Assembly (NCBI GenBank): GCA_019058365.1
Contig: JAHPZE010000010.1
Span: 1 to 64,000, forward strand
Source: Promethearchaeota archaeon
Lineage (GTDB): Archaea; Asgardarchaeota; Lokiarchaeia; Sigyniarchaeales; SOKP01
DNA: 64,000 nucleotides
Direction: 5' to 3'
Positions within the stretch are counted from its first letter, which is position 1, and the number at the start of each line of letters is the position of its first letter. The notes under the pieces are model-generated. The model did not search any database and was not told where the DNA came from. It saw only the letters and a program-made list of their open reading frames with translations. Made by a program: the position numbers and the translations under genes. Shown piece by piece: positions 1-64,000 of this stretch.

Positions 1-288
1 TAAGATTTAATTCAAGTTAAAGGGATTTAGACTTTAAAATCCTTTGGTACTGTCTATTTTTTATTTTTTTCAACAAATTTCACATAATTATTATTTCTTT
101 CATTTAAGTTTCTTAAAGTCTTAAGAGCTAGATTTTTAACAGTGTATTTGTTCCTATAATTTCTAGTTCGGTATCAATCTTAAAGTTCTAATGAAAAATC
201 TTTTTCTTTGACCAATAATTTAAGACGTTTCAAACATTATAAATATGTAGTATAATCTTATAGGTAAAAAAAAAATATAATCTCATTA
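1..288. other. AT-rich non-coding stretch
   Basis: No open frame with recognisable content is visible on either strand. It is a low-complexity A/T-rich sequence, presumably holding the promoter of the following plus-strand gene. I see no tRNA, repeat or clear terminator. Confidence 0.5.
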
Positions 289-1359
289 GTGATAAAGATT
301 AAACCGATTCATAAATTTAAAATTTTTAAGTCTGATGCAGCCCCTTTTTTCTTTTATATAGACATCTTTTCTCCAGATCTATCAACCTTTAAGTCACCAC
401 AATTAAGAAATCTATTAGAATCAATACAAACCAATCCCATTATGCCATTACCTATGAGGGTGGATCGGGTATATAATGGTGTACAATCAGTTTTGATTCG
501 TCCAAGAGAACCCACTTCTTTCTTGGTTATGGATGACATCAATGCGTTTATCAACCCTGTAGCATTTCTTCAATGTGGGCTAAAAAAACTGATATATTTC
601 ACAGAGGTTCGGGCTTATGAAAATCTTTTTCTTTCATTGAAAGTAGAAAAAGTACAAAAATGGTGGGATTCAACAAAGTTTCTTTATTCAAAACTCTTAC
701 GTCTTGAAGAGGATTTTTCAGCATTCATTAAAGCTTATATTCATACCGTGTTGAAAGCTAAACTTAACGAAGAAGATTTAGTTAGTGAAGCAATAAAATA
801 TTGTCAAATAGTATCAGATACTTGTAATAAGCGAATAAAAGATAATTTGATATTTATAGAAAAACCACATCATGAAATTAAAGTTAGTATGTATAAAGAA
901 AAAGTAGCAAAATATTATAAAAAATTTAAAAAAGTAGAAGAAGTTCAATATCATCCAGAACTTGTAGATATTGATGTTTTTGACCTTTCTGAGAGAGGAT
1001 TTAACACTGATCTTGATAAACTTAACTCAATTTTAGATGAATTGATACCAAACGAAAAAAAATATATTCCTATTCTTTTCTATGATGATTTACTTGAGTG
1101 CATGCTCCAAAACTTGAAAAAATTAGATGATGGAGATGAAAATTTATTAGATCCTTCATTATTATTAGATACCAACGTAATAATTCTACAAAAATCAGAA
1201 GATTTAGAAAATCTGAAAATCCAAAATTATTCCTGGTTTAGTACTTTTGACGCAATTGATTTAGAATCAATAATTCAATCAATAACAACCACCAAATATC
1301 AATTTTTTAAATCATTAGCAGAACATGATAAACGAGTGCCTAAATTTCCGATTTCTTAA
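289..1359 (+). CDS. unrecognised 356-aa protein
   Basis: A long open frame starting at GTG, without a strong ribosome binding site. The product is soluble, with no signal peptide or membrane segment and no motif I can assign to a family. The middle is lysine/glutamate-rich and probably helical (around residues 140-220); the C-terminal third is acidic, with a short hydrophobic stretch (SLLLDTNVIIL). It lies 112 nt upstream of carA on the same strand, but the gap makes an operon uncertain. The length and lack of a competing frame support a real gene. Function unknown. Confidence 0.6.
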   Translation: MIKIKPIHKFKIFKSDAAPFFFYIDIFSPDLSTFKSPQLRNLLESIQTNPIMPLPMRVDRVYNGVQSVLIRPREPTSFLVMDDINAFINPVAFLQCGLKKLIYFTEVRAYENLFLSLKVEKVQKWWDSTKFLYSKLLRLEEDFSAFIKAYIHTVLKAKLNEEDLVSEAIKYCQIVSDTCNKRIKDNLIFIEKPHHEIKVSMYKEKVAKYYKKFKKVEEVQYHPELVDIDVFDLSERGFNTDLDKLNSILDELIPNEKKYIPILFYDDLLECMLQNLKKLDDGDENLLDPSLLLDTNVIILQKSEDLENLKIQNYSWFSTFDAIDLESIIQSITTTKYQFFKSLAEHDKRVPKFPIS

Positions 1360-1471
1360 TGAAGTATTAGTGTTAAATATTAACATTTAACTAGTTAATA
1401 AATAATATTAAAAAATAGGATTAGCTATCTTTATTTTAAGGAGATATAAGAAGAATCTTACAAAAGAGTCA

Positions 1472-2608
1472 ATGCTTTATAAAAAAGAAAGACCCGCTAT
1501 TTTAATGCTCCAAGATGGTCGATATTTTCAAGGGATTGGTTTTGGAGCGACTAAAATTGTTTCAGGAGAACTTGTTTTTAATACTATAACTGGAGCGGGT
1601 TACCTTGAAACTTTAACAGATCCATCGTATTGGGGCCAAATTGTTGTTATGACTCACCCTCTCATAGGTAATTATGGAATTCCTCCATGGGAAAAGGATA
1701 AATTTGGTATTACTAAACATTTTGAATCAGATTCTATAAAAGTAACAGGTTATGTTGTAAATGAGTGTTGTAAACATCCAAGTCATTATCAAAGTGTTAA
1801 AACCCTTGATGAATTTTTAACTGAACAAAATGTTCCTGGAATTGAATGGATTGACACACGAGCAATTACCAAAATTATACGTGATGAAGGTGTCCAAGTT
1901 GGAGTGTTAGCAGTATATAATTATGGAGAGAAGCTACATATTGAAGAATTAAAACAATTGGCTTCTGAAGCAGAAGACCCGAATCTGCGAAATCTTGCAA
2001 GTGAAGTGTCAACTAAAGATGTTATGATTCATAAACCATCAAATCCTATTGGTAAAGTAGTTTTATTAGATATGGGGGTTAAGCTGAATATATTACGTAG
2101 TCTCGTCTATAGGGGTCTAGAAGTTATTGTAGTCCCATATAATTATACATACGAGCAAATTATGTCTTATAATCCCAATGGTGTTTTTATATCGAATGGT
2201 CCAGGTGATCCAGCAATATGTAAAAGTGCAATCGAGGTAAGCAGAAAGCTTATTGAAAATAATATTCCTACTATGGGAATTTGTCTAGGAAATCAGATTT
2301 TAGCATTAGGGGCTGGAGGATCTTCTTATAAACTTAAATACGGACACCGGGGTGGTAATAAGACCGTTGTTAATACTCAATCACAAAAATGTTACATTAC
2401 TTCTCAGAATCATGGTTTTTGTGTAAAAGATTTTGAGAAGGGAGGTTTTAAAGAAATTCTAAGAAATATAGATGATAATTCTAATGAGGGCATTGAACAT
2501 ATATCTAAACCAATCTTTGCCGTTCAATTTCATCCAGAAGCGTGTCCAGGACCTTTAGACTCATTATATCTATTTGATAAATTCTTAGAAAATATGAAAT
2601 TGTGTTAA
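1472..2608 (+). CDS. carA: carbamoyl-phosphate synthase small (glutaminase) subunit
   Basis: Hydrolyses glutamine and passes ammonia to CarB for carbamoyl phosphate synthesis, feeding arginine and pyrimidine pathways in the cytoplasm. The N-terminal CPSase small domain (about residues 1-150, with SGELVFNT) is followed by a class I glutamine amidotransferase domain (about 190-375). The nucleophile Cys sits in GICLGNQ and the His/Glu pair in QFHPEA. At 378 aa it is close to the bacterial length (382 in E. coli). An SD-like AAGGAG lies about 25 nt upstream of the ATG, so the exact start is not fixed by it. Its partner carB is on the same strand but 3 kb away, with a kinase gene in the opposite orientation between them, so the pair is not an operon here. 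Confidence 0.96.
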   Translation: MLYKKERPAILMLQDGRYFQGIGFGATKIVSGELVFNTITGAGYLETLTDPSYWGQIVVMTHPLIGNYGIPPWEKDKFGITKHFESDSIKVTGYVVNECCKHPSHYQSVKTLDEFLTEQNVPGIEWIDTRAITKIIRDEGVQVGVLAVYNYGEKLHIEELKQLASEAEDPNLRNLASEVSTKDVMIHKPSNPIGKVVLLDMGVKLNILRSLVYRGLEVIVVPYNYTYEQIMSYNPNGVFISNGPGDPAICKSAIEVSRKLIENNIPTMGICLGNQILALGAGGSSYKLKYGHRGGNKTVVNTQSQKCYITSQNHGFCVKDFEKGGFKEILRNIDDNSNEGIEHISKPIFAVQFHPEACPGPLDSLYLFDKFLENMKLC

Positions 2609-3106
2609 TAATAACATTGGATTAAAATATAAAGAACAGTGATAAGAAAGATGAAAAATTAGGGCATAAAATTAAAAATTATGTGTTTAAAATAAATTTA
2701 AAAATTAAAATTGATAATATTTTTTAATTAATTTTTAGCTATTCACATTTTATTATTTTAATTAGATATTAATAACATTAATATTTAAAGAATGGGAAGA
2801 GAAAGACTCAAAATTAACAAAATATAAGTATTCTCCTTAAGGAGAATTGCACTTCCTTAACCTCTTTTAATTATTTATAGGAAAAAATTATGCATTAAAA
2901 AGTTATTAAAGTACTTCTTTTTATCCTTTTGTTTAGAGGAAGTCTAATTTTAATGTTAAATATGAGATGGGTATATGAGAACAAAACTAATTGATTAATG
3001 ATGCTTAAAATAGATAAAAAATAGATAAACTTGGATATAGATTTGTTCTTAATTTTTTTTTTTTTTCACTTAGATTTAGATTTTCTGATCAAAGAAATAT
3101 TATAAG
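2609..3106. other. intergenic region between convergent carA and kinase genes
   Basis: About 500 nt between convergent genes. The only structure seen is a perfect 16-nt palindrome (listed separately) and T-rich runs near 3053-3065 that could terminate transcription. No credible ORF is visible. Confidence 0.5.
2831..2846. repeat. perfect 16-nt palindrome
   Basis: TTCTCCTTAAGGAGAA is a perfect inverted repeat without a loop, between convergent genes. As a dyad it could bind a dimeric regulator; as RNA it would be a poor hairpin. The two halves include GGAG, so a chance match to SD-like sequence is possible. Role unknown. Confidence 0.5.
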
Positions 3107-4897
3107 TTATCTTTTACCTTCCTCATATGTTATAGGTATAGAGAAAGTAAAAGTGCTCCCTTTCCCTAATTCACTGGAAAACGATATGTTTCCTCCGAGC
3201 AAAGTTAAAATTTGATTCGTTATTGTCAGTCCTAGACCCATACCTTGATAATTTTTAACTTCTGGGTTCTTGATCTTATGAAATTCTTCAAAAATATTTT
3301 CAAATTCACTTTCTGCGATACCTATGCCTGTATCAGTAATATTAAATTCTAAGAAGTCTCTCTGCTCTTTAATTTTTAATGTTATACTTCCTTTAGGGGT
3401 AAATTTTATAGCATTATCAAGTAAATTTAATAAAATCTCTTTTAGTCGAATATAATCAGTTTTTATAAATTCATATGTAACATCGTTTTCAATATAAAAT
3501 TCTAATTTTTTTTTTATACATAAAGGTTTTAGGGTAGATTGAATACTATCTAAAAACGTTTTTAAGTTAAACCTTTTAATATCTATTACTAATTCTCCCG
3601 CTTCGATCTTTGAGAGATCTAGGAGACGGGTAATTAATTCTAACAAATCACTTGAAGAAAACTTTACATCTAAAAGAAAATTTGTTTGACATTTGTTTAA
3701 TGGTCCGCAATAATCTTCTAAAAGAAGCTCGACAAACCCGATTATTGCATTTAATGGAGTTCTTAATTCATGAGACATTGATGATATAAATTTTGTTTTA
3801 ATTTGAGATTTTTTAATCGCATTATCAAGTTCTTCTTCAATTTTTCTTGTTTTTGTGATATTTCTGCCAATATATAAAATCCCCTTTATATCTCCGTATT
3901 TATCATATATTTTAGAAGATGTCAACGAAATTTTAACAGTGTCATCTGTTTTGGTTTTAAAGTCCACTTCAATATCTGTGAGAAATTCACCGTTTTCATT
4001 ACTCATAAGCAATTGAGACTGATAATGAAATAATTTAAGATCTTGCTCTGAAGCTAATAAAATTTCAAATGACTTTTTCAGAAGGTCTTTTTCTTGATAC
4101 TTTAGCAAGTTTAATAAAGTACTATTCGTCGATAAAATAATGCCCTTGGAATCAGTTAAAATTAAACAATCGGAGATTGCAGAGAAAATCTTTTCAGTAG
4201 CGGTTTTTAAATCTAATGAAAACAATTCATATTTCCATATTGCATATCCAATAAATATAAACGTAATAGAAAAACCAGCAAGGGCAAATGAAGGAATTAC
4301 TAAGGTGAAGATTGTGCCTAATAAAAAGTCAGTGATTAAAAAAATTGTAATCGGAATCAAGCATCCAATTGAAATATATTTAGCCTGCTTTTTTTTAGTC
4401 TTATCAGAAGTTGAAATATATATTTTTATGCTTAAATAACTTCCAAAAAAGAAAAGGGAAGTCATATAAATATATGTTAAGTAAATAAAAGCAGAGGATA
4501 TAACATCCATGTTATAATTAAAATCCCAACCCCAGTAATATTTTTCCATTTTTAAATTAATAACATATATTTTATAATTAAGAAGAACTAATCCTATTCC
4601 AATTAAATAAATTGTCAATAGAATTTTTTTTTTTTTCAAATTGTATTTCTCCGAGAATAATAAGATAAAATGAAACCATAATGCTGCAATTAACGGATAG
4701 ATTTGAGCAAAATTAAACCAAATATAGGCTTCTTCAAAATTAATTGCTTGTCTCATTCCAAATTCTGTAAAACAATATAATGAAACACTAAGACATAATA
4801 GCGCGAAGACTTTATTTAGTGAAATTTTAGGACCTTTTGAATAAATAAAAACTCCTAAAACTAAAGAACTAATAGCTATAATAAGCGATATAAGCAA
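3107..4897 (-). CDS. membrane sensor histidine kinase (7TM-PAS-HisKA-HATPase)
   Basis: Autophosphorylating sensor kinase. Residues about 1-225 form seven or so hydrophobic segments resembling the histidine kinase N-terminal 7TM module. A PAS domain follows (about 230-345), then HisKA with the phosphoacceptor His in MSHELRTPLNAI, and a HATPase domain with the N box (NLLDNAIKF), G1 (DTGIGI) and G2 (GMGLGL). At 596 aa it looks complete. No response regulator is adjacent, so it is an orphan; its signal and partner cannot be read from the sequence. Two-component proteins in archaea are often acquired from bacteria, but I see no composition difference from neighbours. Confidence 0.92.
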   Translation of the reverse strand: MLISLIIAISSLVLGVFIYSKGPKISLNKVFALLCLSVSLYCFTEFGMRQAINFEEAYIWFNFAQIYPLIAALWFHFILLFSEKYNLKKKKILLTIYLIGIGLVLLNYKIYVINLKMEKYYWGWDFNYNMDVISSAFIYLTYIYMTSLFFFGSYLSIKIYISTSDKTKKKQAKYISIGCLIPITIFLITDFLLGTIFTLVIPSFALAGFSITFIFIGYAIWKYELFSLDLKTATEKIFSAISDCLILTDSKGIILSTNSTLLNLLKYQEKDLLKKSFEILLASEQDLKLFHYQSQLLMSNENGEFLTDIEVDFKTKTDDTVKISLTSSKIYDKYGDIKGILYIGRNITKTRKIEEELDNAIKKSQIKTKFISSMSHELRTPLNAIIGFVELLLEDYCGPLNKCQTNFLLDVKFSSSDLLELITRLLDLSKIEAGELVIDIKRFNLKTFLDSIQSTLKPLCIKKKLEFYIENDVTYEFIKTDYIRLKEILLNLLDNAIKFTPKGSITLKIKEQRDFLEFNITDTGIGIAESEFENIFEEFHKIKNPEVKNYQGMGLGLTITNQILTLLGGNISFSSELGKGSTFTFSIPITYEEGKR

Positions 4898-5685
4898 AAA
4901 AATATTCAGATTGTCTCACTTTAGTGTATCAAACATTTTTAGAGGACTTCTATAAATTTTCTAATTTTTTTTGGGGGATCTTTTAATTTCCCTTGATCTT
5001 GTTTGTTATTCACTCTCTTCTATTGACAAATGCCATATTAACTATAGTTGCTTATTCTTTACATTGAAATATTTTTCTTTAAACCAGACTTATCCCCATT
5101 TTTTTCATTTCTGGGTACTGAATAATTAAAATGAAAGAATCTGGATGAATTAATTATATATGTTGATAACTCTTTTTAATTTCCTGTAAAAAGCTCTTGA
5201 CAAATGCCGATGTTTAAGATCTTTTTTTTTTCTGATTAGGAAAATTATTTTATTAAGCGTTTTAGGTTTTTCTCATATTTTGAAGTTATAATGATTATAA
5301 AAGAAGTCTTATTTATATATTGCTATCTTTAAATGATATCTTAAAAAATTTCTGGAGATTTGTCACAATCAATAAAAATTATACTATTATAACATAAAAC
5401 AACGAAGACTCGGAACTGCGTTATTCTATTAAATTTATTTTTATATTAATTTCATCTTCTTTAAAAAGTATAAATAATAAAAGTTTCTATTATTTTGCTT
5501 ATATCTGGATTTTCTTTTTATTTAAGATTCTAATTATTTAATTTAATAAAATAAGATTCTTATGCATTTTATTTATCCTATTAATAAGTAAATTAATAAT
5601 AATCATTAATTTTTTATTCTTCAGAATATAAAATTACGATAAAACTAATTTAAGAAATAAAAAGTGTTATATAGATAGCTCAAAC
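4898..5685. other. long AT-rich intergenic region upstream of carB
   Basis: Nearly 790 nt without a credible gene. It lies between the divergently transcribed kinase and carB genes, so both promoters should be here. The only internal repeat noticed is TTGACAAATGCC, present twice (near 5024 and 5199). The region is otherwise low-complexity A/T. Confidence 0.45.
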
Positions 5686-8600
5686 ATGCCATTAGATAAA
5701 AAAATTAAAAAAATATTGGTTTTGGGATCAGGTGGGATACGAATCGGTCAAGCTGGAGAATATTTGGGATAACCCCATTTATCTAGAGAGTTTGATTATA
5801 GTGGTTCTCAAGTTCTCAAAGCCCTTAAGGAAGAAGGTATAAAGACTATCTTAATTAACCCCAATATTGCAACTATTCAAACTGATCCTCAACTATCGGA
5901 TAGGGTCTATTTATTGCCAATCAATGTTGATTATGTAGAACAAATAATCAAAAAAGAGAATCCTGATGGGATTATGTTAGCTTTCGGGGGTCAAACTGCC
6001 TTAAATGTAGGTGTTGAATTGAATGAAATGGGAATTCTTAAGAAGTATAATGTTCGGGTTTTGGGAACTCCTATAGAAGCTATAGAAGCTACTGAAGATA
6101 GAGATCTTTTTGTACAAGCTATGGATGTTTCAGGAGTTAAAGTTTGTAAAAGTCGAGCTGTGTCATCATATAGCGATGCACTTAAAGCAGCAAAGGAAAT
6201 AGGGTTTCCATGTATGATTCGAGTAGCCTACACTTTAGGTGGTCAAGGATCTGGGATATGTAGCAATATGCGAGAATTTGAAAAAATGGCAAAGAAAGGA
6301 CTTGCTCAATCACGGATAAACCAGATATTAATTGAAGAGAGTATATGGGGTTGGAAGGAAATTGAATATGAAGTAGTAAGGGATGCTGAAGACAACTGTT
6401 TTATAAATTGTAACATGGAAAACTTTGACCCCGTTGGGATTCATACAGGAGAATCTATTGTAGTTGCCCCTAGTCAAACTTTAACAAATGAAGAATATCA
6501 AATGCTACGTTCAGCTTCTATCCGTGTTATAAGAAATCTGGGAATAATTGGCGAATGTAATATCCAATATGGGTTAGATCCATTCTCAGAAGAATTTAGG
6601 GCAATAGAGGTAAATGCACGTCTTTCTCGGTCTTCTGCGCTAGCATCAAAAGCTACAGGTTATCCATTGGCATATATCGCAGCAAAATTAGCTATTGGTT
6701 ACACCTTACCTGAACTTAAGAATAAAATAACAGGTATTACTACAGCATGTTTTGAACCTGCTCTTGATTATCTCGTATTAAAGATACCAAGATGGGATTT
6801 AACTAAATTTCAAAGAGTTGATAGAAAAATTGGCTCTCAAATGAAATCTGTGGGCGAAGTAATGGCTATTGGGCGAACATTTGAGGAGGTTCTTCAAAAA
6901 GCCTTAAGAATGTTAGATGTTGGTGTGAAAGGATTAGTAGGGAATCAAATTGAGTCAATCGAAGATATTAATGAATTGAAATTTTCTTTAGCTAATCCAA
7001 CAGATTTACGAGTCTTTAGGATCGTCGAAGCGATAAACCAAGGAATCTCTATTGATGAGATTTATCAAATCTCTCGGGTTGATAAGTGGTTTCTATATAA
7101 AATTAAAAATATTATTAATATTGAAAAAGAATTAAAGGCTATAGACTTTTTAGAAACTGATGATGATGATAAACTTTATTGGTTTGAACGAGCAAAGCGA
7201 TTTGGCTTCTCTGATGGGCAAATAGCAAAAATAATGGGCTTAGATGTAATTAAAATAAGACAAATATTAAAGAGGAAGTATCAAATCCGACCCTATGTAA
7301 AAAGGATTGATACATTAGCAGCAGAATGGCCTGCTAATACAAACTATCTTTATATGACCTATGCAGCATCTGAGCACGATATTGACTTTGAGCAAGAAAA
7401 TAAACAAAATCTAAAAAAAATTGTAGTATTAGGCTCGGGAACTTATCGCATTGGAGCATCTGTAGAATTTGATTGGGGTTCAGTGAATTGTCTCTGGGGA
7501 TTAAAGAAGTTAGGGGTCGATCAAGCAATTATGATTAACTATAATCCAGAAACTGTCTCCACCGATTATGATACCTCAGATAAACTTTACTTTGAAGAAT
7601 TATCTGGAGAGCGAGTGCTAGATATCATTGAACTTGAAAAACCTGATGGTGTAGTTGTATCCGTAGGTGGCCAAATTGCCCAAAATCTTGCTGCTAAATT
7701 CACAAAATATTCGGAATTTTTCAGAAAAGTAAACTTAAATATATTAGGGACACATGGAAGTAGGATTGATATGGCAGAAGACCGTTCAAAATTTAGTAGC
7801 CTACTAGATCAATTGAAAATAAAGCAACCTCAATGGAGTATGTTGACAAATAAGGAAGAAGCACTTAAATTTGCGAGAGAAGTTGGTTACCCTATATTAG
7901 TTCGCCCATCATATGTGTTAAGCGGTGCAGCTATGAGAGTATCTTATGATGAAAAAACATTAAAAGATACTCTTGATCTTGCAGTAGCAGTTTCTCAAGA
8001 ATTTCCTGTAGTAATCACTAAATTTTTTAAAGGAGTAAGGGAAATTGAAGCTGATGGAGTATCTGATGGAACCATGGTTTTCATAGGGGCAATAGTGGAA
8101 CATATAGAAAACGCAGGAGTTCATAGTGGCGATGCAACAATGTCAATTCCGCCTCAAACAGTTTCTGATAGAGTAATTGAAACAATCGAGAAAAATACCA
8201 GAGAAATTGCATTGGCGTTAAAAATTAGAGGTCCTTTTAATGTGCAATATCTTGTTAAAGACGAAGAAGTATTTGTAATTGAGTGTAACCTACGGTCTAG
8301 TCGAAGTATGCCTTATGTATCAAAAACCAGAGGTATTAATTTAATGAGACTTGCCGCCGAAGTGTTTATGGGGGTTAAGATTCCTCAAAGAATAATGGAA
8401 TTACCTTATGGAAGATTTGTATCAATTAAAGCTCCAATGTTTTCATTCATGCGTCTTGATAAAGCTGATCCAGTTTTAGGTGTTGAAATGGCATCTACAG
8501 GAGAGGTGGCATGTATCGGAGAAGACTTTTCGGATGCTCTAATAAAATCACTTGAAGCCGCAGAAATGAACATTCCAATCCAAGGAGGTAATGTTTTAAT

Positions 8601-9030
8601 TTCTGTAGGTGGTAAAGAATTAAAACAACAAGTGATTCCTTTAGCGAAGAAACTTAGAAATTTAGGATTTACAATTTTTGCGACTGAGGATACTGCTATC
8701 GCATTAAGAAATAATGGAATTTACGCTGTTAAGCTCTATAAAATTCACGAATATGGCTTGGAACCAAACATCATGGAATGTCTACAAAATGGAGCCATTG
8801 ACTTGGTGATAAATATTCCTCTCCCCACTACTATAGAAGATAAATTCAGAACTATAATGGAAGATGAGTATAAGATCAGGAGAATGGCAGTAGATTACAA
8901 TATTCCTGTAATTATTAACCTACAACTTGCTAACGCTTTAATAAATGCAATAGAAAAAATTCGGAGAAAAGAAGTTGAAATAAAATCACTTAATGAGTAT
9001 CATCAAACATTAAAAGAAATATATTGGTAG
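5686..9030 (+). CDS. carB: carbamoyl-phosphate synthase large subunit, interrupted by a 30-nt insertion
   Basis: Uses ammonia from CarA, bicarbonate and two ATP to make carbamoyl phosphate. Two homologous ATP-grasp halves are present (about 1-550 and 560-1080 of the joined product) plus a C-terminal MGS-like allosteric domain. The ORF track begins at TTG 5914, but homology clearly extends to ATG 5686: residues 1-25 (ILVLGSGGIRIGQAGE) and then FDYSGSQVLKAL are the family's N-terminal nucleotide-binding fold. Between these blocks lie 30 extra nt with an in-frame TAA (5770-5772). Removing them gives a continuous protein of about 1104 aa (E. coli 1073). Starting at 5914 would delete most of the first pre-ATP-grasp fold. 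I therefore favour a spliced or otherwise bypassed full-length gene over truncation. Confidence 0.9.
5759..5788 (+). other. candidate bulge-helix-bulge mRNA intron in carB
   Basis: Thirty nt containing TAA interrupt the conserved GQAGE/FDYSG junction. The RNA can fold as follows. An exon-exon helix pairs 5746-5753 with 5790-5797 (8 bp, three G-U). A 4-bp central helix pairs 5754-5757 (UGGA) with 5782-5785 (UCUA). The 5' bulge is GAA (5758-5760) and the 3' bulge is GAGA (5786-5789). The intron-internal hairpin pairs 5761-5768 with 5774-5781, with two U-U mismatches. Cuts within the two bulges (after 5758 and 5788) join to GGA GAG TTT, giving GEFDYSG. Flanking GAGA copies make several splice registers give nearly the same product. 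This is the fold recognised by archaeal tRNA splicing endonuclease; the 3' bulge is one nt longer than canonical. Confidence 0.6.
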
Positions 9031-9128
9031 ATCAAATTGTTTTTAATTATTAATAGAAATCTTGAAAAATCTTTTTAATTTAATACAATTTATTCAATAT
9101 CTAAAGATATAACTTAGGTGTTAATTAG

Positions 9129-9410
9129 ATCTACTATCGTGGATATATTTTAATTCGACTGAAAATCATTGGTACTCAGTGGAAAGTTGCTGAAAAATTA
9201 AAAGGTTTGAAATCTCAGAATCAACTGGAAAATTGGCAAATCACTTATGTTACACCTATATATGGTGGTTGGGATTTATTGGTTGAGTGTAAATTTATCA
9301 ATCTTGAGGATTTAAATGAAATAGTTACATTCTGTAGAACGGATTTAGAATTATCTCAATGGATAGAGGCAACAACCACACTAATTGGCACAAAAAAGAA
9401 TTATGAATAG
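9129..9410 (+). CDS. stand-alone Lrp/AsnC-type ligand-binding (RAM) domain protein
   Basis: The ORF track starts at TTG 9207, but the fold begins earlier: GYILIRLKIIGTQWKVAEKL is the first strand-helix of an Lrp RAM domain, followed by a second half with YGGWDLLVEC and TTTLIGTKK. No helix-turn-helix is present, so it resembles the small effector-binding proteins of this family, which bind amino acids or partner Lrp regulators. The frame is open only back to a TAG at 9126-9128, and no ATG, GTG or TTG precedes the domain. The first codon is ATC at 9129, 8 nt after AGGTG (9116-9120). I propose an Ile-codon start; a degraded 5' end is the alternative. Confidence 0.6.
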   Translation: MYYRGYILIRLKIIGTQWKVAEKLKGLKSQNQLENWQITYVTPIYGGWDLLVECKFINLEDLNEIVTFCRTDLELSQWIEATTTLIGTKKNYE

Positions 9411-9661
9411 GTAATAAATTTAAGATCCCTATCGATATTTAGCTTTATCGATAATAATTTGGCTTTATTCCCGATTACATCAAGAACATGAAGTAAAATG
9501 GAGTAGAGATTTATTACTAGTAAATTTTTCCTATATTGAACTAGATGATAGCTTAAATTGAATGTTTTCATCAGATTAGATAAGTTTATAGTGCAGGCGA
9601 TTGTTATTAATAATTTTGATATTGGAATTATAGGGGTTTCCCAACATTATTAAATTATTAC

Positions 9662-9802
9662 TTATTTAGTTATACTTTTTAGGATAAGGGAATGAAATTT
9701 CGCAGGTATGAGTTGTAACTCTTCTTGCAACCAAATTTGAAGTTTTACGTCCTCCAATAATTCCTCTAACCTTACATCATACGCAATTTCTTTATCCGAC
9801 AC
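9662..9802 (-). CDS. small ORF, 46 aa, unknown
   Basis: Too short for the ORF track. It starts at GTG 9802 and reads through charged, helix-prone sequence (AYDVRLEELLEDVKLQIW) to TAA. The residue mix looks protein-like rather than random A/T translation. There is no SD; an upstream TATTAAATA could be a promoter for a leaderless message. No family recognised. Confidence 0.3.
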   Translation of the reverse strand: MSDKEIAYDVRLEELLEDVKLQIWLQEELQLIPAKFHSLILKSITK

Positions 9803-9922
9803 AAGTATTTAATAAAAATAAAATTATTTAAATTAATGGTTAATAATTCATAGTAATTTCCCATTATTATTAATCGGTTAATACATCTCTCTATTTTTTC
9901 TATATTAATAGCTTTAACATAA

Positions 9923-10429
9923 TTAAAGAAAGAATTCCATGAATATTTCATCATCATACTGATTATCGATTTTAACTTGACGAGCTAATATTCCTTTTTG
10001 AACAAATCCTAAAATACTATAAAAATTTATTGCTCCAGAATTACTTGCTCTAATATATATAACTATCTTCTCATAATTATGTTTCCTTGCAAAATTGAAG
10101 GAATATTGGGTTAATTGATTCCCAATTTTTTTCCTACGCCACATAGGAAGTACAAACGTACCAATAACTCCAACATGATCAAATGAGTCTGAATATTTTG
10201 CCCATCTATCTAATGATTGGAAACCTACTATTTGGTCTTCAAATTCAGCCACAAAAATACCTTCATGATCTGATAAAGAAATTAAATATTCTCTCTCTTG
10301 TTTAGGCGTAAAAGGGCGGTTAACCGCAGAATATTCCCTCTCTGCACAAATAACTATCCAAATGTCTGATATTTCTTCAGCATCCTCTGGTAGAGCTTTT
10401 CTAATACAAATTTGTGCCATTTCTTTCAC
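9923..10429 (-). CDS. GNAT-family N-acetyltransferase
   Basis: Likely transfers an acetyl group from acetyl-CoA to an amine; the substrate is unknown. The 168-aa length is typical. It begins with IRKALPEDAEEISDIW, as in RimI-like GNATs, and carries the acetyl-CoA-binding region around residues 88-115 (VIGTFVLPMWRRKKIGNQL, matching the R/Q-x-x-G-x-G/A pattern) and the late SNSGAINFYSILGF motif. It is a single gene with no operon partner, divergent from the ABC transporter pair downstream. Confidence 0.88.
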   Translation of the reverse strand: MKEMAQICIRKALPEDAEEISDIWIVICAEREYSAVNRPFTPKQEREYLISLSDHEGIFVAEFEDQIVGFQSLDRWAKYSDSFDHVGVIGTFVLPMWRRKKIGNQLTQYSFNFARKHNYEKIVIYIRASNSGAINFYSILGFVQKGILARQVKIDNQYDDEIFMEFFL

Positions 10430-10605
10430 CTTATCTTTATCACTTTTGCATTTATTAAAAATTTATTTTCAGATACTAACATTTTTTCTTTATTGAGATA
10501 AGCAATTATTAATTTATAATTTGAAGGTAAAAAGTCTATTAATTATCATATCTTCTACAAAATAACTTGAGAAATAAATTTCTTTTATTATCATTATAAA
10601 AACGT

Positions 10606-12444
10606 ATGCAGCGCAGAAAAGTAAATAATATAAATAACATATATGTAGAATTTACTCCGGGAAAAGATCCTTTTGAAAAAGCACGGCAGAAAGGATCAAG
10701 AACATGGATATTATCACATATATTTCATGGATCTAATAAACTTTTTATAATTATTGTGTTATTTACTACTATTCTAGCAGCTAATTTATCCTCAATAACT
10801 CTAGTTGTCATAGGAAATGCTATAACGGATTTTTTAATCGGTAAGCAATCAAGTTTACTATTTTATACAATAATTATATTATTATTAAGTATAGGAACTC
10901 CTATATTGCGTTTAGTCAATTATATGCTACGAGAAGTCATAGCGCAAAGGTTAGAAAGGGATTGTCGTAAAGAATTCTATTCTAACCTTCTTGGTAAAAG
11001 CCAATCATTTCATGATCAACAGAAAATTGGAGAATTGATGGCTCGTGCTACGGATGATGTTCGAACAATGAATTTTTTGATCAGCCCCGCAATTTCCTTA
11101 ATATTTGAGTCCTTTACATCTTTAATAATCCCTATTTTCTATATAATCGCGTTTTATCCTTCACAATTGATTTTAACTCCATTAATTTTTTCAATTTTAT
11201 TTTCTTTTTCTCTAAAATCTTATATTAAAAAAATTGGACCAGTGACAGGAAAATTAAGAAGTTTTTATGGGATGATGAATGCAACATTAAATGAAGCGCT
11301 TACTGGAATTGAAGTTGTTAAAGCAACTGCTCAAGAAAAGAGAGAAAGTCAAAAATACTTTGAAAATGCTAATAATTATCGAAATGCATATGTTGAAGAA
11401 GGAGATATTGAAGCAAAATATCTCCCAATACTAATTCTAGCCTTAACAATCACTGGTGGGCTAATACATGCTATAATCCTCAATTATTTGGGTCTGTTGA
11501 ATATTGGACAAATAATTGGGTATTTAGGATTATTAGCATTATTACGTTTTCCTACATTTATCTCTATTTTTGTCTTTGCAATCATTCGGCTTGCAATTTC
11601 AAGTGCTCAGAGATTACTTGAATTTATGAATAAAAAAACAGAAATTGATGAAAATATTGAGGGTTATATAAAGGAAATTGAAGGATCTATTAAATTCGAA
11701 AATGTATCTTTTAGGTATCCTGGAGCTGAAAAACCAGTATTAAAGAATATAAGTTTTGAAGTTAAACCTAGTCAAACATTAGCGATTGTAGGAACTACGG
11801 GTTCAGGTAAAACAACTTTAACAAAATTGATTTCTCGATTATATGACGTTGATCAAGGAAGGATTTTGATTGATAATGTTGATATTCGTAAATATGCCTT
11901 AAAATCATTAAGAAATCAAATTTCTTATGTAGATCAAGATGTATTTTTATTTTCTACAACTATTTTTGAAAATATCTCATTTGGTCGTACAGGGTCGATT
12001 GAGCAAATCATTGAAGTTGCTAAAGAAGCTCAAGCACACGAATTTATCTCTAATTTACCAAACCAATATTATTCTGAAGTTGGAGAGAGGGGTGTTCAAT
12101 TAAGTGGGGGTGAAAGACAAAGAATTGCTATTGCTCGTGCCTTTCTTGTAAATCCTAAGATCTTAATCTTAGATGATTCTACATCAGCAATAGATTCTAA
12201 TACAGAAGATAAAATTCAGAGAGCCATTCGAAATATCCTTATAAATCGAACAACAATTCTTATCACACATCGTTTAAGTCAAATTCGATGGGCTGATTTA
12301 ATAATTGTATTGAAAAAAGGAGAGATCGTTGCAAAAGGAACTCATGAAGAATTATTAAAAACTTCAGAAGAATATCAACGAATTTTTGTAAAAAAATTTG
12401 ATGTTGAAATTGATACATTAATTAAAAAATGCGAGGAGGTCTAA
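10606..12444 (+). CDS. ABC exporter half-transporter, subunit with degenerate catalytic site
   Basis: ATP-driven exporter half. The N-terminal transmembrane domain (about residues 45-340, six helices) is fused to an ATPase domain with Walker A GTTGSGKTT, signature LSGGERQ and Walker B ILILDDSTSAID. The catalytic glutamate after Walker B is Asp here, which by analogy with heterodimeric exporters such as TM287/288 makes one composite site poorly hydrolytic. Four nt separate it from the second half-transporter, so the two are co-transcribed and should form a heterodimer in the cytoplasmic membrane. Substrate (drug, lipid or peptide) cannot be told. Confidence 0.93.
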   Translation: MQRRKVNNINNIYVEFTPGKDPFEKARQKGSRTWILSHIFHGSNKLFIIIVLFTTILAANLSSITLVVIGNAITDFLIGKQSSLLFYTIIILLLSIGTPILRLVNYMLREVIAQRLERDCRKEFYSNLLGKSQSFHDQQKIGELMARATDDVRTMNFLISPAISLIFESFTSLIIPIFYIIAFYPSQLILTPLIFSILFSFSLKSYIKKIGPVTGKLRSFYGMMNATLNEALTGIEVVKATAQEKRESQKYFENANNYRNAYVEEGDIEAKYLPILILALTITGGLIHAIILNYLGLLNIGQIIGYLGLLALLRFPTFISIFVFAIIRLAISSAQRLLEFMNKKTEIDENIEGYIKEIEGSIKFENVSFRYPGAEKPVLKNISFEVKPSQTLAIVGTTGSGKTTLTKLISRLYDVDQGRILIDNVDIRKYALKSLRNQISYVDQDVFLFSTTIFENISFGRTGSIEQIIEVAKEAQAHEFISNLPNQYYSEVGERGVQLSGGERQRIAIARAFLVNPKILILDDSTSAIDSNTEDKIQRAIRNILINRTTILITHRLSQIRWADLIIVLKKGEIVAKGTHEELLKTSEEYQRIFVKKFDVEIDTLIKKCEEV

Positions 12445-12448
12445 AAAA

Positions 12449-14263
12449 ATGGCATATGGGTGGAACTTAGAGGCCGAGGAGTATGATAGAACCTTCTCTG
12501 ACAGAGTTTTGTTAAAGCGTATATTCTCTTATTTTGGGCCATATAAACGTTCAATGACAATCGTTATTTTGACAATAGTTATCTCATCTATTACATCTGC
12601 TTTTGTGCCCGTTTTAACCAGTATAATTATTAATAACTTAGAGACAAATAGAAATGCTTTCTATATATTCATTGTAATAATTATTATTCTTATTTTTAAT
12701 TTATTAAGCTATCTATTTAATTACATTCAGCAACGATATGCATTTCGAGTTATAGGCGGTGTTGTTTTAGATCTAAGAAAAGATGCCGTAGATGCTGTTT
12801 TAAATCATGATCTTTCCTTTTTTGACAGAAATCCAACAGGTAAAATAGTTAGTCGCGTCAATTCAGATAGTGACACTTTCGGAACAACAGTTGATTTATC
12901 TGTTCAATTAATATCATCAGTTTTGATTGTCATCTTTTTAATTATTATAATGTTTTTTATAAATATTCTATTAACTTTAGCAATAATCATAGCAGTTCCA
13001 GCATTTTTCGTGTTAGCATTATCATTTCGAAAAATAGCAAGAAAAAAAACGTTATTGGGCCAAAGAGCTTTAGCATCTGTTAATGATTTTGTTAAGGAAA
13101 GTTTTTCTGGCATTCAAATAGCAAAAACATTTCGTCAAGAAGAAAAATTATATGAACAGTTCAATAAAGTAAACGATACTTCTTATAAGGTTAATTTAAG
13201 AAGAGCCTTTATATTGAATGCCATCTTCCCTTCATTAGGAATAATACAAGGAATTGTATTAACTTTATTAGTACTTCTCGGGGGTAATAACGTTTTAGGA
13301 GGAACGATAAGTGCTGGAGAACTGAATCTCTTTCTTCAAGGCGTTAATTATTTATTTTTTCCTTTATTAACGATTGCTTCATTTTGGCCAACCTTTCAAG
13401 CAGGTATGGCCGCTTCTGAGCGTATTTTTTCTTTAATAGATACAATACCATTGATAATTCAAAATGATAATATTAAGCCTTCTAGATTAAAGGGGAATTT
13501 AGAAATTAGAAATTTAGTATTCCATTATGAAAAAAATAAAAATGTTTTTGATAATTTTAGTTTATCAATTAAGTCTGGAGAATCAATCGCAATTGTTGGG
13601 CATACGGGTGCTGGAAAATCTAGCCTAGCTAAATTATTAGCGAGATTCTATGAATTTCAAGGAGGAGATATTTCAGTAGATGGTATAAGCATAAGAAATT
13701 ATAATCTTAAAGATTACCGAAGACAAATTGGAATTATTCCTCAAACACCATTTCTTTTTGCAGATTCAATTGAAAATAATATAAAATATTGTTGTATAGG
13801 CGCTAAAAAAGAAGAAGTTTATAATTCATTAAATGTAACCAGTGGGTCTGATTGGATTGAAGATTTATCAAAGGGATTAGAAACCGATACTGGGGAAAGG
13901 GGTAGTCGCCTTTCAATGGGTCAAAGACAATTAGTAGTTTTTGCCCGTGTTCTATTAGAAAATCCTGCTATACTCATCTTAGATGAAGCTACTGCTTCAG
14001 TAGATCCCTTCACTGAAACTAGAATACAAGATGCTCTACAGAAGACAATAGAAGGGCGTACATCAATTATCATTGCTCATCGTCTTTGGACAGTGCGCCA
14101 CGTAGATAGGATTATTGTGCTTGATCATGGGAAAATTATAGAAGAGGGTAATCATGATGAATTAATGGCTAAAGGTGGAATGTATGCTGAACTTTATGAT
14201 ACCTATTTTCGCCATCAATCACTGGAATATATAGAACAATTAAAGGAAAAAAGACTTGCCTGA
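12449..14263 (+). CDS. ABC exporter half-transporter, catalytic subunit
   Basis: Partner of the preceding gene, with the same architecture: six membrane helices (about 35-320) and an ATPase domain with Walker A GHTGAGKSS, signature LSMGQRQ and canonical Walker B ILILDEATASVD with the catalytic Glu. A strong SD (GAGGAGGT, 8 nt before ATG) overlaps the end of the upstream gene. The H-loop is present in IIAHRLWTV. The canonical catalytic residue in this subunit and Asp in the other give an asymmetric heterodimer. The small ORF after it starts inside its last codons. Confidence 0.93.
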   Translation: MAYGWNLEAEEYDRTFSDRVLLKRIFSYFGPYKRSMTIVILTIVISSITSAFVPVLTSIIINNLETNRNAFYIFIVIIIILIFNLLSYLFNYIQQRYAFRVIGGVVLDLRKDAVDAVLNHDLSFFDRNPTGKIVSRVNSDSDTFGTTVDLSVQLISSVLIVIFLIIIMFFINILLTLAIIIAVPAFFVLALSFRKIARKKTLLGQRALASVNDFVKESFSGIQIAKTFRQEEKLYEQFNKVNDTSYKVNLRRAFILNAIFPSLGIIQGIVLTLLVLLGGNNVLGGTISAGELNLFLQGVNYLFFPLLTIASFWPTFQAGMAASERIFSLIDTIPLIIQNDNIKPSRLKGNLEIRNLVFHYEKNKNVFDNFSLSIKSGESIAIVGHTGAGKSSLAKLLARFYEFQGGDISVDGISIRNYNLKDYRRQIGIIPQTPFLFADSIENNIKYCCIGAKKEEVYNSLNVTSGSDWIEDLSKGLETDTGERGSRLSMGQRQLVVFARVLLENPAILILDEATASVDPFTETRIQDALQKTIEGRTSIIIAHRLWTVRHVDRIIVLDHGKIIEEGNHDELMAKGGMYAELYDTYFRHQSLEYIEQLKEKRLA

Positions 14264-14705
14264 TAAAGAAAAAATTCTTGAAAATTACATAGAACCCGAT
14301 ATTACAATAGAATATATCTTTATTGAGAAAGCTGATAAACAAATAAAGCCAATAAATGACGATCAAGGATATCTAAAGGGCTTTTTCAATCTTTTTATCT
14401 CAGGAAAATTAAAGAATGATAATCTTATAAATTTTAAGCAAAGATTATTACAGGAATTAAATTACTGCGAAAAGACTTATGATCATTTTAAATCAGAAGA
14501 AATAAATTTAGATGATTATAAATTTGGGCTTATAGATAATGAAAAAAGTGTTGTCGAATTTAATGAAATGGATGAAGAATTTTTTCAAGCTTTGTTAGCT
14601 TCACTTAGAAATTTAATGATTGTAGGGAAAAATTTCGATATTGAAAAATTCAAGTTTCATGAGATCTTTAATCGTTGGTTAGAAAAGTATACCAATAGGT
14701 TGTAA
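14256..14705 (+). CDS. unrecognised 149-aa protein coupled to ABC exporter
   Basis: Starts at TTG 14256, overlapping the last 8 nt of the exporter gene, with AAAGGAAAA upstream serving as SD; this implies translational coupling. The protein is acidic, soluble and mostly helical, with no cysteine motif or membrane segment. No family recognised. Its position suggests an accessory or regulatory role for the transporter, but that is inference from context only. Confidence 0.65.
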   Translation: MPDKEKILENYIEPDITIEYIFIEKADKQIKPINDDQGYLKGFFNLFISGKLKNDNLINFKQRLLQELNYCEKTYDHFKSEEINLDDYKFGLIDNEKSVVEFNEMDEEFFQALLASLRNLMIVGKNFDIEKFKFHEIFNRWLEKYTNRL

Positions 14706-14727
14706 CTGTTATTTATTAGTCAGTTTG

Positions 14728-16383
14728 CTAATTTTCAAATTCAATTTTTTTTAAAACAGGATATCTTCTACCAATTCCAAAAGCGCTTTCACTTACTCTA
14801 ACTGTCTGCACTAATTGTCTTCTTTTATATTCCGAGTTTAGATAGAGATTTCTTACTTTATTGATAGTATCAATATCAAATCCTTTCTCCTTTAAATTTT
14901 TATGCTCGAACCCAATTCCATTCTTAATAATTTCCTTTAGTATAGCATCTAAAATCTCATATGGTGGTAAGGAATCACTATCTTTCTGATTCTCACGTAA
15001 TTCAGCAGTTGGTGGTCTTATTATTATCCCTTCAGGAATTATTTCTTTCTTCTGATTTATCCAGTGACAAACATCGTAAATTTGTACCTTTAATAGATCT
15101 CCAGGAACATTTTTACCACCACTTGTATCACCATATAAAGTACAATAACCCACTGCAATCTCTGATTTATTTCCTGTCGATACTAATAGCCAATTAAACT
15201 TATTTGAATAATACATTAAAATATTGGCTCTAATACGTGCTTGGAGATTTTCATCAGCTATATTAAACGTATATTTACCAAGATTTTTCTCCATTTCTTT
15301 TTCATATGCGTCAAAAAGTATATCTATAGGATATATTATATATTTAATTTTAAGATTCTTGCACAACTTTTGAGCTAATTTAATACTCTCTTGAGACGTA
15401 AATCTTGTTGGCATCATAATACATGTTACTTTTCCAGATCCTAATGCTGTAGCACATATATATGCTGTAAAAGCGGAGTCAATTCCTCCACTTAAACCTA
15501 ATACCACTCCCTTAAATATACCACTTTTATGAAAATAATCATGTAAATTCAGCTGGAGTGCTTTAATTACCTCATTTCTCCAATCCATTTCGTAAGTAAA
15601 TACGCTTTCTAAGGGAGATCCTTGTATTTCGACCTCAACCATTGGGAAATCTTCTTCAAATTCCTTCGCTTTGAAAATAATTTGACCGTATTTATTTGTA
15701 ATGAAACTTTGGCCATCATATACTATTTCATCTATTCCACCGACCATATTAACATAGATGATTGGTATCGAAAGCTTTTTAGATTTTCTACATATTAGAT
15801 TTGCTCTTAGTTTAAATTTGTTGATATGATAAGGAGAGGCATTTATAACAATTAAGATTTCGGCCCCATTATTTACAAGGTTCTCAGCAACTTTGGTTTC
15901 ATAATGTTCATCCCATATATCTTCACATATTAAAATTCCACAATTTACATCTTTAATATTGATTGGTTCAAATTTATCATCAAAAGAAAAATATCTTCTC
16001 TCATCAAAAACGTCATAATTAGGCAATAATCGTTTGTTTTCAATATGTATTAATTTGTTTCCTTCAATAACTAGAGCAGAATTGTAGAAATATTGGATTC
16101 TATCCTTCAATTCCAATGGTTGTGTGAATGTCCCTAAAACTATTGTTGCTTTGGAGTTTAAATTCTTTATATTTTCAATTGCTATCTGATTTTTTTCCTG
16201 AATTAAAGGATCAAGTATATGATCCATAAGAGGATAACCCACTAAAGACATTTCAGGAAATATAATAATATCAGCACTTTGATTATTTTGAATTATCTCC
16301 GCAATTTTTTTCTCATTAAATTCAATATCTCCCACAACTGGATTTATTTGAGCTATTGTAACTTTTAAAACTGAATTTGACAT
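14728..16383 (-). CDS. nadE: glutamine-dependent NAD+ synthetase
   Basis: Amidates nicotinic acid adenine dinucleotide to NAD+, the last step of NAD synthesis. The N-terminal nitrilase-fold glutaminase (about 1-265) carries FPEMSLVGYP with the catalytic Glu and CGILICEDIWDE with the nucleophile Cys. The C-terminal synthetase (about 275-551) carries the ATP pyrophosphatase loop LGLSGGIDSAF and STGNKSEIAVGY. At 551 aa it matches the two-domain glutamine-dependent form. It lies 95 nt downstream of etfA on the same strand, so read-through from the nitrogen operon is possible but not shown. Confidence 0.95.
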   Translation of the reverse strand: MSNSVLKVTIAQINPVVGDIEFNEKKIAEIIQNNQSADIIIFPEMSLVGYPLMDHILDPLIQEKNQIAIENIKNLNSKATIVLGTFTQPLELKDRIQYFYNSALVIEGNKLIHIENKRLLPNYDVFDERRYFSFDDKFEPINIKDVNCGILICEDIWDEHYETKVAENLVNNGAEILIVINASPYHINKFKLRANLICRKSKKLSIPIIYVNMVGGIDEIVYDGQSFITNKYGQIIFKAKEFEEDFPMVEVEIQGSPLESVFTYEMDWRNEVIKALQLNLHDYFHKSGIFKGVVLGLSGGIDSAFTAYICATALGSGKVTCIMMPTRFTSQESIKLAQKLCKNLKIKYIIYPIDILFDAYEKEMEKNLGKYTFNIADENLQARIRANILMYYSNKFNWLLVSTGNKSEIAVGYCTLYGDTSGGKNVPGDLLKVQIYDVCHWINQKKEIIPEGIIIRPPTAELRENQKDSDSLPPYEILDAILKEIIKNGIGFEHKNLKEKGFDIDTINKVRNLYLNSEYKRRQLVQTVRVSESAFGIGRRYPVLKKIEFEN

Positions 16384-16478
16384 CTCTAAATCAATTTAAA
16401 AAAATTCTAATTATGTATTTATTAAAAAATCCCATTATGTATTTAAAGCTAATCAGTAAATAATTATCTAATTTTTTT

Positions 16479-17663
16479 TTATGAAACAATATTATCATTT
16501 TTAGTTTTTTTTAGATTTTGGATAAATTTTGGAAGAAAATCATACAAATCGGTTACTATTCCAAAATCTGCAATATCAAAAATAGGAGCTCGTTCATCTT
16601 TATTTATAGCAACAATAATATCGGAAGTTTCCATACCAACTCGATGTTGCACAGCTCCAGATATTCCACAGGCAATATATAAATGAGGCTGTACAACTTT
16701 GCCAGACATTCCAACTTGAACAGTAGGATCAGCCCATCCAGCATCAACGGCAGGTCTACTTGCAGCAATTACTCCGTTTAATTCATCAGCAAGTTCTTGC
16801 AGTAAAATAAAACCTTCTTTTTTACCTAATCCTAATCCTCCTGAAACTATAATATCAGCACTTCCTATGTCAGAGTGATTGTTATATCTCATTTCTCTTA
16901 ATGTTATAATTCTTGATTTTATGGATTCTGCATTTACATGGTGGTTGATTACACTTCCCCCTCCTTTTTTCTTCTCCATTTTTTTCATGACTTTTGGGCG
17001 TACAGTAGCCATTTGTGGTCGCGAAAATGGGCATATTATGGAAGCCATGATATTTCCTCCAAATGCAGGTCTAGTTTGCAATAATAAACCTTCCTTATTT
17101 ATCTCTAGATCAGTACAATCTGCAGTTAATCCTGTTTTAAGTTTCGCAGCTATTCTAGGGCCTAATTCTCGCCCAATGGAGGTTGCACCTATTAAAAAAA
17201 TACTTGGTTTTATATTTTTAACGAAATTGGAAATTATTTCTGAATAAATTTCACAATTAAACATCTCGAGGATATTATTGTTAAAGTAATGTATCTCATC
17301 TGCTCCATAAAATTTTAAATCATTGACTCCTTTTACTGAATTTCCTAAGACAACGCACAAAAGAGATTCATTAAGTTTATCAGCTAATGTTTTACCCTTA
17401 CCTAATAACTCATACACAACTTCTAAAATTTTTCCATCTCGTTGTTCCCCGAAAATGAGGACACCTTTCCAATCAGTAGTTTTCTTCTTTTTTTTTCGTT
17501 TAATGATTATAGCGTTATACTGGCAAATTTTGGCACATGCTCCACACAATCGACAGTCTTCTGAAATTGAGGGATAATTATCCTTAAGAGACATAGAGCC
17601 AAATATACATGCATCGACGCACTCACCACATCCAATGCATTTATCACGATCAATATGAATCAT
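16479..17663 (-). CDS. etfA: electron transfer flavoprotein alpha subunit with N-terminal 2[4Fe-4S] ferredoxin domain
   Basis: Residues 1-55 hold two cluster motifs (CIGCGECVDAC and CRLCGACAKIC), followed by the EtfA domain (about 65-394) with the FAD-binding C-terminal part (VSGGLGLGKKEG, SRPAVDAGW, IACGISGAVQH). A ferredoxin-EtfA fusion can relay electrons between the flavins and low-potential carriers. The start overlaps the etfB stop by 1 nt, and the operon continues upstream into glutamate synthase. This suggests that the ETF donates or accepts electrons for glutamate synthesis instead of, or as well as, an acyl-CoA dehydrogenase, none of which is seen nearby. Confidence 0.95.
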   Translation of the reverse strand: MIHIDRDKCIGCGECVDACIFGSMSLKDNYPSISEDCRLCGACAKICQYNAIIIKRKKKKKTTDWKGVLIFGEQRDGKILEVVYELLGKGKTLADKLNESLLCVVLGNSVKGVNDLKFYGADEIHYFNNNILEMFNCEIYSEIISNFVKNIKPSIFLIGATSIGRELGPRIAAKLKTGLTADCTDLEINKEGLLLQTRPAFGGNIMASIICPFSRPQMATVRPKVMKKMEKKKGGGSVINHHVNAESIKSRIITLREMRYNNHSDIGSADIIVSGGLGLGKKEGFILLQELADELNGVIAASRPAVDAGWADPTVQVGMSGKVVQPHLYIACGISGAVQHRVGMETSDIIVAINKDERAPIFDIADFGIVTDLYDFLPKFIQNLKKTKNDNIVS

Positions 17664-18454
17664 TAAAATGACACCATCTTCTTATTTTTTAAAAATTGTA
17701 CCAATTTAATGATATTTTGATCAAAACAACCTTTTAAAATTACTCCTTGCTTTCTTTTATCTGGAAGAAATACCTCTACTACTCTGGTTGGGGAACCTTC
17801 GAGTCCACAATGATCTTCTATAGCATTAACTTCGGAAGCATTAAGTATTTTTAATGGCTTTCTCTCAGCTTCAACCTTTCCAATTAAAGTAGGCATTCGA
17901 GGTATGTTAGCACCCTTTACAATTGAGATAAGACAAGGTAAAGAGACTTGTAAAATTTGACTTCTATCTTCTAAAAGTCTTTCAACTTCAATATTAGTAT
18001 TTTGATATTTGAGTATTTTATTGACATAATACACACTTGGTATATCAAGAATTTCCGCTAAATTTGCCCCTACTTGACCAGTGTCACCATCAGTAGTTTT
18101 TATTCCACAGATGATTAAATCATAATAACCAAGCGTTTTGATACCACATGAAAGGGCGTAGGATGTGGCTAATGTGTCTGATCCCGCAAATTTTATATCT
18201 GATAGTAAATATGCCTCATCAGCTCCCAAAGCTAAACCAAAATGAAGAGTGTTGATCGCATCTTTTGGTCCCATACTCAGTAAAGTAATTTTTCCCCCAT
18301 ATTTTTCCTTTAACCGTAGAGCTTCTTCAAGAACAAACATATCAAAAGGATTTATAGTACCTGCTATTCCTTCTCGAATAATTCGACCTGTTTCTGGATC
18401 CGTTTTCACTTCATCAGTATCAGGAACTTGTTTTAAACAAACTATTATATTCAT
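17663..18454 (-). CDS. etfB: electron transfer flavoprotein beta subunit
   Basis: A 263-aa EtfB with the family start (MNIIVCLKQVPDTDEVKTD), TINPFDMFVLEEALRLKEK, and the nucleotide-binding segment CGIKTTDGDTGQVG. The last motif resembles that of ETFs binding a second FAD (bifurcating type) rather than AMP, but this needs a profile comparison. The ATG overlaps the stop of the upstream amidotransferase gene (ATGA, 4 nt), a typical coupled arrangement. Forms a heterodimer with the ferredoxin-EtfA encoded next. Confidence 0.95.
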   Translation of the reverse strand: MNIIVCLKQVPDTDEVKTDPETGRIIREGIAGTINPFDMFVLEEALRLKEKYGGKITLLSMGPKDAINTLHFGLALGADEAYLLSDIKFAGSDTLATSYALSCGIKTLGYYDLIICGIKTTDGDTGQVGANLAEILDIPSVYYVNKILKYQNTNIEVERLLEDRSQILQVSLPCLISIVKGANIPRMPTLIGKVEAERKPLKILNASEVNAIEDHCGLEGSPTRVVEVFLPDKRKQGVILKGCFDQNIIKLVQFLKNKKMVSF

Positions 18455-20886
18455 TTTAAAACCTCTGTGCTCCCAACAACTATTTTTCTATACACTTCAT
18501 TTGGAGACTTGATTTGATTGTTTACGGTTAATAAATCATCAATTTTAATGCCAAATAATCTTTCATTTTCTTGTAAATAAGGTTTAATGAGATTCCAATC
18601 TTGATTTGAAAGATTGGCAAAAGTCCCTCCATTGAGTTGACTTTTTGAAGTTTTATTAAATGGATCACGAATGTAAATGGCCCCACCTGACGCTAGAGAA
18701 AATAAATTTCCTCCTGGATAAGGTTCTGGATATTCTTCTAATAAACCATTTGCATTTAAACTTATTCCATTTAAAATAACAAAACCGCCATCGCGGAAAA
18801 CATCACCTGCCATAAAGGATTCAGCCAAATAATCCAAGCAACTTCCGTTAATGATAACACGAGGATTTCCAACCGCATTTATAAGAGCCCTCCCTGCCGC
18901 ATTTCCTCTCACATAGCAAATACCTCCTTTGGCTCCATAAAGAAATGTTTGTCCAACATCCCCATATATAACAAGTTTTCCTGATTTCATAATCTGACCA
19001 CATTGATCTTGTCCATTAGAATGCACAAAAACTTCAGAATTAGTTATACCTGATCCTAAATAATCACCGGGAGAACCATATACATCAATTCTAATTGGTT
19101 TTGAATGATATCCAAAACCACAAGCACAAAATCTTTGTCCTCTAAGGTTAAACACAATAAAATTCACCCATCCCCTATTAAAGGCTTTAACCAATATTGA
19201 AGCTACACTTGTAGGTCCTTCTGAAGTAAAATCTTTACCATCAATGATTAAACATTGATCACTTGAATCAGGAATAGGGATGGATGAAGAATGAAAACTG
19301 AAGAACTTAAATAACTCTGAACTTTTTGAAATTCCACGAAAGATTGAATATAATGTTTTATGATATAATGCTAAAAGATTACTTCTTTTTTTTTCCCCTA
19401 TTGAATACACTTGATCAATTAAATTAGTTAAAAGTTTAATAGTTTCTTGAAATTGAGAATCTCCTTTTTTAGCATAAAGTTCTGAAGATTTTAAAAAACC
19501 TAATATTTCTCCGTAATCCATACTGGCAAATTCCTTAATAATTGAATTAAAATCAGGATTAAATTGACAATCCTTAAGTGTTTTAGTTTTTAAAGGAACT
19601 CTTTTTGGAATCTTAATTTTTTTACCAAACTTATCTGTACAAGATAAATTATTATTCTTCAGGGTAAATAAAAAAGCACCTCCATCAGTATAACTCCCAC
19701 CACGAGCATTCCAATATAAATCAGCTATGGAACAATATCTATCATCTTCTTCTGAAATACTTAAGAGAATTGAATCAATTGCTTGCTTTTCAGAAGCTAT
19801 AATGCCAATTTTTACTTCATCGTTTTCCTGAAGAGCAAATACTTGCGGTCTCAACATAGATGTATCAGTAATACCCAGTAATTGGAATTGATCCTCCACA
19901 TCATCATTTCTGGCAACAATAAAAAACCAAGGACCATCAGGAGAATTTTGGACATGATAACTTTGAATAAGTTGATAAATATGTTGCTTTTCAGCTGTAA
20001 GCATAGCAAAATCTCTTTCAGTCGTAGGTGCAAAAGCTTCAATTGCATATTCTAAAGGATATTCGTAAATTCTTGTCCATAGATCAAATAATAACGCAGC
20101 TACTTCAGTATCCGTTGAAAATAATGGCTCTCTTCCATTTTGAATAAGATATTCGCAAATAGAATGATAATTGGCAAAATCTCCGTTATGCACTAAAGCC
20201 TCTTTCAATCCAATAAAAGGGTGAGCACCACCTGGGTGCCAGACTCTCCCTCTGGTCGGATATCTTTGATGTCCCACCCAAAGATGAGCTTTTAAATCCA
20301 TTAAATTGTAATAGTCAATAGCTTCTTCAGCATATCCTACAATCTTAAAAACAATCATATTTTTTCCATGACATAAAACGAAAGCTTCTTGAGCGCTATA
20401 TTCACTATAGAATTTTTTATTTATCTGAAAACTATTTAAAAATACAAACTCATCTTCAGCTTTATTGGTATATTTAAAATTATTTTTTTTCATGAATTTC
20501 TTTAAAACTGGCTTTTTTACACAACAGAAATATCTATATACTTCAGGGGGAATTATTTCAAGCTTACTTGAATTATGATTTTTAGTTTTGATTTTGTAAT
20601 AAGTGAAAACATCAAAATTATTAAAAATAAATTGAGATTCCACATTTTCACGTATTTCAGGTTTAAGGTAAGCAATCTGTATTAAATAATTTGTTTTTAG
20701 AATCTCTTCTGTTACATTAAGTTGAGAGGCTTCTAAGCCCATGGCAATAACGCCTCCACCTTTTCCATTTCCTCTATTATGCATTTGAATGCAAGGAGGC
20801 AATAAGTGTTTACCTGAAATTTTCTCAGTTGAACAAAACCCAACAACTCCACATCCCCCTTCAGTTTCCTTTTTCATAACCTTCAT
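18451..20886 (-). CDS. glutamate synthase amidotransferase domain fused to GXGXG domain
   Basis: An 811-aa protein joining two functions often separate in archaeal glutamate synthase. Residues 1 to about 330 are a class II glutamine amidotransferase; the nucleophile Cys is in GGCGVVGF, 11 residues after Met, so a short propeptide must be cleaved. LWVGHQRYPTRG and VHNGDFANY support this. Residues about 560-790 are the right-handed beta-helix GXGXG domain with many G-x-x-x-G turns (KLVIYGDVGQTFLYGAKGG). The middle (about 330-560) is less recognisable. ATGA overlaps link it to both neighbours. It should release ammonia from glutamine for the FMN subunit encoded just upstream. Confidence 0.88.
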   Translation of the reverse strand: MKVMKKETEGGCGVVGFCSTEKISGKHLLPPCIQMHNRGNGKGGGVIAMGLEASQLNVTEEILKTNYLIQIAYLKPEIRENVESQFIFNNFDVFTYYKIKTKNHNSSKLEIIPPEVYRYFCCVKKPVLKKFMKKNNFKYTNKAEDEFVFLNSFQINKKFYSEYSAQEAFVLCHGKNMIVFKIVGYAEEAIDYYNLMDLKAHLWVGHQRYPTRGRVWHPGGAHPFIGLKEALVHNGDFANYHSICEYLIQNGREPLFSTDTEVAALLFDLWTRIYEYPLEYAIEAFAPTTERDFAMLTAEKQHIYQLIQSYHVQNSPDGPWFFIVARNDDVEDQFQLLGITDTSMLRPQVFALQENDEVKIGIIASEKQAIDSILLSISEEDDRYCSIADLYWNARGGSYTDGGAFLFTLKNNNLSCTDKFGKKIKIPKRVPLKTKTLKDCQFNPDFNSIIKEFASMDYGEILGFLKSSELYAKKGDSQFQETIKLLTNLIDQVYSIGEKKRSNLLALYHKTLYSIFRGISKSSELFKFFSFHSSSIPIPDSSDQCLIIDGKDFTSEGPTSVASILVKAFNRGWVNFIVFNLRGQRFCACGFGYHSKPIRIDVYGSPGDYLGSGITNSEVFVHSNGQDQCGQIMKSGKLVIYGDVGQTFLYGAKGGICYVRGNAAGRALINAVGNPRVIINGSCLDYLAESFMAGDVFRDGGFVILNGISLNANGLLEEYPEPYPGGNLFSLASGGAIYIRDPFNKTSKSQLNGGTFANLSNQDWNLIKPYLQENERLFGIKIDDLLTVNNQIKSPNEVYRKIVVGSTEVLK

Positions 20887-23348
20887 AATGACATCTTGTT
20901 ATCTAAATAAAAAAGTGTATCAGTTCTACCTCTTAATTCCTTTATAGTTTTCATATTAAGGGCGTTTAAAATTTGGCGCAATTGAATAGCCCATGCTTTT
21001 CGAAGATTTATTATGCGTTCTTTGCCCCAGTGAGGATCAATTAAGCAAGCAAATTTAGGATCTGTAGTAGTTATACCTGATGGACATCCATCTCCCTTCT
21101 CACACACTGCAAGTCGTTCACATCCTAATGCTACTAAATCTGCTGTACCCACCATTGCACCATCAGCTCCTAATGCAATTGCTTTAGCAATATCGTATCC
21201 CGTACGAATTCCTCCAGATGCAATAAGGACAATTTCCTCTCTTATTCCTTCTTTTGTGAGAAAGTTATGAACTTTTGGTATTGCATATTCAATAGGCATT
21301 GCTATATTTTTTTTACTTACTTCTGGAGCTGCACCAGTTCCACCGTATGAACCATCAATGTTCACAACATTAGCACCAGCATAATAACTACCAACTGCCA
21401 CCATATCAACATCTGTAGGAGTTGAAACTTTAACAATTACTAGAGCTTCTGGATTTACCTGTCTAATCCAATCAATATGTTTCTTATGATCTTCTACTGA
21501 ATAAACACTATGGAAGGGGAATGGTGAAAATAGACTTATTCCTGCTACAGATTCTCTAGCATTAGCAACAGCTTCAGTCACTTTTCCTGCAAGTAAATGT
21601 CCTCCTAAACCAGGTTTCGCTCCTTGAGCATATTTAAATTCTATAACTGGAGTTCTTTGAATTGAATCTTCACTCACACCAAACAAACCAGTGGCAACTT
21701 GAGTTATAACATGTTCTTTATAAGGTATTAATTCTTGAGGATAGCCACCTTCACCTGTAGACATGAAAGAGTCGAGTTCTTGAGCAGCCATCGCTCGCGC
21801 AAGCATCACATTCAGAGAAATTGAACCAAAAGACATCCCTCCTGAATAAACAGGCATAGGAATAGCTATTTTGGGTCCTTCAGAGCGCAGATTTAAGGGA
21901 ATTGATAAATCTATTGATAGATCATCCATTATTTGTTTTTCTTTTTCTTCAAAAATGAATGCTAGACGATCAAACCCTCCTGCACTTCTACCTATTCGAT
22001 ATCCAAGACTTTTTGGTAAGAGTCCTGTACGTGCTTGCTCAAATGTTGCTTGAATTAATTCAAGTGGCCAACGGCAATCTCCAACGCTTAATTGTTCAAG
22101 AGGTGCTAAATATCCTGATTTTGAATTTATCCTTACTGATTTAAATAAATCTCTAAATTTTGCCTTCTCCTCTTTATAAAAAATTGCCCTGCCAACTTCT
22201 CCTCTAATTCTTCTAATTTCTCTAATTCCCATAGCACCAAGAATTTCAAGAAGCTGATCCCTCCAAGCTGCTATCGTATTTTTTAATCTATTAAGAGTCC
22301 AATTTAAATCGATTTCACCATATTCAGCTACACAAGGAAAGGATAAATCAGCCCATAACGAGCATCCGAGAGAAATTAATAGTACGTAGTCTATTGCAAT
22401 ACAGTCAGCCCCACATATCATAGCTTTTGCAACATGCTCTGCAGCTGCTATACCACCACTAGCTATAATACTAACAGAATTGCGACATTTTTCATCAATA
22501 AGAAAATCGTGGATTCTTTTTATAACTGTTGGAATATCTCCCACTTTACTTTTTCCATAAAAATCAAAGTTCAAATGTATGATATCTATTCCATTTCTGG
22601 CTAGAGATATGACTTTATTTTCAATCCCCTCTTCTACTGGAAGATAAATTGAACATATAATATTAGGAACAATCTTCTTCACTGTCTTCATTAGACAAAA
22701 ATCTTCAATTTCAACCATTTTTGCTTTTCGAATCAAATTTTTTTCCAATTGATTTGGTTTACTATTCAATCGTAAACAAATTGCTTTAGAAAATGGTAAA
22801 AAATCATCTGAAAAGTCTGATTGAGGGATTATTGCAATTGTACCTAATGAGTATGCTGCTTTTATAATAGATATGATTTTTGTTTTGTCTTTTGAAATTA
22901 AAGGAAGAGGATTAAAAATAATAGGAAAAGGAAGTTTTAGGAGAGATGGATGTTTTTTTAAAAGTTTTTTCTCTTTATCAAAATTTAAATTCAAGGACTT
23001 TCGACCTAATTCAATAACAGTGGAAATATATTCTCTTCCGTGAATTCCATCCCTAGTAGGGCGTACTATTTCTGACATGTCAAACCAAATAGCATCAAAT
23101 CCCTCTCCAGCAAAAGATCCGCCATAACCTGCACCAGATACTGGAATTTTCCCTGTTTCAGCTTGGTATAAAATCTGTGATATAATTTGAGGAGACCAAT
23201 ACTTTTCTGGAGTAAAATATTCTCCAAATCCCAATTGCCCATAATGAACATAATCAGATTTTTCAGTTAATTTAAATTTTGAACTCTTTAATAATTGAGG
23301 TGTATATACTCTAGGGATTGAAAATCTCCAATTCTTTATGTCTTCCAT
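20883..23348 (-). CDS. gltB: glutamate synthase FMN subunit with duplicated synthase domain
   Basis: Forms glutamate from 2-oxoglutarate and ammonia using FMN and an iron-sulfur cluster. The C-terminal half (about 420-821) is a canonical synthase barrel: GGMSFGSISLNVMLARA, KPGLGGHLLAGKV, GSYGGTGAAPEV, ASGGIRTGYDIAKA, then three cysteines (GCERLAVC...GDGC) placed as in the 3Fe-4S loop. The N-terminal half (about 25-410) looks like a degenerate second copy: SIIASGGIAAAEHVAKAM and RDQLLEILGAMGIREI mirror the C-terminal ASGGI and RQILNALNMKTIKEL segments, but the cysteine loop is missing. At 821 aa it is far longer than the usual archaeal protein of about 500 aa. No NADPH-binding GltD gene accompanies it. 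Confidence 0.9.
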   Translation of the reverse strand: MEDIKNWRFSIPRVYTPQLLKSSKFKLTEKSDYVHYGQLGFGEYFTPEKYWSPQIISQILYQAETGKIPVSGAGYGGSFAGEGFDAIWFDMSEIVRPTRDGIHGREYISTVIELGRKSLNLNFDKEKKLLKKHPSLLKLPFPIIFNPLPLISKDKTKIISIIKAAYSLGTIAIIPQSDFSDDFLPFSKAICLRLNSKPNQLEKNLIRKAKMVEIEDFCLMKTVKKIVPNIICSIYLPVEEGIENKVISLARNGIDIIHLNFDFYGKSKVGDIPTVIKRIHDFLIDEKCRNSVSIIASGGIAAAEHVAKAMICGADCIAIDYVLLISLGCSLWADLSFPCVAEYGEIDLNWTLNRLKNTIAAWRDQLLEILGAMGIREIRRIRGEVGRAIFYKEEKAKFRDLFKSVRINSKSGYLAPLEQLSVGDCRWPLELIQATFEQARTGLLPKSLGYRIGRSAGGFDRLAFIFEEKEKQIMDDLSIDLSIPLNLRSEGPKIAIPMPVYSGGMSFGSISLNVMLARAMAAQELDSFMSTGEGGYPQELIPYKEHVITQVATGLFGVSEDSIQRTPVIEFKYAQGAKPGLGGHLLAGKVTEAVANARESVAGISLFSPFPFHSVYSVEDHKKHIDWIRQVNPEALVIVKVSTPTDVDMVAVGSYYAGANVVNIDGSYGGTGAAPEVSKKNIAMPIEYAIPKVHNFLTKEGIREEIVLIASGGIRTGYDIAKAIALGADGAMVGTADLVALGCERLAVCEKGDGCPSGITTTDPKFACLIDPHWGKERIINLRKAWAIQLRQILNALNMKTIKELRGRTDTLFYLDNKMSL

Positions 23349-23426
23349 TTTTCAAATTCATATTGTGCAATTAAAGGTTTAAGATGAAGTATGCTGCAAT
23401 TTTTATAAAAAAATAAATGATTGATG

Positions 23427-24776
23427 TTATAATCGGATATATCTATCTCTTTCCCATTCGCTTACTACAACCCGGGAAGCATCATATTCTTCAAGCTTAG
23501 CGTAATAATAATTCTTAAATGCTAATTCTCCAAATACTTCTTTCATAAGCTCTGAATTTCTGAAATATTGTAAAGCTTCATGTAAACTTCCTGGCAATGA
23601 TATAATCCCTTCTTTTTCCATTTCTTTAGAAGATAGATGGTATACATTTCTATCCGTTGGGTCAGGAATATTAATATCTTCTGAAAGAATACCATCTAAT
23701 CCAGAAATTAAAAGTACTGCAAATTGGAGATATGGATTCCCCGAAGGATCTGGACAACGTATTTCAACTCTAGCAGCACTTGATTTATTATGAAAATCTG
23801 GGACTCTAAGTAATGGAGATCTATTTCGAAAACCCCAAGCAAGATAGACGGGGGCTTCATATCCAGGGACTAACCTTTTGTATGAATTAGGCCAACTACT
23901 TAAAACTGCACACATCGGAATTGCATTTTTTAATTGTCCCGCAATCCATTTTTTCATTAAAATTGAAATATTATCTTTGTCATTTTCGTCATAAAAAACA
24001 TTATTTCCATTCTTCCAGAGAGACTGGTGCACATGCATTCCAGAACCATTAATTCCCTCGAATGGTTTTGGCATAAAAGTCCCTATTAGGTTATGTTGAG
24101 CAGAGACAGTTTTCACAATAGATTTAATTGTAATAGTATTATCTGCTGTATTAACAGCTTCACCATAACGGAAGTCTACTTCATGTTGTCCAAATGCAAC
24201 TTCATGATGTACACATTCAACAGAGATTCCCATAGCATCACTATATTCTGCTATTCTATATCTTATCATTTCATTAATATCATAAGGATCATAGTCGAAA
24301 TACCCTCTCATATCTGAAGGTTTGAATGCTTGTTGAGTATCTGGAGTAAGTATGAAAAATTCCATTTCTGGAGCACAATAATATGTATAACCATGTTCCG
24401 CTGCTTTTTTTACTGCTTGTTGTAAGATGTATCTGGGATCTCCTTCATATCTCTGGCCATCCGGCTTATAAATATCACAAATCACTCTCGCAACCTTATT
24501 TTGTTTTCTCCATGGTAATAGATAAAATGTACTTGGGTCGGGAAGTGCAACTTTATCGCTCTCCTCAATCGCTCCATAGCCTGTTATTGAACTTCCATCG
24601 AAATTCTCACCAATTTCAAAGATATCCTCAATTCTTTTTGAATTTATCTCGAAAGATTTAATAATACCATGGATGTCAGTAAATTGGAGATATATAATCT
24701 TTATATCTTCTTCTTTAACATTCTCTATTACAGTTTCACATAACTCTTTCCTTTTAGGATCAGTTTTATCAATCAT
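23427..24776 (-). CDS. glnA: glutamine synthetase type I
   Basis: Makes glutamine from glutamate, ammonia and ATP. At 449 aa it has the GSI signatures: EIGENFDGSSITGYG near residue 55, the metal-site helix YCAPEMEFFIL, the ATP-site segment NGSGMHVHQSLW, and the C-terminal catalytic region NKSSAARVEIRCPDPSGNP. The length points to the alpha group. It is the first gene of the minus-strand nitrogen operon, 78 nt upstream of gltB, so glutamine synthetase and glutamate synthase can be co-regulated as a GS-GOGAT cycle. Confidence 0.97.
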   Translation of the reverse strand: MIDKTDPKRKELCETVIENVKEEDIKIIYLQFTDIHGIIKSFEINSKRIEDIFEIGENFDGSSITGYGAIEESDKVALPDPSTFYLLPWRKQNKVARVICDIYKPDGQRYEGDPRYILQQAVKKAAEHGYTYYCAPEMEFFILTPDTQQAFKPSDMRGYFDYDPYDINEMIRYRIAEYSDAMGISVECVHHEVAFGQHEVDFRYGEAVNTADNTITIKSIVKTVSAQHNLIGTFMPKPFEGINGSGMHVHQSLWKNGNNVFYDENDKDNISILMKKWIAGQLKNAIPMCAVLSSWPNSYKRLVPGYEAPVYLAWGFRNRSPLLRVPDFHNKSSAARVEIRCPDPSGNPYLQFAVLLISGLDGILSEDINIPDPTDRNVYHLSSKEMEKEGIISLPGSLHEALQYFRNSELMKEVFGELAFKNYYYAKLEEYDASRVVVSEWERDRYIRL

Positions 24777-24872
24777 TTTTTCTCTTAATATTGTTTTTTT
24801 CTTTTTATTAAACTCAAAGTTTTACAGTTAGTTATTAAGTAAGATTACTCCAGTTAAAATTCATTTATTATC

Positions 24873-25265
24873 TCATTCATAAATTAATGAGTTACTTGTC
24901 TCTCTTTCAAGGATGCTGGATCGTATAAATGGCAATTTTTTAACACTTGTCAATTGAGAAATTCCTGATTTTAAAATAAAGAAATTTCTATACCTTTTTT
25001 GTGAATTACAATTCCAATTATACTCATTTTTTGGTTTAAAATCAGCAAATTTAGGTTCAGATATAATGTTAATATACTCATCATCGAGTTTATATTTTCC
25101 AAATGTTAATGTATCAAATTCTAAAAAGACACCACAATTCCACTTTTTAGATTTACTCTCGTAATTATTTATTAATTCACTATAAATTGATTTGCTTTCA
25201 CAAATTGGGCATATTTTACTATCGTGGAAATACTCCTCTCCACAAATTGGGCATTTTAATGACAT
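24873..25265 (-). CDS. zinc-ribbon protein, 130 aa, unknown
   Basis: Begins with a double-CxxC zinc ribbon (KCPICGEEYFHDSKICPIC); the rest is polar with no recognised domain. Archaeal genomes carry many such small zinc-ribbon proteins; nucleic-acid or protein binding is plausible but not shown. It is 96 nt upstream of glnA on the same strand, so it could head the nitrogen operon, though the gap and AT-rich run suggest a separate promoter for glnA. Confidence 0.65.
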   Translation of the reverse strand: MSLKCPICGEEYFHDSKICPICESKSIYSELINNYESKSKKWNCGVFLEFDTLTFGKYKLDDEYINIISEPKFADFKPKNEYNWNCNSQKRYRNFFILKSGISQLTSVKKLPFIRSSILERETSNSLIYE

Positions 25266-25633
25266 TTTTAATCTCTTTTCAAATCTAATAATTTAAGTAA
25301 AAGGGAAAAGTTCCCTAATTTTAGTTCTTTAAATAATATTATGATCGAATATATAAAAATATTAACTTTTTCTAGCGCAAACGTTTACATTATTGGAGAA
25401 TAAAATCGTGCATGATATATAAGAATCTATAAAAAGTGATCAATCGCTAAATTTTGAGATTTTTGTCGAGATGAAAACTAAACATATAGATCATTTTTTA
25501 GCGTTTCTATGATCACATGCATGAATTAATATAAAAACCATATAACTATGAACAGAAGAAGTAAACACAAAAAGTTCAAACTGTAATTAAACTTTTAAAA
25601 AACTGAAATTCGCTAAACATAAAAGTTTATATC
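25266..25633. other. AT-rich intergenic region
   Basis: No gene seen. A small inverted repeat, GGGAA/TTCCC with a 3-nt loop, lies near 25300-25315 just upstream of the zinc-ribbon gene. Confidence 0.4.
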
Positions 25634-26368
25634 CTACCAATATTGAACGTTAATCCCTGAATTTCTCATATCTTCTAAACTTTTGATAGAGTCGTTATCA
25701 AACGGACCGTTATTATGAATTAATAATACCTTTAAGTGAATTAAATTATCTAGTCCTTTAATTTCTGTTATATTATTACTATTGAGATATAATTGTTCTA
25801 GATAGCTTAAATTATCGAGTTCTTTGATTTCTCTAATTTGATTATAAGCAAGAATCAGAATTTTGAAATTAGTTAGTGTTTCAAGTCCTTTTATAACTTT
25901 GATTCTATTACCACCAAGATCTAATTCCCTTAAATTGGATAAATTCTCAAGTCCTGTGATTTCTGTAATATAATCACTGCAGGACGTCTCTAAGGATTTT
26001 CTCAGTCGCAAAACCTCTAAATTTCTGAGATGATCTAAATTTTCGATTATAGAAATATTACTATCGGTAAGTTTTAAGATCTTCAGATTTGTAAGATTGT
26101 CAAGATTCTCAATTTTGCTTAGATGAGGACTGTCTTTAATTACTAAAGACTCTAAATTTTGTAGGTGATCAAGGTTTTCTATTTTTTCGAGATAAAAAGG
26201 TTTGCAATGTAATTTCTTCAAGTTTACAAGTTTTTCAAGACCTTCAATTTCATCGAAGTTTTTAATTTCAAATTCACGTGGAAGATCATATGGAAGACGT
26301 AATTCTCCATTTTTTACTTCGATCTGAATTCCTTTATATAAAACAAACTCTTCTTTACTATTATTCAT
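25634..26368 (-). CDS. leucine-rich-repeat protein (SDS22-like)
   Basis: A 244-aa soluble protein built of about eight 22-residue leucine-rich repeats of the SDS22 type (L-x-x-L-x-x-L-x-x-L-x-L-x-x-N-x-I), for example LTNLKILKLTDSNISIIENL. There is no signal peptide or membrane anchor, so it is probably a cytoplasmic protein-interaction scaffold. Such repeats are frequent in Asgard genomes but also common elsewhere. No operon partner; a small plus-strand ORF lies divergently upstream. Binding partner unknown. Confidence 0.88.
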   Translation of the reverse strand: MNNSKEEFVLYKGIQIEVKNGELRLPYDLPREFEIKNFDEIEGLEKLVNLKKLHCKPFYLEKIENLDHLQNLESLVIKDSPHLSKIENLDNLTNLKILKLTDSNISIIENLDHLRNLEVLRLRKSLETSCSDYITEITGLENLSNLRELDLGGNRIKVIKGLETLTNFKILILAYNQIREIKELDNLSYLEQLYLNSNNITEIKGLDNLIHLKVLLIHNNGPFDNDSIKSLEDMRNSGINVQYW

Positions 26369-26447
26369 AACTTCATGAAACCTTTTTTCATATTTAATTT
26401 TAAAAACCTTCGAAGTTAAGTGGTTTTTTTATTTATTCCATGAACTG

Positions 26448-26660
26448 ATGCATGTCTTAATATTTGACCATAATAAATCACTTTATACAATAATTAATCA
26501 ATATCCTAAAAATCTCGAAATTGAATCATATTTAGTTCTTTTTCAAAAATATATAAAGAGACAACATATAATCAAGTGTAAGGGGAATTATTACTTGCAG
26601 ATAGAAAAGAAATTAACTGAGATCTATATTGATGATGAGAATTTTTTCCAAAGCAAATAA
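26448..26660 (+). CDS. small ORF, 70 aa, unknown
   Basis: An ATG-started frame with ordinary residue composition, including a run of aromatic and charged residues (CKGNYYLQIEKKLTEIYID). No family recognised and no clear SD. It sits alone between minus-strand genes. Real gene or chance is undecided. Confidence 0.35.
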   Translation: MHVLIFDHNKSLYTIINQYPKNLEIESYLVLFQKYIKRQHIIKCKGNYYLQIEKKLTEIYIDDENFFQSK

Positions 26661-26752
26661 ATATTGCTAAATCTTCCTTTTTTCTCAAATTCACCTTATA
26701 TACTGAACAAACCTATAATTTCCTGAAGCAAAACGAGTAATAACTAAGTTTA

Positions 26753-27514
26753 TTATGTAAAATGGGAATCCCTTATTTCACATTTAATTCTTCTGAGCTG
26801 AGGCCACAGCTCTCTTAAATTAGTATAAGGGATCTTTTTATTTAGATTTGAACAGATTGATGCGTTCATATCATAATTCACATGAAAGCTTAATATTCCT
26901 TGTTCGCATACAGAATTTTCCATACAGCCTTCAATCCAATAGTTTTTCCTGTAAGGGATTAGATCCCATTGAGTAAATGAAGATTCTGGTTTTTGACGAA
27001 TTAACAGTAGATTAGTGAAATTTACAAAGGTATGTTCTATATATTCAATATTCTCAAGACAGGTAACTATATGATTTATCCCTACAATACATCCTAAATT
27101 GTGGTAATAGTTAATAGCATCCTGAATTAATTTCTCATTTTTCCAAGTAGGATGGAGTTCGTCATAAGATATATGAATTCGATGTGGAATAATTGGTTTT
27201 TTTAAGATTCCATTCGTAGTGACCGCTATAAAAAAACCCAGATCCTTCCCTAAGTGAATAATTTTTTCTATATCTGGATGAAGCAAAGGTTCTCCTCCCC
27301 CGATTGCTATTGATGTCAACTTTAATTTTTTCCATTCTGTAAATAATAATTTAATTCGATTATAAGAGAGTTCTTTTTTCGGATCAGAGCTACTTCGGTA
27401 ATAACAGTTCTTGCAATCCAAATTACACTCATTAGTAATATAAAGATGTACTGATTTAGGATATCTTGGAGGATACCTGATGATCTGTAAATTTGGTTTA
27501 GTTAATTCTTTCAT
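26753..27514 (-). CDS. radical SAM protein with partial SPASM-like C-terminus
   Basis: The 253-aa protein has the radical SAM 4Fe-4S motif CNLDCKNCYY at about residue 30 and the glycine-rich SAM-binding segment AIGGGEPLLHP. The C-terminal part has further cysteines (GCMENSVCEQGILSF and SICSN) in the manner of a shortened SPASM/twitch auxiliary-cluster region used by peptide- and protein-modifying radical SAM enzymes. It follows the two paralogous unknown genes by 22 nt and is probably co-transcribed with them; its substrate may be one of those proteins or a peptide. Confidence 0.85.
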   Translation of the reverse strand: MKELTKPNLQIIRYPPRYPKSVHLYITNECNLDCKNCYYRSSSDPKKELSYNRIKLLFTEWKKLKLTSIAIGGGEPLLHPDIEKIIHLGKDLGFFIAVTTNGILKKPIIPHRIHISYDELHPTWKNEKLIQDAINYYHNLGCIVGINHIVTCLENIEYIEHTFVNFTNLLLIRQKPESSFTQWDLIPYRKNYWIEGCMENSVCEQGILSFHVNYDMNASICSNLNKKIPYTNLRELWPQLRRIKCEIRDSHFT

Positions 27515-27536
27515 GATTTTAATCTTCTCTAAAATA

Positions 27537-28373
27537 TCAATACTTACTTCTTAATATTTGGCGATATTTTTCTTCAGCTTTTTTCTTCTCTTCTCCTTTT
27601 GGGACAATATGTCTCCATCCATCTCGTTTTAGGAATCCTGCTACAAGTAAATCCTCCCTATCGAATGGATCGGCTTCATATTTACCAGGAACGACATCTT
27701 CTAAAACCTTCTGGATAATATCGAGATGTGTAAGATATTCTTCATAGGAGTACATTTCTGAGGTCATTTCGTGAGTTGAGAATGCGAATCTAATTTCCGA
27801 AGAATGGAAAAATGCCTGAATAACACTTCGTTCATAATCAATATGATCATACCTTCCATTAGGTAATTTTGAATATTGCTCTTCCAATTTCCAAATAACC
27901 CCTAGGGAAGCACCATAAAGACTTGGAGGATTCTGATCTTGAAGAATGTTTATAAGATGCGAAACAGCTAACCGAATTCCATCTAATCCGGGAATAATAT
28001 ATTTAAATTCAACAGGATTTTCTATAATTCCCATTTCTACAGAAATTTTGAAGTCTTCCTTGAATCTCTTTATTGTATACTCTTTAGGCTCGACATAAAG
28101 ACTATCTAGCTTGTTTAATTCTGCTTCTTTACCTTGTTGCAATTGAAAATGAGGTCTGCCGTAATTAGAAGCATCCACTTTGGGAGTTGAATATATCTCA
28201 TTATTAAAACCATAAGAAAATTCCCCAATACGACTAACCGCTTCTGATTCGCATACACCTAGCAAAATTTGCAGAAGAATTAATCCCGACTCAGGATCAG
28301 GATAAATAGTACTGTGATATGAGGAACAATCAACTATTTCGGGATTTATTATCTTAAAAGTAATCTCTTTCAT
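27537..28373 (-). CDS. unknown protein, paralogue of the next gene upstream
   Basis: A 278-aa soluble protein that aligns with the neighbouring 343-aa product over most of its length: shared features include IIDCSS/IVDCSS near the start, RIG-x-F, LYVE-E, PGLDGIR/PGLEGIR, and YIDYE followed by a serine-rich block and EYL-HL-I-KVL. No cysteine cluster or known catalytic motif is seen. It lies between the paralogue (19 nt) and the radical SAM gene (22 nt), so they form one operon. ATG start with a GAGTGATGT SD-like element. Confidence 0.75.
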   Translation of the reverse strand: MKEITFKIINPEIVDCSSYHSTIYPDPESGLILLQILLGVCESEAVSRIGEFSYGFNNEIYSTPKVDASNYGRPHFQLQQGKEAELNKLDSLYVEPKEYTIKRFKEDFKISVEMGIIENPVEFKYIIPGLDGIRLAVSHLINILQDQNPPSLYGASLGVIWKLEEQYSKLPNGRYDHIDYERSVIQAFFHSSEIRFAFSTHEMTSEMYSYEEYLTHLDIIQKVLEDVVPGKYEADPFDREDLLVAGFLKRDGWRHIVPKGEEKKKAEEKYRQILRSKY

Positions 28374-28392
28374 AACATCACTCGATAAAGGT

Positions 28393-29424
28393 TTATAATT
28401 TCTTTTTGTGTTTCGTTTTCATAGCATCTACTAAATTCTTATAATGGTTCAAATCCATCTCCTCAAGGTAATTTAATTTTTCTCCACTTTCAGATTTTCT
28501 TTTTAGCTCAATATATTTTTGTTTAAACATTTCTTCTCCATTTTCATCTAGGTCGCGTACAAAAGAATCAGCCTCATACCGTTCGATATTTTGTTTAAGT
28601 TGCCCCTCATCCCCAGAGACTAATCTCCTTCCTTCTTTTTTTAGAATTTCATATTCAAGAAAATATTCCATTTCGTCTGGACCAGCCGTATACATTCCCG
28701 GCGCTATCTCATCAAGAACTTTTGTTATTGCATTAAGATGGTCGAGATAATATTCTGAGGTATAAATATCAAAACTATCTCCCCCAAAATTTCCGAATTC
28801 GAGTCCAATACCAGATGCAGTTGAACTCCCTCCAAAAGTATCATGCTCGTAATCAATATAATCAATTTTTCCATCTTTTGAAGTACGCCACTCTTTATTC
28901 ATACCCCAAACGACACTACTAGTAAACCCAAAATGTCTTAGTTTTAAATCTTTCAAATACGATGGAAGGTTATCTTTTTGATTGTTGTAAAGAGATTTAA
29001 TGTATTGTATAACCTTTCTGATGCCTTCTAATCCTGGATCAAGATAAAATGATCTTGTACATTTAAACATCCCGTATTTACCCTCAGAAGTTGGTTCCTT
29101 AATTCTATTTTTGGCATCTTCTTCTAATTCCACATAAAGCCCCGAGATTTTATTGCGTTCTGCTTTAGATCCTACTTGAAGATTGCATCTAGAAGTATCT
29201 TGTATGCCATCTATATCGTCCACAGCTAAAACCGCAGGGGATTGTAGTTCAATGTCATCTAACCAAAAATTAAAGTGACCAATCCGATAAATAACATCAG
29301 ATTCAAATATTTTTAATATCATTTCGAGCAAAATTTCCCGAGATTCTGGATTGGGAAAAACCGAATTAAAGCATGAAGAACAATCAATAATATCAATATT
29401 ATAAATTTTAAATATGAGTTTTAT
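28393..29424 (-). CDS. unknown protein, paralogue of the 278-aa gene; true start is an ATA codon
   Basis: The ORF track begins at ATG 29331, but homology to the downstream paralogue extends 31 codons further: LIFKIYNIDIIDCSS matches ITFKIINPEIVDCSS. Reading upstream, the frame meets a TAA immediately before CCT-ATA. The most consistent start is ATA at 29422-29424, 7 nt after GAGGTG. That gives 343 aa. The C-terminus has a lysine/glutamate-rich helical tail absent from the paralogue. No function recognised; the gene is first in the two-paralogue plus radical SAM operon. Confidence 0.7.
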   Translation of the reverse strand: MKLIFKIYNIDIIDCSSCFNSVFPNPESREILLEMILKIFESDVIYRIGHFNFWLDDIELQSPAVLAVDDIDGIQDTSRCNLQVGSKAERNKISGLYVELEEDAKNRIKEPTSEGKYGMFKCTRSFYLDPGLEGIRKVIQYIKSLYNNQKDNLPSYLKDLKLRHFGFTSSVVWGMNKEWRTSKDGKIDYIDYEHDTFGGSSTASGIGLEFGNFGGDSFDIYTSEYYLDHLNAITKVLDEIAPGMYTAGPDEMEYFLEYEILKKEGRRLVSGDEGQLKQNIERYEADSFVRDLDENGEEMFKQKYIELKRKSESGEKLNYLEEMDLNHYKNLVDAMKTKHKKKL

Positions 29425-29500
29425 AGGTTAACACCTCATCTGTGATTTTTGTAGTGATAGATTTAAGCCTTTCTTTGAGTTTAGAATACATTGATTTCAT
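29408..29500 (-). CDS. possible 30-aa leader or precursor peptide ORF
   Basis: An ATG-started frame of 30 codons (MKSMYSKLKERLKSITTKI...) ends 16 nt inside the following unknown gene and contains that gene's SD. TTTAAAT lies directly before its ATG, compatible with leaderless initiation. It could be a small protein, a translational-coupling leader, or chance. The operon encodes a radical SAM enzyme, so a peptide substrate is conceivable, but there is no direct evidence. Confidence 0.3.
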   Translation of the reverse strand: MKSMYSKLKERLKSITTKITDEVLTYKTHI

Positions 29501-29849
29501 ATTTAAACCTTAGGATAATTTAGATTTTGTGAAATAATAGAAGAGTATGGATATTATTTACCGTACCTAATACTGAAAAAATCAAAAAGGATTAGGAAAG
29601 TTAAATTTGAAAAAATCATAGATATTTTGCTTAATAATTTCCAAAATTTGATAATCTAATATTTAATAAAAATTAAATACTAGAGTATTAAGTTTAATAA
29701 TATACTAAAAGTCATTAAAGAGACAAAAATATTAAGAAGACAAAAATATTACTCATAATGTGATTTTTCGCCATAGCTCGTATTCTCATTGGTTCTACGA
29801 ATAGTTATGGTGTGAATATAACAATCCCATCCTTGAGGGTGAAATTTTT
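29501..29849. other. divergent intergenic region with hairpin
   Basis: Non-coding. It holds an imperfect inverted repeat at 29771-29810 (CCATAGCTCGTA pairing with TACGAATAGTTATGG, with one 3-nt bulge) 40 nt upstream of the first GT87-like gene. An SD (GAGGGTGA, 29836-29843 approx.) precedes its TTG start. The hairpin could be a regulatory leader or a remnant; nothing else is seen. Confidence 0.4.
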
Positions 29850-31082
29850 TTGGAGATTAAAGAGTTATGGGAGTACAAGATTTTTCGAATTGGTATAATA
29901 ATTCATTTATTCTATTTTGTATTCTCAATTATTCTAACACTATTTTTTTTTAGACATCTTAGTGATTTTGAAGCTTATTATGCTGCAGCCGATGTTTTTC
30001 TACATAATATCCATAGTCTTTATACTATAGATAATATAATACCATTTAGATATTTCCCGATTACTGCAATTTTTTTTATTCCTTTTTATATAATGGGTTT
30101 TGATTTAGGTTTTCTTTTTTTTAATTTTACTAATCTAATATTGAATATTTTAATCTGTTTAATTATATATAAAATCATACTTCTCATTAATAGAGAAGAT
30201 TATGAGAAAGAAGAAAAAAATATTATTTCATTTTTATGTATTTTCTTAATGGGTTTATCTAACCTATATAATTATATTTTAGGGCAAACTACTCTATATG
30301 TTTCTTTTTTAATTTTATTATCCCTTTTCTTATTTCTTAAATATGAAAAAAATATTTGGAATTTATTAGCAAGTTTTATTTTAGGATTAAGCATAATGAT
30401 AAAACCTAATGCGCTTTTAGTAATTCCTTTTTTATTACTAATAAAATTTGATTTAGAAGGAAGAAACTTGCAATTTAATTTTATTAAAAGTTTAATCCGA
30501 TTATTTGGAGTTATAACTCCTGCTTTATTTAATTGTATTCTTTTTTTCTTATATCCCGATTTATGGCAAGGCTTTATGGAAATCAATTTAACAAGAAACA
30601 ATCCAATTATTTATAGTTTTTCTTTTAGTATTTCAAGACTTATTATTAACTTTTGTATTTTCTACAATATCCCAATTAATCAATTCTTTATTTTAATAGG
30701 AGTTCTAATTATAATTGGAGTATTAGGGTTCATAATATTTTTAATCAGGAGAATTGAGGAGAATTCTATTATATATGGGTATATTTTTGGAATTCTTATT
30801 ATGTTACTTACATATTTTGATTCTTGGGATCATCATTTACTTAACTTAACACCACTTTTAATTATTGCTATCTTTAATTTTCCTCATCACCAGAAAAATA
30901 AAATAATAATAAAATATGGTATTATATTTTTCAGTTTTTTTAGTCTAGTTTTTACAGGTATTTGGCGCTTAATATATCCTATATTTCCTTATAATTTTGA
31001 AACTACAGTCTCTCTAATTTTAGTATTTTATGCAATAAGTAAATATTGCCTTATTAAACAGAAGAATAATACGGAGGTTTAA
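29850..31082 (+). CDS. GT87-like membrane glycosyltransferase, copy 1
   Basis: A 410-aa polytopic membrane protein of about ten hydrophobic helices. It has the early acidic loop seen in GT87/DUF2029 mannosyltransferases (LSDFEAYYAAADVFL), the following FRYFPITAIFFIPF segment, and a later DSWDHHLLNLTPL loop. The family transfers sugars from polyprenyl-phosphate donors to lipids or glycans at the membrane. The start is TTG with GAGGGTGA as SD. Its tandem paralogue begins 17 nt after its stop. Acceptor unknown. Confidence 0.75.
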   Translation: MEIKELWEYKIFRIGIIIHLFYFVFSIILTLFFFRHLSDFEAYYAAADVFLHNIHSLYTIDNIIPFRYFPITAIFFIPFYIMGFDLGFLFFNFTNLILNILICLIIYKIILLINREDYEKEEKNIISFLCIFLMGLSNLYNYILGQTTLYVSFLILLSLFLFLKYEKNIWNLLASFILGLSIMIKPNALLVIPFLLLIKFDLEGRNLQFNFIKSLIRLFGVITPALFNCILFFLYPDLWQGFMEINLTRNNPIIYSFSFSISRLIINFCIFYNIPINQFFILIGVLIIIGVLGFIIFLIRRIEENSIIYGYIFGILIMLLTYFDSWDHHLLNLTPLLIIAIFNFPHHQKNKIIIKYGIIFFSFFSLVFTGIWRLIYPIFPYNFETTVSLILVFYAISKYCLIKQKNNTEV

Positions 31083-31099
31083 TCCATTGTAATAAAATA

Positions 31100-32377
31100 G
31101 TGGTTAATTTAAAGATGAAATTGAATACTTACATAATTAACATAAAAAGAAGAGTAAAAGAGTTATGGAAACATAAAATATTTCGATATGCTTTAGCTAT
31201 TCATAGTTTTTATTTTATATTTTCAATAGTTCTATTTTTTGCCTCTTTTCAAGAACAAACTGATTTTAAAATTTTTTATGATACAGGAAATATATTTATC
31301 CATGATATTGAGAATCTCTACAATCAAAAATATATTTTACGTGGTTTTAGATATTTTCCATTATCAGCTTTATTTTTTATCCCATTCTGTCTTTTTAATT
31401 TCCAAATTGCTTTTTTAGTTTTTAATGTTTCTAATTTATTTCTTAACTTTCTAATTAGTTTTCTTCTCTATAAAATAATTATATTAGTTAGGAATGAAGA
31501 TCATGAAACAGATGATAAAAAAGTTATCTTGTATGTATGTATTTATTTGATGGGCTTACCTCACATATTTAATTATGTTGCAGGGCAAATAGACTTATAT
31601 ATTACATTTTTAATTTTAGATTCCCTTTACTTATTTCTAAAGTATGAAGATCTTAAATGGCAATTTTTAGCAAGTCTAATTTTAGGCATAAGTATTATCA
31701 TTAAACCTACTGCGTTTTTCCTTATCCCGTTTTTGATCATCTTGAATATTGATTTAAAAAAAAGGAAGGTTAAATTTGATTTTTTTAAAAGCATAACCAG
31801 ATTAATTGGAGTAATAACTCCTGTTTTATTGAACTTTATTCTCTTCTTCTTGTACCCGACATTATGGGATAGTTTTTTGGATACAAATTTTACAGGAAGC
31901 AATCTAATTGTCTTAAGTCCTTGTTTCAGCATTACAAAACTAATAACTAACTTCTGTTATATTTACAATATCCCTTTTAATCAGATTATTGTTTTATTAG
32001 GAGTGATCGGTATAATAGGCGGTTTAGGCTTTATTATTTTTACATTAAAACCATATGAAAAAAATTCTATTATTTATGGATATGCTTTTGGAATAATAAT
32101 TATGCTACTAGCTTACTTTGACTCACAGGATCATCATCTACTCAATCTAACTCCAATATTAATAATAATTATTTTTAATTTTCCTAGGCATTCATCGAAT
32201 ACAAATCCTGTAAAATTCAGTTTATATTTTCTTAATTTTTTTGATCTAATTTTTGTTGGTATTTGGCATATTACATATCTGTTATTTCCTTATAATTTCG
32301 AATCTACTTTCTTCCTTATTTTGGCTTTCTATGGAATAAGTAAATATTGTATAATCTATCAACAAAATCAAATATAG
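31100..32377 (+). CDS. GT87-like membrane glycosyltransferase, copy 2
   Basis: A 425-aa paralogue of the preceding gene with the same topology and landmarks: QTDFKIFYDTGNIFI, FRYFPLSALFFIPF, KPTAFFLIPFL and DSQDHHLLNLTPIL. It is clearly a tandem duplication, now fairly diverged. Start at GTG 31100 or ATG 31115 cannot be decided; GGAGGT at the end of copy 1 lies somewhat far upstream. Probably co-transcribed, with a related acceptor or donor specificity. Confidence 0.75.
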   Translation: MVNLKMKLNTYIINIKRRVKELWKHKIFRYALAIHSFYFIFSIVLFFASFQEQTDFKIFYDTGNIFIHDIENLYNQKYILRGFRYFPLSALFFIPFCLFNFQIAFLVFNVSNLFLNFLISFLLYKIIILVRNEDHETDDKKVILYVCIYLMGLPHIFNYVAGQIDLYITFLILDSLYLFLKYEDLKWQFLASLILGISIIIKPTAFFLIPFLIILNIDLKKRKVKFDFFKSITRLIGVITPVLLNFILFFLYPTLWDSFLDTNFTGSNLIVLSPCFSITKLITNFCYIYNIPFNQIIVLLGVIGIIGGLGFIIFTLKPYEKNSIIYGYAFGIIIMLLAYFDSQDHHLLNLTPILIIIIFNFPRHSSNTNPVKFSLYFLNFFDLIFVGIWHITYLLFPYNFESTFFLILAFYGISKYCIIYQQNQI

Positions 32378-32389
32378 AAGTATCTAAAT

Positions 32390-32510
32390 TTGAAAAAAAA
32401 AGTACTTACTAGAATTTCTTTTTCTTTTTTTGTTAATAACAAATATTATATCAAGTGCAACTGCTAATAACTCTCAAGTTGGAGTTAATAGTAATCAAGA
32501 AATAATCTAG
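32390..32510 (+). pseudogene. frameshifted, truncated secreted-protein remnant
   Basis: TTG-AAA-AAA-AAA begins a classic signal peptide (KKKVLTRISFSFF) that loses frame in an A or T run; the +1 frame continues as LLITNIISSATANNSQVGV and then hits TAG. Joined, it gives a signal peptide with a plausible SSATA cleavage site and almost no mature protein. Either a decayed gene or a homopolymer sequencing error in a very short gene. Confidence 0.35.
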
Positions 32511-32746
32511 AAATGTAATTTATATGTAATTTATATGTAATTTAAACTAAATTATTCGGAAAAGCTAAAATTAATTATTCTCTGGAACTAACTTATTATT
32601 AAGCGAAACGATATATTAATACTTATTAAAATTTTACCTATTTTTTTACATTTTAAGGCGTTTAATCTTTTAATTATTTTGTATTGCTAAATTTTGGTAG
32701 TTACAAAACCCTGTGATGGGTTTTAAATCTTTCACTACTTTTTTTT

Positions 32747-32914
32747 TTAAAGGAAATCTTCATCACTAGGTCCAACAATTCTTTTAATGCATTCAACCCG
32801 TGAATAATGTCTGAATTTATACAAGTTTGAGAGCACATCATCAAAAAACTCAAACTCAATTACAGGAAACGTTTTAGATATATTTTTCAATGAATATAAT
32901 TTAATCTTTATCAA
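32747..32914 (-). CDS. small ORF, 55 aa, unknown
   Basis: Not in the ORF track. It starts at TTG 32914 and encodes IKLYSLKNISKTFPVIEFEF followed by a basic C-terminus ending VGPSDEDFL. The composition is protein-like. Weak purine-rich sequence (GAGAAA) lies directly before the start. A further coding-like stretch upstream in another frame (NLGEGYAKIE) suggests it may be the 3' part of a broken gene. Confidence 0.3.
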   Translation of the reverse strand: MIKIKLYSLKNISKTFPVIEFEFFDDVLSNLYKFRHYSRVECIKRIVGPSDEDFL

Positions 32915-33051
32915 TTTCTCATATTTCTATCTTTGCATATCCTTCCCCTAAATTGGTACCCAAAGTAAAAAAAAAATCTTTTATCCTAAAAGGAATTGAA
33001 AATTAGTTCAAAAATTCATCTTGAGGGGATTTTAGCAGCTAAATTATAGTT

Positions 33052-33324
33052 ATGGAACAAAAATTATTATTCCAGGATAAACTTCATTTCAAAAATAAAT
33101 ATATCTTTTTTGAAAATTTACCTTTTTGGAAAAATAAAGATTTAAATAAAATTTTTTTTATAAAAATGTCAAACTTTATTGCAATAAAATTCTTGATAAT
33201 GTATATAGACCGCAAGAAATCTTTAAAACATTCAGAACGTGATTTCAAAATGTATATTGATTTTGATCCAAGAATTAATGTGTTTTATCATAATTTCTTT
33301 TTGATGAATATAAAATCGTTTTAA
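33052..33324 (+). CDS. small ORF, 90 aa, unknown
   Basis: ATG-started, rich in Phe, Lys and Asn. No family recognised. The high A/T bias makes chance open frames likely in this region, so its reality is uncertain. Confidence 0.3.
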   Translation: MEQKLLFQDKLHFKNKYIFFENLPFWKNKDLNKIFFIKMSNFIAIKFLIMYIDRKKSLKHSERDFKMYIDFDPRINVFYHNFFLMNIKSF

Positions 33325-33511
33325 AGATAGCTTTAACAACCCTATTAAACGATAATGACAATTTCTGGGACATTACCACCAATTACAGAGGTTACCTAGA
33401 TACTTAATATGAGAAATTTAACCTTGCAAAATATGTGTATTTATTACACTTTATATAAAGATTTAAGAACTACTTTTATTTTTAAACTGATAATAAAAAA
33501 AAAGAATATTA

Positions 33512-33691
33512 TTATGTATTACAAAGTTCAGATTTAAAAGATTCCAGTCCAATATGTTCTTTGAGATACTTATTACTATTTATGGTAAAAGTCTTGAATG
33601 AACCGGGATTAAAATAATCTAACCATTGACTTGAATCATCTTTATAATAAGCTTCAAACTCTTTTAATTTGACACTAAGTATTCTAGGCAT
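33512..33691 (-). CDS. small ORF, 59 aa, unknown
   Basis: Below the ORF-track cut-off. It starts at ATG 33691 and encodes a balanced, polar sequence (RILSVKLKEFEAYYKDDSSQ) ending at TAA. No SD and no family recognised; it looks more protein-like than neighbouring random frames. Confidence 0.35.
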   Translation of the reverse strand: MPRILSVKLKEFEAYYKDDSSQWLDYFNPGSFKTFTINSNKYLKEHIGLESFKSELCNT

Positions 33692-33868
33692 TCTTTATTT
33701 CACAATCAAATCATTATCCTTTTTCAAGCTACATGACTATTTAACATTCTTTCTAATAGAAAATAAAATTTTAAGATGGGTGATTGATTAATTTCTATTC
33801 TAATTGCATTTATTCAAGAATTTGTGGAGTGTTAAAACCATAGATATCTTTAAAAAGATCCTTACTAA

Positions 33869-34474
33869 TTAGGAAAAGAAATCATAAATCCCTTGTTGTA
33901 GTTTTGAAATTATAATCATTAATTTTAAAAGAGCCTCTAAGTATTTCTTATCTTGTGTTACTTGAGGATTCTTATAGTCTCCTTCAAGCGTGAGAATATT
34001 TGTTAATTGCTTTATGTTGAGAGAAATGTGAGTAAAACAGCTTGAAGTTCTATTGTATTTGTTTATAAATTCTTTTAATATATTTAAAGCGAGATCTGAC
34101 TTTAAGAACTCATCAGGATCCAGAAGTCCAGTTGGAGCAATAATATCAAAATACTTTCCAATTTTCTCTATTAATTTCTCACTTAAGATGTCTCATTGTT
34201 CGCTTAGTGCGTAATGTAATCTATTAATTCTCTCTGTAAATAATTTGGAAGTTTCTCGAGTTAAATCCATAGAGACTGACATCCCTATTCTAGCTCCGGT
34301 TTTTAGTTGTATTATATTCCAGAGTATTGTAAATAAAATATCTAAAGAATTTTCGAACTTTTCAGTAATTATCTCATTTTTTTCCCTATTGCTTACTTCT
34401 TTAGCATATTTTGACCCTTTTTTTGAAGATAATTCTAAAAACAAATGAAATAAATCCTTATTGTTAGATATTAT
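33869..34474 (-). pseudogene. unknown protein gene interrupted by an in-frame TGA
   Basis: The ORF track shows only the first part (83 aa, ending at TGA 34193-34195). The same frame continues for another 108 codons of good protein-like sequence (IGKYFDIIAPTGLLDPDEFL, then helical) to TAA 33869. Together they would make a helical protein of about 190-200 aa. The frame is open upstream to a TAA; an ATA at 34472-34474, 4 nt after AAAGGGG, or TTG 34444 could start it. A point nonsense mutation is simplest; selenocysteine is a less likely alternative with no supporting hairpin identified. Confidence 0.5.
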
Positions 34475-34835
34475 TTTTCCCCTTTAAGTCTATAATTATT
34501 ATTAAAACTTAGCTGCTATATTGAAAAGGAAAATAGCTAAGGTTCGATTTTTAAGGATGTCTTACTAAATGCTCTGACAATAATTTAAAAATTCCTCGTT
34601 ATTATATAATTATTTTTTTCAATTGATTTATGTACTCAAAGAACAGAAAATCAACTTGAGGTAGAGAATCTTTATCTAAATTGTTAAACTGTATGAAATT
34701 TTAAAAAATGGGATAAACTTTCTATATTTAAAAGAAATTAATTTATTCGTGAAAGAAAGCATTCATTATACCTTGAGAATGTTGTTCTGTCAAGGCTAAA
34801 CAAATCAACTCTACCTTTGAATATAGGAGAAAAAC
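34475..34835. other. AT-rich intergenic region
   Basis: About 360 nt between divergent, apparently broken genes. No ORF, repeat or RNA gene recognised. Confidence 0.4.
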
Positions 34836-36093
34836 TTGGAAATACGAAAAGTGTTTGAGAAAGTTAAATGGTTTGTGGATTGGGAATATAAAGAAAAACG
34901 TCCCAAATCAGTCCAAGCTTTAAGGGTGAAAGGTCAGACATTATTTACTATAGGAGCACTTCCTGATTATCAAATGAAAAGCATTGGACCTGTAAATTTA
35001 TATTGTTATTTCTGATTATGGAGACACTCTTACTGTCTATTTTTTTAATAGGCTTGGAGATAAGTTAGGAAGTAAAAAATACGAGCCTACACCAAAATTT
35101 ATGAAAGAACTCAAAAAATCTACTACTCTAAAATATCACCTCCCTAAAGAAGAAAAAATAAGTTTTGAAGATTCTACATCGCTTTTTCAAAAAGAATTTA
35201 CTAAAATACATCGACAAATCAATTATAGACTCGGCATTTCTCATAGAGATCCTTCTACAATTTTAGCGGATAAAAGCTTGAAATTCACCCCAAATAGAAT
35301 GTGTGGATGTAAAAAAGTAAAGAAAGAGCTTCATGTTCCTTCTGACATAAAAGAAAAACAATACTTTGAAGTTATGACTATATTCGAATGGTTTTATTCA
35401 TATCTCTCTTCAATAATATCGATGACTGAAGTAGTAAAAAGCAAATTTATCATATCTGAATTAGCGGTATTATTAAGTACGGCCTATAATCCTGATAATT
35501 TTAATAAAATTTCCAAATTAATTCTCTCACCCTATATGATAGAGATACAAAAATATCAATGTAACTTGACAGAATTAATGATTACTACTTTAGATTCAAT
35601 TTCTCAATCGGATAGAGACCAAAAAAATGATTTAATTTTCTTACTAAAGCGATATCTTGTTATCCTACAACACCTAAGACAGTATAAAATAGAATTATCT
35701 CTGATAGAACTTGCACAATCGTTCCAACATTCGTGCGAAATATTCAACTCGAATAATGATACCTATATACTCTATACTAGTGAAAAAGAAGACATTACCG
35801 GCTACTTTTATTTCAAGATTTTTTCGAGATCGCATGAAATAGCAAAAGAACTCAATATGGAACAGTTAGAATATAAGACATTTTTCCTATCTACCATTTT
35901 TGGATTAACCATATTGGAATCAAATGAAGTTGAGACAGCTCATAAATCGCTAAAAGAAGTAATAGATAATACGCATTCTAAGATGAACAATCCATTAGTT
36001 TCCACACAAATAGGTGAGATTAATAATCTTGTCTCAGATTTAATTTCTAAATACATTATCTCTCAATTGTCTATAAATATGCGTACGGTATAA
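34836..36093 (+). pseudogene. unknown gene of about 418 codons with a single +1 frameshift
   Basis: The ORF track reports only 35101-36093 (330 aa). Upstream, a TTG at 34836 with an AGGAG SD opens a frame encoding EIRKVFEKVKWFVDWEYKEK and on to SIGPVNLY, which stops soon after. Near 34998-35010 one extra base shifts the frame; the +1 frame continues VISDYGDTLTVYFFNRLGD directly into the reported ORF. The joined protein has a beta-rich N-terminus and a helical C-terminal part. No family recognised. A real frameshift or one assembly indel cannot be told apart here. A 92-aa ORF follows after 11 nt. Confidence 0.6.
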
Positions 36094-36104
36094 AAGGTAA
36101 TGTT

Positions 36105-36383
36105 ATGGATGTGGTATTAGAAATTCAAAATCCCACCAATTATCCACTACAAGATTTTAAGTATAAATTAATATGGAAACCAGAAAATAGAATAAAGCTT
36201 ACAACCTCAACTGATATAACAAAATCTCGAGATCTTCATGAGATATTAAAAAGAAATTATTTATTTGAGATAGTGGATAAAGGTGTAATTACTCTTACTT
36301 GTATAATCTCCTTTACTAGTCCAATATTTAATGAAGAAACAATAGAAAATTCTATATTATTAGAAAAAATAGTTATAAATTAA
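36105..36383 (+). CDS. unknown 92-aa protein, probable beta-sandwich
   Basis: Follows the frameshifted gene by 11 nt and is likely co-transcribed. The alternating hydrophobic pattern (DVVLEIQNPTNYPLQDFKYKL) resembles the conserved-tail or immunoglobulin-like beta domains in which NPT-Y turns are common. No catalytic residues seen. Function unknown. Confidence 0.45.
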   Translation: MDVVLEIQNPTNYPLQDFKYKLIWKPENRIKLTTSTDITKSRDLHEILKRNYLFEIVDKGVITLTCIISFTSPIFNEETIENSILLEKIVIN

Positions 36384-36826
36384 GTTAAATCTGAATATAA
36401 GATTTTAACCCTAATCCAATTGAGAAAAGGGAACTTACTGAAAAGATTAAAGAGTGTCGCATCACTTTTTACCGAGTAATGAAGATATAACAAATGACAG
36501 CATTGAGAAAGTATCTAAAAAACTCAAGAGATAATCATTAAGTTATAGAAATCTTTGAAGAACATTCCTAACTTCCAAATTTTTTAATATTAACAAAAAA
36601 AAAAATAAATTCTTATATACAAATATTTTATTAAAATTTGTGAAAAATTAAAAAGTTCAATCAAGCAGCATTGGACATTATGAACTTTAATAAGTTTTGA
36701 AGTTTTGGACCTAATATTCATTATTGCTTTAAAGAAATTTATTCTAGTAATATCTGACGTAAATCAATTTTCATTTGTCATAATTCTTTTTGTATTACTT
36801 TATATACAATTTTCTAAAGAAAATTA
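36384..36826. other. intergenic region before cas6, with a possible gene fragment
   Basis: At about 36405-36540 a coding-like string (NPIEKRELTEKIKECRITFY) breaks frame and continues as NEDITNDSIEKVSKKLKR before a stop; it may be a remnant. The rest is A/T-rich and separates the plus-strand unknown genes from the convergent cas operon. Confidence 0.35.
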
Positions 36827-37693
36827 TTATTTTAACAAATCTTTTTTTGACAAATAATTTCTATTATAATAATGAATAACACCCATTCCCGCAGTTCGGT
36901 TTACTCCAACATTAGTGTATTCACCAAATCGGCTTAAAATATCTAACCAGCAACAATTACTCTTATAATCTGCGTTTATGTATTCATAATCGTAAGAACG
37001 ATCTTCATCTTCTAAGAAATGCTTATAATAGAGTCTATTAATTTTTGATACTTTAAATGAAACGCTACCTATACCCCCTATAACAGGCTTCGGCTTTCCA
37101 ATATTTACTCGAACCGTTCTCATATTATAACTACTTACATACACATGTGCGTTAACCCAATTTAACAAGGTTTCACGTGCAACCTCAGAGGTCCCTTTCA
37201 TTATATCATTCCAAATATTCGCCAAATTACCGAAAAAAATTAGAGGGATCGGAAATCTAACAGGATAATCCCCCATACTGGTATTAAAAGAAACAGGACG
37301 GAAAAAGTGAATACGTAAATTGATTACGGGTTGAGCACTCTCCATAAAATCTATTGGATTTATACGCTCAAACTGTATTTTCGAAATAAAATATCGTTTT
37401 TGCCCTAAGGTTAAATATCCCTTTTCATTGGAAATAATATCATTTAGAATTGCATCGCTCAAATCATCATGATAAGTAGTAAGTATGAAGTCTAATTTAG
37501 GCATTTTGTTATGAATGATGTAATTGATCGCATACGGACGGATTTCTTCCCTCTCGTGGAATACATGAACCAGTTCGGGCTTAATCTCATGAAGCCATTT
37601 CATTATTACTGCTCTGAATACATACCCATAAGGATGCTCGTAGGGCTTGATGTGTCCGTCTTCGGGATATAGCTCGAAAGTTAATTTTAACAT
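36827..37693 (-). CDS. cas6: CRISPR pre-crRNA endoribonuclease Cas6
   Basis: Cuts the CRISPR transcript within repeats to make crRNAs. The 288-aa RAMP protein ends with the glycine-rich loop diagnostic of Cas6 (GVNRTAGMGVI); earlier IGGIGSVSFKV and FGNLANIWNDI fit the second ferredoxin-like fold. It is the last gene of the type I-B operon, 14 nt after cas3. It is the only Cas6 seen, and the type III genes across the array carry none, so it probably serves both systems. The expected 5' handle is the last 8 nt of the repeat (ATTGAAAT). Confidence 0.9.
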   Translation of the reverse strand: MLKLTFELYPEDGHIKPYEHPYGYVFRAVIMKWLHEIKPELVHVFHEREEIRPYAINYIIHNKMPKLDFILTTYHDDLSDAILNDIISNEKGYLTLGQKRYFISKIQFERINPIDFMESAQPVINLRIHFFRPVSFNTSMGDYPVRFPIPLIFFGNLANIWNDIMKGTSEVARETLLNWVNAHVYVSSYNMRTVRVNIGKPKPVIGGIGSVSFKVSKINRLYYKHFLEDEDRSYDYEYINADYKSNCCWLDILSRFGEYTNVGVNRTAGMGVIHYYNRNYLSKKDLLK

Positions 37694-37707
37694 AGTATTA
37701 TCCCTTT

Positions 37708-39987
37708 TTATAAAATTAGTCCTAATTCTGAATTATAGTCTATATTAAGAAATTCGATATTTTCCGTCTTTTTGTATTTAATGATTTTTTCTTGTTTTTT
37801 TAATTCGATATATTTATAATCTGGAATAGGTAAATAGAATTTCATTAACTTATAAAAATGCCTATTCTCAATAAGGTTTACAGCCTTGTTGTAAAATTTT
37901 AGAGGAATAACCTCTTTAGAACAGAATAAATTGAAAAAAAAATCCTCTGCAGTTTTATTATATTCAAAAGGAATCATATCTTTAATGATTGAGCTAAAAG
38001 CAGATTGAATCTGCTGAGATAGTTTTTGTTCTTCCAGATTATATCCTTTCTGATATACATCATCAAGTAATTCTTGTAATTTATATTCCGATAACGTTTC
38101 TTCATTTGAAAGTGCTTTAAGTGTCTTTTTTGTTATTTCTTGAGAATATATCAAATGATCATACGGTGAGCCTTTCGAAAATACATTTAAAATTCCCAAT
38201 TTTGTTTTTTCAACATTTTTATGGCCAAGTCGATTTACTCTACCCGCTCTTTGAATAAGGGCATCTAAAGGAGCAGGTTCCGTAAATAAGACATCAAAAC
38301 TTATATCCAAAGAAACTTCAATTGCTTGGGTACCTACTAATAAATCGCAATTAATTAGCTCCTTTTCCTTCAAGTTCCTATCTCCTTGAGTGAATCTACT
38401 GTGAATTAAGATTGGATTTTTACTATGTGGTTTCAAATTTTTATATATCTCTTGGGCGGTTTTAACGGTATTACATACTACTAATACCTTTTTTCCATTT
38501 AATAATTCTTTAGTAATTAAAGCTAAATTGTCTGAAATCATTCCATCCTGAATTTTTATCTTATAACGGATCATCTGTTTAAGTAATTGATTATTCAGAT
38601 AAATAATATTTGTATTTTGTATATTTAGTCTGTCTATGATTAAAGTCTTTAGAAAAGAAGGGATTGTAGCAGACATTATAAATATTTTTGTATTAAAATA
38701 ATGAATCAAAATAGATAGCATTTCAATTATTAATGTTGTAGTTCTGACATCATAGGCATGAATCTCATCTATAATAATAAGAGAACCAGTTAATTCTGAA
38801 AATTGTTGCTCAAATCCTTTAATTTGAAAAAATACTTTAAGAATTTGAAAGGGGGTTAATATTTTTATTGGAAGATAAATCTTACGGCAAAGATCTAGTT
38901 TTTTTTTAACCTCAAATAAGATATTCTCATATGATTCATCTTCTTTAGTATCAGCTTTGTATAAATCATAGAGAAATGTATTGGTCTTACTATGCAAAAT
39001 TCCGATTAAATCCTTTTTATTAAATCCTAAAGTAAATCTTTTATACATCGCATTTATACTTGCTATATAAGGTAAAAGATAGAAAATTCGGTTAGAAAAA
39101 GTGGTGTCCATATTATTCCATGCCCATAAGAGGGCTGCTTCGGTTTTTCCGTATCCCGTAGGTGCGATAAGTATGCAATTATCATTGATGTGCTTAGTCA
39201 TATTCTGGATTTCATTTAAAATAAAGGTCTTTATCCATGGAATCTCGGATGGTAATGTTGAGATATGATAAACTCCAGCAGAAGCCAGATGATCAGATGC
39301 AGTTACGAATCCTTTCATAAAGATCCCATATCTATTATAAATTGGAGGACCATAAAAAAATCCTTCTTGTAATCTTAAATTTTTTAATTTTGTAATATCC
39401 TTTAAATACTTCTTAAGAAAGTAGAAGTATGCATCTTGATAACCTATACCAGAACGAGTGTCATCCAAATCACTTATTTTAGGTAAAGTGAAATTAGTTA
39501 GCTCTTTTCCTAAATATTCTTTAGAAAATTTTGGAATAAAATTTTTCATTATATCTGTTAAATGTTCTAAATTACCTTTTATTTCAGATAATTTTTCTTG
39601 AAATCTTTGATAACCAGGTATAATGGGAGGATCAGTTCCATATCTTAAGCGTAAATAACTTACATCTTTATGATGAGTAATGATTGCTAATGCTATTGCT
39701 TGTTTTATAGGTTCAGGATAATCTAAATATCCCACAAAGCCTGCGGATAAAACTTCATGCCTATAATTCCATTTAAATCCTTTTCCGCTCTTTGATAATA
39801 AGTTTTGAAAACCAGATGCCGCTTTTCCAAAATCATGTAAAAATATAGAATAAAAAAGATGTTCAAAAAAATCAGGAACATTACATAAATTAGGAATGGT
39901 CGGATAAATTTTTTTAATTTCTCTAAATATTTTTAAAGCGTTTTCTGTATGCTCAATAAGACTTTCATTATCTTTGGCAAGAATCAT
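37708..39987 (-). CDS. cas3: CRISPR Cas3 HD nuclease-helicase
   Basis: Degrades target DNA after recruitment by Cascade. The N-terminal HD nuclease has the HD pair in IFLHDFGKAASGF and a distal HHKD. The superfamily 2 helicase has motif I APTGYGKTEAALL, motif II IIDEIHAYD, motif III MSATIP, and motif VI LIQRAGRVNR. At 759 aa HD and helicase are fused in one chain, as in most type I-B systems. It lies 5 nt after cas5 in the operon. All key residues appear intact. Confidence 0.96.
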   Translation of the reverse strand: MILAKDNESLIEHTENALKIFREIKKIYPTIPNLCNVPDFFEHLFYSIFLHDFGKAASGFQNLLSKSGKGFKWNYRHEVLSAGFVGYLDYPEPIKQAIALAIITHHKDVSYLRLRYGTDPPIIPGYQRFQEKLSEIKGNLEHLTDIMKNFIPKFSKEYLGKELTNFTLPKISDLDDTRSGIGYQDAYFYFLKKYLKDITKLKNLRLQEGFFYGPPIYNRYGIFMKGFVTASDHLASAGVYHISTLPSEIPWIKTFILNEIQNMTKHINDNCILIAPTGYGKTEAALLWAWNNMDTTFSNRIFYLLPYIASINAMYKRFTLGFNKKDLIGILHSKTNTFLYDLYKADTKEDESYENILFEVKKKLDLCRKIYLPIKILTPFQILKVFFQIKGFEQQFSELTGSLIIIDEIHAYDVRTTTLIIEMLSILIHYFNTKIFIMSATIPSFLKTLIIDRLNIQNTNIIYLNNQLLKQMIRYKIKIQDGMISDNLALITKELLNGKKVLVVCNTVKTAQEIYKNLKPHSKNPILIHSRFTQGDRNLKEKELINCDLLVGTQAIEVSLDISFDVLFTEPAPLDALIQRAGRVNRLGHKNVEKTKLGILNVFSKGSPYDHLIYSQEITKKTLKALSNEETLSEYKLQELLDDVYQKGYNLEEQKLSQQIQSAFSSIIKDMIPFEYNKTAEDFFFNLFCSKEVIPLKFYNKAVNLIENRHFYKLMKFYLPIPDYKYIELKKQEKIIKYKKTENIEFLNIDYNSELGLIL

Positions 39988-39992
39988 ATCTA

Positions 39993-40652
39993 TTATTTAT
40001 TTTTTTGTAGGCCTAATGAATCAATATCATGAATCCAAATCCCAAAATCAAATTCAGAATCATACCAAATCTCTTCTGGGTATGGTTCCCAATTTTCAAG
40101 AATAACAAAAGGTTGCACTCCAATAGCCTCCCTTGGGATATCTTGAGTCATATACACAGGAAGAGACTGAATAATTCCTTTTATTAAAGACGAATTATAC
40201 GGAACAATTGTCTTTCCCAATTTCTTATTTTTTTCTTTAATTAAATCAATATTTTTCACTTCTAAAACTGTTGCAAGTTCTGTTGACCGTCCTAATAATA
40301 AAGGAAATTGAGGTTGTGTAAAATTTATAGTAAAGTCATGATTCTTTTGCAAATAAATGAATAAATGACATTCAAATAGATTTTCTCGTTTAATGATGTT
40401 TGATTTTGCTTCTTTTAGACTTTCTAATTCAAAAATACTTTCCAAATCGATAAATTTAGTATTATATAAGAAAATATATCCCATATTTATATCATACGGA
40501 GTTATTTGTTTCCCTGCCACACACGAGAGTAGCCCATATATTGTGGATAAGGGCGGAATCGGTATAGTTGGCTGAATGCCGATCATAAATCTCGGATATC
40601 GGAAAGAAGATGTCCAAGAATATATATGGATTCGATCTACCTTCATGTTCAC
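39993..40652 (-). CDS. cas5: CRISPR Cascade subunit Cas5 (type I-B)
   Basis: A RAMP protein that caps the crRNA 5' handle in Cascade. The 219-aa sequence has the Cas5 start pattern: RIHIYSWTSSFRYPRF, then PTIPIPPLSTIYGLLSCV. The start overlaps the cas7 stop by 4 nt. The C-terminal half is shorter than in catalytic Cas5d proteins, in line with a structural role next to a separate Cas6. Confidence 0.92.
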   Translation of the reverse strand: MNMKVDRIHIYSWTSSFRYPRFMIGIQPTIPIPPLSTIYGLLSCVAGKQITPYDINMGYIFLYNTKFIDLESIFELESLKEAKSNIIKRENLFECHLFIYLQKNHDFTINFTQPQFPLLLGRSTELATVLEVKNIDLIKEKNKKLGKTIVPYNSSLIKGIIQSLPVYMTQDIPREAIGVQPFVILENWEPYPEEIWYDSEFDFGIWIHDIDSLGLQKNK

Positions 40653-41650
40653 TTCATTAATTCAGGGATTATTTTGCTATATTCTGTTAGTATTTCTTTT
40701 ATATCAATCTTATAAATAATATTTATCTTATTTTTTTCCATTTCTTTACAAAATGATTGAATGTCTTGATCTATTGAATCCAAAAAACCTGCCCTTCTTC
40801 CTATATAGACATCTGTCAATAATTGTTCTTTATATTCAATTAAAACCTTTTTCAATGCATCTAAGTTTATTTTGAACTCATCATCTTTTTCCTCAAGAAT
40901 ATTCATAAGGATATGGTTTCCACTATTTAAAGTTGTTAATATTACGAATTTCGGGGCAACATCAGTCAAATTAGAAGCTTGTTTTGCTCCTCCATCGAAT
41001 AAATAGAGAGCTTTTAACACATCTTGAATTCTTTTTATTCTTGAGTCTTTATCTAATACAAAATTACCAGCAATTTCAGTGAGATTTTCTTTAGCATTCT
41101 CTAAATTTTCCTTACTTAAATTCTTAAAACCGGAGCGATTTTTATCGCTAAAGACACCTGCTCTGTCTAAATCAATAGAAAATATTCCCTTTAATATTGT
41201 AGAATAAAATTCATATTCAAAAGGAACTGGATCTCCCTCATGTCTCCCCATTACTGCAAAATCTGCAGTAGGTCTTTGACTGACAACTGAAATTAACGGT
41301 GACGTCTTTAAAACACTTGCTCTAGTTAATGTTTCCGAACCTTTCCCTTTAGGTGCACGCATATAACCAAAAATATCATCATCAGGATACTCTATTGGGT
41401 TCGCTTCAGTAAAAGCAATTTTCTTTTGCCGTTCGATTGGTGATAAATTCCATTTAAAATTTTGTTCCAATGTCATTCTCCACCAATATCTAAAAGCTTG
41501 TCCTGAAACATAAGGATATATCTTATTTCCTTTTCTAATGATTTTAGTTCTTGTAATATTTTCAGTACGCTCACTTGCATCTGTTCCAGCATTATTTAAT
41601 GCAGAATAAGGTGCATCAATCAAAACCAAACCATTAATATTTTTTACCAT
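40649..41650 (-). CDS. cas7: CRISPR Cascade backbone subunit Cas7 (Cst2/DevR type)
   Basis: Forms the helical backbone along the crRNA. The 333-aa protein begins VLIDAPYSALNNAGTDASER and continues YPYVSGQAFRYWWR, hallmarks of the Cst2/DevR group of Cas7. It is preceded by cas8 (24 nt) and overlaps cas5. The gene order cas8-cas7-cas5-cas3 with a CxxC-type Cas8 matches the Tneap variant of type I-B. Confidence 0.93.
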   Translation of the reverse strand: MVKNINGLVLIDAPYSALNNAGTDASERTENITRTKIIRKGNKIYPYVSGQAFRYWWRMTLEQNFKWNLSPIERQKKIAFTEANPIEYPDDDIFGYMRAPKGKGSETLTRASVLKTSPLISVVSQRPTADFAVMGRHEGDPVPFEYEFYSTILKGIFSIDLDRAGVFSDKNRSGFKNLSKENLENAKENLTEIAGNFVLDKDSRIKRIQDVLKALYLFDGGAKQASNLTDVAPKFVILTTLNSGNHILMNILEEKDDEFKINLDALKKVLIEYKEQLLTDVYIGRRAGFLDSIDQDIQSFCKEMEKNKINIIYKIDIKEILTEYSKIIPELMK

Positions 41651-41674
41651 TTTTTAACCCTCTTACTTTTTAAT

Positions 41675-43033
41675 TTAAGATTCCTCTTCAATATCTTCGA
41701 TCTCCTCTTTTATACTTTCAAAATTTTTAACTAAATACTCATGGAGTTGTTCATATAACCTAAAAAGAAGTAAATCACGAGTTTCATTCCAAGATAGTGC
41801 ATCTTCAGGAAATAAGTCTTTTACAAAATCATCAAATTTTATCAATGGTTCTTCAGGATTCGTTGAAAGTCTCTCTTTGCTAATAAGGCGTAATAAATTT
41901 CGAAAAGTAAAATAATTTTTTGCCATTTCTAATTGATGTAATCTTTTTAGGTTATTCGTTTCTTGGATAAAATCAGAGATTTTATCTCCTAATATCTTTA
42001 TCGCAGTTATTCTTTCTTCTTTCATACTCCTCACATTTTTTAAATAATAACTAATTAATGCCCAATTTCCCTCAGCTTTATGATTTTTTATATCAATAAA
42101 ATATTTTATTATTGATTTATTCTTCAGTAGATTAGTATAAACAGAATTTCTATGTTTTTTAAATGCTGTTTTAATTTGCTCATCACTAGATTCATCCTTA
42201 ATCTTGAAAAATCCTTTTCTGACAATTCTATTCCAAGCGTCATTTGCACTACACTGTTTGATATATGCTAGAAACCTAAATACAGTTGAAGGTAAATGAA
42301 AAAGTTCTAAATCAGGGCCTTGATTATAATTTGTAAAATGATAAATCGTAATTGTAGGGTTTTCTTCAAACCATTGTATATCGTACTCCAATATTAAACT
42401 TTTGGCAAAATCAAATAAGGAATTTATCGGTTGTGTTATCCCAGAATCCCAGCACCCTCCAAATTCACCTAAACTGATTTGTTCATTAATAAACTTCCTA
42501 ACTTTTGTTACCCAATATTTCATTACTAAATCTGAGCTAGATTGAATTAAAACAAGTTGACTGGATTTATAGAGAATCAAGGGGCAAAATTGTATTAAAA
42601 GAGTGCATACATTACAAAAAGATGCACCTTCTACGCCTGATGGAAAAAAATTAATAAATTTATTTGATCCTACTAAAGGTATCTGATCCTTAGTTCTAAG
42701 TGACCCAACTCGTCGTTTTCCACATGCGACGCAATTACCTTTTTCCATAAGTGGTATTACATTATTACATAACTCCTTTAAAAGTTGATAATATGCTTCT
42801 TTCTTGTTTTTTACGCTGGGATTTATAAGTTTGCTATTAGGAAATACACTATATATTATTTTATTCCATTTCTCTTTAACATAAAGATCAGAGATAAAAT
42901 CTAACTGTGTTTCAAAATCTGCTTTATCTAAATTGTATGGATTGCTTTTTTCATTTAGTATTGCTAAAGCCCATGCTCCTCCATCGACAAATGGATCGCC
43001 AGTTTTAGTATAGTATATTTTGTCTTTGGTCAT
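41675..43033 (-). CDS. cas8: CRISPR Cascade large subunit, Cst1-like CXXC-CXXC Cas8
   Basis: Large subunit recognising PAM in type I-B effectors. The 452-aa sequence carries the two zinc-binding pairs of the CXXC-CXXC family: NCVACGKRRV at about residue 110 and SFCNVCTLLIQF about 35 residues later, with NFFPSGVEG between. The remainder is helical and divergent, as usual for Cas8. It is the first gene of the interference operon; a TATA-like element lies about 30 nt upstream, leaving almost no 5' leader. Confidence 0.85.
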   Translation of the reverse strand: MTKDKIYYTKTGDPFVDGGAWALAILNEKSNPYNLDKADFETQLDFISDLYVKEKWNKIIYSVFPNSKLINPSVKNKKEAYYQLLKELCNNVIPLMEKGNCVACGKRRVGSLRTKDQIPLVGSNKFINFFPSGVEGASFCNVCTLLIQFCPLILYKSSQLVLIQSSSDLVMKYWVTKVRKFINEQISLGEFGGCWDSGITQPINSLFDFAKSLILEYDIQWFEENPTITIYHFTNYNQGPDLELFHLPSTVFRFLAYIKQCSANDAWNRIVRKGFFKIKDESSDEQIKTAFKKHRNSVYTNLLKNKSIIKYFIDIKNHKAEGNWALISYYLKNVRSMKEERITAIKILGDKISDFIQETNNLKRLHQLEMAKNYFTFRNLLRLISKERLSTNPEEPLIKFDDFVKDLFPEDALSWNETRDLLLFRLYEQLHEYLVKNFESIKEEIEDIEEES

Positions 43034-43056
43034 TAATATATAATATTAACAGATCT

Positions 43057-43070
43057 CTTTATATTTAAAA
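43057..43070 (-). promoter_or_regulatory. TATA-like promoter of the cas8-cas7-cas5-cas3-cas6 operon
   Basis: On the minus strand TTTTAAATATAAAG lies about 30 nt before the cas8 ATG. Archaeal TATA boxes sit about 25 nt before the start site, so the mRNA would be leaderless or nearly so. The surrounding sequence is A/T-rich, which lowers specificity. Confidence 0.45.
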
Positions 43071-43170
43071 TCTTAGGACTTAACAAATTTACGGGATTTT
43101 TTTAATAAATAATATATGGTTTATTAATGGGTAAATTAATGTTATTATATTATTATATTATCATGTCTTA

Positions 43171-44343
43171 TTATAACCAATTAATATTGTGTTTTTTTAA
43201 ATCATTATAAAGGAAGTATGAGAATATTTCAATATTTCCGTGTTCTAAATAAACAATTTTTACATTGAACTCCTTAACAAATTCTATAAGATCTCTAAAA
43301 TCACAGTGATCGCTTAATGGGAGATAATTATTTACGGGAAATTCTTTACGAAAAGAAGAATTAAATACATTTCCTGAACACATGACAACATTTACTTTTT
43401 CAGCAATTAAGCCTTTATATGGGGATTGGAACATTAAATGAGGGGGAATAAGGAGTATATAATCTCTATTTGTTAAAAAATGCTTAATATTATATTTTCC
43501 ATAAGGTTCCCATTCAGGAAAAGAAATACCATTCTCCTGTAATATTTTAGTGTTTCTTGCTATTGATTTCTCGAGAATTATTCTGTTAGTATCTTCGAGC
43601 ATATTTAAAAGAAGTTGACTCTTTCCAAATGAATACCCTAATAATATTGAAGGATTGTTCTTTTCGAGTTGTACTTCTATATTTTTTTGTAGTTCTTCTA
43701 ACAATTGATCAAAACAAGGAAATTGATATTGTGGAGATCCAAATGTGCATTCTGTAATTAAAATATCGCATGGAATAGGTTTTAATCCATGTATTATTCC
43801 CCGCTTATAGGGTAAAACCCGATCTTGAATGATATAGTCGCTAGTATAAAGGATCTTCTGAGAACCCTCAATTAATAAACTAAGAGATCCGTATGTATGT
43901 CCATTTTCTAGAATTGTCAATTCTATTCCATTATATTCTACTTTTTGGGGTAAGATTCTTTCCTTCCCTAGTAACCATAAGCATTCAGGAATAGTTAATT
44001 TATTATAAGTCCTTTGTTCCCCTATCTCTTTTGTTATTTTCGAGATGATAAATTTAGGTAGCAATTTTTCATTGAATCCTGATTTAAAGGTATTCGCAGG
44101 AATGTTTGGCAAGTGATCCATATGTGCATGGGATACGAAAATAATGTCAGCGCAAGGATTCCAACAATCAATTGCAATCAAGACGCCATCAATTTTAATA
44201 AATTTTCCATACTGTGGATCTCGTCCAATCTCTACTTTTAGTTCTTTCTCTCTCTTCAAAATACGAACTTTTTGATTCAGCTCTTTTAGAAAGATCTTAA
44301 AATCCGCCACTGGCCCTTGCATTGTCCACTTCAATTGAGACAT
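43171..44343 (-). CDS. metallo-beta-lactamase-fold nuclease in the adaptation operon
   Basis: A 390-aa MBL-fold protein with the HxHxDH metal motif SHAHMDHLP at about residue 72, the metal-bridging Asp in LYTSDYII, and a late SDHCDF histidine. The overall pattern resembles the mRNA 3'-processing/SNM1-like exonuclease branch, including the ECTFGSPQYQFP segment and GYSFGKSQLLL. It starts 27 nt after cas4 ends, in the same orientation, so it is most simply the last gene of the adaptation operon. A role in trimming prespacers or processing RNA is inferred from position. It could also be a housekeeping nuclease placed there by chance. Confidence 0.85.
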   Translation of the reverse strand: MSQLKWTMQGPVADFKIFLKELNQKVRILKREKELKVEIGRDPQYGKFIKIDGVLIAIDCWNPCADIIFVSHAHMDHLPNIPANTFKSGFNEKLLPKFIISKITKEIGEQRTYNKLTIPECLWLLGKERILPQKVEYNGIELTILENGHTYGSLSLLIEGSQKILYTSDYIIQDRVLPYKRGIIHGLKPIPCDILITECTFGSPQYQFPCFDQLLEELQKNIEVQLEKNNPSILLGYSFGKSQLLLNMLEDTNRIILEKSIARNTKILQENGISFPEWEPYGKYNIKHFLTNRDYILLIPPHLMFQSPYKGLIAEKVNVVMCSGNVFNSSFRKEFPVNNYLPLSDHCDFRDLIEFVKEFNVKIVYLEHGNIEIFSYFLYNDLKKHNINWL

Positions 44344-44370
44344 TCGATAATTCCTCCTGTTAATATATAC

Positions 44371-45063
44371 TCATCCTCGAAAACAGTATTTTCGATATTC
44401 ACAATCTTTGCATTTTCCGATATCCTCCGTGGGCTCTGGAATAGATTCTGTAGTTAATAACTTCTGGATTTTTCTTATTATTTTGATTACTTTTAATTTA
44501 TCTTCGATTTCTAAGGGATAATCAATTACTTTTTGATGTTTTACATAATATATTCGCCCTTTTTTCACTAAAAATTTAAAATTTTTCTCAATTAAGATTG
44601 CTTGGGCGATAATCTGATATTTATGGGGGGTGACTAAACCTTCAGAAGGCGGGTTTCCAGATTTTATTTCTACGGGGAACGCTTCTTGACCGTCAAATTC
44701 AAAATAATCAATCAAACCTACTAATCCTAATTTTGCATCTGTGAGATAAAGGTTATAATATTTCTGAATCGATGTATCATCTGTTTCATTTTTCAGTTTC
44801 TGTAGCTTTTCGTGCTTTTCTTCCCCAAGTTCCATTTTATAAGTTTTTTGCATAGGTCCGCGTATAATGTAACGAAAAAAAAGGATTCTGGGGCAATAAA
44901 CAAATTGCCTAATATCTTCCGTCCCAATTATTGGTTGATCGTAGAGATGGATCTGAGGATATTGAAGTCGAAGCTCGAGTAGCTCAGACGGATCTAATCT
45001 ATATTTCTTTATTTCATTTTTTTCTACATTTTCTATAGTTTCCATATTTTCCTTATCTTTCAA
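44371..45063 (-). CDS. cas4: CRISPR Cas4 exonuclease
   Basis: Iron-sulfur nuclease that trims prespacers and helps select PAM. The 230-aa protein has TEDIRQFVYCPRILFF with the first cluster Cys, the PD-(D/E)xK core EIKSG, and the C-terminal CKDCEYRKYC supplying the other three cysteines. It carries about 30 extra charged residues at the N-terminus. It lies 37 nt after cas2 in the order cas1-cas2-cas4. Confidence 0.94.
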   Translation of the reverse strand: MKDKENMETIENVEKNEIKKYRLDPSELLELRLQYPQIHLYDQPIIGTEDIRQFVYCPRILFFRYIIRGPMQKTYKMELGEEKHEKLQKLKNETDDTSIQKYYNLYLTDAKLGLVGLIDYFEFDGQEAFPVEIKSGNPPSEGLVTPHKYQIIAQAILIEKNFKFLVKKGRIYYVKHQKVIDYPLEIEDKLKVIKIIRKIQKLLTTESIPEPTEDIGKCKDCEYRKYCFRG

Positions 45064-45100
45064 CTTAATTTTATTTAATTTAAGTAATTACACAAAAATA

Positions 45101-45394
45101 TTACATAGAAAGTAAATCTTCGATTATCTTGTACCCATCTCCAAATTTAGATTTGACCGTAATAACATTTTCATGGCAAGTTTTACAAATCGGGATTAAT
45201 CGTACATCACCAGGCACTTTCTTCAATAATTTATCCAACTTTAAGGCGATCTCTTCCGCAGTATTTCGGGTTAATTCTCCAAAAAAGACCGAAAAATTTA
45301 AGCGAATGAGATTATAAGATAGCAACATGTTAGAGATTTTAGTACGAAATAAGTCGAATTCTATAGGAATATCGTAAATAATTATATATTTCAT
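45101..45394 (-). CDS. cas2: CRISPR integration factor Cas2
   Basis: Bridges two Cas1 dimers in the spacer integrase. The 97-aa ferredoxin-fold protein begins KYIIIYDIP with the conserved Asp and has the typical NFSVFFGELTRNTAEE segment. CKTCHEN is a small unusual cysteine pair late in the chain. It lies 46 nt after cas1. Confidence 0.95.
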   Translation of the reverse strand: MKYIIIYDIPIEFDLFRTKISNMLLSYNLIRLNFSVFFGELTRNTAEEIALKLDKLLKKVPGDVRLIPICKTCHENVITVKSKFGDGYKIIEDLLSM

Positions 45395-45440
45395 AATCCT
45401 CTTACTTCTTTAATTATTAAATTAGAGTTCAATTTTCGCA

Positions 45441-46532
45441 TCACCAATTCATAATGAAAGGACTGTATTCATTGGAAGACCCAATTAAAAAATTTGCCAA
45501 AATTCTCGCTTGATGTACCATTTCCTTTTTATAATTTAGCCGTAGATGCCCTTTTGTAGTGTTAGAAGCAGCTTGCCTATCTGTAGTTGTTTCAAACAAT
45601 TCCTCAGATGTATCTCCTCCCATAATTTCTTTTCTTAGCTCTTTATAAAATAGAGCCCTAGGTTTATCTTTTAATCTATACCCATGAAGTGTATTTTCAA
45701 AATCATCAATTTTTAACCCGCTTTGCCGAATAAAACGAGCGACAAACCTATCAACTATAGGTTGCCGAAATTCTTCAAGCAGATCTAATGCCAAGGAAGG
45801 TTTGCCAGATCGATCGCTGTGTAGAAAGCCTCCATATAACTCCAGACCTGCTGCAGCAATCCCGACCGTAATATGACCTTGCAATACAGTATATCCTAAA
45901 GATAATAAAGAATTCACGGGATCTCTGGGAGGACGCCGAGTTCGTTCGAATATCTTAAATTCCTTCGGAAATACCATCCCATAATTTTGAAAATATAGTG
46001 CGGCTGCTTTCCCTTCAATTCCCATTAATTCCATTCGGACATCTTTGATTCGGCTACCTTTTGTCGAAGTTTTTTGGAATTTTAAAAGGGTTTCAACCAT
46101 TGCACCGATTTTTCTTGCAGCTGCTCGAAGTGTCATATATTTACCAGGTTTTGATTTCTTTCGATTCTTTGCAAAGTATAATAACAATCTACGCTTATTC
46201 TCAATAGTAGCATATACAAACCGAATTGCTAAATGTAAACCCCTCCAATCATTATATGCTGAAAGTTGCTGTCTTCTCGTAAATACAGTTCCTACATTCA
46301 CAAATGGAGTAAATATTCCAAAAGGTTTTCCCAATGATGTATATACTATATTTACAGCATTTGTGGCTAATGCTTGCAAAGCTTGAGATGTAATTTGAAT
46401 TCCAGTTCCCATAATTACACTCTCGATCTCACGAGATGGAACTTCTACTGAATTTGTATTCGGAGCATCTATCTTTATTAAATCTTGTTTTTTACTAATT
46501 CTTGTTCCTGGAGTTTCTAGAATTATATCCAC
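45441..46532 (-). CDS. cas1: CRISPR integrase Cas1
   Basis: Catalyses spacer insertion. Catalytic residues are visible: Glu in GIEGKAAALYFQ, His in GGFLHSDRSG, and Asp in PSLALDLLEEFR. The ORF track starts at 46658, but the first 42 residues do not look like Cas1 and overlap the upstream gene. The family start (strand ending ETPGTRISKKQDLI) fits GTG 46532, preceded by GAGGT; this gives 363 aa and leaves a 29-nt gap to the upstream stop. Confidence 0.95.
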   Translation of the reverse strand: MDIILETPGTRISKKQDLIKIDAPNTNSVEVPSREIESVIMGTGIQITSQALQALATNAVNIVYTSLGKPFGIFTPFVNVGTVFTRRQQLSAYNDWRGLHLAIRFVYATIENKRRLLLYFAKNRKKSKPGKYMTLRAAARKIGAMVETLLKFQKTSTKGSRIKDVRMELMGIEGKAAALYFQNYGMVFPKEFKIFERTRRPPRDPVNSLLSLGYTVLQGHITVGIAAAGLELYGGFLHSDRSGKPSLALDLLEEFRQPIVDRFVARFIRQSGLKIDDFENTLHGYRLKDKPRALFYKELRKEIMGGDTSEELFETTTDRQAASNTTKGHLRLNYKKEMVHQARILANFLIGSSNEYSPFIMNW

Positions 46533-46561
46533 TATAATCCGACCTCTTCTTTTAATTATAC

Positions 46562-47860
46562 TTAATAAAATTTTCTTCCAATTATTTCTTTCATATTTAT
46601 TAATATTGGCTTTTCGTGAAAATTCGAACTTACAAGCATAAATTGTCCCATAATCCATAATATCTTTTTTAGCTCTAATTCATGGGTCACTTTCTTTAAT
46701 ATTTGAAAATAATCCTGAAAGAATTTCCTTGAAGAGCATAAATCAGTAGTTAACTCTTTAGCAACTCTAAAAAAGGATATATCTACTTGAGAATTGGATT
46801 GATGTTTTCGTAGGAATTGACTTTCCAAATAATCTCTTAAAGTAAAATCGATTGGAGGATACATATAAATCAATTCAAAATAATCTAAAATTTCTAATTC
46901 GCACTTGTAGACAACATCTTTTAAAATCAATTTTAAGCATTCAATTGGTCTTGAAAGATAATTTTTAAAAAAACATTTTAATTCAAAGTTGGGATAATAG
47001 CTTAAAAACGAGAATAAAAACCAAGTAATACAAATCTCACATTGAATTTGATCGGTAAGCTGAGAATAATCATCAATAATTGTTATTTTTGAGATATGAT
47101 GAATAATATTATAAGAATCAGTAGAGTTATAGAGTTTGGCATAAAATTCGGGTAAGACTTTTTCAAGAACAGCCAGATTCATAATATGATTCGAAAATCC
47201 TAAGATTATTCCTATTAACCCTCCCATCCAAATCATTCTATATTTCATCGTATCTCTTCTACCAATAATTATCATCAAATGATGAGCATCCACTAAAATC
47301 AATCCTATCGCATGATTTCTTAGACAAGGATTTAAATTTTCACTATTAGATGGATAACCACATCTAGAATCAAAAAAATTATTACAAATTGATGACCTAA
47401 ATTGAGTTTGAGCATTTTTAGTAGTCTTAATCTTAGAAGATTGATGTAAATTATCAAGACATTTCCAATAATCATAATAAATGTGAGTAAAACATTTTGG
47501 ACATATCGAAATTGGAATAGATTCCAAAATTCCAGAAGTACTTGGCATCTCTAGACCGCATAAAGCACAAAATCGTTCTTTAGAAAGACACATATTCAAC
47601 TCATCAAAAAAGAACGCTAATTGACTTTTATATCCTTGAGTTATTACATCAGTATGGGGAAACCATCTCCCTATCATCGGTCTATAGGCGATCCGTTTAA
47701 TAATGCTTGAAGGATATAAATTTAATAATGATTCGTTCGCAAAATCACTTAAAACTTCTTGAATTTCCCCATTAAAAATGCCCTCCGCAACTATATCTCG
47801 ATATTTACTTATTTCAAGCAATTTTTCATTTTCCACCTTCTCTTTCTGTCTAAACGACAA
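46562..47860 (-). CDS. unrecognised 432-aa zinc-ribbon protein heading the adaptation operon
   Basis: No known Cas family recognised. Visible features: a four-cysteine ribbon at about residues 95-125 (FCALCGLEMP and SICPKCFTHI), a second Cys/His-rich stretch (SSICNNFF, SRCGYP, NPCLRNH), a hydrophobic segment around residue 210 (WMGGLIGIILGFS), and a leucine-rich helical C-terminus. The CxxC pairs faintly recall Cst1-type Cas8, but I see no wider match. It ends 29 nt before cas1 and has its own TATA-like upstream region, so it should be co-transcribed with cas1-cas2-cas4. Candidate accessory adaptation factor or regulator. Confidence 0.75.
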   Translation of the reverse strand: MSFRQKEKVENEKLLEISKYRDIVAEGIFNGEIQEVLSDFANESLLNLYPSSIIKRIAYRPMIGRWFPHTDVITQGYKSQLAFFFDELNMCLSKERFCALCGLEMPSTSGILESIPISICPKCFTHIYYDYWKCLDNLHQSSKIKTTKNAQTQFRSSICNNFFDSRCGYPSNSENLNPCLRNHAIGLILVDAHHLMIIIGRRDTMKYRMIWMGGLIGIILGFSNHIMNLAVLEKVLPEFYAKLYNSTDSYNIIHHISKITIIDDYSQLTDQIQCEICITWFLFSFLSYYPNFELKCFFKNYLSRPIECLKLILKDVVYKCELEILDYFELIYMYPPIDFTLRDYLESQFLRKHQSNSQVDISFFRVAKELTTDLCSSRKFFQDYFQILKKVTHELELKKILWIMGQFMLVSSNFHEKPILINMKEIIGRKFY

Positions 47861-47905
47861 AATCTGAATTTATAATTTGAGTAACAATTGGAACAATTTA
47901 ATGCC

Positions 47906-48045
47906 TTATCCAATTATAACCATAAATACTTTCACTTATAAAGACTTCTTACTTAACATTTTTCATGGTTTAACTCTCTCTAAAAATCATCAAAAAATTT
48001 ACTCACATCAAAAACAAAACGATCTCCTAAATTCTGGATTTTTTA
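47906..48045. repeat. imperfect direct repeat, copy 1 (promoter region of the 432-aa gene)
   Basis: About 140 nt aligning with copy 2 at an offset near 601, with roughly three-quarters identity by eye. It includes, on the minus strand, CTTTATAAG (TATA-like) and an AACAT-N5-ATGGTT dyad. The rest of 47861-48278 is A/T-rich without a gene. Confidence 0.7.
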
Positions 48046-48278
48046 AACATCAATAATATAATAATATAAAATAAATAGCTTCAAAAAGAGGAATAAAATC
48101 CAGCTCCCATGCTATGATCCTTTTTGTATGGAAAATTTAATTAAGAAATTTTTTATGATAGCCTGAATTTCAATAATTTTAGAAACCATATGTCATTATT
48201 TTCAACCAAGAACATTAATATATGATCTCTTAGAGTTAATATCCTGTTTCTAAATTTCCCCTTCCTTCAAATTCCATT

Positions 48279-48491
48279 TTACTCGACCAATTCATCATTA
48301 AGTTTAACAAACTTTTTTACTATAAACTCAGAATTACCATCCACTACATAAAAAAAATGATAATATAAGTCTTTCTCACCCATATTATTCACATTCATTA
48401 ATTTCACGCAGTTATTACAATACCATCTTCCATCTTCAATACATATAAATGCTGCCTCATCTCCGCATTCTTTACACACCTTCATGAACAC
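48279..48491 (-). CDS. small B-box-like zinc-finger protein, 70 aa
   Basis: Has CKECGDEAAFIC followed by YCNNC, a Cx2C...Cx2C arrangement resembling a B-box zinc finger; the C-terminal half is short and charged. Its upstream region duplicates that of the 432-aa adaptation gene, suggesting co-regulation. Possibly a nucleic-acid- or protein-binding accessory of the CRISPR locus; function unknown. Confidence 0.6.
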   Translation of the reverse strand: MFMKVCKECGDEAAFICIEDGRWYCNNCVKLMNVNNMGEKDLYYHFFYVVDGNSEFIVKKFVKLNDELVE

Positions 48492-48506
48492 TAATCACCC
48501 ATCCCA

Positions 48507-48646
48507 TTATCCAATCTTAATCATAAATATTTTCACTTTTAAAACCTTCCCACTTAACATTTTTCATGTTTTAACTCGCTCCAAAAATTATTGAAAAATT
48601 TACTCGAATCAAAAATACAATAATCTCTCAAATTCTAGACTTTTAA
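48507..48646. repeat. imperfect direct repeat, copy 2 (promoter region of the B-box-like gene)
   Basis: Second copy of the upstream block. On the minus strand it carries TTTTAAAAG (TATA-like) with GAAGG before it, and a clean AACAT-N5-ATGTT dyad that could be an operator. The conserved order dyad-TATA-start suggests one regulator controls both genes. Confidence 0.7.
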
Positions 48647-49205
48647 GATATAAAATTTTAGACACAAAAAGATATTTAAACTTTAAAAAGGAGTTCGAGT
48701 ATGATTTTCATTTTTTTACCTAAAAACTTGAAAGAAAAAAAATGTGCTATTTAAAGGAAAATTTCACGCCTTTATTCAAAAAGAACTAAAGTTGATCATG
48801 CCATCTTATTTTTTATAGGAGAATTCGATATTCAGGATATTCTAATAAAAATTCATGAAATCTCAGATATAAATTATCGAAAATATATCTTAGATTCGAG
48901 ATATAGAATTTATCAATGTGTGTGCAATTCTCCAAGAACTCATTTTTGTCGAGCCTTTATTTAAATCTTTTTCAATCTTATAGTTCCCTCGAAACAATTT
49001 CTAAAAATTATTCTCTAATGATATCTCTTCATATAATATCCTCGCGTACATCTCTGCCCAAATATGCGAAAACTTGACTTTTGTAAAGGAAATAGTATGC
49101 CTGCATTTTGTTACTAAGATCCAAAAATGAAAAAAGCCAATTTAATATTAAGTTAGAAAGAATTAAATAAATGATTATTCACTCTTATATTATATATATA
49201 TAAGA
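48647..49205 (+). promoter_or_regulatory. CRISPR leader region
   Basis: A/T-rich non-coding region directly before the first repeat. Repeat orientation (3' end ATTGAAAT) predicts plus-strand transcription, so the leader should lie on this side; degenerate repeats at the other end agree. A TA-alternating run (TTATATATATATAAG) abuts the first repeat. No ORF is credible here. Confidence 0.6.
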
Positions 49206-52200
49206 GTTGAAAAGTAAATAGCTTCAGAAAGAAGATTGAAATAATAAAATAATCTAATGCTTTTTGATCTTCTTTAGTGTTGAAAAGTAAATAGCTTCAG
49301 AAAGAAGATTGAAATTAAGTCCTTTTTTGAACTTCTCCTTATTTTCAAACCCAGTTGAAAAGTAAATAGCTTCAGAAAGAAGATTGAAATCTAATCCTGG
49401 AGCCGAGGGAATTGATAATCCACCAACTGTTGAAAAGTAAATAGCTTCAGAAAGAAGATTGAAATGGTGTGGATAGATACTGATACTACAGAAATTATTT
49501 ATCAACGTTGAAAAGTAAATAGCTTCAGAAAGAAGATTGAAATTGGCTACATCTAAAGTCTGCTCTCCATACACCCGTGAGAGGTTGAAAAGTAAATAGC
49601 TTCAGAAAGAAGATTGAAATCTAATTCTATAAGAACAATAAACCCGCCCAGAAGTATACTGTTGAAAAGTAAATAGCTTCAGAAAGAAGATTGAAATTTA
49701 TCAGATTCATTCCCGCCGAATTTTTATTTGCCCCGTTGAAAAGTAAATAGCTTCAGAAAGAAGATTGAAATATAAAAACTGACAAAAAACAAATCTTTAA
49801 ATATGTGTGTTGTTGAAAAGTAAATAGCTTCAGAAAGAAGATTGAAATGAGATTTTACGTCGATTTGCAAAAACCGTGAAAAGAAGTGTTGAAAAGTAAA
49901 TAGCTTCAGAAAGAAGATTGAAATATATCAAATCGGAGTATTTCGATTCCTTTTGCCCTTATTAGTTGAAAAGTAAATAGCTTCAGAAAGAAGATTGAAA
50001 TTATGATTTATTATCTGCCGAACTATCACTTGATTGGAATGTTGAAAAGTAAATAGCTTCAGAAAGAAGATTGAAATTTAGTAAGATTTCATTTCTTACC
50101 TTTCTCTGAATTTGATGTTGAAAAGTAAATAGCTTCAGAAAGAAGATTGAAATTATCCACCCACACTTAGAACATATATACTCTTTTTTTGGGAAATGTT
50201 GAAAAGTAAATAGCTTCAGAAAGAAGATTGAAATTATGAAATATCTATAAAAACAGTATTAAGATCACTTTCATAGAGTTGAAAAGTAAATAGCTTCAGA
50301 AAGAAGATTGAAATATATTTTATTTAGAGTTCAGTTTGGTAGTAGTAATATGTTGAAAAGTAAATAGCTTCAGAAAGAAGATTGAAATTTTTTAAATGTA
50401 ATATGAAATCCTTTTCCTCCTGTAATGTTGAAAAGTAAATAGCTTCAGAAAGAAGATTGAAATTAGAAGGAGCATTATCTCCGCTTACAAACACAATAGA
50501 TGTTGAAAAGTAAATAGCTTCAGAAAGAAGATTGAAATATAAACTTTATGAATATGATAACTCATTAATAGTACAGTTGAAAAGTAAATAGCTTCAGAAA
50601 GAAGATTGAAATTAGAAGAACTCCATCCACCACCAGCACCGAAGGAGAGGTTGAAAAGTAAATAGCTTCAGAAAGAAGATTGAAATATAAATCATAAAAA
50701 TATGCTCCCCATTTTCCATATCTTAGTTGAAAAGTAAATAGCTTCAGAAAGAAGATTGAAATTCAGATCATATGACCTACGAGCAGACCGTAGATCGAAC
50801 TGTTGAAAAGTAAATAGCTTCAGAAAGAAGATTGAAATGGGATTTTGGTAATATCAATAAAGAATGGGCTCGATTAACGTTGAAAAGTAAATAGCTTCAG
50901 AAAGAAGATTGAAATTTTCCTTGATAGTATCTAGATTTATTAATTCTATATCAGTTGAAAAGTAAATAGCTTCAGAAAGAAGATTGAAATGTAATACCTT
51001 TCCTAATACGTTCGAGCATTCGTATAGGGTTGAAAAGTAAATAGCTTCAGAAAGAAGATTGAAATACACTTAAAATTATAAATTCATCTTCAGTAATATT
51101 AAATGTTGAAAAGTAAATAGCTTCAGAAAGAAGATTGAAATCTATTATGTGTTCGGCTAACATCTACATAATACCCAGTTGAAAAGTAAATAGCTTCAGA
51201 AAGAAGATTGAAATAATAAAAGGATATATCCTCCCCCAATATGTTGAAAATGTTGAAAAGTAAATAGCTTCAGAAAGAAGATTGAAATAAATTTAATTAC
51301 GATTTATTAACATTAGAGATTAATTCTACGTTGAAAAGTAAATAGCTTCAGAAAGAAGATTGAAATTATTCATAATTATTTATATAAATTCGATAAGTAT
51401 CAGCATTGTTGAAAAGTAAATAGCTTCAGAAAGAAGATTGAAATTTTGCGTAAAAAACCATTTCTGAAGTGGTATTATCTTTAGTTGAAAAGTAAATAGC
51501 TTCAGAAAGAAGATTGAAATTAACCCTCATATACTGAAGGATAAACAAATAAATCACGTTGAAAAGTAAATAGCTTCAGAAAGAAGATTGAAATCAAGGA
51601 ACCGGTAAAACTTGGACAGCAAATGCTTGGGCGTTGAAAAGTAAATAGCTTCAGAAAGAAGATTGAAATCTTCTACTGTTTTATTTTCCCATTTAGATTT
51701 TAATGTTGTTGAAAAGTAAATAGCTTCAGAAAGAAGATTGAAATATACTTTCTATCAGCGTTCTCCATTTTCACATGTAAGAGTTGAAAAGTAAATAGCT
51801 TCAGAAAGAAGATTGAAATTATATAATCACATTTAGAACATCTATATTTCTTTTTAGGGTTGAAAAGTAAATAGCTTCAGAAAGAAGATTGAAATTAACT
51901 TCTTCAATAGCTTCATTAATTTCATCGTTTTGTCTAAGGTTGAAAAGTAAATAGCTTCAGAAAGAAGATTGAAATCATTGTTCCCCACTCATATAAATAT
52001 CATCAATAAAAGTTGAAAAGTAAATAGCTTCAGAAAGAAGATTGAAATGGAATAAGATTCTTTTCTTTTGTAGCACAGGTACTAAAAGTTGAAAAGTAAA
52101 TAGCTTCAGAAAGAAGATTGAAATGATAAAAATGCAGTTGTAGCACTAACAATAAGTTTTTAAGTTGAAAAGTAAATAGCTTCAGAAAGAAGATTGAAAT

Positions 52201-55200
52201 AATTTGTTTAACTGAATAAATTGTCTCAGGATCTTCCGTGTTGAAAAGTAAATAGCTTCAGAAAGAAGATTGAAATAAAATATAAACTTGCAAAATAGGA
52301 AGGGGAGTATTTGGTTGAAAAGTAAATAGCTTCAGAAAGAAGATTGAAATATTACTTGACGCTCAATGTATTCCTTGTCATCAATTTCGTTGAAAAGTAA
52401 ATAGCTTCAGAAAGAAGATTGAAATATGTGGTATACATATTTATCTTACTGATCATTGCCACTGTTGAAAAGTAAATAGCTTCAGAAAGAAGATTGAAAT
52501 GGGCGTTATTTCAATGATGTTGCTCCAACCTTTACATCGTTGAAAAGTAAATAGCTTCAGAAAGAAGATTGAAATTCATAAAAAGAGATAAGATAAAAAA
52601 TAAGAATTTTTACGTTGAAAAGTAAATAGCTTCAGAAAGAAGATTGAAATATTCATAGGGGTATTTTGCTAGCAAACATTCTTAACGTTGAAAAGTAAAT
52701 AGCTTCAGAAAGAAGATTGAAATTTTATCAGAGATCTTCTTGTCTTTTATAGCCTCTTTATCGTTGAAAAGTAAATAGCTTCAGAAAGAAGATTGAAATG
52801 ACCATAAATTCTTCATTTATAGCATTAAGTCGAATCCCGTTGAAAAGTAAATAGCTTCAGAAAGAAGATTGAAATCACAGGGATCACGCGAGCCTCTAAC
52901 TTCGCAGCATAATTATGTTGAAAAGTAAATAGCTTCAGAAAGAAGATTGAAATACATGCGAACCAGCCATTTGCACTTCCACTAACCCATCTGTTGAAAA
53001 GTAAATAGCTTCAGAAAGAAGATTGAAATTTGGATTGCGGTCATGATGGCGACCAATTCATTATTATTTAAAGTTGAAAAGTAAATAGCTTCAGAAAGAA
53101 GATTGAAATATTATAGAATACCTTCCTAACTATGATGAATATCGTAATATGTTGAAAAGTAAATAGCTTCAGAAAGAAGATTGAAATCATTCAGATATGC
53201 GAATGGTATAGTAATCTCTTGAGTTGCGTTGAAAAGTAAATAGCTTCAGAAAGAAGATTGAAATATTATCTGAGGAAGCATCATTAGCGGCATTATCACT
53301 ACAGTTGAAAAGTAAATAGCTTCAGAAAGAAGATTGAAATTTCTCAAATCCTTCATTTCTGAGTTCGGCTTCATTTTCGCGTTGAAAAGTAAATAGCTTC
53401 AGAAAGAAGATTGAAATTTACCATAAACAACTTGGAAATTATTTGTATCAGAATGTTGAAAAGTAAATAGCTTCAGAAAGAAGATTGAAATTCTTATACT
53501 TAAAAGTCCTACTCCATTATCGATATATTGTTGAAAAGTAAATAGCTTCAGAAAGAAGATTGAAATATATTGACCAATTCTGTTAATCCAATTGGCAAAA
53601 GAATACCGTTGAAAAGTAAATAGCTTCAGAAAGAAGATTGAAATTGTAATATATTATGTCCAAACTCAAAAATTTATTACTGTTGAAAAGTAAATAGCTT
53701 CAGAAAGAAGATTGAAATTATAAAAGACAACGTGTTAAAGAAGTCATAACTGCTTTAAGTTGAAAAGTAAATAGCTTCAGAAAGAAGATTGAAATATGAG
53801 TTGGTCCATGGTATTTGTAATTGGAGATAATGGTTGAAAAGTAAATAGCTTCAGAAAGAAGATTGAAATTGCCATAAACTTCAGAATAGTATCTGAGAGT
53901 TTATTTAGTTGAAAAGTAAATAGCTTCAGAAAGAAGATTGAAATTCAAAAGAACACCTAATCTCATATAAGTCTAAAATATCGTTGAAAAGTAAATAGCT
54001 TCAGAAAGAAGATTGAAATCAAAGATGATCCACTCTGGAATTTCAACATTATCTTTGTTGAAAAGTAAATAGCTTCAGAAAGAAGATTGAAATGCTACGA
54101 TTATAATAGATAAGAACTCACTCATTTTAATCGTTGAAAAGTAAATAGCTTCAGAAAGAAGATTGAAATAAAAAGATTATACTACTATCCCAGAAGATGC
54201 ATTATATACAGAGTTGAAAAGTAAATAGCTTCAGAAAGAAGATTGAAATCACCATACAGAAAATCCTGTAAATATAGTAGAATAAGAGTTGAAAAGTAAA
54301 TAGCTTCAGAAAGAAGATTGAAATGCAACGTATCCTAAACCTAAAGGCAAAACAATTCCTATAGTTGAAAAGTAAATAGCTTCAGAAAGAAGATTGAAAT
54401 TACTGGTATCAGTGCTATAATAATTTCCGCCAAAAAGTTGAAAAGTAAATAGCTTCAGAAAGAAGATTGAAATATTAAATAATGACCAGTAAGATTAGAA
54501 AATAATACTAGTTGAAAAGTAAATAGCTTCAGAAAGAAGATTGAAATATTACAATTAAGGAATATATGCCTAAAATCAGACAAATAGTGTTGAAAAGTAA
54601 ATAGCTTCAGAAAGAAGATTGAAATTATATCTGCACCAAATATAAATTACCCGCGTCTTTTACTGTTGAAAAGTAAATAGCTTCAGAAAGAAGATTGAAA
54701 TAATATAACATAAGGTAAAGGGAAAGTATAAGATATTATCGTTGAAAAGTAAATAGCTTCAGAAAGAAGATTGAAATTAAAATCTGATATTATATTACTT
54801 CTGGCTACACTAAGGGTTGAAAAGTAAATAGCTTCAGAAAGAAGATTGAAATCTTTCTTTTTCCAAATTTATTGGAAATTTTTGGTAATGTTGAAAAGTA
54901 AATAGCTTCAGAAAGAAGATTGAAATGAAACGATTTTAAATTGTTAAAGTCTCAAGTTAAAAAGTTGAAAAGTAAATAGCTTCAGAAAGAAGATTGAAAT
55001 TTAATTGATACAATTTTGTCCCATATTAAGTCTCGAACTGTTGAAAAGTAAATAGCTTCAGAAAGAAGATTGAAATATATAAGAAAGAATAGTTCCTATT
55101 GAACCTATTATCAATGTTGAAAAGTAAATAGCTTCAGAAAGAAGATTGAAATTACACTATAAGTATAATGAATGGTTCTTATATCCTCTTGGTTGAAAAG

Positions 55201-55684
55201 TAAATAGCTTCAGAAAGAAGATTGAAATTTTTAACGATTTCTCTATTCATTTTACGTTCTTTTTTCAGTTGAAAAGTAAATAGCTTCAGAAAGAAGATTG
55301 AAATTGATTTTCTCCCCCGCAGGAACATTGGCATTTTTCAGGTTCGTTGAAAAGTAAATAGCTTCAGAAAGAAGATTGAAATATCCAAAACTCTCTCGTC
55401 CCCGCTGTCGCTTGCGTTTCATGTTGAAAAGTAAATAGCTTCAGAAAGAAGATTGAAATATCGAAATTTTTCATCACCTTTTTATTTCCACTGCAGTTGA
55501 AAAGTAAATAGCTTCAGAAAGAAGATTGAAATTGAAAATAATGAATATTATTACTGAATTAAACCCTTCTGAGTTGAAAAGTAAATAGCTTCAGAAAGAA
55601 GATTGAAATTATTTTATCCCTTTTTTTGCTTTAATTTTATCTTTTCCGTTGAAAAGTAAATAGCTTCAGAAAGAAGATTGAAAT

Positions 55685-55948
55685 GAATGAAGCATTTTAA
55701 TATATTTTTTTACATCTCTTTCGTTGAAAAGTAAATAGCTTCAGAAAGAAGATTGAAATGATAGAATTGCCATCGAGAGAAGAATCAATGTAATTAAGTT
55801 GAAAAGTAAATAGCTTCAGAAAGAAGATTGAAATAAGGGCACTATAACCTCAATCGGTTCCTCGATTATTGGGTTGAAAAGTAAATAGCTTCAGAAAGAA
55901 GATTGAAATTAGTATAAAAGTATGATCATGAGGGACTAATAAATTAGT
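55685..55948 (+). repeat. duplicated four-spacer block, copy 1
   Basis: Four spacers and three intervening repeats (264 nt) recur without visible change at 56442-56705 (offset 757). The first spacer starts GAATGAAGCATTTTAATA and the last ends GGGACTAATAAATTAGT. This is a recombination or unequal crossing-over product inside the array. Confidence 0.95.
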
Positions 55949-56441
55949 GTTGAAAAGTAAATAGCTTCAGAAAGAAGATTGAAATTAGCCCATATCTTAA
56001 GTTGGTCAGCTCCATCCCCAAGTTGAAAAGTAAATAGCTTCAGAAAGAAGATTGAAATATCGATAAATGCTTCCCATCCAAACAAAACCCCACCAAATGT
56101 CGAAAAGTAAATAGCTTCAGAAAGAAGATTGAAATTACATAAGCCAATAAAACCCGCTTGATTTTGCGCTATTGTCGAAAAGTAAATAGCTTCAGAAAGA
56201 AGATTGAAATTTGATTGCTTGTAATAATGTATAAATATCTAATTCATGTGTCGAAAAGTAAATAGCTTCAGAAAGAAGATTGAAATGGAAATCAGTAATA
56301 TCCAGATGAGCCTGACCGATGACATGCGTCGAAAAGTAAATAGCTTCAGAAAGAAGATTGAAATAATTACTTGTTCCATTCCAAATATGAGCCCACTCAT
56401 TAGTGTCGAAAAGTAAATAGCTTCAGAAAGAAGATTGAAAT

Positions 56442-56705
56442 GAATGAAGCATTTTAATATATTTTTTTACATCTCTTTCGTTGAAAAGTAAATAGCTTCA
56501 GAAAGAAGATTGAAATGATAGAATTGCCATCGAGAGAAGAATCAATGTAATTAAGTTGAAAAGTAAATAGCTTCAGAAAGAAGATTGAAATAAGGGCACT
56601 ATAACCTCAATCGGTTCCTCGATTATTGGGTTGAAAAGTAAATAGCTTCAGAAAGAAGATTGAAATTAGTATAAAAGTATGATCATGAGGGACTAATAAA
56701 TTAGT
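56442..56705 (+). repeat. duplicated four-spacer block, copy 2
   Basis: Second copy of the four-spacer block. It follows five GTCG-variant repeats, while its internal repeats are the standard GTTG form, showing the block moved with its own repeats. Confidence 0.95.
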
Positions 56706-57193
56706 GTTGAAAAGTAAATAGCTTCAGAAAGAAGATTGAAATATTTAAATAATATGTTATTCAACTATACCTTTTTCTATAATGTCGAAAAGTAAATAGC
56801 TTCAGAAAGAAGATTGAAATTATGTTTTTTCATGACTTCATAAGCATGTGGAGTAATAGTTGAAAAGTAAATAGCTTCAGAAAGAAGATTGAAATTTAGT
56901 TTTTTTATCCGGGATGATTTCTTTTTTTGAATCGTTGAAAAGTAAATAGCTTCAGAAAGAAGATTGAAATAAAATACCACGCCCTTTCTGTCTCAAACTC
57001 TAAAAGTGTTGAAAAGTAAATAGCTTCAGAAAGAAGATTGAAATGTTCCCTGTCCTGTGTCTCCCATGCGACCACGACCTTTAGTCGAAAAGTAAATAGC
57101 TTCAGAAAGAAGATTGAAATTCAGGATATTTTTCTAACAAAGGAAGTCCTAAATGTGTTGAAAAGTAAATAGCTTCAGAAAGAAGATTGAAAT

Positions 57194-57385
57194 TTAATCT
57201 CGTTCTTTTTAACATCTATAGAATTATATACCGAAAAGATGGATTCATATGATTTAAATTGTTGTTAACGAATAAATATTTAAATATAACCGTGAACAAT
57301 TAAAATTATCTCTAAAAAATCCATCAAAATTTATATTCTTAGTTTCAATGAACTTAAGCAATTTATATAAAAAGGGTTTAAAAAA
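57194..57385 (+). promoter_or_regulatory. array trailer and promoter region of the type III operon
   Basis: Non-coding. AATATTTAAATATAAC at 57274-57289 is TATA-like, about 100 nt before the cas10 ATG. AAAGGG lies 9 nt before that ATG as a weak SD. Confidence 0.45.
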
Positions 57386-59047
57386 ATGGCTATAGAAAGA
57401 ATTCTAGCGATTTATGACATTTTAGGTATTCAAGATTTTATATTTTCAGCAAATAAGCTTAAAGAGAATTTAGGTGGGTCTATCATTGTTCAAGAAACAT
57501 TTGAAAACGATTTATGTGAAATAATTATAGACAATTGTAATAATCCTTTAATAAATATTCAAAACAGTGATATTGATTGGGAAAAAAATAGTCATGATGC
57601 AGTTGTTGTATATTATAGAGGTGGAAATGCATTAGTCATTTTTAATGATATTGAAACAGCAAAACTGATTACTGAAAAATTAGCTCTTAAAGTGTTAAAT
57701 AATTCAGGTGGTTTGCTTAACTTTATGGTGGCCTATTATCCCTCAAAATTAAAGAATTTTCAAGATGATTTTCGCAAACTTATGTTAGACCTTAAGAATA
57801 AAAAAAATTCTCATATACTTACCACACCTCTTTTAGGAATAGGAATTACGAAAACCGATCTGTCAAGTGGTTTACCTGCATTTAAGATATATGAGAGGGA
57901 TTTTATTTCGAAGCCCTCTTTATTAAAAAGGAAAAAAGCAGAAAAACAGTTGAAAACAGATGGGAAGAAAAGGTATTATGACTTTTTGCTAAAGAATATT
58001 AAAGCTGAATATGACTTTCCTTTAGATTTAGATGATCTAGGGCAAAAGATAGGAGAAAAATATGTAGCTATTGTACATATCGATGGAGATAATATGGGGC
58101 AAAAAATTCAAACTTTTTTAGATAAAACTCATGATAATTACAACGAAACCATATATAGAATGAGCATGCTTTCTAGAAAAATTGATGATTTATACCGAAC
58201 AGTGATGAGAAAAGTTGTTGAGGATGTTGCTAAAATCTTAAAAGATGATAAATTTCGGAAAATGTTTGAAATTAAAAAAATAAAAGATACTGATAAAGAA
58301 TTCTTACCAATTAGGCCTATTATTTTAAATGGAGATGATATTACTTTTGTTTGTAATGGTAAAATAGGTATCAATTTAGCAGAGATATTCCTCAAAAAAC
58401 TTGCAAAATCAGAATTAAGAATATCTGGAGAGATCATAGAACATTCTGCGAGTGCGGGAGTTGTAATCGTTAAATCACATTTTCCTTTTGATAAAGCTTA
58501 TACAATAGTAGAAGAGCTCTGTAAATCTGCTAAAATTAAAGGAAAAATATTGCAAGAACAACATGAAGAAGAAAGAAAACGAGGGTTCTGGTTAGATTTT
58601 CATGTTATTCAATCGGGGCTTACATCAGATTTGAGCGAAACAAGAAAGAATCAATATAATCTTTCAGATATACCTCATCCAGACAAATTAGTATCTCCAA
58701 CCAGCCAAATACATTATCAACAGTATAATCTATTGTGGAGACCTTGGTTAATTATAGGTGAAAATCATTTAAATCGTTATAATTGGTCCCATTTAAAATC
58801 TCTCTTATATGAATTTAATAGTTCTAAAGAAGATTGGCCAAAATCTAAACTAAAAAAATTACATCAATTATTAACAATTTCTAAGGATAAAGTGGATGGA
58901 TTTTTATTAAGAATGGAAAGCAGAGACATAAAACTTCCAAATTTTTTAAATGATAATATAATTTTTTATAATGGGCAAACTCCTTATTGCGATGCCTTAG
59001 AGATAATGGATTATTATTATATAGAAATGAAGGAGCTCTTAAAATGA
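57386..59047 (+). CDS. cas10: type III-D CRISPR Cas10 (HD-less, NGDD palm)
   Basis: Signature subunit of type III effectors. The 553-aa protein starts with a Cas10-like segment (IYDILGIQDFIFSANKLKENLGGS), has VAIVHIDGDNMGQ, then the cyclase palm motif RPIILNGDDITFVC, and SASAGVVIVKSHFPFDKAY as in the second palm domain. The usual GGDD is NGDD; the two Asp needed for cyclic oligoadenylate synthesis remain. No N-terminal HD nuclease is seen, so DNA cleavage by this subunit is unlikely. The stop overlaps the next ATG (ATGA). No CARF or other cOA effector is in the window. Confidence 0.88.
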   Translation: MAIERILAIYDILGIQDFIFSANKLKENLGGSIIVQETFENDLCEIIIDNCNNPLINIQNSDIDWEKNSHDAVVVYYRGGNALVIFNDIETAKLITEKLALKVLNNSGGLLNFMVAYYPSKLKNFQDDFRKLMLDLKNKKNSHILTTPLLGIGITKTDLSSGLPAFKIYERDFISKPSLLKRKKAEKQLKTDGKKRYYDFLLKNIKAEYDFPLDLDDLGQKIGEKYVAIVHIDGDNMGQKIQTFLDKTHDNYNETIYRMSMLSRKIDDLYRTVMRKVVEDVAKILKDDKFRKMFEIKKIKDTDKEFLPIRPIILNGDDITFVCNGKIGINLAEIFLKKLAKSELRISGEIIEHSASAGVVIVKSHFPFDKAYTIVEELCKSAKIKGKILQEQHEEERKRGFWLDFHVIQSGLTSDLSETRKNQYNLSDIPHPDKLVSPTSQIHYQQYNLLWRPWLIIGENHLNRYNWSHLKSLLYEFNSSKEDWPKSKLKKLHQLLTISKDKVDGFLLRMESRDIKLPNFLNDNIIFYNGQTPYCDALEIMDYYYIEMKELLK

Positions 59048-61365
59048 AAGTAAAATTAGAACTGGAATTATTAGCAGATGCTTTACCTGGTTCTGGAGAA
59101 TCCATTGTGAGTTATATTGATCAAGATGTAGTTTTTGATAAATATGGATTACCATATCTTCCTTCAAAGAGGATAAAGGGTGTCTTGAGAGTGTCTGCGA
59201 GAGATATCTCAGATTTAGGAGAACTTCAAAATCCTGTGGAAAATATTTTTGGAACAGATGGGAGTTCAAGAACCGCTTTTAGAATATCAAATGGATATAT
59301 TAAAAATTATAGAAATTATCGAGATTTTTTAAAATTCACAGAATTTATAGACAATTTAAAATTTAAAAGTAATGTATCCTCTGATATTTTCTCACAATCT
59401 TCAATAAAATCGTACTTTTCATACATTAGGACTCAAATAGCAGTTGACCGTAAAAGTGGGACCTCCCAAGAGGGTTCTCTTCGGATATTTCGAATACTTA
59501 GAAAAGGATTGATCTTTAATTTTGTTGTTGAGATAAATGACGATTATTTTGTTGATTTTAAAAAGATCTGTGCGATTACACGACATTTTGGAACCGCAAG
59601 AACAAGAGGGTTCGGTGAAATATCCCTCAAAATTGAAAAAAAGTTTAATGGCAATCAAAAAGCTCCTAAAAGTGAACTAATCTCTTCCAATGCTAATGTA
59701 AAAAAAGAAAATGAAAATGATTCTAATAAAGCCCAAAGCGAATTATTATACACCATCGAACTCAAATTAACTAATAAAGAGCAGTTATTAGTGTCAAATC
59801 TTATTAGTGGTCTACAAACAAGTGAATTATTTATAAGAGGCAGTTACATCCGTGGGGCATTAGCAAATTTTTATATTAATAAAAACTCTATTAAAGATCC
59901 ACTTCAAGATAATAACTTTTACCAAATTTTTCTTTCTGATAAAGTGATTTTTTCTAATCTTTATCCGTTCAGAAATAATAAAATATTCTTTCCAACACCT
60001 TTCTCGATTGTGAAAGAAAAAAGTACGGAAAAATATTATGATTTAGCATATGAAGAGGATAAAGCTAAAATTGTGGAAAGTGAAATTCAAACAGTACCAG
60101 TTGGGGGTTATACAGTAATTGAATCAGCTAAATTGATGTCTTATTCTTTAGCGAGCAAGATTGAAAGCCACCATCTTAGACCTAAAAATCGTAAGATTGG
60201 TCATGCTAAAAAAGGGGATGCGGAATCAAAAGTAAAAACAGGAACATTCTTTCATTATGACGTTTTAGAGCCGAATACTCAATTTAAAGGCAAGATTATT
60301 GGGAGATCTGGAGATTTGAAGCCTATCGTCGATATATTACCAAAACGGATGGTAATATATTTAGGAAAGTCAAGAACTGCTCAATATGGGAAATGTAAAC
60401 TAATAATAGAATCATATAAAAAATCGAAAAAGCCAATTCAATTAGATATTAATCAGAAAATAGTAATTACATTATTATCTGATATGATTTTGGTTAATAA
60501 ATATGGAAATATAACACCCGATCCGAGGATTTTTTTAAAAGAATTTGCTGATTTTTTTAAGATCAAAGAAACTAACATTAAGATTAAACATTCTTTTTTG
60601 AAATTTAAAAAAGTAGGTGGTTTTAATTCTAAATGGAAATTTCCTAAAATGCAGAGCCAAGCTTTAGCTGCAGGTTCGGTAATAATAATAAAATTACAAG
60701 ATATCGAACATCTTGAAGTAAATAATAACGAGCCTTTAGTTTTTGGTCTGAGGAAATCAGAAGGATATGGACTAATAGATATTAATAAACATGGGTTTTC
60801 AAAGATTGAAAAAGATATAGCTGATCTTGATAAAATTTACCAAATTATCCCTCAAAATGATGAAATGCCGAAAGATTTGATAGATTATTGCATAAGTCGA
60901 GCTTTAAAATCTACACTGGAAAGCGAAGCAATTAAAAAAGCAAAATCAATTTCTAAATCTAAGATATCTAAGATTTCTAGATCCTTTTTACAAAGATTAT
61001 TAATATTTGCGAATTCATCTAAAACTATCCAAGTGTTAAACAATAAATTAAAAGACTTAAAAGATAATGCTAATCAAAAACTAAAAATGATTGAGAAAGA
61101 AGTATTTATTGAGAACGAGAATGTTCAATTTGAACTTTTTAAAAATGAACTTTTTTTGAAGATTTTGGATGAAAAATTCTTTAATTATGAAAATATTGAA
61201 AAATTTCAAACTAATAATGAAATCAAGGATTATTTAAAGAAGTTAATAGGTGAAAAGACAACTTACTTAGAAAATAATAATAAAGTTATAAAGTTTTATC
61301 GGATCTATTTAAAATTTTATTTAACAAATCTAATTCTTAAATCTAAGGTGGAAATCAGAAAATGA
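59044..61365 (+). CDS. Cas7-Cas5-Cas11-like fusion, type III-D effector subunit
   Basis: The start is ATG 59044 (ATGA overlap with cas10, SD GGAG), not 58987 as in the ORF track; this gives 773 aa. Residues 1 to about 215 are a Csm3-like Cas7 with GSGES, D26 in SYIDQDVVFD (the position of the RNA-cleaving Asp in Cas7 subunits), LPSKRIKGVLR and a TARTRGFGEI loop. Residues about 235-600 look Csx10/Cas5-like, with IRGSYIRGALANFYI and a SRTAQYGKCKLI loop. The last 170 or so residues are charged and helical, as expected for a Cas11-like small subunit. This order is that of the fused subunit in type III-Dv. Confidence 0.82.
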   Translation: MKVKLELELLADALPGSGESIVSYIDQDVVFDKYGLPYLPSKRIKGVLRVSARDISDLGELQNPVENIFGTDGSSRTAFRISNGYIKNYRNYRDFLKFTEFIDNLKFKSNVSSDIFSQSSIKSYFSYIRTQIAVDRKSGTSQEGSLRIFRILRKGLIFNFVVEINDDYFVDFKKICAITRHFGTARTRGFGEISLKIEKKFNGNQKAPKSELISSNANVKKENENDSNKAQSELLYTIELKLTNKEQLLVSNLISGLQTSELFIRGSYIRGALANFYINKNSIKDPLQDNNFYQIFLSDKVIFSNLYPFRNNKIFFPTPFSIVKEKSTEKYYDLAYEEDKAKIVESEIQTVPVGGYTVIESAKLMSYSLASKIESHHLRPKNRKIGHAKKGDAESKVKTGTFFHYDVLEPNTQFKGKIIGRSGDLKPIVDILPKRMVIYLGKSRTAQYGKCKLIIESYKKSKKPIQLDINQKIVITLLSDMILVNKYGNITPDPRIFLKEFADFFKIKETNIKIKHSFLKFKKVGGFNSKWKFPKMQSQALAAGSVIIIKLQDIEHLEVNNNEPLVFGLRKSEGYGLIDINKHGFSKIEKDIADLDKIYQIIPQNDEMPKDLIDYCISRALKSTLESEAIKKAKSISKSKISKISRSFLQRLLIFANSSKTIQVLNNKLKDLKDNANQKLKMIEKEVFIENENVQFELFKNELFLKILDEKFFNYENIEKFQTNNEIKDYLKKLIGEKTTYLENNNKVIKFYRIYLKFYLTNLILKSKVEIRK

Positions 61366-62735
61366 ATGAAGATGATATAATTGTGGGGAAATATTATGTT
61401 ATGGGAGATTTATTTTTGAGCTCTCCATTAATTGTTGGTTCTGGGGAAGATATAATTTCAGATAAAGATTTTATAAGGAATTGGGATGATGAATTATTTA
61501 TTCCTGCGACCTCTGTTGCGGGTGCATGTAGACATTACCTTGATAAACATTTTTTTCATGATGAGAATGAAGCAGAAAATAAATTAATTAGAGAAGTTTT
61601 TGGGGAGATAGAAAAGAATTCTACTCAAAGCTTAATTATTTTTTATGATTGTGATAATTTTAAAGATATTAAGATAAATTTACGGGACGGAGTTGACATC
61701 GATTATTACCTTCGGGTTGCTAAAAAAAAGGCAAAGTTTAATTATGAAATAATTGAACCTGGAGCATCATGTCGATTTAGAATTGAATTAACTATTCGCG
61801 CTAAAAAGAATGAAAAAGCGATCTTATCAAAAATAGAAAATCTGCTATATTTATTACTTGAAGGATTTATAAACAAGAAGATACAATTAGGAGCAAAAAC
61901 AACTAGAGGATTCGGGAATGTTTTGTTAAAAAATTGTAAAATATTAAAATTAGATTTACAGAATGAACCAGATCGTAATATTTGGATTAATTTTAGATGG
62001 AATGATTGGGAAAATTGGGAAATGTTAAGAAATTTTGAGGGTCTCATTGATTTAAATCAATTAACTCAGAAAGATCTGGTTGATAGCATACAAGAATCAA
62101 AAATGTTCAAAATAGAGCTTGATTTTTTGATTCCTTATTCTTTATTAATTAGAACCCCAAACCCAAATCCTGGAGGAGAAGATGTGGCTCATTTATTATC
62201 TAATGGAGAACCCGCCATACCTGGAACATCTTGGGCTGGTGTGCTGCAGAATGCCATATTTCAAATTGCTTGGTCACTTAATAGAATTAATGATTTTGAG
62301 CTGATATTAAAAGAACTTTTTGGATACGTAGAAACTAAAACAAAAGATTTAATGTATAAATTGCGGGCTCAAAAATCTCTTATATATATTAAAGAGAGTA
62401 TTATTAAAAATTCTAAATTATTCAGCTATACTAGAAATAAGATTGATAGATTCACAGGGGGTACAATAGAAGGAGCTCTATTCTCAGAGAAAGTATCTTA
62501 CCAGGGAAATGTTAAATTAGAAATAGTGGTAAAAGATTACGAAGATTATCATATTGGAGCCATATTATTGGGAATAAAAGAATTATGGTATGGATTGCAA
62601 CCCGTAGGAGGGAGTGCTAATATTGGACGAGGTATCTTGGAGGGAAAGAACTTGATAATTAATGGAAAAGAATCTAACTTAGAATCAATTGATTTAAACA
62701 CTTATTATTCAGCATTATATGAAAAAATTTCTTAA
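61362..62735 (+). CDS. tandem Cas7 (Cas7-2x) subunit, type III-D
   Basis: A 457-aa protein with two Csm3-like RAMP modules in one chain. Module 1 (about 1-200): SSPLIVGSGEDIISDKDF with D34 as candidate catalytic residue, FIPATSVAGACRHYL, and KTTRGFGNVLL. Module 2 (about 245-450): SLLIRTPNPNPGGEDVAHLL, AIPGTSWAGVLQNAI, and VGGSANIGRGIL. Its start overlaps the fusion gene by 4 nt, with AAGGTGG upstream. By analogy it forms two backbone segments along the crRNA and cuts target RNA at two sites. Confidence 0.85.
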   Translation: MNEDDIIVGKYYVMGDLFLSSPLIVGSGEDIISDKDFIRNWDDELFIPATSVAGACRHYLDKHFFHDENEAENKLIREVFGEIEKNSTQSLIIFYDCDNFKDIKINLRDGVDIDYYLRVAKKKAKFNYEIIEPGASCRFRIELTIRAKKNEKAILSKIENLLYLLLEGFINKKIQLGAKTTRGFGNVLLKNCKILKLDLQNEPDRNIWINFRWNDWENWEMLRNFEGLIDLNQLTQKDLVDSIQESKMFKIELDFLIPYSLLIRTPNPNPGGEDVAHLLSNGEPAIPGTSWAGVLQNAIFQIAWSLNRINDFELILKELFGYVETKTKDLMYKLRAQKSLIYIKESIIKNSKLFSYTRNKIDRFTGGTIEGALFSEKVSYQGNVKLEIVVKDYEDYHIGAILLGIKELWYGLQPVGGSANIGRGILEGKNLIINGKESNLESIDLNTYYSALYEKIS

Positions 62736-62762
62736 AAAAAAATTAGGCGTGAAAATAATATT

Positions 62763-63332
62763 ATGATCAATAAAATTAAAACTAAAGCTGAAGTAGGCAA
62801 ATTGGATATTGACTTATTACAATTTCTAATCAATTCTGCCAAAAATGAGCTTGGGGGTAAATGCTTTCTAATTGTATATAAATACAACGAGATTTATTTA
62901 GGGCTAATAAATAATAATACGATTATGAAAGGTTACTTAGAACTGAATAGAGTAAATGTTAAAAATGAACTAAATATCAATCATATTTTAGATCTAAGAA
63001 TGTTTTGCGAGAAAGGAGAACTTCATTTATGGAAATATAATGATACTCTCCAATGGAGATTAAGAAAAGATGGGGAGGGGGAAGATTGTGATATATATGA
63101 AGAGGATCATTATATTTGGGGGACTAAAATCTCAGATGAAGATGAATTTTCAATTATTGAAGAATGTCGAGGTATGCAATTAACATTTCCCTTTTCTTTA
63201 AAAGAGCAACCTTTACCTTTAAAATATAAAGTCCGAAATTATATAAAATATGATGGTGACGGATTAATAAATTTTATTGATTCTCGCATTGTTCATTTTA
63301 TCAATAATAATGGAGGTGTCTTAAATTCCTAG
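62763..63332 (+). CDS. csx19: Csx19-family protein, type III-D accessory subunit
   Basis: The 189-aa protein has the Csx19 pattern: LRMFCEKGELHLWKYND, a variable loop, HYIWGT, ECRGMQLTFPF, then VRNYIKYDGDGLINFIDSRI. Csx19 is restricted to type III-D loci and is a structural subunit in III-Dv complexes. ATG lies 27 nt after the tandem Cas7. The stop lies inside the beginning of the next gene, and a perfect GGAGGTG near its 3' end serves as SD for that gene. Confidence 0.82.
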   Translation: MINKIKTKAEVGKLDIDLLQFLINSAKNELGGKCFLIVYKYNEIYLGLINNNTIMKGYLELNRVNVKNELNINHILDLRMFCEKGELHLWKYNDTLQWRLRKDGEGEDCDIYEEDHYIWGTKISDEDEFSIIEECRGMQLTFPFSLKEQPLPLKYKVRNYIKYDGDGLINFIDSRIVHFINNNGGVLNS

Positions 63333-64000
63333 ATATACAAAATCTAATGAAACATTTGTAAATCCTTACTTTTTCATACCATTGGAGAATAAATGTATAA
63401 AAACTTATAATTTAGAAGATATAATGAAAGATAAAGGATTATTAACAGGATGGATAGAATGTGAATTAGAAACCAAAACACCAATATTTATCCCAAATAC
63501 GACTAATAATGATATATTCCATTTTAGAACTAAAAATAATGAACAAGTACAGAGTTACGAATTCTACTCCTACGAGGATCTAAGTGAGGAGAACAATCCC
63601 GATCGAACACCCTCAAAAAAACCTATTATCCCTGGCAGTGAAATAAGAGGGATGATTCGCACTTCTTTTGAAGCTGTAACTAATTCTTGTTTATCAACGA
63701 TAAATGAGGGGCAAATTCTTTATAGAAGAGTTAGTATTCCAGCCGAGCCAGGGCGTATTGAAAGAAAAGATGATAATGCTTGGCAAATACAACCTTGTAA
63801 TAAATATAAACTTAATATAAGGCGATTTCAACAAGAGATAAATGGATTTGTTGAAGGAGAGCCGATATCTTTTACTGCCAATCAAAAATTATATATTACA
63901 AAAATAAATAATCAAGGAACTGGTATAAAAGGTTACTTCCATCAAGGAGAGAAAATGGATAGAAAAAATAATGAATCTGTATTTGTGCCTAATCTCGAAA
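63325..64000 (+). CDS. Cas7 with insertion (TIGR03986-like RAMP), partial; ATT start
   Basis: Runs off the window end, so it is absent from the ORF track. The 225 visible residues match the RAMP family found with Csx19: FVNPYFFIPL near the N-terminus, LLTGWIECELETKTPIFIPN, PIIPGSEIRGMIRTSFEAVTNSC. The frame is closed by TAA at 63322-63324 and the first codon is ATT 63325, 6 nt after GGAGGTG. The next ATG (63424) would delete the conserved N-terminus. It overlaps csx19 by 8 nt. In III-Dv this is the insertion-bearing Cas7 subunit. Confidence 0.8.
   Translation, partial: MPRYTKSNETFVNPYFFIPLENKCIKTYNLEDIMKDKGLLTGWIECELETKTPIFIPNTTNNDIFHFRTKNNEQVQSYEFYSYEDLSEENNPDRTPSKKPIIPGSEIRGMIRTSFEAVTNSCLSTINEGQILYRRVSIPAEPGRIERKDDNAWQIQPCNKYKLNIRRFQQEINGFVEGEPISFTANQKLYITKINNQGTGIKGYFHQGEKMDRKNNESVFVPNLE

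Follow-up and report, generated by a model that had tools for sequence, protein, structure and literature searches.

The carB gene and its 30-nt insert

The window, i.e. the whole stretch of 64,000 nucleotides that was analysed, belongs to a Lokiarchaeia MAG, a draft of 4.74 Mb in 54 contigs with an estimated contamination of 6.6%. On its plus strand lie an intact carA (1472..2608), which encodes the small subunit with the Pfam domains CPSase_sm_chain and GATase, and carB, which starts with the ATG at 5686 and the conserved CarB N-terminus MPLDKKIKKILVLGSGGIRIGQAGE. Upstream of carA, a 356-aa protein is encoded at 289-1359, which is conserved in the nearest relative (G010) and gave no Pfam match. 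Between carA and carB lies a 3.1-kb block (2609..5685, plus strand) that was not found in relatives; it contains long AT-rich non-coding DNA and, at 3107-4897 of the minus strand, a gene for a 7TM/PAS histidine kinase.

The first 25 codons of carB (exon 1, 5686..5758, plus strand) read ...GGIRIGQAGE and end at the proposed 5' splice site GGAG^AAU. They are followed by 30 nt (AATATTTGGGATAACCCCATTTATCTAGAG, 5759..5788, plus strand), a proposed bulge-helix-bulge (BHB) intron with each cut placed 2 nt away from the central helix. Within this insert an in-frame TAA is found at 5770..5772 (plus strand), read directly from the sequence and also counted as one TAA by the read-through searches. Exon 2 (5789..9030, plus strand) continues with the conserved sequence FDYSGSQVLK and codes for the remaining large subunit of carbamoyl-phosphate synthase (CPS), as indicated by its open frame, its dN/dS and the Pfam domains CPSase_L_D2, CPSase_L_D1, CPSase_L_D3, and MGS. 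The frame reads ...IRIGQAGE-YLG*PHLSRE-FDYSGSQ... and after the TAA stays open until 9030, and deleting the 30 nt gives back GQAGEFDYSG. A first-pass annotation of this DNA had claimed that a 30-nt insert with an in-frame TAA splits the GQAGE-FDYSG junction of an otherwise intact carB, and both parts of this claim proved to be real. Compared with the nearest relative, the gene shows one clean 30-nt insertion at 95% identity over 1,114 aligned positions. A second intact carB, which the same annotation had considered as an argument against splicing, or a detached 5' exon was sought elsewhere in the genome and was not found; carB is single-copy.

Throughout the order, carB was identified in 58 of 79 genomes with 67 copies in total, and the stop occurs solely in the copy of this MAG, the other 66 (from the 78 other order genomes) all being free of it. 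Several genomes of the order have two carB copies. The comparison with sister genomes that had been suggested as a check was done by site-by-site alignment of carB, and the insert was absent from all other copies found in the order; likewise, a homologous intron was sought in the genus and the order and none was found. The insert sequence is unique within the genus at up to three mismatches, and an Rfam search gave no match. Two possible sources of the insert were rejected: a dispersed repeat or mobile palindrome, as it is single-copy in genome and genus at up to three mismatches, and a tRNA intron, as the similarity was not above that of shuffles. When about 100 homologous genes were compared, carB was the sole high-identity, full-length match with a single clean interrupting insert, and no second cleanly interrupted gene was found among them.

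Ancestry of the locus and selection on CarB

In relatives where both genes were located, carA and carB are adjacent or overlapping, with a gap of -13 to +4 nt. The DNA on both sides of the 3.1-kb block is colinear and syntenic with G010, and among the relatives found for the histidine kinase of the block, the nearest is a paralogue (62%) from another part of this genome. Just after carA, positions 2609-2636 resemble a decayed native carB start; the resemblance is weak by shuffling and better within the colinear match, and a relic of the native start at about this position is possible. At the left end of the block, where an attachment-site repeat was sought, no direct repeat above chance and only a weak AT-rich inverted match were found.

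Exon 1 stands apart from the rest of the gene. Its synonymous-codon identity to G010 is 0.41, compared with 0.68 to 0.91 in later intervals (to codon 350), and pS to G010 amounts to 0.88 in exon 1 versus 0.28 downstream. The DNA identity of exon 1 is 86% to G007, 83% to G015, 82% to G002, and 74% to G010. Judged by these values, the first 25 codons of carB are of a different ancestry from the remaining gene, and the switch in ancestry coincides with the position of the insert. Taken together with the 3.1-kb block between carA and carB, the separate ancestry of exon 1 implies that the insert sits at a recombination junction. The coincidence of their boundaries suggests that a single recombination may have brought in both exon 1 and the insert.

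Downstream of the insert, comparison of exon 2 with G010 gave a dN of 0.018 and a dS of 0.355 (dN/dS 0.05). Within a five-member clade, 13 replacements are specific to this genome, none of which affects a site that is at least 98% conserved elsewhere, and 10 of the 13 derived states occur in other Lokiarchaea. By this measure, the pattern of CarB downstream of the insert is that of a working protein. The accumulating lesions and lost purifying selection of a pseudogene were not observed, as there is a single insert and dN/dS is 0.05. Polarised replacements number 20 on the branch of this genome versus 5 on that of G010 (synonymous changes, 51 versus 43), so that selection may have been somewhat relaxed or function lost very recently. 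A carB match is absent from 21 of the 79 Lokiarchaeales genomes, several of which are nearly complete. As about a quarter of the genomes lack a match, the gene can be lost, and Lokiarchaeales may often have lost the synthesis of pyrimidines or arginine. Two apparent pseudogenes were seen in the same genome: L139 (16629-16901), an alcohol-dehydrogenase-like fragment containing two stops, and L192 (contig C9, about 26200-26600), a frameshifted metallo-beta-lactamase-like gene.

Fold, predicted cuts and splicing machinery

In pre-mRNA BHB introns, each bulge is described as being cleaved after its second and before its third residue (PMC2738675). The central helix had originally been assigned to UGGA/UCUA, a register that was rejected because the usual cuts would remove 28 nt and break the frame. 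The neighbouring register works: CUGG in exon 1 (5753..5756, plus strand) pairs at four of four positions with CUAG at the 3' end of the intron (5783-5786, plus strand), and rule-based cuts in this 4-bp register take out exactly 30 nt (5759-5788) in frame. Excision would yield GGTCAAGCTGGAG+AGTTTGATT, which translates to GQAGEFD and would thereby give a functional exon junction. The earlier statement that cutting in the bulges restores the frame consequently holds for CUGG/CUAG and not for the fold with which it was given.

On either side of the central helix (plus strand throughout) are the 5' bulge AGA (5757-5759, 3 nt, cut AG^A) and the 3' bulge AGAG (5787-5790, cut AG^AG), the latter having 4 nt versus the canonical 3. 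The insert thus deviates from a motif with two 3-nt bulges, and its geometry is at best that of a relaxed BHB motif. The intron hairpin that had been described is present at 5760..5782 and consists, by fold evaluation, of AUA (5760-5762) paired with UAU (5780-5782), a UU/UU internal loop, and UGGG (5765-5768) paired with CCCA (5774-5777). An exon-exon helix is present as well, with 7 bp (three G-U) between GGUCAAG (5746..5752) and UUUGAUU (5791-5797) in the corrected register. It is not specific, because it is located in conserved coding sequence; a helix of at least 7 bp is also formed in 25 of 54 intronless relatives. The exon helix is pre-existing coding sequence and not an adaptation. The exon 1 sequence of the G010 clade would not support the BHB (0 of 4), whereas that of G007 would.

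The BHB is not the preferred fold of the precursor, with -11.1 versus -16.4 kcal/mol for the minimum-energy fold. The latter is a different structure whose energy is lower by about 4 to 5 kcal/mol than that of either BHB version, and the exact structure of the UGGA/UCUA version has a model probability below 0.1%, all of these values coming from folding-energy models that leave out protein capture. In tRNA-Gly and tRNA-Ser of the same genome, unlike in carB, the minimum-energy folds contain the BHB core.

The motif is nevertheless rare. When the insert was shuffled in place, a 4-bp central helix together with an exon helix of at least 5 bp and an intron helix of at least 3 bp arose in 0.18% of cases, this fixed-position test covering seven cut registers. 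When shuffled inserts were placed at random positions of carB, the full motif with an exon helix of at least 7 bp was obtained at a frequency of 3.5e-5, and among 63,840 stretches of 30 nt (window, plus strand), exactly one showed the full motif in a single register. These chance figures are optimistic by a modest factor, because the sequence was already known when the register and the tolerance for a 4-nt bulge were chosen.

Two EndA paralogues are encoded in this genome. The first has the catalytic subunit of Aeropyrum pernix as its best PDB match, has kept the His that is mutated in 3ajv, and carries a loop GISKPR that aligns to GYYGQPLDVEKPR; the aligned Lys is presumably the functional Lys of the Crenarchaea-specific loop. 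The second is devoid of the catalytic His. As a pair, they appear to correspond to the broad-specificity (alpha-beta)2 type, which is able to process relaxed motifs (PMC6379350) and has been connected with the splicing of cbf5 (PMC2738675). The ligase RtcB is present as well. An endonuclease for relaxed motifs, with its type deduced from sequence, and a ligase would both be at hand.

Lengths of 101-110 nt are frequent among the tRNA genes of this genome, and the best-fitting BHB introns include those of tRNA-Gly(GCC) with 30 nt and tRNA-Ser(UGA) with 19 nt. Small introns were seen in many tRNA genes of this Lokiarchaeon (e.g. L215, L216, L222, L223, and L229), and some of them seem to lie outside the anticodon loop. 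Within 1.77 Mb, ARAGORN by itself detected no more than 7 tRNA genes. In other Asgard genomes, introns have been reported in >90% of tRNA genes, and non-canonical BHB introns are abundant in the tRNA genes of other Asgard archaea (PMC11291895) and also occur in this genome. From the long tRNA genes, the BHB fits, and the intron-rich tRNAs of other Asgard archaea, we infer that removal of such small introns must be routine in this organism. When about 1.77 Mb of the genome were scanned for further BHB introns in coding sequences, mostly gene-gene boundaries were returned, plus carB itself. One BHB candidate, on contig C9, was rejected because it proved to be an ordinary gene with a frameshift.

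Competing explanations and known systems

The explanation that we regard as the most likely one, with moderate confidence, is that EndA and RtcB remove the carB insert from the mRNA as a relaxed BHB intron. The carB pre-mRNA would fold such that CUGG of exon 1 pairs with CUAG at the 3' end of the intron, leaving a bulge on either side; the heteromeric EndA would cut both bulges at a distance of two nucleotides from the central helix; and RtcB would ligate the exon ends to ...GGAGAGUUUGAU..., with GGAG joined to AGTTTGAT. Full-length CarB with the junction peptide IGQAGEFDYSGSQVLK would then be made from the spliced mRNA. We infer that the RNA adopts the BHB fold in vivo and is then cut and joined, and production of full-length CarB would hence depend on splicing. 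That carB mRNA carries an intron processed by EndA had already been proposed in the first-pass annotation. Its core is favoured, as no other explanation tested accounts for the insert as well and the genome has the machinery; its structural reasoning does not hold, as the fold given fails the cutting rule and the exon helix pre-exists. The insert looks like a BHB intron and would work like one, and we do not claim membership in this family as settled, because 3-nt bulges on both sides and a preferred BHB fold are not found.

The second likeliest explanation, though rather unlikely, is that carB was inactivated recently. In separating carA from carB, recombination would have left a 30-nt filler with a stop, and carB would be a young pseudogene in a lineage able to lose genes of pyrimidine or arginine synthesis. 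The order genomes without a carB match, the broken operon, an exon 1 of different origin with its junction at the insert, the 20 polarised replacements on the branch of this genome (G000) versus 5 for G010, and further damaged genes in this genome are all consistent with this. However, 1,079 codons without another lesion, the low dN/dS, and replacements confined to variable sites argue against it, and by this account it would be by chance that the insert keeps the frame and makes a frame-restoring BHB. An artefact of assembly or binning, in the form of a chimeric join of co-occurring Lokiarchaea, is very unlikely. Exon 1 does resemble another subclade of the genus, and the genome is a draft in 54 contigs with an estimated contamination of 6.6%, but two precise misjoins would be required because G010-syntenic DNA flanks the block on both sides, the join would have to fall precisely at a homologous codon, and the histidine kinase has its nearest relative found in the same genome. 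A simple assembly error is therefore unlikely, given the colinearity with G010 on both sides.

Explanations at the level of translation carry even less weight. Programmed bypassing, in which the ribosome would leave the message at GAA (5758-5760) and land at GAG (5788-5790) with re-pairing of the same Glu tRNA, is highly improbable: both codons specify Glu and lie exactly 30 nt apart with a hairpin within the gap, but the carB stop follows three codons further on and not right after the take-off codon, and the BHB geometry is left unexplained. In the bypassing element of the T4 type, the stop is located immediately after the take-off codon and is followed by a hairpin (PMC8211752). Least probable of all is that the TAA is read as an amino acid or that reinitiation downstream gives an N-terminally truncated CarB. 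The insert keeps the frame and TTG at 5914 is the first standard start codon past the stop, but read-through would introduce ten residues into an otherwise uninterrupted conserved motif, and reinitiation would lose this motif although codons 1-25 remain conserved in protein sequence.

If the insert is a spliced intron, the group closest to eukaryotes would recently have gained an intron that is 30 nt long, restricted to a single species, and located in a metabolic gene of this Lokiarchaeon. A tRNA splicing enzyme would then be able to rescue an mRNA. Automatic annotation would split or truncate such genes, and the carB insert provides a short, directly testable substrate. A more far-reaching and distinctly unlikely idea is an event resembling co-conversion, by which a single Lokiarchaeal lineage would have acquired the BHB intron in its carB along with a replacement 5' exon that stems from a different subclade. 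BHB introns would then be mobile in protein-coding genes of Asgard archaea, and carB would be the first recent gain of an mRNA intron in the archaea nearest to eukaryotes.

Very few protein-coding genes of archaea are known to contain introns, and cbf5 is the documented case considered here. Like the carB insert, the pre-mRNA introns of cbf5 in Desulfurococcales and Sulfolobales (Crenarchaeota) interrupt a protein-coding gene and have a BHB-like fold at the exon-intron borders, and, as proposed for carB, the cuts lie between the second and third bulge residues in organisms with a hetero-oligomeric EndA (PMC2738675). In contrast to cbf5, where the intron is ancestral to two orders, the putative carB intron of 30 nt affects a different gene in a different phylum (Lokiarchaeia) and occurs in one genome only. 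The non-canonical BHB introns of archaeal tRNAs share with it the size (19-30 nt for the clearest ones here), the BHB geometry, and the enzymes, whereas the host of the carB insert is an mRNA without a tRNA body, and there is no sequence similarity to the tRNA introns examined. Bypassing elements such as those of T4 gene 60 and the mitochondrial byps of Magnusiomyces resemble it as short in-frame interruptions with a hairpin and flanking codons for the same amino acid; they differ in the position of the stop, in the described take-off signals that carB lacks, and in the BHB geometry. A literature search, mainly of openly accessible papers, found no BHB intron in an Asgard mRNA.
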